Shown here: in pieces, positions 1 through 24,267 of the stretch
Numbering within the stretch: position 1 is the stretch's first letter
Layout: the number at the start of each line of letters is the position of its first letter
Notes under the pieces: model-generated
Told to the model about the DNA's origin: nothing
What the model saw: the letters and a program-made list of their open reading frames with translations, nothing else
Databases searched by the model: none
Program-made: the position numbers and the translations under genes
IMG/VR virus record: IMGVR_UViG_3300020578_000420
Location: 1 to 24,267 of that record
DNA: 24,267 nt
DNA from: a virus
Reading direction: 5' to 3' (one strand)

Positions 1-753
1 GGTCTTTCTGGTAATGGTAAAACTGTAAGTGTTGAACAAGCATGTGCCCAACTAAAACGAGAACTTATCCGTGTTAACATTACTATCGAAACTGATGAAG
101 ATGATCTCATTGGGGGATTCCGTCTTGTTGACGGTAATACTTCTTGGCATAACGGTCCTGTCATTGAAGCTATTGAACGAGGTGCAGTATTGCTCCTCGA
201 TGAAATCGACCTTGCCTCAAACAAAATCCTCTGTCTGCAAAGTGTTCTAGAAGGTAAAGGTGTTTTTCTGAAGAAGATTGGTAAGTATGTCCGTCCTTCT
301 CCTGGATTCAATGTATTTGCTACCGCAAACACTAAGGGCAAGGGTTCTGATGATGGACGCTTCATTGGCACTAATGTTCTGAACGAAGCATTTCTTGAGC
401 GTTTCCCTGTTACTCTTGAGCAAGAGTATCCCACTGCCAAGGTTGAAGTTGAGATCCTTAGTCGTTTGTCAAAACAACTTGATTGTTATGATGAAAGTTT
501 CTGCAAGCATCTTGTTGATTGGGCAAACATCATTCGTAAAACTTTTTATGATGGTGCAATTGATGAGGTTGTTTCTACTCGTCGCCTTGCTCATGTTATC
601 CGTGCTTACAGTATCTTCAATAACAAGGTAAAAGCAATTAATCTTTGCTTGAACCGCTTTGACGATGACACTAAGCAATCCTTCCTTGAACTGTATGACA
701 AGGTTGATGCTGATATTGATATCAACAAAGTTGACAACGAAGAAACTTTCTGA
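1..753 (+). CDS. cobS: CobS-like AAA+ ATPase (MoxR-type), 5' truncated
   Basis: The reading frame is open from the first base, so the 5' part lies outside the window; 250 codons are visible. The P-loop GNGKT is at visible residues 4-8 and the Walker B segment LLLDEID at about 64-70. A sensor-1-like stretch (NVFATANT) and an arginine-finger-like LNEAFLERF follow. This order is that of MoxR/CobS-type AAA+ ATPases. Cyanomyoviruses commonly carry a homologue of the CobS subunit of cobaltochelatase, which inserts cobalt into the corrin ring in aerobic B12 synthesis. Whether the phage protein acts in B12 or chlorophyll metal chelation or in another remodelling task is not settled. The chelatase partner CobT is not in the window. 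The AAA+ class is certain; the cobS name rests on the cyanophage context and the sequence pattern. Confidence 0.8.
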   Translation, partial: GLSGNGKTVSVEQACAQLKRELIRVNITIETDEDDLIGGFRLVDGNTSWHNGPVIEAIERGAVLLLDEIDLASNKILCLQSVLEGKGVFLKKIGKYVRPSPGFNVFATANTKGKGSDDGRFIGTNVLNEAFLERFPVTLEQEYPTAKVEVEILSRLSKQLDCYDESFCKHLVDWANIIRKTFYDGAIDEVVSTRRLAHVIRAYSIFNNKVKAINLCLNRFDDDTKQSFLELYDKVDADIDINKVDNEETF

Positions 754-807
754 TATGATATGGGGGAAGCAATTCTCCCTAAAACATTTGGGAAAGAGAA
801 GTTGAAA

Positions 808-831
808 AAATTTGCAAACAAATTTCTTTTT
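808..831 (+). terminator. Weak AT-rich hairpin with T-run
   Basis: A 7-bp perfect stem, AAATTTG (808-814) with CAAATTT (819-825), encloses a CAAA loop and is followed by C and five T (827-831). It lies 55 bases after the cobS-like stop and 38 bases before the next likely start. Its form fits a weak intrinsic terminator or attenuator, but the stem is nearly all A-T, so stability is doubtful. Confidence 0.3.
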
Positions 832-868
832 ACCTATGATTAATTCTTGGTCCCTTTTATTTGATGTT

Positions 869-1195
869 ATGACTGAACAAAAAAACAATCTTTGGAAATA
901 TAATGAAGGCAAAATCCTCAAAGACATTGAGGATTATGTAACTAGTACCTATCATGGGCATTACTGTGGTGATGAGGATGGGTACGCTGACATTCAAACA
1001 ATTGATTTGATGGCGGCAAAGAAACTTGCAACTGGATTTTGTCAGGCAAATATCCTAAAGTATGGAAGTCGTTACGGTGATAAAGATGGTCGAAACAAAA
1101 GAGATCTTATGAAAGTAATTCATTATGCAATGCTCCTGTTGCATTTTGATGGTCATTATACTCGTACTCAAAATGGTCTTACTGAATTTCGTTGA
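869..1195 (+). CDS. DUF3310-like small protein
   Basis: A 108-residue protein if it starts at ATG 869 (MTEQKNN); an upstream in-frame ATG at 836 would add 11 residues. Neither start has a clear Shine-Dalgarno sequence. The C-terminal half contains ANILKYGSRYG, then GRNKRDLMKVIHYAMLLLH. This pattern is the hallmark of the DUF3310 (SaV-like) family found in many phages, usually near replication or nucleotide genes. The family function is unknown; some members are loosely annotated as nucleotide kinases, which I do not see supported here because there is no P-loop. The stop codon is 2 bases before the gp45 start, so it is probably co-transcribed with the clamp gene. Family assignment is from memory of the motif. 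Confidence 0.7.
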   Translation: MTEQKNNLWKYNEGKILKDIEDYVTSTYHGHYCGDEDGYADIQTIDLMAAKKLATGFCQANILKYGSRYGDKDGRNKRDLMKVIHYAMLLLHFDGHYTRTQNGLTEFR

Positions 1196-1197
1196 TT

Positions 1198-1869
1198 ATG
1201 AAACTATCCAAGAAAACACTTTCTATTCTTAAAAATTTTGTTGGCATTAATAATTCTATTGCAATTAAACCAGGCAGTACAATTGCAACCATTGCAGTAA
1301 CTAAAAACATTTATGCTTCTGCTACCATTGAGGAAGAGTTTCCAATTGGATTTGCTATTTACGATCTTGCTGAGTTTGCTCAATCATTTGATTTATTTGC
1401 AAATGACCCTGAGTTGAATTTTACTAATGATAAGTTTGTAAAATTTGTTGATGGTAAACTTAGTGTAAAATACTTTTTTACTGATCCTGAAGTTATCATC
1501 AGTGCTCCAGATACAAAACCAAATTTGGGAGAATCTCAATTTAATTTTAATTTGGATGTTGTTACTTTTGAAAAGTTGATGAGGGCATTTAATACTATGA
1601 AGTTCCCAGACCTCTGTATTGAATGTGATGGATCTGATGTCAATGTTATTTGTAAAGACAAAGATAATAATACATCAAATACCTTTTCAATTGAAGTTGG
1701 TAATTCTTCAGACACATTTAGATATAATCTTAAAACTGAGAATTTTAAAATCCTCAAAGGCAACTATAAAGTAAATCTTTATTCAAAGGCAGTAAAGTTT
1801 ACTAACACTGTAGATAAACTAGAGTACATCATTGCTCTAGAACCCGATTCAAGTTTTCAAAAATCTTGA
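1198..1869 (+). CDS. gp45: Sliding clamp, DNA polymerase processivity factor (gp45)
   Basis: A 223-residue protein close to T4 gp45 (228 residues). ATG 1198 is preferred over TTG 1192. The N-terminus (MKLSKKTLSILKNFVGIN) and the following beta-rich pattern, including IYDLAEFAQSFDLF at about residue 57, match T4-like clamps. As a ring trimer it would encircle DNA, hold gp43 polymerase on the template and, in T4, also activate late transcription through gp33 and gp55. It lies directly upstream of its loader gene gp44, 15 bases away, as in other T4-like genomes. Identification rests on sequence pattern and gene order; clamps have no catalytic motif to confirm it. Confidence 0.92.
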   Translation: MKLSKKTLSILKNFVGINNSIAIKPGSTIATIAVTKNIYASATIEEEFPIGFAIYDLAEFAQSFDLFANDPELNFTNDKFVKFVDGKLSVKYFFTDPEVIISAPDTKPNLGESQFNFNLDVVTFEKLMRAFNTMKFPDLCIECDGSDVNVICKDKDNNTSNTFSIEVGNSSDTFRYNLKTENFKILKGNYKVNLYSKAVKFTNTVDKLEYIIALEPDSSFQKS

Positions 1870-1884
1870 GGTTATTGATTTATT

Positions 1885-2826
1885 ATGAGTAATTTTGTTT
1901 GGGTTGAAAAATACCGACCAAAGACAATCAGTGATTGTATTCTTCCTAAACTGAGTAAAAAAACATTTCAGGATTTTCTTTCTGCTGGGGAAATCTCTAA
2001 TCTTCTTCTTTGTGGAACTGCTGGCATTGGTAAAACAACAGTTGCTAGAGCACTGTGCGAAGAATTAAAAGCAGATTACATTATCATTAACGGATCGGAC
2101 GAAGGACGATTTCTTGATACAGTAAGGAATAAAGTTAAAAATTTTGCATCGACCGTATCATTATCTAGTGATTCCAACCATAAAGTTATTATTGTTGACG
2201 AAGCTGACAACACATCTTCAGATGTACAGCTTGCCTTAAGGGCGAATATTGAGGCGTTTCATGGCAATTGTAGATTTATTTTTACCTGCAATTTCAAAAA
2301 CAAAATCATTGAACCGCTCCACTCTCGATGTTCAGTCATTGATTTTTCAATTCCAGGAAATGAAAAACCAGAACTTGCAACACAATTCTTTAACCGTCTC
2401 AAGTTTATTCTTGAGAAAGAAGATATTAAATATGATCCAAAAGTTCTTCAACAATTAATTTTTAAATTTTTTCCAGATTGGCGTAGGGCATTAAATGAAT
2501 GCCAACGGTATTCTGTTGGTGGAGAAATTGATAGTGGTATCCTATCAAACTTGTCTGATATTAAATTCACTGAACTTACTAAGGCAATGAAAAATAAAGA
2601 ATTTACTGTAGTTAAAAAGTGGGTGTCAAACAATCTTGATAATGAACCTTCTCACATTTTTCGTTCTGTATATGACAATCTGTATAACTATTTGGATGCT
2701 AGAACCATTCCACAAGCAGTGTTGATTGTTGCCAAGTATCAATATCAATCTGCATTTGTTGCTGATCAAGAAATTAATCTTCTTGCGGCTCTTACTGAAA
2801 TGATGGTGGAGTGTGAATTTAAATGA
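1885..2826 (+). CDS. gp44: Clamp loader large subunit, AAA+ ATPase (gp44)
   Basis: A 313-residue AAA+ protein starting FVWVEKYRPKTISDCILP, the typical RFC/gp44 opening. The Walker A motif GTAGIGKT is at residues 44-51 and the Walker B motif VDEAD at about 104-108. The RFC-type SRC motif appears as HSRCSV at about residue 149. With gp62 it forms the loader that opens gp45 and places it at primer-template junctions using ATP. In T4 the partner gene gp62 follows immediately; here two other genes intervene. The stop overlaps the next start in an ATGA arrangement (2823-2826), suggesting translational coupling. Confidence 0.95.
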   Translation: MSNFVWVEKYRPKTISDCILPKLSKKTFQDFLSAGEISNLLLCGTAGIGKTTVARALCEELKADYIIINGSDEGRFLDTVRNKVKNFASTVSLSSDSNHKVIIVDEADNTSSDVQLALRANIEAFHGNCRFIFTCNFKNKIIEPLHSRCSVIDFSIPGNEKPELATQFFNRLKFILEKEDIKYDPKVLQQLIFKFFPDWRRALNECQRYSVGGEIDSGILSNLSDIKFTELTKAMKNKEFTVVKKWVSNNLDNEPSHIFRSVYDNLYNYLDARTIPQAVLIVAKYQYQSAFVADQEINLLAALTEMMVECEFK

Positions 2827-3236
2827 CAAGTTTAAATCATAATCAAAATCCTTGGAAGATGTTACTTCGTCGTGCTAGAGGAAACTCTAGACCTGGATTT
2901 ATGAAAAGAAACGGGACTAAAAGAGATCACTGGCTTGATGTTGAAATCACTGAACAGCATTTGATAGAACTCTATAAAAAACAGAATGGGAGATGTTATT
3001 GGTCAAACTATCCTTTAAATCCTAATGATGTTTTTAAAAAGCATTGCCCACAATCAATTAGTTTAGATCGTCTTGACGATTCAAGAGGTTATGTTCCTGG
3101 TAATGTAGTTCTTACTACTAGAGGTGAAAATCTAGGTAGAAAAGATTGTCCAGTGGATGTCTATAGAAAGTATGTTGAAGAACGAAAATTATATTCTAAC
3201 AATAATTTAGAACCAAACACACTTGATTTTTTATGA
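2823..3236 (+). CDS. HNH-like endonuclease domain protein
   Basis: A 137-residue basic protein. Residues 55-65 (NGRCYWSNYPL) and 80-103, with SLDRLDDSRGY then GNVVLTTRGEN, follow the layout of small HNH/His-Me-finger nucleases: a C-x-x-S-type knuckle, the sLDRiD strand, the GY turn and the N of the last helix. The first histidine of a canonical HNH is replaced by Arg83, and the zinc-knuckle cysteines are incomplete (C58, C75, C109), so activity is uncertain. It sits between gp44 and a DNA methylase gene with 4-base ATGA overlaps on both sides. Possible roles are a free-standing homing endonuclease, the nuclease partner of the methylase, or a degenerate relic. The product name is by motif only. 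Confidence 0.6.
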   Translation: MTSLNHNQNPWKMLLRRARGNSRPGFMKRNGTKRDHWLDVEITEQHLIELYKKQNGRCYWSNYPLNPNDVFKKHCPQSISLDRLDDSRGYVPGNVVLTTRGENLGRKDCPVDVYRKYVEERKLYSNNNLEPNTLDFL

Positions 3237-4078
3237 TGTACAAAACTCCCCTTAGATACCCTGGAGGAAAATCTAGAGCAATAAAATATTTAAGTTCTAA
3301 TCTTCCAACCATTGAAAGGTATCGTGAACCATTCCTTGGAGGTGGTTCTATGGCGCTCTACGTGACGCAGAACTACCCCTATGCAGAGGTTTGGGTCAAC
3401 GACCTTTACAGACCCCTCTACTGCTTCTGGAGGGTCCTCAGAGACGATCCTAGGAGGTTGTCAGACGATCTTAGAGAACTCAAAACTCAACTTGGTGAAA
3501 GTCCAGATGCTCATCGAATTGCATTTGATAATGCTAAACAGAGATTAGATGAACAAGATGAGTACATTGTGGCATTTAATTTTTATCTTGTAAATAAATG
3601 TTCTTTCAGTGGACTGTCTGAATCATCTTCATTTAGCGAACAGGCATCAAGACAGAATTTTACTTTTAAAGGAATAGATAAACTTCCTTTTATTGGAGAA
3701 TTGATTAGTAATTGGAGAATTACTAATCTAAATTATCAAGAACTTCTTTATGGTGAAGATGCTTTTGTATTTTTAGACCCACCATATGATATTAAAACAT
3801 CGTTATATGGTAAGAATGGTAACATGCATAAAGGATTTGATCATGAGTGGTTTGCTGCATCGGTAAATAATAGTTTGAATAAATGTATGATTACTTATAA
3901 TTCAGATTTATTTGTTAAAGAAAGGTTTCCTAAATGGTATCAGAAAGATTGGAATCTTACCTATACCATGAGATCTACTGGTAACTATAACCAAAATCAA
4001 AAAAGTCGCAAAGAACTTCTACTACTAAATTATGAACTTCCAATACAATCTGACGGATTATTTGAAGAGCATCAATGA
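3233..4078 (+). CDS. dam: DNA adenine N6-methyltransferase, D12 class (Dam-like)
   Basis: A 281-residue protein with the D12-class signature. Near the N-terminus it has TPLRYPGGKSRAI, which starts the SAM/DNA-binding region. Motif I follows as PFLGGGSM at about residues 33-40, and the catalytic motif IV is DPPY at residues 182-185. It would transfer a methyl group from S-adenosylmethionine to adenine N6. The Dam target is usually GATC, which is plentiful in this window, but specificity cannot be read from the sequence. Two start codons lie in tandem (3233, 3236). The final 47 bases overlap the gp62 start in another frame. Bases 3345-3475 use many GC-rich codons (CTC, CCC, AGG, GTC), unlike the surrounding DNA. 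Self-protection against a host or phage nuclease is a plausible role. Confidence 0.93.
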   Translation: MMYKTPLRYPGGKSRAIKYLSSNLPTIERYREPFLGGGSMALYVTQNYPYAEVWVNDLYRPLYCFWRVLRDDPRRLSDDLRELKTQLGESPDAHRIAFDNAKQRLDEQDEYIVAFNFYLVNKCSFSGLSESSSFSEQASRQNFTFKGIDKLPFIGELISNWRITNLNYQELLYGEDAFVFLDPPYDIKTSLYGKNGNMHKGFDHEWFAASVNNSLNKCMITYNSDLFVKERFPKWYQKDWNLTYTMRSTGNYNQNQKSRKELLLLNYELPIQSDGLFEEHQ

Positions 4079-4430
4079 AACTAAAGTTAATTTAATGGAC
4101 GGCGAAGATCCAGGATGGGAAAAAGATTATCCATCTTGGGTTATTACCAAATGCATGTCATCTTTCTATGATACTATCTTCATAGCAAATGAAATGAATT
4201 TAAATTATACTCTTCCTAACAAACTTCAATATGATTTTTATATAAATATTGTCAGGAAGAGAAAACGATTTTCTCCTTGGGAAAAGAAAACTAAGATAGA
4301 AGATCTTGAATGTGTCAAGCAATACTATGGTTATAGTAATGAAAAAGCACAAGCAGCTCTCAAAATACTAAATAAAGAACAAATTGAAATTATTAAATCT
4401 AAGTTGAATCGTGGAGGAAAACATGACTGA
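4032..4430 (+). CDS. gp62: Clamp loader small subunit (gp62)
   Basis: A 132-residue protein, shorter than T4 gp62 (187) but typical of cyanophage versions. Recognisable segments are MNFQYNLTDYLKSINETK at the N-terminus, KLQYDFYINIVRKRKRFSPW in the middle and YYGYSNEKAQAAL near the C-terminus. It would bind gp44 to make the 4:1 clamp loader. No Shine-Dalgarno precedes ATG 4032; the start lies inside the methylase gene, so translation probably depends on coupling to it. The stop overlaps the regA start by 8 bases. Identification is by pattern recall and by position between gp44 and regA. Confidence 0.85.
   Translation: MNFQYNLTDYLKSINETKVNLMDGEDPGWEKDYPSWVITKCMSSFYDTIFIANEMNLNYTLPNKLQYDFYINIVRKRKRFSPWEKKTKIEDLECVKQYYGYSNEKAQAALKILNKEQIEIIKSKLNRGGKHD
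4413..4417 (+). promoter_or_regulatory. Ribosome binding site of regA
   Basis: GGAGG lies 5 bases upstream of ATG 4423. It fixes the regA start at 4423 rather than the in-frame GTG at 4411, and it lies inside the gp62 coding end. In T4, RegA binds near start codons of early mRNAs including its own, so this site is a candidate for autogenous control. Confidence 0.7.
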
Positions 4431-4851
4431 AGTTGCTGAAGTAAAGTGGAATCGTGAAAGTATGGTTGAAGTTATTCTTACTCAACCTGATGATTTTCTA
4501 AAAGTTAGAGAAACACTTTCTAGGATTGGAGTTGCTTCTCGTAAAGAAAAGAAACTGTATCAATCTTGTCACATTCTGCACAAGCAAGGTAAATATTATA
4601 TTGTTCATTTTAAAGAACTCTTTGCTCTTGATGGTAAGACAGCAAATCTTACTCAAAATGATGTGCAGAGGAGAAATAGAATTGCTCAACTTCTCTGTGA
4701 TTGGGGACTAATTGAAGTAGTTAAGTCAGATTCTATTACTGATATTGCACCTCTTAATCAAATTAAAGTTCTTGCATACAAAGAAAAAAATGAATGGATT
4801 CTTGAATCCAAATATAATATTGGCAAAAAGAAAGTAGTAGAATCTAATTAA
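4423..4851 (+). CDS. regA: RegA-like translational repressor of early genes
   Basis: A 142-residue protein beginning MTEVAEVKWN; T4 RegA has 122 residues. The central part, with VRETLSRIGVASRKEKKLYQ followed by SCHILHKQGKYYIVHFKELF at about residues 45-65, matches the T4-type RegA fold seen in cyanophages. RegA is an RNA-binding protein that occludes ribosome binding sites of many early phage mRNAs. The position directly after gp62 and before gp43 is the T4 arrangement (44-62-regA-43), here with several genes inserted before gp43. A terminator hairpin follows the stop codon within 6 bases. Confidence 0.9.
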   Translation: MTEVAEVKWNRESMVEVILTQPDDFLKVRETLSRIGVASRKEKKLYQSCHILHKQGKYYIVHFKELFALDGKTANLTQNDVQRRNRIAQLLCDWGLIEVVKSDSITDIAPLNQIKVLAYKEKNEWILESKYNIGKKKVVESN

Positions 4852-4856
4852 TTTTA

Positions 4857-4902
4857 TACGGTAACCCCTTCGATTAATTTGGGATTACCGTATTATTATT
4901 TT
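4857..4902 (+). terminator. Rho-independent terminator after regA
   Basis: A 12-base stem with one mismatch: left arm 4857-4868 (TACGGTAACCCC), right arm 4881-4892 (GGGATTACCGTA), a 12-base loop, then TTATTATTTT. It would end the clamp/loader/regA transcript and separate it from hsp20. Confidence 0.8.
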
Positions 4903-4912
4903 AAGTAGTTTC

Positions 4913-4920
4913 GATAAATA
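4913..4920 (+). promoter_or_regulatory. Late-promoter-like box before hsp20
   Basis: GATAAATA matches the NATAAATA form of T4/cyanophage late promoters (T4 consensus TATAAATA, read by the gp55 sigma factor). It lies 56 bases upstream of the hsp20 ATG and directly after the regA terminator, where a new transcription unit is expected. In AT-rich DNA such an 8-mer can occur by chance. Confidence 0.5.
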
Positions 4921-4976
4921 AGTATTGGATGCCGTTAGGGTCCAAATAAAAACTCGCTTATTAAAGGAGAACTAAA

Positions 4977-5420
4977 ATGAATAAATATACCTGGGATGTG
5001 TATTCCCCATTTTCAGTAGGACTTGATGATGTGTTTAATCGCCTTGAGGCAATGTCTGGTCGTAATACCAGTTACCCACCCTATAATTTAATCAAACACG
5101 ATGCTAGTAATTACGAAATTGAAATTGCTTTGGCAGGATTTAAATCAGATGAGATCGAGGTCTCTACTGAACAAAACATTCTCAGAGTTGCCTCCAAAGT
5201 TGCGAAAAGAGATTCTGAACGAACATACCTACATCAAGGTCTCTCCAAACGTTCCTTCTCAAACTCTTGGCAACTTGCCGATGATGTCAGAGTATCTTCT
5301 GTAAACTTTGAAGATGGTTTATTGACTATTTCTTTAGAAAGAGTTATCCCAGACCATCAAAAAAAGGTTACATATTTTATCAATGCGGATACTCAACAAT
5401 TGTTGACTGAGCATAAATAG
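4977..5420 (+). CDS. hsp20: Small heat-shock protein (Hsp20/IbpA family)
   Basis: A 147-residue protein of the alpha-crystallin family. The N-terminal part (FSVGLDDVFNRLEAM) resembles IbpA. The core has YPPYNLIKHDASNYEIEIAL, then AGFKSDEIEV and the GLSKRSFSNSWQL strand, and ends with the conserved VNFEDGLLTISLER at about residues 109-122. The usual family role is to hold unfolding proteins in a refoldable state without ATP; in cyanophages it is thought to help host photosystem or capsid assembly proteins under stress. AAAGGAG (4963-4969) lies 7 bases before the ATG. It has its own transcription unit between two hairpins. Confidence 0.95.
   Translation: MNKYTWDVYSPFSVGLDDVFNRLEAMSGRNTSYPPYNLIKHDASNYEIEIALAGFKSDEIEVSTEQNILRVASKVAKRDSERTYLHQGLSKRSFSNSWQLADDVRVSSVNFEDGLLTISLERVIPDHQKKVTYFINADTQQLLTEHK
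5412..5419 (+). promoter_or_regulatory. Late-promoter-like box at the hsp20 stop
   Basis: CATAAATA overlaps the last codons and stop of hsp20. It lies 87 bases upstream of the next ATG (5507), farther than usual for a late promoter, so it may be a chance match from the His-Lys-stop codons. Confidence 0.3.
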
Positions 5421-5447
5421 TAACGGGGTAACCCAATATCGTCGGCG

Positions 5448-5483
5448 TAAGGGGGTTCTTGACAAAGACCAAGGACCCCCTTA
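5448..5483 (+). terminator. Strong hairpin after hsp20
   Basis: A 13-bp stem with one G-U pair: left arm 5448-5460 (TAAGGGGGTTCTT), loop 5461-5470, right arm 5471-5483 (AAGGACCCCCTTA). There is no pure T-run, but TAATGTAAATTGTTTTT follows. It probably ends the hsp20 transcript. The same bases contain the sigma-70 promoter at 5459-5487. Confidence 0.6.
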
Positions 5484-5487
5484 TAAT
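5459..5487 (+). promoter_or_regulatory. Consensus sigma-70 promoter (TTGACA-N17-TATAAT)
   Basis: The -35 hexamer TTGACA (5459-5464) and the -10 hexamer TATAAT (5482-5487) are both perfect and separated by 17 bases, the optimal spacing. Transcription would begin near 5494, about 13 bases before ATG 5507. It is a strong early-promoter candidate read by host RNA polymerase, driving the 5507 gene and perhaps the polymerase/uvsX/gp41 block. The -35 sits at the end of the left hairpin arm and the -10 overlaps the end of the right arm. Confidence 0.85.
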
Positions 5488-5506
5488 GTAAATTGTTTTT
5501 AACACT

Positions 5507-5887
5507 ATGGCAATTAGAGTAGTCAAACTGAAATCTGGAGAAGATGTTGTTGCTGATGTGTCAGAGGTACAACATAAAGAAACTGGAGAAAGGCAGGCAT
5601 TTATTTTCAATAATGCCTATAGAATTTTTATAGAAAAGGAAATTGTTCCAGGTACTGAAGGTGAAAATCAACAGTATACTGGCAGAATTCTTTTAGAAAA
5701 ATGGCAACCATTAACTCATGATAATGATATTGCAGTAAATCCTGATTGGATTGTATCTATTGTAGAACCAATTCTTTCTGTTTTAGAGGCATATGGACAA
5801 ACCCTCAGACCAGCAGAGCAAGCAAAAGCAGTATTTGGAGCAGACACAATTACAGAATCACATATTGAAATCGTGGAAGATAAATAA
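5507..5887 (+). CDS. Conserved small phage protein, paralogue A (possible Sm-like fold)
   Basis: A 126-residue protein of unknown function. It opens with VVKLKSGEDVVADVSEV, followed by FIFNNAYRIFI and WQPLTHDNDIAVNPDWIVSI. The same three blocks recur in the proteins at 6614 and 6954, so the three are paralogues. The first block (hydrophobic strand, K-x-G-x-x-V, then an acidic-to-N strand) is reminiscent of the Sm1 motif of LSm RNA-binding proteins; that is an inference from pattern only. It is the first gene after the consensus promoter at 5459-5487, which suggests early expression. A late-promoter-like box overlaps its stop codon. Confidence 0.75.
   Translation: MAIRVVKLKSGEDVVADVSEVQHKETGERQAFIFNNAYRIFIEKEIVPGTEGENQQYTGRILLEKWQPLTHDNDIAVNPDWIVSIVEPILSVLEAYGQTLRPAEQAKAVFGADTITESHIEIVEDK
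5879..5886 (+). promoter_or_regulatory. Late-promoter-like box before the nucleotidyltransferase gene
   Basis: GATAAATA overlaps the stop of the preceding gene and lies 23 bases upstream of GTG 5910 and 56 bases upstream of ATG 5943. If it is used, the transcript would begin near 5893, which excludes the long upstream start at 5793. Confidence 0.45.
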
Positions 5888-5909
5888 AAATAAATTCAAT
5901 CTAGTGTCT

Positions 5910-6617
5910 GTGAAATCATTTCAGCAACTTAGGTTAACCCTAATGTATCACGATAAACTTAATATTAAGTTTTGGGAAGGACTTCAGTTAAGGCAAGAAG
6001 TTAAATCAAAACTTCTTGAGATTGGATATAAGTGGTCAGAGTTTGCAAAGATTCCTCAAGAAGCAATCAAAGATATAATTTTAGTTGGTGGTAATGCCAA
6101 CTATAACTATACTAGATTTTCTGATTTAGATTTACATTTAGTTGTAGACAAAAGGGAAATTGCAAACTGTCCAGAAATTTTAGATGATTATTTAAGAGAT
6201 AAAAAACAATTGTGGTCTTTGATGCATGACATCAAAATTTATTCACATTCAGTTGAATTATATGCTCAAGATATTAGTGATGGGTTGCCAGTGGGTCAAG
6301 GGGTATATTCTATCTTAAATGATAGGTGGGTAAAGGAACCTCAAAGATATGAAGTTAATTTATCTGACCCCTTGCTTTTTAAGAAAGTTCATGATATGAT
6401 GGAAAAGATTGACGATATGATTGATAGTCAAGTAGATGACTATGATATTCTTAAAAAACTTAAAGATAAAATTAGAGATATGAGAGCATCTGCAATTCAA
6501 CAAGGTGGAGAGTTTGCTCTTGAAAATTTAGTATTTAAAGAATTACGCAATCGTGGATACCTTGATAAACTTTCACAATACATTATTAATTTACAAGATA
6601 GGAAATTGTCATTATGA
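5910..6617 (+). CDS. Nucleotidyltransferase-fold protein
   Basis: About 235 residues from GTG 5910 (VKSFQQL). Alternatives are ATG 5943 and ATG 5793, the last overlapping the upstream gene by 95 bases. The block IILVGGNANYNYTRF then SDLDLHLVVD at residues 56-80 is the polymerase-beta-type nucleotidyltransferase pattern: G-G/S at 60-61 and two metal-binding aspartates, D72 and D74. Residues 150-190 are charged and helical. Similar proteins occur in many T4-like marine phages, without a known substrate. Possible roles are RNA or tRNA end modification or transfer of NMP to a protein. It lies between two related small proteins. The fold assignment is fairly sure, the activity unknown, and the start uncertain. 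Confidence 0.72.
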   Translation: MKSFQQLRLTLMYHDKLNIKFWEGLQLRQEVKSKLLEIGYKWSEFAKIPQEAIKDIILVGGNANYNYTRFSDLDLHLVVDKREIANCPEILDDYLRDKKQLWSLMHDIKIYSHSVELYAQDISDGLPVGQGVYSILNDRWVKEPQRYEVNLSDPLLFKKVHDMMEKIDDMIDSQVDDYDILKKLKDKIRDMRASAIQQGGEFALENLVFKELRNRGYLDKLSQYIINLQDRKLSL

Positions 6618-6979
6618 CCGTTAAAGTTATGCTTTTGAAATCTGGTGAAGATGTCATCAGTAATGCAAAAGAAATTTTAGATAAAGAAAAAAAGGGAATC
6701 ATTGCATATTATTTGAAAAATCCTTACACCATGCAGATTGTTGAAAAGCAAGATGATTCGGATCAATTGGTGACTGATAGTGCTAATGAAGCAAAACCAA
6801 AAACAACTTTTCAAATTAAATATATTGATTGGGCACCATTATCTAAGGAAAGAGAGTTTATCATTCCTTCTGATTGGGTAGTAACAATATATGATCCGCA
6901 CGATCAGATTATGAAAGATTACTGTTCAAAGCATCAAATTGAAATTGAAGAAGATGGAAATCAAACTGATCCTGCTTAA
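6614..6979 (+). CDS. Conserved small phage protein, paralogue B
   Basis: A 121-residue protein of unknown function related to the products at 5507 and 6954. It shows KVMLLKSGEDVISNAKEI at the N-terminus, YYLKNPYTMQIV near residue 35 and IDWAPLSKEREFIIPSDWVV at about 74-93, each aligning with a block of paralogue A. The tail is acidic. The start overlaps the nucleotidyltransferase stop (ATGA at 6614-6617), so the two are likely co-translated. The function is not recognisable; an Sm-like barrel is one possibility. Confidence 0.75.
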   Translation: MTVKVMLLKSGEDVISNAKEILDKEKKGIIAYYLKNPYTMQIVEKQDDSDQLVTDSANEAKPKTTFQIKYIDWAPLSKEREFIIPSDWVVTIYDPHDQIMKDYCSKHQIEIEEDGNQTDPA

Positions 6980-7220
6980 GAATGGAACTTACCTTATAAC
7001 TCAACTTGAAGAAATGCAAATGGAACCATCAGTGTTTCTTTCCAATCCAATGGAAGTAATAGAAGCTATAGGTAACGTGGAATTGATAAGTTATCCTAAA
7101 CACACATCTCAAAAAAACATATTGCTTTATTCTGACATGCTTGCTACAATAGTAGACCCATCAAAGTCCCTGTTAGCAAAGTATCTTGAACAACTACCTA
7201 ATGAAGAAGTTTTACAGTAA
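6954..7220 (+). CDS. Conserved small phage protein, paralogue C
   Basis: An 88-residue protein starting MEIKLILLKNGTYLITQLEE, which aligns with the first block of paralogues A and B; FLSNPMEVIEAI and YSDMLATIVDPSKSLLAKYL match their second and third blocks. It is the shortest member and has lost the acidic insert. ATG 6954 is chosen over TTG 6939. It overlaps the previous gene by 26 bases and the gp43 start by 20 bases, placing it at the head of the polymerase operon. No known function. Confidence 0.7.
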   Translation: MEIKLILLKNGTYLITQLEEMQMEPSVFLSNPMEVIEAIGNVELISYPKHTSQKNILLYSDMLATIVDPSKSLLAKYLEQLPNEEVLQ

Positions 7221-9693
7221 TGTTTCACTAACTGGGGATACTATTTTTTATATTGGATATGAGAATGGAGAGCGTGTTCAATATAAAGATTCATTCTCTC
7301 CAGTTCTTTTTGTTCCATGCAAAGAAGATACTCAATACAAAACTCTAGAAGGTTACAATGCTAAACCGATAGAATTTTCTAATGTAAAAGATGCTAAGGA
7401 ATTTTTAGATAAGTACAAAGATGTAGAAAATTTTAATGTGTATGGTAATGATAGATTTCTTTACCAATACATTAGTAAAAATTTTCCACAAGATGAAATC
7501 CCTTACAATATAACTAATTTAAAAATTTATACCCTTGACATTGAAACTAGTTCTGAGAATGGATTTCCTAGTATTGAAAACACTACGGAAGAAATTTTAT
7601 GTTTAACAATTAAAAATTTTACTACTAAAAAATTTATTGTTTGGGGTACACGAGAGTATAATAATACTAGACCTGATGTTGAGTATCGTGTGTTCTGGGA
7701 AGAGCATGAGATGCTTAAAGATTTTCTTTATTGGTGGTCTCAAAATACTCCAGATATTCTGACTGGATGGAACGTAAAAATGTTTGACGTTCCATACATC
7801 TGCAGAAGAATTATGCGAGTGCTCTCAGATAAGCACATGAAATCTCTTTCTCCTTGGAATAAAGTTCCAGAAAAAAATATCACAATACGTGGTAGAGATT
7901 TTATTTACTATGATATTGTTGGCGTCAGTATCTTAGATTACTTAGATTTGTATCAAAAATTTACTTATGCTAATCAAGAATCTTATCGTCTTGATCATAT
8001 TGCATATGTTGAACTTGGTCAGCAAAAACTAGATCATAGTGAGTATGATACGTTCAAAGATTTTTATACAAAAGATTGGAATAAATTTGTAGAATATAAT
8101 ATTCATGACGTAGAACTTGTTGACCGCTTGGAAGACAAAATGAAGTTAATTGAACTTGCAATCACAATGGCATATGATGCAAAGGTAAACTTTGAAGATG
8201 TCTATTATCAAGTTCGCATGTGGGACAGCATAATTTACAACTATCTTAATAGAGATAACATTGTCATTCCTCCTTCAGAAAAACATGAAAAAGATGAAAA
8301 GTATGCTGGTGCTTATGTTAAAGAACCAGTTCCAGGTATGTATGATTGGGTTGTATCGTTTGACCTCAACTCCCTATACCCTCACCTCATTATGCAATAC
8401 AACATATCGCCAGAAACTTTGGTTGAGGAAAGGAACCCAAAGATCACAGTAGATAAAGTTCTTAATAAGGATATTCTAATTAACAGCAAGTATTCTGTCT
8501 GTGCAAATGGAGCACAATACCGAAAAGATTTTAAAGGATTCTTGCCTAAGTTAATGGAAAAGATTTATTTAGATCGTACCATCTATAAAAAGAAAATGCT
8601 CACAGCAAAGCAGGAATATGAAAAGAATCCAACTGAAGAGTTGGAAAAAGAGATTGCTCGCTGCAATAATATTCAAATGGCACGAAAGATTCAACTTAAT
8701 TCTGCCTATGGTGCTATTGGTAATCAGTATTTTCGTTATTATAAATTAGCAAATGCAGAGGCAATTACTTTATCTGGTCAAGTTTCAATTCGTTGGATTG
8801 AAAATAAAATGAATATGTATCTTAATAATCTATTAGGATCTAATAATATGGATTATGTAATTGCATCTGATACTGATTCAATTTATTTAAATCTTGGACC
8901 ATTAGTAAAGAAATTCTTTTCTAATAAACTTGATAACAAACCAGCAATAGTTTCTGTTCTTGATAAAATCTGTCGAGATAAAATGGAACCATTTATTGAA
9001 TCTAGTTATCAAGAACTTGCCGATTATGTTTCTGCATATGAACAGAAAATGCAGATGAAGCGTGAGAACATTGCAGATAAAGGTATATGGACTGCAAAGA
9101 AAAGATACATTCTTAATGTTTGGGATAGTGAAGGAGTTCGCTATGCAGAACCAAAACTTAAGATGATGGGAATTGAAGCAGTTAAATCTTCAACTCCTGC
9201 TCCATGTAGGAGTAAAATTAAAGATGCACTTAAAATTATTATGACTAAAACTGAAAGTGATCTTATTAAGTTTATTGACGAGTTCAAAAGTGACTTTTTT
9301 AAAATGAGACCTGAGGATATATCGTTTCCCCGTAGTGTAAACAATCTCAGTAAATGGAAAGGCAGTTCTACTTTGTATAAAAAGAGTTGCCCTATTCATG
9401 TACGAGGTACTTTGGTATACAACTATCACATAAAAGGTAAAAAGTTAAATCATAAGTATCCTATAATTCAAGAAGGGGAAAAGATTAAATTTGTTTATTT
9501 AAAACAACCAAATATCATTGGAGAAAATGTAATATCTTTTCTATCTAATTTTCCAGAAGAACTTGATCTCAACAAGTACATTGATTATAAGTTGCAGTTT
9601 CAGAAGTCCTTTTTGGATCCTTTACAAATCATCCTACATGTGATAGGATGGAAATCAGAAAAACAAGCAACCTTGGAGGACCTTTTTGTATGA
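7201..9693 (+). CDS. gp43: Family B DNA polymerase (gp43)
   Basis: An 830-residue replicative polymerase; T4 gp43 has 898. The exonuclease domain has Exo I (LDIETSS, D113 and E115), Exo II (GWNVKMFDVPYI) and Exo III (YNIHDVELVDRL). The polymerase domain has motif A DLNSLYP (D388), motif B QLNSAYGAIGN and motif C SDTDS (D557, D559). All catalytic residues are present, so both synthesis and 3'-5' proofreading should be active. ATG 7201 gives a T4-like N-terminus (MKKFYSNV). The C-terminus ends in LEDLFV, consistent with a clamp-binding tail. The stop overlaps the uvsX start (ATGA). Confidence 0.98.
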   Translation: MKKFYSNVSLTGDTIFYIGYENGERVQYKDSFSPVLFVPCKEDTQYKTLEGYNAKPIEFSNVKDAKEFLDKYKDVENFNVYGNDRFLYQYISKNFPQDEIPYNITNLKIYTLDIETSSENGFPSIENTTEEILCLTIKNFTTKKFIVWGTREYNNTRPDVEYRVFWEEHEMLKDFLYWWSQNTPDILTGWNVKMFDVPYICRRIMRVLSDKHMKSLSPWNKVPEKNITIRGRDFIYYDIVGVSILDYLDLYQKFTYANQESYRLDHIAYVELGQQKLDHSEYDTFKDFYTKDWNKFVEYNIHDVELVDRLEDKMKLIELAITMAYDAKVNFEDVYYQVRMWDSIIYNYLNRDNIVIPPSEKHEKDEKYAGAYVKEPVPGMYDWVVSFDLNSLYPHLIMQYNISPETLVEERNPKITVDKVLNKDILINSKYSVCANGAQYRKDFKGFLPKLMEKIYLDRTIYKKKMLTAKQEYEKNPTEELEKEIARCNNIQMARKIQLNSAYGAIGNQYFRYYKLANAEAITLSGQVSIRWIENKMNMYLNNLLGSNNMDYVIASDTDSIYLNLGPLVKKFFSNKLDNKPAIVSVLDKICRDKMEPFIESSYQELADYVSAYEQKMQMKRENIADKGIWTAKKRYILNVWDSEGVRYAEPKLKMMGIEAVKSSTPAPCRSKIKDALKIIMTKTESDLIKFIDEFKSDFFKMRPEDISFPRSVNNLSKWKGSSTLYKKSCPIHVRGTLVYNYHIKGKKLNHKYPIIQEGEKIKFVYLKQPNIIGENVISFLSNFPEELDLNKYIDYKLQFQKSFLDPLQIILHVIGWKSEKQATLEDLFV

Positions 9694-10715
9694 GTATTTT
9701 TGATAGCATTGCTAAAGAAGCAAAGAATGATTTTGCAAAATTAGTTTCAGATGGGATCATTACAGGATCTGAACAAAATTTTATTGATACTGGATCTTAC
9801 ATTCTTAATGCAGTTCTTAGTGGGTCAATTTATGGGGGCATTGCAGACAATCGTGTTACTGCTATTGCTGGAGAACAGGCAACAGGCAAAACATTTTATG
9901 CTATTGGAATTGCTAAGAACTTTTTAGATGCAAATCCAGATGGGGCAGTATTTTACTTTGATAGTGAAGCAGCAGCAACTGGAGATCTATTTAAGAATCG
10001 TGGACTTGATGAAAAAAGAGTATGGCATTTTCCAGTAGATACTATTGAAGAGTTTCGTACTCAAATTATTCGTATCCTTGATAATGTTTTGAAACTTAAA
10101 GATGATGAAAAGAAACCTCTTTTAATTGTATTGGACTCTTTGGGAATGCTTGCATCTCAGAAAGAACTTGATGATGCACTTTCTGATAAACAAGTTCGTG
10201 ATATGACAAAGACCCAAGTTATTAAATCTGTCTTTAGGATTGTTACGAGTAAACTTGGTAAAGCAAAGATTCCAATGATTGTAACCAATCATACTTACAA
10301 AACAATTAATCCTTACGGTGAGCAAAGTGAGATGGGTGGGGGATCTGGTCTAAAATACGCAGCATCTACTATTGTACAATTAACAAAATCTAAAGAGAAA
10401 GATAGTAAAGGATCTCAAACTGGTGTGATTATTAAAGCAAAAGCATCTAAGTCAAGATATACTAAAGAAAATTCTATTGCTGAAACACGACTATTCTTTG
10501 ATGTAAGAGGACTTGACAAATACTATGGTCTTCTTGAACTTGGAGAGAAGTATGAAATCTTTAGCAAATCTGGTGCATACTGGGTGATTGATAAATCTAA
10601 GCATTATGCTTCTGCTATCCTTGCCGAACCAGAAAAATTCTTTACTCCTGAAATTATGGACAAACTTGATTGGGCAGCAAAACAGGAGTATTCATATGGT
10701 AGTGAAACGAATTGA
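9690..10715 (+). CDS. uvsX: UvsX recombinase (RecA-like)
   Basis: A 341-residue protein (T4 UvsX 391). The Walker A motif GEQATGKT is at residues 61-68, and LLIVLDSLGML is the Walker B strand. The Gly-rich segment SEMGGGSGLKYAAS lies in the DNA-binding L2 region. ATG 9690 is supported by GGAGGA at 9675-9680 inside the gp43 tail. UvsX forms filaments on ssDNA and drives strand invasion for recombination-dependent replication and repair. The gp43-uvsX adjacency is as in other T4-like marine phages. The end overlaps the oxygenase gene by 20 bases. Confidence 0.97.
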   Translation: MSIFDSIAKEAKNDFAKLVSDGIITGSEQNFIDTGSYILNAVLSGSIYGGIADNRVTAIAGEQATGKTFYAIGIAKNFLDANPDGAVFYFDSEAAATGDLFKNRGLDEKRVWHFPVDTIEEFRTQIIRILDNVLKLKDDEKKPLLIVLDSLGMLASQKELDDALSDKQVRDMTKTQVIKSVFRIVTSKLGKAKIPMIVTNHTYKTINPYGEQSEMGGGSGLKYAASTIVQLTKSKEKDSKGSQTGVIIKAKASKSRYTKENSIAETRLFFDVRGLDKYYGLLELGEKYEIFSKSGAYWVIDKSKHYASAILAEPEKFFTPEIMDKLDWAAKQEYSYGSETN

Positions 10716-11235
10716 TGATTACATAAAAGTTTATGATGATGTATTGTCAAAACAATTCTGTCAGAAATTAATTGATCACTATCATGAATCAATACCTGAA
10801 TTTGTAGACAATCAACATAAACCAAAATTTCATCATCTAGTTATTGATGATGGTATTGCTATGGAATTAATACCAATGCTGCGTCCTATATTAAAACAAT
10901 ATATGGATAGTTTAGATTGTATTAAATGGTTTCCTGAAAGATATGCATACGAGGAATTCAGGATAAAGAAATATAGAAAAGGAACAGATGATTCATTTCA
11001 AGAACATGTAGATGTTGGAGATCATCAATCTGCAAAAAGATTTCTTGCTTTTTTTCTGTATTTAAATACGGTACAAGTTGGGGGCGAAACTCATTTTACT
11101 ACTATCAACAAATACATCAAACCAAAACTTGGTCGTATGCTAATATTCCCCCCTACCTGGACTTTTCCTCATCAGGGTAAACCTACAGTTAGTGAGGACA
11201 AATATATTATTGGGTCTTATTTTCATTACACATGA
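10696..11235 (+). CDS. 2-oxoglutarate/Fe(II)-dependent oxygenase (P4H-like)
   Basis: A 179-residue protein with the prolyl-4-hydroxylase-type double-stranded beta-helix pattern. The iron ligands are H104 and D106 (EHVDVGD) and H159 (FPHQGKP). The GGETHF strand and PKLGRMLIFPPTWTFPH lie between them. K169 (SEDKY) is placed where the 2-oxoglutarate-binding basic residue is expected. ATG 10696 follows AGGAG by 7 bases. The family hydroxylates proteins, nucleobases or small molecules; cyanomyoviruses usually carry several copies with unknown targets. The location inside the replication operon, overlapping uvsX and gp41, hints at a role linked to DNA or early metabolism, but this is inference. Confidence 0.9.
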   Translation: MVVKRIDDYIKVYDDVLSKQFCQKLIDHYHESIPEFVDNQHKPKFHHLVIDDGIAMELIPMLRPILKQYMDSLDCIKWFPERYAYEEFRIKKYRKGTDDSFQEHVDVGDHQSAKRFLAFFLYLNTVQVGGETHFTTINKYIKPKLGRMLIFPPTWTFPHQGKPTVSEDKYIIGSYFHYT

Positions 11236-12617
11236 AAAATTTAGAAGTTACTATTTTACAGAATCTTCTGTTTAATGATTCGTATCGCAAACAAGTATTT
11301 CCTTATCTTAAAAAGGAGTACTTTGAAAACGTTGACAATAAACTTGTCTTTGAAATAATTTATAATTTTATTTCAAAATATGAAAAGTGTCCAACAAAAG
11401 AATCATTAGAAGTAGATCTTCAAAACAAAAAAAATATTACAGAAGAGCAATATAAGAATGCCTCTGTTATTATAGATTCATTTACTGATGATGAAGTCAA
11501 CCTCCAATGGATAGTAGATTCGTCTGAAACGTGGTGTAGGAATCGTGCGATTTATCTTTCTTTATTAGAAAGTATTAAGATTGCAGATGGACAAGATCCA
11601 AATAAAGATATGGGAGCAATCCCAAGTATACTATCAGATGCTATTTCAGTATCATTTGATAATACTATTGGTCATGATTACCTTGATGATTATGTAGAAA
11701 GATACAACTCATACCACAGAAAGGAATCAAAGATTCCTTTTGACATTGATATGTTTAACAAAATTACAAAGGGTGGTCTTCCAAACAAAACTCTTAACGT
11801 TGCACTTGCTGGCACAGGTGTAGGTAAATCTTTGTTTATGTGTCACGTTGCAGCATCCGCGTTACTACAGGGGAAAAATGTTTTATACATTACTCTTGAA
11901 ATGGCAGAGGAAAAGATCGCAGAACGCATAGATGCTAATCTTCTGAGTGTTCCCATCCAACAACTTCGTGACCTTCCTCAAAAATTATATGAAAGTAAAG
12001 TAACCAATCTTACTAAAAAAACTAATGGTAAACTTATAATTAAGGAGTACCCTACAGCGTCAGCACATGTTGGGCATTTTAGATCTCTTCTTAATGATCT
12101 TTCTCTTAAAAGAAATTTTAAACCTGATGTTATATTTGTTGATTACCTTAACATTTGTTCCTCTCAACGGTTTAAAGCAAGTTTTGTCAACTCATATACC
12201 TTGGTTAAAGGTATTGCAGAAGAACTCCGTGGTCTCGCTGTTGAGAACAATGTGCCTATTGTATCAGCAACACAAACTACTCGTTCAGGTTATAGTAGCT
12301 CTGATGTTGACATTACTGATACTAGTGAATCCTTTGGTCTTCCCGCTACTGCTGATTTTATGTTTGCTCTTATTAGCACAGAAGAATCTGAACAACTTGG
12401 ACAAATTATGGTAAAGCAACTCAAGAATCGCTACAACGACCCAACCATTAATAAAAGATTTGTGGTGGGTGTTGACAGAACGAAGATGAGGTTGTATGAT
12501 TGTGAACAGTCATCTCAGAACAACATCATTGATACAAAAAAAGATGTTGAGTATGACTTTGACGAACATAAAAACATTGTCGATAAATTTGAAAAATTCT
12601 CTTCTTTAAAAGTATGA
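11232..12617 (+). CDS. gp41: Replicative DNA helicase (gp41)
   Basis: A 461-residue DnaB-type helicase; T4 gp41 has 475. The P-loop AGTGVGKS is at residues 193-200 (K199), preceded by a short helical N-terminal domain. Further motifs are YITLEMAEEKIAERID (motif 1a region with the catalytic glutamate), VIFVDYLNICSS (Walker B), and SATQTTRSGY with ADFMFALI. It forms a hexamer that unwinds DNA 5'-3' on the lagging strand and binds the gp61 primase, which here is encoded about 5 kb away. Start and stop overlap both neighbours (ATGA). Confidence 0.96.
   Translation: MKNLEVTILQNLLFNDSYRKQVFPYLKKEYFENVDNKLVFEIIYNFISKYEKCPTKESLEVDLQNKKNITEEQYKNASVIIDSFTDDEVNLQWIVDSSETWCRNRAIYLSLLESIKIADGQDPNKDMGAIPSILSDAISVSFDNTIGHDYLDDYVERYNSYHRKESKIPFDIDMFNKITKGGLPNKTLNVALAGTGVGKSLFMCHVAASALLQGKNVLYITLEMAEEKIAERIDANLLSVPIQQLRDLPQKLYESKVTNLTKKTNGKLIIKEYPTASAHVGHFRSLLNDLSLKRNFKPDVIFVDYLNICSSQRFKASFVNSYTLVKGIAEELRGLAVENNVPIVSATQTTRSGYSSSDVDITDTSESFGLPATADFMFALISTEESEQLGQIMVKQLKNRYNDPTINKRFVVGVDRTKMRLYDCEQSSQNNIIDTKKDVEYDFDEHKNIVDKFEKFSSLKV
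12472..12500 (+). promoter_or_regulatory. Possible sigma-70 promoter inside the gp41 end
   Basis: TTGACA (12472-12477), a 17-base spacer and TATGAT (12495-12500) match the consensus at 11 of 12 positions. It lies in codons for a normal-looking part of gp41, 113 bases upstream of the mazG start. It could boost mazG, or be a coincidence of coding sequence. Confidence 0.4.
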
Positions 12618-13024
12618 AAAAAGAAATTAACTTCTCTAACTATGAACATTTTGTGGATGCAGTAACTTCTAATTGCTCCAAGAACTTTGTGGACTTTGCA
12701 GATCGTATTGGCGAACTAGATCGTCAAGGTGCAAATATTGAACGACTACTTACTGCTGGTGTTGGCATTAATGCTGAAGGTGGCGAGTTTCTTGAGATCA
12801 TCAAGAAAATGATTTTCCAAGGCAAACCATGGACAAAAGATAACCGAGAGCATCTTATCATTGAGTTGGGTGACATCATGTGGTATGTTGCACAAGCAAC
12901 GCAAGCACTAGGAGTTTCTATGAGTGATGTTCTTCTTCGTAATATTAATAAACTTGAAAAAAGATATCCAGAAGGAACCTTTGATTCGTATTTTTCAGAG
13001 AACCGTTCTAAGAATGATCGTTAA
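12614..13024 (+). CDS. mazG: MazG-like nucleoside triphosphate pyrophosphohydrolase
   Basis: A 136-residue all-helical protein. The MazG metal-binding signature is complete: E55-x-x-E58 (EGGEFLEII) and E84-x-x-D87 (ELGDIMWYV). It would hydrolyse nucleoside triphosphates to monophosphate and pyrophosphate. Cyanophage MazG was proposed to lower ppGpp in the host, but biochemical work on cyanophage enzymes points to dNTPs such as dGTP and dCTP, which would recycle host DNA for phage use. It overlaps gp41 (ATGA) and is the last gene of the replication run; a late-promoter-like box overlaps its stop. Confidence 0.93.
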   Translation: MKKEINFSNYEHFVDAVTSNCSKNFVDFADRIGELDRQGANIERLLTAGVGINAEGGEFLEIIKKMIFQGKPWTKDNREHLIIELGDIMWYVAQATQALGVSMSDVLLRNINKLEKRYPEGTFDSYFSENRSKNDR

Positions 13025-13030
13025 TAAATA
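13023..13030 (+). promoter_or_regulatory. Late-promoter-like box after mazG
   Basis: AATAAATA starts within the mazG stop codon and lies 19 bases before ATG 13050. The short distance and the switch from replication genes to virion-type genes support a real late promoter. Confidence 0.55.
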
Positions 13031-13049
13031 ATTTAAAAATTAAATTTTA

Positions 13050-14126
13050 ATGCAATTTATTACACCAGAAGAAGTCCTAAATTTCCTTACTTCTAATATT
13101 AAGACAAGTTACAAAGAACGATATAGTTCTGTTTCCATTCTTGATGAAGGAGTTTCATATAAGAAAATTAAATTTGAAACTCAATCAAGATGGGAACTTC
13201 ATGATTCTATACAAGAACTTTTAAATTTAAATAATGTTTCCTATGAATTAAAGAAAACTAGTGAGCAAACTAATCTTGAAGTATTTTATATTCCAACAGG
13301 AAAAATAACTACAAGAGTTTTAATCAAACCAAAAGGTGGTAGGGAATGGTTAAAGCAAGGATTCTGGAATGAGGCATTACAATCACTACCAAACTGGAGA
13401 ACTTTATTTAATGTCCCAGATAATCAAATTGAATTTGAAGTGCTTAGGCAATGCAATGATCAAATTGCAAAATTGGGAAATGGAAAACCAATAGAGGTTC
13501 AAATTAAAGGTGCCATTTATAAAAACATTATTGGAGTAGTAAGTGGACCAGCAGGACATAAAGCTGATTTTATGGGCATCAATAAAGATGGTCAAGCAGT
13601 ATTCTATATCTCCCACAAAGCAGGCAATACTGTAAAAGATTTTCAACAATACTCTGGTATTTCAAATAAATCTGGTCAAACCATTTACAATCATGAAGAA
13701 GTAAAATCTTTTAGAAAAGATATTTCAGAAAAAACTACTGAAGATTTTAGGAATAACATGTTTTTTAGACCAATTGATGATGTTAAACTTAAACAGTATG
13801 CAGTGTTTGGTAAGGATTATATGAATAGTAAATTTTCTTCTAACAATATAAATTTCTTTGCACAAGGTAGACCAATATTTACAGTAATACGTAGATCTAC
13901 TAAAAGAAATGCCACAACATTAAAATTAGATTTTACTACTAAGTTAATTTCTAGAAGGCAAATTACTCAATTTTCTAGAGAATATGAACCTTATCTTGGA
14001 GCAAGACAAGGGGAAGCATACCGAACAGTTGATGCCACAGATTCTGGTGGTAGTAAAGTAACTGGAGTTAGAGCTGGAGTATTTGCTAAAGGATATATAG
14101 AAAGTAGAACAAGTGAAAAAATTTAA
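13050..14126 (+). CDS. Conserved hypothetical protein, possible PD-(D/E)XK-like core
   Basis: A 358-residue protein that I do not recognise with certainty. It has no signal peptide or membrane segment. The middle contains GPAGHKADFMGINKDG followed by VFYISHKAG, so D173 and the S-H-K190 strand have the spacing of a PD-(D/E)XK nuclease core, but the usual acidic residue before K is replaced by Ser-His. FQQYSGIS follows, as in nuclease-like proteins that end this strand with a helix. The C-terminal third is rich in basic and Thr/Ser residues (VIRRSTKRNATTLKL). The late-promoter-like box 19 bases upstream suggests late expression. It ends exactly where the next gene begins (1-base overlap). Alternatives are a virion or packaging accessory protein. 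Confidence 0.6.
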   Translation: MQFITPEEVLNFLTSNIKTSYKERYSSVSILDEGVSYKKIKFETQSRWELHDSIQELLNLNNVSYELKKTSEQTNLEVFYIPTGKITTRVLIKPKGGREWLKQGFWNEALQSLPNWRTLFNVPDNQIEFEVLRQCNDQIAKLGNGKPIEVQIKGAIYKNIIGVVSGPAGHKADFMGINKDGQAVFYISHKAGNTVKDFQQYSGISNKSGQTIYNHEEVKSFRKDISEKTTEDFRNNMFFRPIDDVKLKQYAVFGKDYMNSKFSSNNINFFAQGRPIFTVIRRSTKRNATTLKLDFTTKLISRRQITQFSREYEPYLGARQGEAYRTVDATDSGGSKVTGVRAGVFAKGYIESRTSEKI

Positions 14127-15529
14127 TGGAGTTTTCTCAATTTAAAAATAATGCAATCAAAACTTCGTACAGGCATGGAAATCTGTACGAGGTTGGTTCG
14201 TATGTAAAATGTTTGACAGAAAACAAAATTGGAAAAGTATATCGTCGTGGTCCTAACTACGTCATTTGCATAACTGAAAAAGGAGAAATGTTTCGATCAT
14301 GGATAACTGATCTTATGGAGTATACACAATTTAATAAATCTGGAGATACCGCAAAGCATAGATTGGTTGGTACTCCAGAGTATAAAAAGTTAACACATGA
14401 AATGACACCAGGATCAGAGTATGATCCATTTAAGGCTAAGAATACTATAAATAAGAATAAACAATTTAAAGAAGAGAATATGTCTACGACTGTACGATTA
14501 TCTGCCTGGATGATGAGCCTCAATCGTTTTGAGCAAATTGAAATTGCATCTAAAATTGATACAATCTTAATTGAAAATTCAGATGAAAATAATATCATCA
14601 CTGCTATTGATGAATCTTTTGGAACCGAAAGAATGAAAGATCTTGCTCTTGAGTATGTAACTATTGTATCTGAAGGAAAGATTAAAGGTGCAGACGGAAA
14701 GGCATGTTGGAAAGGATACAAATATGCTGGCACAGAAAGTGGAAAAGATAAGTGTGTTAAGGCAGGATTTGAACCAGAAGGTGAGATAATTGAAGGAATG
14801 AAGCAAGCTCGTGCTAATGTTGGTGCTTCTACTTGCTGGGATGGTTATAAGGCAAAGGGAACTAAAACAAAAAATGGTCGTGAAGTTCCTAATTGTGTTA
14901 AAGAAGATGAGGAATTGGAAGAAGCAAAGAACGGTCTTTATGCAAACATTCATGCCAAGCGTAAGCGTGGGGAAGCACCTGCTAAACCAGGACACGAAGA
15001 TTATCCAGCGAAAGATGCTTTTAAAAAAGCAGCTAGAACAGCAAAAAACGAAGCACTTGACCCTGTAGGTAAAGAAGATCATGATGTAGATAATGATGGT
15101 GATTCAGATAAATCGGATAAGTATTTGAAGAAGCGCCGTGCTGCTGTTTCTGCAGCAATTAATTCAAAGAAAATGAAAGAAGGATTCTCTGATTGGAGAT
15201 CAGAACTTTCTGAAAAAGCAAGTAAGTATGTAGAAGTTTCTCCTAAAGTTGAAGATCAAGATGAACCATCTGGAACTTTTGATAAGAATAAAAAGTTAAA
15301 AGATAAAAAAAATGATGTAAAAGAAGAGTGTGATTGTGAAGAAGAGACCCCAAAAGATAAAAAGGTAAAGCGTGTCAAATATGCAGATGGGGTAAAAGAA
15401 GGAGTTGATATGAAAAAAAGAGAAGATATTGTTATGGGTATGAAAAAGAATGCAAAGGATTTTAAAACACGTTATGGTGATAAAGCAAAAGAAGTTATGT
15501 ATGCAACTGCTACAAAAATGTCTAAGTGA
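14126..15529 (+). CDS. Modular putative virion protein, cyanophage type
   Basis: A 467-residue charged protein built of modules. Residues 1-118 hold a compact domain (VGSYVKCLTENKIGKVYRRG, then NYVICITEKGEMFRSW), resembling a small SH3-like barrel. Met119 (ATG 14480) begins a second part. Two related Cys/Trp-Gly repeats follow: ADGKACWKGYKYAG at about 189-202, and a second at 234-256 with CWDGY and a closing Cys. A canonical EF-hand/dockerin-like loop D320-x-D322-x-D324-G-D-x-D-x-x-D331 is next. The C-terminus has REDIVMGMKKNAKDFKTRYG, then AKEVMYATATKMSK, a tail common in cyanophage structural-type proteins. Function is unknown; a virion or core role is inferred. An exact TATAAATA and a GAAGAGA sequence precede Met119, so a shorter product is possible. 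Confidence 0.65.
   Translation: MEFSQFKNNAIKTSYRHGNLYEVGSYVKCLTENKIGKVYRRGPNYVICITEKGEMFRSWITDLMEYTQFNKSGDTAKHRLVGTPEYKKLTHEMTPGSEYDPFKAKNTINKNKQFKEENMSTTVRLSAWMMSLNRFEQIEIASKIDTILIENSDENNIITAIDESFGTERMKDLALEYVTIVSEGKIKGADGKACWKGYKYAGTESGKDKCVKAGFEPEGEIIEGMKQARANVGASTCWDGYKAKGTKTKNGREVPNCVKEDEELEEAKNGLYANIHAKRKRGEAPAKPGHEDYPAKDAFKKAARTAKNEALDPVGKEDHDVDNDGDSDKSDKYLKKRRAAVSAAINSKKMKEGFSDWRSELSEKASKYVEVSPKVEDQDEPSGTFDKNKKLKDKKNDVKEECDCEEETPKDKKVKRVKYADGVKEGVDMKKREDIVMGMKKNAKDFKTRYGDKAKEVMYATATKMSK
14446..14482 (+). promoter_or_regulatory. Internal late-promoter consensus plus possible internal start
   Basis: TATAAATA (14446-14453), the exact T4 late consensus, is followed by GAAGAGA (14471-14477) and an in-frame ATG (14480-14482) that is codon 119 of the enclosing gene. 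The site falls at the boundary between the N-terminal domain and the repeat-bearing part. It could produce a 349-residue late protein nested in the longer ORF. An 8-mer match alone is weak in AT-rich DNA. Confidence 0.4.
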
Positions 15530-15534
15530 TCCTA

Positions 15535-15540
15535 TATAAT
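15535..15540 (+). promoter_or_regulatory. Possible -10 box before the 55-residue gene
   Basis: TATAAT lies 25 bases before ATG 15566. No good -35 hexamer is seen at 16-18 bases upstream, and there is no TG extension. It is a candidate only. Confidence 0.3.
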
Positions 15541-15565
15541 TAGTTCTCATCACTAGGAGATCACC

Positions 15566-15733
15566 ATGGCTCTTTTATTTCCAATTGCCCAATCATTGAT
15601 TATGCGTATTGCTAATGATCGTCGTGTCAAAGAACTTGTTATCTCACTTCTTGAGAAGTATGTAAAAAGTACTGATAACGATGTTGATGATCTTATTGTT
15701 GCTACTGTAAAATCTGCCTTGTTAAAGGGTTGA
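15566..15733 (+). CDS. Small conserved-type hypothetical protein (55 aa)
   Basis: This short ORF encodes MALLFPIAQSLIMRIANDRR, then a helical segment (VKELVISLLEKYVKS) and an acidic TDNDVDDLIV stretch. AGGAGA (15555-15560) lies 5 bases before the ATG, an excellent ribosome binding site. A strong terminator follows 20 bases after the stop, so it is probably a real gene ending a transcript. The hydrophobic N-terminus is too short and mixed for a sure membrane segment. No function is recognised. Confidence 0.72.
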   Translation: MALLFPIAQSLIMRIANDRRVKELVISLLEKYVKSTDNDVDDLIVATVKSALLKG

Positions 15734-15753
15734 TTAAAATCAGTAAAAATTTT

Positions 15754-15780
15754 AATGGGGAGGATGACTCCCCATTTTTT
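15754..15780 (+). terminator. Rho-independent terminator
   Basis: A perfect 9-bp stem: AATGGGGAG (15754-15762), loop GATGA, CTCCCCATT (15768-15776), followed by T-run 15775-15780. It is the clearest terminator in the window. Its last T is also the first base of the TATAAATA late promoter that follows. Confidence 0.93.
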
Positions 15781-15787
15781 ATAAATA
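15780..15787 (+). promoter_or_regulatory. Late promoter, exact TATAAATA
   Basis: This is an exact match to the T4 late promoter, directly after a strong terminator and 37 bases before ATG 15825 of a putative structural gene. Context makes it the most convincing late promoter of the window. Confidence 0.75.
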
Positions 15788-15824
15788 AATTTAGAAAATT
15801 GTTTTTTATAACGGGAGTTTAACA

Positions 15825-16421
15825 ATGCCTCTTTGGGGAAAAACCACAACAGACGAATCAAAACCAAAATATCTGCAACGTGGAAATAAAGTAGCAGAGC
15901 CTGATAATTGCTTTGCAACTAGTCAGGGTTGGGTTTATCGTCATTATAAGAACGCAACAAAAACAGAATATTACGACGAAGTTCTCGTTGCCATTGGTGG
16001 ACTTGCTGGTGCTCAAGGAGAAGTTGCACCTCAAACAACCAACATTGGTGAAGCAACAATTACGGCAGTATTCTTTGAAGAGTCAGCATATGCTGGTGCA
16101 GCAACTGGTTCTGTAGTTGTTATTTACAATGAAAGAGTCACTGTCTCAACTACTAATGGATCACCAACAATCACAGTAACCGCTGGTGCAGGTACAGCAA
16201 CTGCAACCTATGCACGTGGTAGTAGCACTAACAGATTAGAATTTGATTTCACTGTTGCAGCAACTGGCACAACTCATAGCATTGCAGCACAGTCAGTTGT
16301 TCTTAATGGTGGAACCATTTTTGATGTTGGCACTACCAATGCTGCAGATGTTACCATTGTCGCAGGTGATGTTACAGGCGCTGGTGGGCAAGGAACTACC
16401 AAGACATTTGTTTCTACCTGA
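15825..16421 (+). CDS. Putative virion structural protein, beta-rich
   Basis: A 198-residue protein. It starts MPLWGKTTTDESKPKYL, an N-terminus recurrent in cyanomyovirus structural proteins, then has FATSQGWVYRH and EVLVAIGGLAGA. From about residue 75 the sequence is rich in Thr, Val, Ala and Gly with alternating hydrophobic residues (TVSTTNGSPTITVTAGAGTA), as in Ig-like or other beta-sandwich surface domains. GGGAG (15813-15817) lies 7 bases upstream of the ATG. It has its own terminator-bounded start and late promoter. A role as a capsid decoration or other surface protein is inferred. The codon use is richer in GC (GCA, ACC) than in nearby hypotheticals, consistent with high expression. 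Confidence 0.72.
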   Translation: MPLWGKTTTDESKPKYLQRGNKVAEPDNCFATSQGWVYRHYKNATKTEYYDEVLVAIGGLAGAQGEVAPQTTNIGEATITAVFFEESAYAGAATGSVVVIYNERVTVSTTNGSPTITVTAGAGTATATYARGSSTNRLEFDFTVAATGTTHSIAAQSVVLNGGTIFDVGTTNAADVTIVAGDVTGAGGQGTTKTFVST

Positions 16422-16430
16422 TTTTAAAGT

Positions 16431-16799
16431 ATGAACTTTAGTGAATTGAATAAAGATAATTATATCTTTTTTGCGATTAAATATTATTCAAATCCACAGG
16501 CAGTAACAAAGGAGGACTTCTTTGAGGATCTGAAAAGATTTAAATATCTCAAGAAGTTATTAAAATATTATAAAACAACAGGTATTCTTAAACTCCATTT
16601 GATACTTAATCATTTAATTGTTTTATATAATGTTTTTAATGATGCTACAACACCTTTGTTATTTTTTAAAATAGAATCTGAGTATTGGTCTATTATTAAA
16701 AGTTTTATTATTTACTTGAATAGATATCCTGAAATTTCAAATGACCTAGATAATATATCTGTAGATCAGAATTGCATAAGGGAACTTCAAAAACTATGA
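16431..16799 (+). CDS. Conserved hypothetical protein (helical)
   Basis: A 122-residue, mostly helical protein. It opens MNFSELNKDNYIFFAIKYY, continues with EDFFEDLKRFKYLKKLLKYY and has LHLILNHLIVLYNVFNDA in the middle, then LLFFKIESEYWSIIKSF. I recognise this as a pattern recurrent in cyanomyovirus genomes, without a function. The hydrophobic middle helix has charged and polar residues, so I read it as buried rather than membrane-spanning. It starts 9 bases after the structural gene and overlaps the next start (ATGA). Confidence 0.68.
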   Translation: MNFSELNKDNYIFFAIKYYSNPQAVTKEDFFEDLKRFKYLKKLLKYYKTTGILKLHLILNHLIVLYNVFNDATTPLLFFKIESEYWSIIKSFIIYLNRYPEISNDLDNISVDQNCIRELQKL

Positions 16800-17425
16800 A
16801 AGTATACACAATGAAAAACAATGGTCATATGTATATTGAAGAAATACCAACTAATACTGTAAGTAGCGGAGCAATTGCTGGTCTTCCTCCAGACGAACCT
16901 CCAGTCAAAAAGAGGAAGAAAAAATTTAAAACCGATATGTTTAGTAGGATTAGAAATTCAAAGTTAAAAGAGGAAACTATGGAAGATACAACATTAATTG
17001 AAGAGGCACCAGATTCTGGTAATAATGAAACTGCATCTGCTATGCGGTTTATCCAACAAAAACGTAAACTTGCAAAAAAGCAAGAAAGAGAAAAGAGAGC
17101 ACAACTTCGCAAGCAAGAGATCCAAACTCTTTCTAAAGCAAAAGCAAAAGATTATCAGAATAAAGCAAGTGATCGTCAAAAGAAAATTGCAAAAGATATT
17201 AATAAAGCATCTACAGAAACCATGAAAAACTCATTTGACTTTGATATCTATATGGCATCATTTGCTGAACTCAATCCTGAGTTTGGATACTTATCTGAAG
17301 AATTTAAAAATAAAATTGTTGAAGTTTGGATTGAACTTTCAGAAGACAACCAAGATAAAATGGCAGAAATTATTTGCGAAGAAAATGGAATTGAGTTGAT
17401 TACTAAATTTATAGAAACTCTATAG
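16796..17425 (+). CDS. Hypothetical protein with basic coiled-coil region
   Basis: A 209-residue protein from ATG 16796. Residues 20-37 hold NTVSSGAIAGLPPDEPPV, followed by a KKRKKKFK basic patch; similar Gly/Pro-rich motifs with basic tails occur at the N-termini of several cyanophage proteins (from memory). Residues 85-145 are very rich in K, E, Q and R and should form a long charged helix or coiled coil. The C-terminal 70 residues (FAELNPEFGYLSEEFKNKIV) form a small acidic helical domain. Function is not recognised. A nucleic-acid-binding or scaffold role is possible given the basic helix. It is followed 9 bases later by a membrane-protein gene. Confidence 0.65.
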   Translation: MKVYTMKNNGHMYIEEIPTNTVSSGAIAGLPPDEPPVKKRKKKFKTDMFSRIRNSKLKEETMEDTTLIEEAPDSGNNETASAMRFIQQKRKLAKKQEREKRAQLRKQEIQTLSKAKAKDYQNKASDRQKKIAKDINKASTETMKNSFDFDIYMASFAELNPEFGYLSEEFKNKIVEVWIELSEDNQDKMAEIICEENGIELITKFIETL

Positions 17426-17434
17426 TATAGAACC

Positions 17435-17833
17435 ATGCCATTTGGATTTGGTAACAACGTAAATGTTTTAGAAGCCAAGTTTCAAATATATGAAGATCTC
17501 TCCAAGGAGATGCTTGACAAACTTGAGAGAGCAGTAGACAAAATAAGTGAGAGTAACCAGAGTGTTGCTCTTATACTAGAGCGTCACGAAAACAGATTAG
17601 AACAATCTGATAAAGCAGATGCCGCAATCATAGAATTAATTAAAGGAATTAATACCAAACTAGACAAACTTGAAAAAAGAATTGACGAACTTTCAAAGTT
17701 TCGCTGGATGACTGTTGGCATCGCTACTGCTGCCACTGTTGTTATTGGTTCAGCTACATTCTTTGGTAATCTCTTGACACATGGGAACAATGGTGCTAGT
17801 ATGGGAACGCAAGTAACACAGCCTAGTAGATGA
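17435..17833 (+). CDS. Coiled-coil protein with C-terminal membrane segment
   Basis: A 132-residue protein. Residues 20-88 are a long heptad-rich helix (LDKLERAV, INTKLDKLEKRIDELSK). Residues 90-113 form one hydrophobic segment (WMTVGIATAATVVIGSATFF), and a short polar tail of about 18 residues follows. This layout resembles haemolysin XhlA-type phage proteins, which act with holins, but also other membrane-anchored coiled-coil proteins. No signal peptide is present, so the tail would sit across the inner membrane with the coil in the cytoplasm. The stop overlaps the primase start (ATGA). The lysis enzymes of this window are over 5 kb away, so a lysis role is only a suggestion. Confidence 0.7.
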   Translation: MPFGFGNNVNVLEAKFQIYEDLSKEMLDKLERAVDKISESNQSVALILERHENRLEQSDKADAAIIELIKGINTKLDKLEKRIDELSKFRWMTVGIATAATVVIGSATFFGNLLTHGNNGASMGTQVTQPSR

Positions 17834-18819
17834 GTTTTATTGATAAGAAGTACATTTCGTTATTGTCACCTCAACTTCAAAAATTTTCAAGAAAAAAAGA
17901 AGATTTATATAATTTTAGATGTCCTTATTGTGGAGATTCTCAACGCAATAAGAATCGAACTAGGGGATATCTTTACAGAGTAAAGAATGACTTCTTTTAT
18001 AAATGTCACAACTGTGGAGTAGGAACTACGTTTGTTAATTTTTTAAAACAAAACTCCCCACTTCTTTATGAGGAGTATCTTCTTGAAAGATATAAAGAGG
18101 GATTGACTGGAAAGGGATCTGTTGCACCTACCCCAAAATTTAATTTTAAAGCGCCTGTATTTAAGAAAACTATATTCTCAGAATTGGAAACCATCCAGGA
18201 TCTAAATATAACACACCCAGCAAGAAAATATCTAGAGCGTAGAAAACTACCATCAGAATACTTGCCCAAACTGTACTATTGTCCAAAATTTAAAGAATGG
18301 ACAAACAAGCATAAACCTACTTTTAAAGATACAAAGTATGATGAGTCAAGAATTATCATTCCAATGTTAACTAAAGATGGTGTCATAGGATTTCAAGGCA
18401 GATCATTATATCAATCTGCAATACGATACATCACAGTCATGTTAAATGATGACAATCCAAAAATTTATGGACTTGACAGAGTAGATGATTCAAAAAAAGT
18501 ATACATTACTGAAGGACCTTTTGATTCTTTATTTTTAGATAATGCAATTGCTATGTGTGGTGCTGACGTAAATGTTTCTCAATATGATTGGCAAAAGATT
18601 TACATCTATGACAATGAACCACGAAACCGACAGATTGTAAACAGGATGTTAAAGACAATTGATAGTGGAAATGAAATTGTTATTTGGCCATCACAAATAA
18701 AACAAAAGGATATTAACGATATGGTTTTAGCTGGACACGATGTTAAAAATGTGGTAGAATGCAATACCTACAAAGGACTTGAGGCAAAACTTAAATTTAC
18801 TGATTGGAAGCTAGTATGA
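17830..18819 (+). CDS. gp61: DNA primase (gp61)
   Basis: A 329-residue protein; T4 gp61 has 342. The N-terminal zinc ribbon has C31-x-x-C34 (CPYC) and C59-x-x-C62 (CHNC). The TOPRIM-type catalytic region contains VYITEGPFDSLFLDN with E228, and then KIYIYDNEPRNRQIV. It makes the RNA primers of Okazaki fragments together with gp41. It is separated from gp41 by mazG and a virion-type segment. The gene overlaps the membrane-protein gene before it and nrdA after it, both by ATGA. Confidence 0.93.
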   Translation: MSFIDKKYISLLSPQLQKFSRKKEDLYNFRCPYCGDSQRNKNRTRGYLYRVKNDFFYKCHNCGVGTTFVNFLKQNSPLLYEEYLLERYKEGLTGKGSVAPTPKFNFKAPVFKKTIFSELETIQDLNITHPARKYLERRKLPSEYLPKLYYCPKFKEWTNKHKPTFKDTKYDESRIIIPMLTKDGVIGFQGRSLYQSAIRYITVMLNDDNPKIYGLDRVDDSKKVYITEGPFDSLFLDNAIAMCGADVNVSQYDWQKIYIYDNEPRNRQIVNRMLKTIDSGNEIVIWPSQIKQKDINDMVLAGHDVKNVVECNTYKGLEAKLKFTDWKLV

Positions 18820-21101
18820 GTAATGGAATTAAAGTAAAAAAACGTAACGGATCTATTGCATCCCTGGATCTAGATAAAATTCATAGCATGGTTGAATGTG
18901 CATGTGGGGGATTGAGTGGAGTTTCTGCATCTCAAGTAGAAATTAATTCTGGAATTCAATTTTATGATGGTATCAAAACAGCAGAAATACAAGAGATTCT
19001 CATTAGGTCTGCATCTGATTTGATTGATCTTGATCATCCAAATTATCAATTTGTTGCAGCACGTCTCCTTTTGTTTGGTCTTAGGAAACAAATATTTGGT
19101 GTTCGCTGGGAACATCCTGCTTTTTACGATTATGTGGTTCAATGTGTTGATGCTGGTGTATATGATAGTGAAGTTCTTTCTAAATACAGTCAAGAAGAAC
19201 TTGAAACTATTGGTCAATGGATTGATCATGGAAGGGATTATTTATTCACCTATGCTGGTTTGCGTCAAGTAGTAGACAAGTATCTTGTACAAGACAGAAG
19301 TACTGGTAAAGTATATGAAACTCCTCAGTTCATGTACATGATGATCGCTGTTACTGTATTTGCTAATTATAATAGTGATCGTTTAGGTTATATTAGGAGA
19401 TATTACAATGCAATCTCAAAGCACAAAATCAACATCCCCACGCCCATCATGGCAGGAGTGCGAACGCCACTTAGACAATTCGCTAGCTGTGTTCTTGTTG
19501 ATGTTGATGACACCCTCGATAGTATCTTTAGTAGCGATATGGCTATTGGCAGGTATGTTGCACAACGTGCGGGAATCGGCATCAACGCAGGTCGCATCAG
19601 GGGCATCAACTCTAAGATTAGAGGTGGTGAAGTCCAGCACACTGGCGTTGTACCGTTTCTCAAAAAGTTTGAAGCAACTGTCCGTTGCTGTACGCAAAAT
19701 GGCATACGAGGCGGAAGCGCAACAGTCCACTTCCCAATCTGGCACCAAGAAATAGAAGATATTATTGTATTAAAAAACAATAAGGGAACTGAGGATAACC
19801 GTGTTCGTAAGTTAGATTACTCTATTCAAATCTCTAAACTGTTTTATGAACGATTCATTAACAATGAAACAATCTCCCTCTTCTCCCCACATGACGTGCC
19901 TGGTTTGTATGATGCTTTTGGAACTGATCGATTTGATGGTCTTTATGTGGATTATGAACGAGATCAATCTATTCCAAGAAAAATTATTGGAGCTCAAGAA
20001 CTCGTTCTTAATATTTTAAAGGAACGAGCAGAGACAGGTCGTATCTATATTATGAATATTGATCACTGCAACTCTCATTCTTCATTTAAAGATAAAGTGA
20101 ACATGAGTAATCTTTGCCAAGAGATTACTCTTCCTACTGATCCCATTAATCATATTGATGATGCTGATGGTGAGATTGCACTTTGTATTTTGTCTGCGGT
20201 CAATGTAGGAAAAATTCATAAATTAGATGAACTTGAAGAACTGTGTGATTTATCCGTTCGTGGGTTGGAGGAGTTGATTGACTATCAGAGATACCCTGTA
20301 AAGGCAGCAGAACGTGCTACAAAGGCACGTAGGTCCCTTGGAGTGGGTTTTATTGGTCTTGCCCATTACCTGGCAAAACATGGCGAGCATTACGACGAAC
20401 CTTATGCTTGGCAGTTAGTTCATGATCTTACCGAAGCATTTCAATATTACTTGCTAAAATCTTCTAATCAACTTGCAAAAGAAAAAGGAGCGTGTGAAGC
20501 ATTCAATAGAACCAAATACTTTGATGGTTTTCTTCCCATCGATACATATAAAAAAGACGTAGATCAAATTGTCCCTAATGAATTGAAATATGATTGGGAA
20601 ACTCTACGTGCCGACATTAAGGCACATGGATTACGACACTCAACGTTGTCCGCACAGATGCCTTCGGAGAGCAGTTCCGTTGTGTCAAATGCAACCAATG
20701 GAATCGAACCACCTCGTGGATACCTGTCCATTAAGAAATCGAAGAAGGGACCACTCAAGCAGATTGTTCCTCAGTATCAAACACTTAAGAACAATTATAC
20801 GCTTTTGTGGGATATGCATAGCAATATTGGTTATATTAACGTTGTTGCTGTTATGCAAAAATTTTTCGATCAAGCGATTTCTGGGAATTGGTCGTATAAT
20901 CCAGAAAATTACCCAGACAATGAAGTCCCCGTGTCAGTAATGGCACAAGATTTGTTGACCACATACAAGTATGGATGGAAGACATCTTATTATCAAAATA
21001 CATATGATATTAAAACAGATGAGGTAGAAGACAAACCAAAACTTTCAGACCTATTAGAAGACCTATCATCGGAGGAAGATTGTGAATCCTGTAAAATTTA
21101 A
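18816..21101 (+). CDS. nrdA: Ribonucleoside-diphosphate reductase, class I alpha subunit
   Basis: A 761-residue class I large subunit, the same length as E. coli NrdA. An N-terminal ATP-cone-like region (KVKKRNGSIASLDLDKI) controls activity. Catalytic residues are visible: C225 (FASCVL), the N432-x-C434-x-E436 radical site (SNLCQE), C457 (ALCIL) and the C-terminal shuttle pair C756/C759 (CESCKI). It reduces ribonucleoside diphosphates to deoxyribonucleotides with NrdB, feeding phage DNA synthesis. Two internal stretches, 19425-19745 and 20625-20765, are clearly more GC-rich than the rest. It overlaps nrdB by 20 bases. Confidence 0.98.
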   Translation: MSNGIKVKKRNGSIASLDLDKIHSMVECACGGLSGVSASQVEINSGIQFYDGIKTAEIQEILIRSASDLIDLDHPNYQFVAARLLLFGLRKQIFGVRWEHPAFYDYVVQCVDAGVYDSEVLSKYSQEELETIGQWIDHGRDYLFTYAGLRQVVDKYLVQDRSTGKVYETPQFMYMMIAVTVFANYNSDRLGYIRRYYNAISKHKINIPTPIMAGVRTPLRQFASCVLVDVDDTLDSIFSSDMAIGRYVAQRAGIGINAGRIRGINSKIRGGEVQHTGVVPFLKKFEATVRCCTQNGIRGGSATVHFPIWHQEIEDIIVLKNNKGTEDNRVRKLDYSIQISKLFYERFINNETISLFSPHDVPGLYDAFGTDRFDGLYVDYERDQSIPRKIIGAQELVLNILKERAETGRIYIMNIDHCNSHSSFKDKVNMSNLCQEITLPTDPINHIDDADGEIALCILSAVNVGKIHKLDELEELCDLSVRGLEELIDYQRYPVKAAERATKARRSLGVGFIGLAHYLAKHGEHYDEPYAWQLVHDLTEAFQYYLLKSSNQLAKEKGACEAFNRTKYFDGFLPIDTYKKDVDQIVPNELKYDWETLRADIKAHGLRHSTLSAQMPSESSSVVSNATNGIEPPRGYLSIKKSKKGPLKQIVPQYQTLKNNYTLLWDMHSNIGYINVVAVMQKFFDQAISGNWSYNPENYPDNEVPVSVMAQDLLTTYKYGWKTSYYQNTYDIKTDEVEDKPKLSDLLEDLSSEEDCESCKI
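21071..21076 (+). promoter_or_regulatory. Ribosome binding site fixing the GTG start of nrdB
   Basis: GGAGGA lies 5 bases before GTG 21082, inside the nrdA 3' end. It decides for the GTG start over the downstream ATG 21130 and supports translation directly after nrdA. Confidence 0.8.
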
Positions 21102-22260
21102 ACTTAACGAACCAAATAACTTTGATGGCATGACTGTATTTAATATTAATCAAAATGAAATTAAGAAGCAACCAATGTTTTTTGGAGCACCACTTGGATT
21201 GCAAAGATATGATTCGTACAAATATCCTATCTTTGATAAGTTAACTCAACAACAACTTGGATATTTTTGGAGACCTGAAGAGGTCTCCCTTCAAAAAGAT
21301 CGTGCAGATTTTGCACACCTTAGATCAGAGCAAAAACATATCTTTACTTCTAATTTAAAGTATCAGATTCTTCTAGATTCTGTCCAAGGTCGTGGTCCTG
21401 GTATGGCATTTATTCCATATTGTTCTTTGCCAGAACTTGAAGCATGTATGACGGCATGGGAATTTATGGAAATGATTCATAGTCGTTCCTATACATATAT
21501 TATTAAAAACGTTTACGCAGATCCATCTGAAGTATTTGATACTATTTTAAATAATGATAGGATTTTAGAGAGAGCATCTTCAGTAACAGATGCATATGAT
21601 GATTTTATTAATTCTGCACAACAGTATGGAACATCTAATGCTTGGATTTACGCACAAGAGGGTGCAGGAAGTGCGAGACAAGATAGAATTGAGTTAAAGA
21701 GAAAACTCTATAGGGCAATTGCTAATGTCAACATTCTCGAAGGTATCAGGTTTTATGTCTCGTTCGCTTGCAGCTTTGCATTTGGTGAACTCAAACTTAT
21801 GGAAGGATCCGCTAAAATTATCTCTCTCATCGCAAGAGACGAAAATCAACACCTTGTCATTACTCAAAACATCCTCAATAAGTGGCGTGAAGGAGATGAT
21901 CCAGAGATGCAACAAATTGCTAGGGAGGAACAGGATTGGGTAGTTCAAGCATTTAAAAATTGTGTTGATCAAGAAAAGGATTGGGCGCAATATTTATTCA
22001 AAGATGGATCAATGATTGGTCTCAATGATAAACTTTTGATCAATTATGTTGAATGGATTGCCAATCGTCGTATGAAAGCAATTGGAATCAAACCACTTTA
22101 TGATGTGTCTGCTAAGAACAATCCACTTCCTTGGACTGAACATTGGATCTCTTCTAAGGGACTTCAAGTTGCTCCTCAAGAAACTGAGGTTGAATCATAT
22201 GTTGTTGGTGGTATTAAACAAGATGTAAAGCAAAATTCTTTTGCTGGATTCAAACTGTGA
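21082..22260 (+). CDS. nrdB: Ribonucleoside-diphosphate reductase, class I beta subunit
   Basis: A 392-residue ferritin-like small subunit with GTG start. The metal/radical site is intact: E130, H133 and Tyr137 in MEMIHSRSYTYII (equivalent to E. coli E115, H118, Y122), then EGIRFYVSFACSFAFGE and IARDENQHL, which supply the remaining iron ligands. The preserved tyrosine suggests a class Ia or Ib-type tyrosyl radical. It forms the holoenzyme with NrdA. No glutaredoxin gene follows in this window. The end overlaps a possible small ORF. Confidence 0.98.
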   Translation: MNPVKFKLNEPNNFDGMTVFNINQNEIKKQPMFFGAPLGLQRYDSYKYPIFDKLTQQQLGYFWRPEEVSLQKDRADFAHLRSEQKHIFTSNLKYQILLDSVQGRGPGMAFIPYCSLPELEACMTAWEFMEMIHSRSYTYIIKNVYADPSEVFDTILNNDRILERASSVTDAYDDFINSAQQYGTSNAWIYAQEGAGSARQDRIELKRKLYRAIANVNILEGIRFYVSFACSFAFGELKLMEGSAKIISLIARDENQHLVITQNILNKWREGDDPEMQQIAREEQDWVVQAFKNCVDQEKDWAQYLFKDGSMIGLNDKLLINYVEWIANRRMKAIGIKPLYDVSAKNNPLPWTEHWISSKGLQVAPQETEVESYVVGGIKQDVKQNSFAGFKL

Positions 22261-22412
22261 AAAGAAAGGAGTTTGAAAAACTGATGGAGTTGAGGGAGAG
22301 GTTGCTGGAAAACAATGGACCCAACAGCCTCTCAGCAGCATGGGCGCTGTGGGCAATAGAGCAGAAGATGAAAAGAATTGGCGTATCCCTGACCCTTAGT
22401 TCAACTGAATAG
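22257..22412 (+). CDS. Small ORF downstream of nrdB (51 codons)
   Basis: An ORF from GTG 22257, which overlaps the nrdB stop, to TAG 22412. ATG 22284 is an alternative start giving 42 residues; AAAGGAG lies 13 bases before it, a long spacing. The product begins with a charged helix (KRKEFEKLMELRERLLENN) and continues SLSAAWALWAIEQKMKRI, an amphipathic helix with two tryptophans. Its codons are much more GC-rich than those of its neighbours (CTG, AGG, GCG, CCC). It has no stop over the whole gap between nrdB and the late-promoter-like box, which favours a real gene. No function is recognised. Confidence 0.55.
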   Translation: MKRKEFEKLMELRERLLENNGPNSLSAAWALWAIEQKMKRIGVSLTLSSTE

Positions 22413-22419
22413 ATAAATA
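22412..22419 (+). promoter_or_regulatory. Late-promoter-like box before the GIY-YIG gene
   Basis: GATAAATA begins on the last base of the small ORF stop codon and lies 16 bases before ATG 22436. The short leader is like that at 13023-13030. Confidence 0.5.
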
Positions 22420-22435
22420 TCTCTAGTGAATAGAG

Positions 22436-22867
22436 ATGTTTATGTATGAGAACCCATGGTTTTTTAATGATAATGTATTTGATTCTGATGAAATAAATGG
22501 TTATTATGGATTTGTTTATTTGATTACAAATTTATGTAATGATCGAAAATATATTGGTAGAAAATACTTTTGGTCTTTTACAAAAAAGAAAGGACAAAAC
22601 AGGAGAACCAAATCTGAATCTGATTGGAGAAATTATTATGGGTCTTGTCCTGAACTTAAAGAAGACGTTAGGAAATATGGTAAAGAAAATTTTCAAAGAA
22701 TTATTCTAAGTTTGCATACAACCAAGGGTCAGTGCAACTACGAAGAGACCCGCCAGTTATTCATTAATAATGTTTTGACAGAATCCTTGACAGAAGGGGT
22801 TCCTGTATACTATAATAGCAACATCCTTGGACGCTACATGCGAAAAGATTATTATGGAAAAGCGTGA
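22436..22867 (+). CDS. GIY-YIG nuclease-domain protein
   Basis: A 143-residue protein. GFVYLITN (residues 25-32) and KYIGRKY (38-44) correspond to the two strands of the GIY-YIG core, with R42 near the expected catalytic region. YYGSCPELKEDVRKYGKENF then matches the conserved helix of GIY-YIG homing-type nucleases. NYEETRQLF supplies a glutamate of the type that binds metal. Related single-domain proteins are widespread in T4-like marine phages. Possible roles are homing, host DNA degradation (T4 DenA is a GIY-YIG enzyme) or branched-DNA processing. ATG 22442 is an alternative start; neither has a strong ribosome binding site. The 3' end carries a near-consensus promoter. Confidence 0.72.
   Translation: MFMYENPWFFNDNVFDSDEINGYYGFVYLITNLCNDRKYIGRKYFWSFTKKKGQNRRTKSESDWRNYYGSCPELKEDVRKYGKENFQRIILSLHTTKGQCNYEETRQLFINNVLTESLTEGVPVYYNSNILGRYMRKDYYGKA
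22787..22816 (+). promoter_or_regulatory. Near-consensus sigma-70 promoter (TTGACA-N18-TATAAT)
   Basis: Both hexamers are perfect: TTGACA 22787-22792 and TATAAT 22811-22816, with an 18-base spacer. It lies in the 3' end of the GIY-YIG gene and 37 bases before ATG 22854. A second TTGACAGAA copy at 22775-22783 makes a direct repeat with 22787-22795. It is a good candidate for an early promoter of the 50-residue ORF. Confidence 0.6.
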
Positions 22868-23006
22868 ACTGCTTAAAACTGTTGATTGGATTGTAGATAG
22901 GATTCATCATCTGGCAGAACATAACGACTATGGGAGTGCAGTTGCACTACAGGAAGAATTTGATGAGTGGTTGTCTCCTAACACTTTTCTTGAATTTGTA
23001 GATTGA
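22854..23006 (+). CDS. Small hypothetical protein (50 aa)
   Basis: A short ORF encoding MEKRELLKTVDWIVDRIHHL, then AEHNDYGSAVALQEEFDEWL and a final LEFVD. It looks like a compact two-helix acidic protein. It overlaps the GIY-YIG gene by 14 bases and follows a near-consensus sigma-70 promoter. There is no clear Shine-Dalgarno. Its codon use resembles its neighbours. No function is recognised. Small acidic early phage proteins are often host-takeover factors, but nothing in the sequence shows that here. Confidence 0.6.
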   Translation: MEKRELLKTVDWIVDRIHHLAEHNDYGSAVALQEEFDEWLSPNTFLEFVD

Positions 23007-23010
23007 ATTT

Positions 23011-23018
23011 ACTAAATA
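23011..23018 (+). promoter_or_regulatory. Late-promoter-like box before the peptidase gene
   Basis: ACTAAATA contains CTAAATA, a late-promoter form reported for cyanophages. It lies 23 bases before ATG 23042, with TTTAGGT in between as a weak ribosome binding site. It would drive the peptidase and lysozyme genes late, as expected for lysis or virion enzymes. Confidence 0.55.
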
Positions 23019-23041
23019 CATTCAGTGTTTAGGTAAATCTA

Positions 23042-23713
23042 ATGACCCTAGATCTTCATAACTTTTTTAAATTTTATGATGACGCTAATGATAATCACGT
23101 AGCAGCAGTCCAATGGTTAGAAGACAACCTACCTGCTCAATTCTTAGATGACGCAGAAACTGATTGGATTAGTATTTTTAGAACCAAACCACCAACACCA
23201 GAAGTTCTCGCAGTTCCTTACTTCAACCAAGTAGATAACTATAGAGATGCTCATAGAACCTGTAACTCTTCATCGTGCGCTATGTGCCTTGCTTTCCTCA
23301 AGCCAGGTAGCATCAAAGGCGATGATGAATATGTCAAGAAAGTATTTGCGATTGGTGATACGACTGACCATGCCGTACAGACAAAAGTTCTGGCAGGTTA
23401 TGGAATTAAGTCGCACTTTAGCTATAATCTTTCTTTTGCTGATGTTGATCGTAGCCTCGATGCTGGGAAACCTGTTGTTATTGGTATCCTTCACAGGGGT
23501 TCTTTATCTAATCCTACTGGTGGACACATGTGTGTAGTCATCGGTAAGACACCAGATGGCAAAGGATATTTTGTCAACGATCCATATGGTTCATTGAATG
23601 ATAACTATACTGGTCCAGTTACAAATGGTAAGAAAACCGTTTATACCAAAGCAGTTCTTAAGCATCGTTGGTGTCCAGGTGGCAACGATGGTTGGGGTAG
23701 AATTTTCGACTGA
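23042..23713 (+). CDS. C39-like (papain-fold) peptidase with shared N-terminal module
   Basis: A 223-residue protein. Residues 4-47 (LHNFFKFYDD, AAVQWLEDNLP, DWISIFR) form a module also present in the next protein. From residue 57 the sequence follows the peptidase C39-like pattern. VPYFNQVDN leads to the likely nucleophile C74 (TCNSSSCAM). GDTTDHAVQTKVLAGYGI is a conserved middle stretch. H162 (GGHMCVVIG) and D180 (VNDPYG) complete the likely triad. The family cleaves peptide bonds; in phages such domains are seen in virion or lysis-associated hydrolases, where the peptide of the cell wall is a plausible target. There is no signal peptide or membrane segment. The lysozyme gene follows 14 bases later. 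Confidence 0.78.
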   Translation: MTLDLHNFFKFYDDANDNHVAAVQWLEDNLPAQFLDDAETDWISIFRTKPPTPEVLAVPYFNQVDNYRDAHRTCNSSSCAMCLAFLKPGSIKGDDEYVKKVFAIGDTTDHAVQTKVLAGYGIKSHFSYNLSFADVDRSLDAGKPVVIGILHRGSLSNPTGGHMCVVIGKTPDGKGYFVNDPYGSLNDNYTGPVTNGKKTVYTKAVLKHRWCPGGNDGWGRIFD

Positions 23714-23714
23714 T

Positions 23715-23720
23715 AGGAGG
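23715..23720 (+). promoter_or_regulatory. Ribosome binding site of the lysozyme gene
   Basis: AGGAGG, a full Shine-Dalgarno core, lies 7 bases before ATG 23728 and just after the peptidase stop. It predicts strong translation of the lysozyme gene. Confidence 0.75.
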
Positions 23721-23727
23721 CACAACA

Positions 23728-24267
23728 ATGGCAACAATCGATTTACACAACTTCTTCAAGTTCTATGACGAGAAGAATCCTAACCATGTTAAGGCAGTTC
23801 AATGGTTAGAAGATAATTTACCAGTTAAATATCTGGAAGATAATATTGATTGGGCGGAGATTTTTAGAGGAAAAAAGGGTAATGCTGCACCAGCACCTGC
23901 TGCTGCAGCTCCTGTAACAGGTGGTGATGATGTTCCAATGATGGGTCTAAAACTCATCAAAGAGTTTGAAGGGTGCCACCTCAAGGCATATCCTGATCCT
24001 CTCACTGGTGGACTTCCAATCACTATTGGTTGGGGATCTACTCGTAAGAAGGATGGATCACACTTTAAAATGGGTGATACACTAACACAGGCAGAAGCGG
24101 ATGCACTTCTCATTGAGCAGTGTAAGAATGAGTTTCTTCCTGCACTTCGTAAAGTACCACACTGGAGTGAAATGTCAGATGGAAAAAGAGGAGCTCTTCT
24201 CAGCTTTGCTTATAATCTTGGTGCTGGTTTCTACGGGGGCTCTAACTTTAATACTATTACTAAACGC
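23728..24267 (+). CDS. T4-type lysozyme (GH24) with shared N-terminal module, 3' truncated
   Basis: The gene runs off the window; 180 codons are visible without a stop. Residues 5-47 repeat the module of the preceding peptidase (DLHNFFKFYDEKNPNHV, AVQWLEDNLP, DWAEIFR). An Ala/Pro linker (APAPAAAAP, 54-62) leads to the lysozyme domain from about residue 71. The catalytic triad is visible as E81 (KEFEG), D90 (YPDPLTG) and T99 (ITIGWG), i.e. E-x8-D-x8-T, three residues longer in the second gap than T4 gpE. LLSFAYNLGAGFYGGS matches the later conserved helix. It would hydrolyse the glycan strands of peptidoglycan. No signal peptide is seen, so a cytoplasmic endolysin needing a holin, or a virion-borne enzyme, are both possible. 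Confidence 0.88.
   Translation, partial: MATIDLHNFFKFYDEKNPNHVKAVQWLEDNLPVKYLEDNIDWAEIFRGKKGNAAPAPAAAAPVTGGDDVPMMGLKLIKEFEGCHLKAYPDPLTGGLPITIGWGSTRKKDGSHFKMGDTLTQAEADALLIEQCKNEFLPALRKVPHWSEMSDGKRGALLSFAYNLGAGFYGGSNFNTITKR

Follow-up and report, generated by a model that had tools for sequence, protein, structure and literature searches.

A module common to adjacent cyanophage lysins and cyanobacterial wall enzymes, probably a wall-targeting repeat

Results

The lysin gene pair

The window, a stretch of 24,267 nucleotides of viral DNA (IMG/VR record IMGVR_UViG_3300020578_000420), ends in two adjacent genes on the plus strand that encode lytic-type enzymes. The first (23042..23713; 223 aa, without a signal peptide) encodes a short N-terminal module and a C39-like, papain-fold peptidase. 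The module (copy A, residues 1-47; 23042..23182) matches the A1 profile, with helices modelled at residues 5-10, 17-29 and 41-46. It is followed by a Peptidase_C39_2 domain at residues 56-182 (23207..23587; Pfam PF13529, E 2e-13; 51.5 bits against a curated cut-off of 24), for which a fold search returned C39-like peptidases. The predicted papain-type triad of Cys74 (23261..23263), His162 (23525..23527) and Asp180 (23579..23581) is present and is invariant among diverse relatives. The gene closes with a double stop, TGA TAG (23711..23716), at which the slippery heptamer of the frameshift-type relatives described below is absent. An AGGAGG ribosome-binding site (23715..23720) then precedes the ATG and module of the second gene.

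The second gene (23728..24267, plus strand) is read for 180 aa up to the window edge; complete homologues are about 223 aa long. Copy B of the module (residues 1-47; 23728..23868; helices at 6-11, 18-30 and 41-47) is joined by an Ala/Pro/Gly linker (residues 48-70; 23869..23937), reading GNAAPAPAAAAP, to a Phage_lysozyme (GH24) domain at residues 78-173 (23959..24246; Pfam PF00959, E 2e-16; 60.9 bits against a curated cut-off of 22.3), which is incomplete at the window end. E81, D90 and T99 match the GH24 pattern by position, and the linker lies where it had been predicted. The window GH24 sequence is 70% identical to that of phage S-PM2.

Both enzymes combine a wall-hydrolase domain with the lack of a signal peptide, as endolysins do, and the genes are taken to be endolysins of a T4-like cyanophage (Kyanoviridae) with a presumed function in lysis. 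The C39 peptidase would cut the peptide part of peptidoglycan and the GH24 muramidase its glycan. In the window (18804-24267) the pair follows nrdA, nrdB and a GIY-YIG-like gene; lysin genes also lie directly after nrdA and nrdB in S-PM2, S-CREM1 and S-CREM2. The enzymes themselves are ordinary, and it is the shared domain that is unusual.

An old duplication maintained by selection

Residues 1-47 of the two proteins align with 67% identity, and the local alignment score of the modules (184) far exceeds the maximum from 2000 shuffles (53). The remainders of the proteins score 31 against a shuffled mean of 29, so that the original prediction of one N-terminal module of about 47 residues on two otherwise unrelated proteins was borne out. 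It had also proposed that the duplication is old and that selection keeps the module, which agrees with the divergence of the window copies (0.18 at nonsynonymous sites, with synonymous sites saturated). Across 101 distinct A/B pairs, nonsynonymous divergence (pN) was about 0.16 with synonymous sites near saturation, and nucleotide identity between A and B was 0.72 both within and between genomes. This equality indicates an old duplication whose copies have been kept by selection and have not been homogenised. Gene conversion between the copies was tested for in the same 101 pairs and was not found.

The nearest named relatives, Synechococcus phages DSL-LC02 and DSL-LC03 (Kyanoviridae), carry the same gene pair with one module each. 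In DSL-LC02 a small ORF with a signal-like N terminus lies between the two lysin genes (L001:3644-4027). Within the window clade in IMG/VR, the ORF after each module-C39 gene with enough contig also bears the module and is in nearly every case a GH24, in a tally drawn from two overlapping query sets. In a module tree, A and B separate into two groups, and the single-module phage S-SZBM1 falls close to the base of both; the tree rests on 40 columns, which resolve little and are too few to place the duplication exactly.

Structure of the module and its relation to known families

An AlphaFold model of copy B alone consists of three helices (mean pLDDT 86). The model of the full C39 protein has the same helices, followed by a junction of lower confidence and then by a well-predicted papain-fold core, which resembles C39-like peptidases, with the phage pseudomurein endoisopeptidase PeiR further down the list of matches. 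The module is thus modelled as a separate unit and not as an integral part of each catalytic fold.

Pfam held no family for either module (E up to 1), nor a match to the module regions of 10 host or metagenome-assembled genome (MAG) proteins, and the module had no match at NCBIfam cut-offs. No counterpart was found in the PDB (best fold E 7.5, best profile E 1.3), and none of PG_binding_1, LysM, SH3 and the PMB repeat (PF09373) matched the module by profile. Membership of a known wall-binding family was rejected on the basis of the Pfam, NCBIfam and PDB searches. The top viral fold matches were lysins of the phages ACG-2014f and S-N03 (TM 0.85 and 0.67). A search of the open-access literature found no description of the module.

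Distribution among cyanophages

The module (M) was found on C39, GH24, GH19 and GH73 lysins in several orders: M-C39-GH24 in ACG-2014f; GH24-M-C39 in S-CREM1 and S-CBS2; M-C39-GH19 in MA01; GH73-M-C39 in P-SS2 and S-CRES2; M-GH73-C39 in S-CBS1; M-C39 in S-CBP2, S-SRP02, S-PM2, S-CAM7 and S-SRM01; and M-GH24, which was also seen among cyanophages. S-CREM2 keeps a C39 without the module beside an M-GH19 protein, and the C39 stop there overlaps the module-GH19 start (ATGA; L019:3034-3037). The module is mobile: it spans cyanomyo-, cyanopodo- and cyanosiphoviruses, and across phages and hosts it occurs in N-terminal, internal or C-terminal position, in one to five copies, and its partners come from eight or more catalytic or binding families that are unrelated to one another, rather than from one enzyme family only. 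Viral contigs were scanned with single-module and C39 queries; one GH19-type module query returned no match.

When 20 whole cyanophage genomes were searched with the profile, only lysins matched, and no capsid or tail protein carried the module. S-CBP1, DSL-LC07 and S-ShM2 have C39 lysins or tail proteins that lack the module, which indicates that it is not essential.

Distribution among cyanobacteria

The module profile matched 43 of 386 sampled cyanobacterial genomes, or 41 of 384 when two matching seeds were left out, against 0 of 594 non-seed genomes from three other phyla (41/384 versus 0/594, Fisher p 6e-18). A few MAGs labelled as other phyla also matched, probably through mis-binning.

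The host partners were chiefly wall enzymes: GH25 with PG_binding_1 and, after it, one to five modules; Amidase_2 with the module between a pair of PG_binding_1 domains; and further YkuD, M15, C39 with GH19, and PG_binding_1 alone. Some sites enter the partner ORF counts repeatedly, so that these are not counts of independent cases. Among 20 host loci, mostly lower-ranked, 14 had a wall enzyme or PG_binding_1, three encoded Trypsin_2 with Pilin_GH, and three were stand-alone modules or fragments. The Trypsin_2 and Pilin_GH proteins (L401, L402, L417), which have an N-terminal hydrophobic segment and two C-terminal modules, are the only partner class found without an evident wall enzyme, and suggest that the ligand of the module may be a wider envelope component. 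Stand-alone module proteins of ~57-83 aa without a signal peptide (L373, L383, L414, L415) were found in Prochlorococcus-sized genomes (1.7-1.8 Mb), and a simple wall anchor does not explain them.

An N-terminal hydrophobic stretch was absent from 73 of 77 host ORFs and from all phage ORFs, as it is from endolysins. A prophage origin of the host genes was tested at five sites. At three of them, two with GH25 and one with C39, the neighbours were plain housekeeping genes, which speaks against such an origin there; the other two, both picocyanobacterial, were less clear. Two cyanobacterial chromosomes carry two adjacent module-C39 genes (L388:6531-9018, L392:8169-10653), an echo of the window.

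A probable frameshift between C39 and GH24 in relatives

The last codons of the S-PM2 C39 gene are GCA AAA AAG TAA, and a GH24 frame without a start codon lies open at -1 relative to it. A set of 71 loci in which a module-C39 gene is followed by a module-less GH24 was assembled from two scans; a few loci repeat the same phage, and the junctions form 38 clusters below 90% identity. GH24 lay in the -1 frame at all 71, and at 70 the C39 frame carried a slippery heptamer just before the stop, mostly A AAA AAG and rarely A AAA AAA or T TTT TTT. In the rest of these reading frames only 2 of 7486 codon positions had the heptamer, and it stood at 0 of 42 C39 genes without such a GH24 downstream. The -1 frames encoded an intact GH24 with the catalytic pattern in 70 of 70 cases (155-172 aa where complete).

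Most junctions are followed by a predicted hairpin (mean z -2.9 over the 38 clusters, 61% below -2). In one family of 16 sequences, 98% of the cells pair, with three compensatory changes (1/500 shuffles), compared with 21-59% pairing in slid controls. The hairpin is weak or absent in several members, S-SRM01 for example. Simple translational coupling was considered and rejected for the set as a whole: ATGA or GTGA overlaps occur in some loci, yet a start codon before the GH24 domain is absent from 40 of the 71. Where little structure coincides with an ATG overlap, as in S-SRM01, coupling may replace slippage.

These observations point to a programmed -1 frameshift that probably joins the module-C39 and GH24 reading frames in S-PM2-, S-CAM7- and S-SRM01-like cyanophages (L005:3678-3687, L021:3193-3208, L004:3690-3702 and L420-L518), and we infer that it operates in vivo. 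At 12 further loci C39 and GH24 are fused in frame. The frameshift signal would explain why the muramidase of S-PM2 and S-CAM7 figures in public annotation as a fragment: the GH24 lysin is there made to start at a codon inside the gene, and the products, of 72 and 90 aa, lack the catalytic Glu (L005:3957-4175, L021:3445-3717). No frameshift in a cyanophage lysin was found described in the open-access literature.

Discussion

Role of the module

We consider it likely that the module is a hitherto undescribed repeat for wall targeting, mobile, specific to cyanobacteria and the phages that infect them, and carried by endolysins. It would keep each enzyme at the sacculus of the cyanobacterium, on peptidoglycan or on an attached polymer, during host lysis. 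A portable targeting domain for a peptide-cutting and a glycan-cutting enzyme, as first proposed, is well supported by the range of at least eight partner families and by the self-contained three-helix fold. Among the sites that had been suggested, the cell wall fits, whereas the baseplate and capsid fit poorly: the module is absent from the structural proteins of the 20 genomes, module lysins went undetected in the virion proteomes of S-CREM2 and P-SS2, and cyanobacteria bear the module on their own wall enzymes.

Other roles must be weighed against wall targeting. The persistence of two adjacent module-bearing genes in the window clade, the adjacent pairs in cyanobacterial chromosomes (L388, L392) and the stand-alone module proteins would all suit a protein-protein pairing domain, through which the C39 and GH24 copies bind each other or a common partner in a two-enzyme lysis complex, without binding the wall. 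However, many single-module proteins have no module-bearing neighbour in the stretch examined, and arrays of three to five modules after PG_binding_1 in GH25 proteins, or a module between PG_binding_1 domains in amidases, occupy the usual positions of wall-binding repeats; pairing is accordingly unlikely, although it is the foremost of the alternatives. The mostly N-terminal position of the module, directly beside C39, would suit a regulatory role, either as a pro-domain or as a part built into the catalytic fold. This is very improbable for a domain that also occurs internally and C-terminally, in up to five copies and with so many unrelated families, and that forms a helical unit of its own in the model, where the junction is predicted with lower confidence.

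Docking of both enzymes into the virion, at the baseplate or capsid, as entry lysins is more improbable still. S-ShM2 does encode a 1205-aa protein with C39 and GH24-like domains next to a tail gene (L020:914-4531), but this protein lacks the module, and cyanobacteria bear the module on enzymes of their own. The virion proteome of S-CREM2, of 52 proteins, includes the tail-region lysins ORF208, 209 and 213, while ORF168 (C39), ORF169 (module-GH19) and ORF170 are absent from it (PMC10665884; ORF numbering cross-checked), and ORF098 of P-SS2 (GH73-M-C39) yielded 0 peptides in its virion proteome (PMC2784084); these absences are negative evidence from two relatives. Neutral baggage spread by recombination among lysin genes would fit a short and highly mobile module, yet it is the least credible reading, given the strong purifying selection on both copies and the repeated, differing routes by which the module has been attached to GH24.

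With wall targeting as the preferred role, the GH24 enzyme would reach the module by in-frame fusion, by -1 ribosomal frameshifting or, as in the window, by a second copy on a separate gene. Relatives join both enzymes in one chain, in frame or probably by frameshifting, so the second module of the window is one of several such routes. Their multiplicity is the best argument that the muramidase may benefit from the module, tempered by S-CREM2, whose C39 has none. Taken as a whole, the picture is of an unnamed, cyanobacteria-specific wall repeat common to host enzymes and cyanophage endolysins, with which the muramidase is supplied in at least three ways, among them a frameshift giving both C39 alone and C39-GH24, and a duplicate copy; this composite account is probable, held slightly less firmly than the targeting role itself.

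The opening of the cyanobacterial wall by cyanophages is poorly described, and several of the lysins concerned bear the annotation hypothetical or truncated. Naming the module would give a handle for finding and sorting lysins in phages of both marine and freshwater picocyanobacteria, and a way to test which part of the cyanobacterial wall is recognised. If true, the frameshift would be a case in which translational recoding sets the ratio of two lysin activities.

Comparison with known systems

The window peptidase resembles Peptidase_C39_2 (PF13529) in its profile score, Cys-His-Asp triad and C39-like fold, and differs in carrying the unnamed module and in belonging to a cyanophage lysin, not a peptide exporter. 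The muramidase likewise matches the Phage_lysozyme/GH24 family (PF00959) by profile and by its E-D-T pattern; its own N-terminal module sets it apart, the orthologues being module-less and frameshift-joined or fused in frame. The endolysin profiles PHROG 3617 and PHROG 10051 combine the module with C39 and GH24 in a single chain, both orders being represented, but neither delimit the module nor assign it a function; the window divides this chain between two genes, each with a module of its own.

In dnaX-type programmed -1 frameshifting, A AAA AAG is read in frame, a -1 product is made and a hairpin lies downstream. The relatives have the heptamer in frame, a predicted -1 product and, in most cases, the downstream hairpin, and differ in that two cyanophage lysin domains would be joined; the window has no such site.

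PG_binding_1 (PF01471) is, like the module, a small accessory domain at the same positions in wall hydrolases, and the two co-occur; its sequence is different, and the module has no profile match to it. A functional parallel would be the PMB repeat (PF09373) of PeiW, PeiP and archaeal surface proteins, a lineage-restricted wall-binding repeat of 30-35 residues that occurs both in surface proteins of the host and in cysteine-peptidase lysins of its phages (PMC3124540). The C39 domain also has PeiR among its fold matches. In Pfam the module did not match PF09373, and its hosts are cyanobacteria rather than archaea; the PMB repeat needs two or three motifs to bind, whereas most phage enzymes here have one module. 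The module, although outside all the named families tested, is best read as one that would work like the archaeal pseudomurein-binding repeat.
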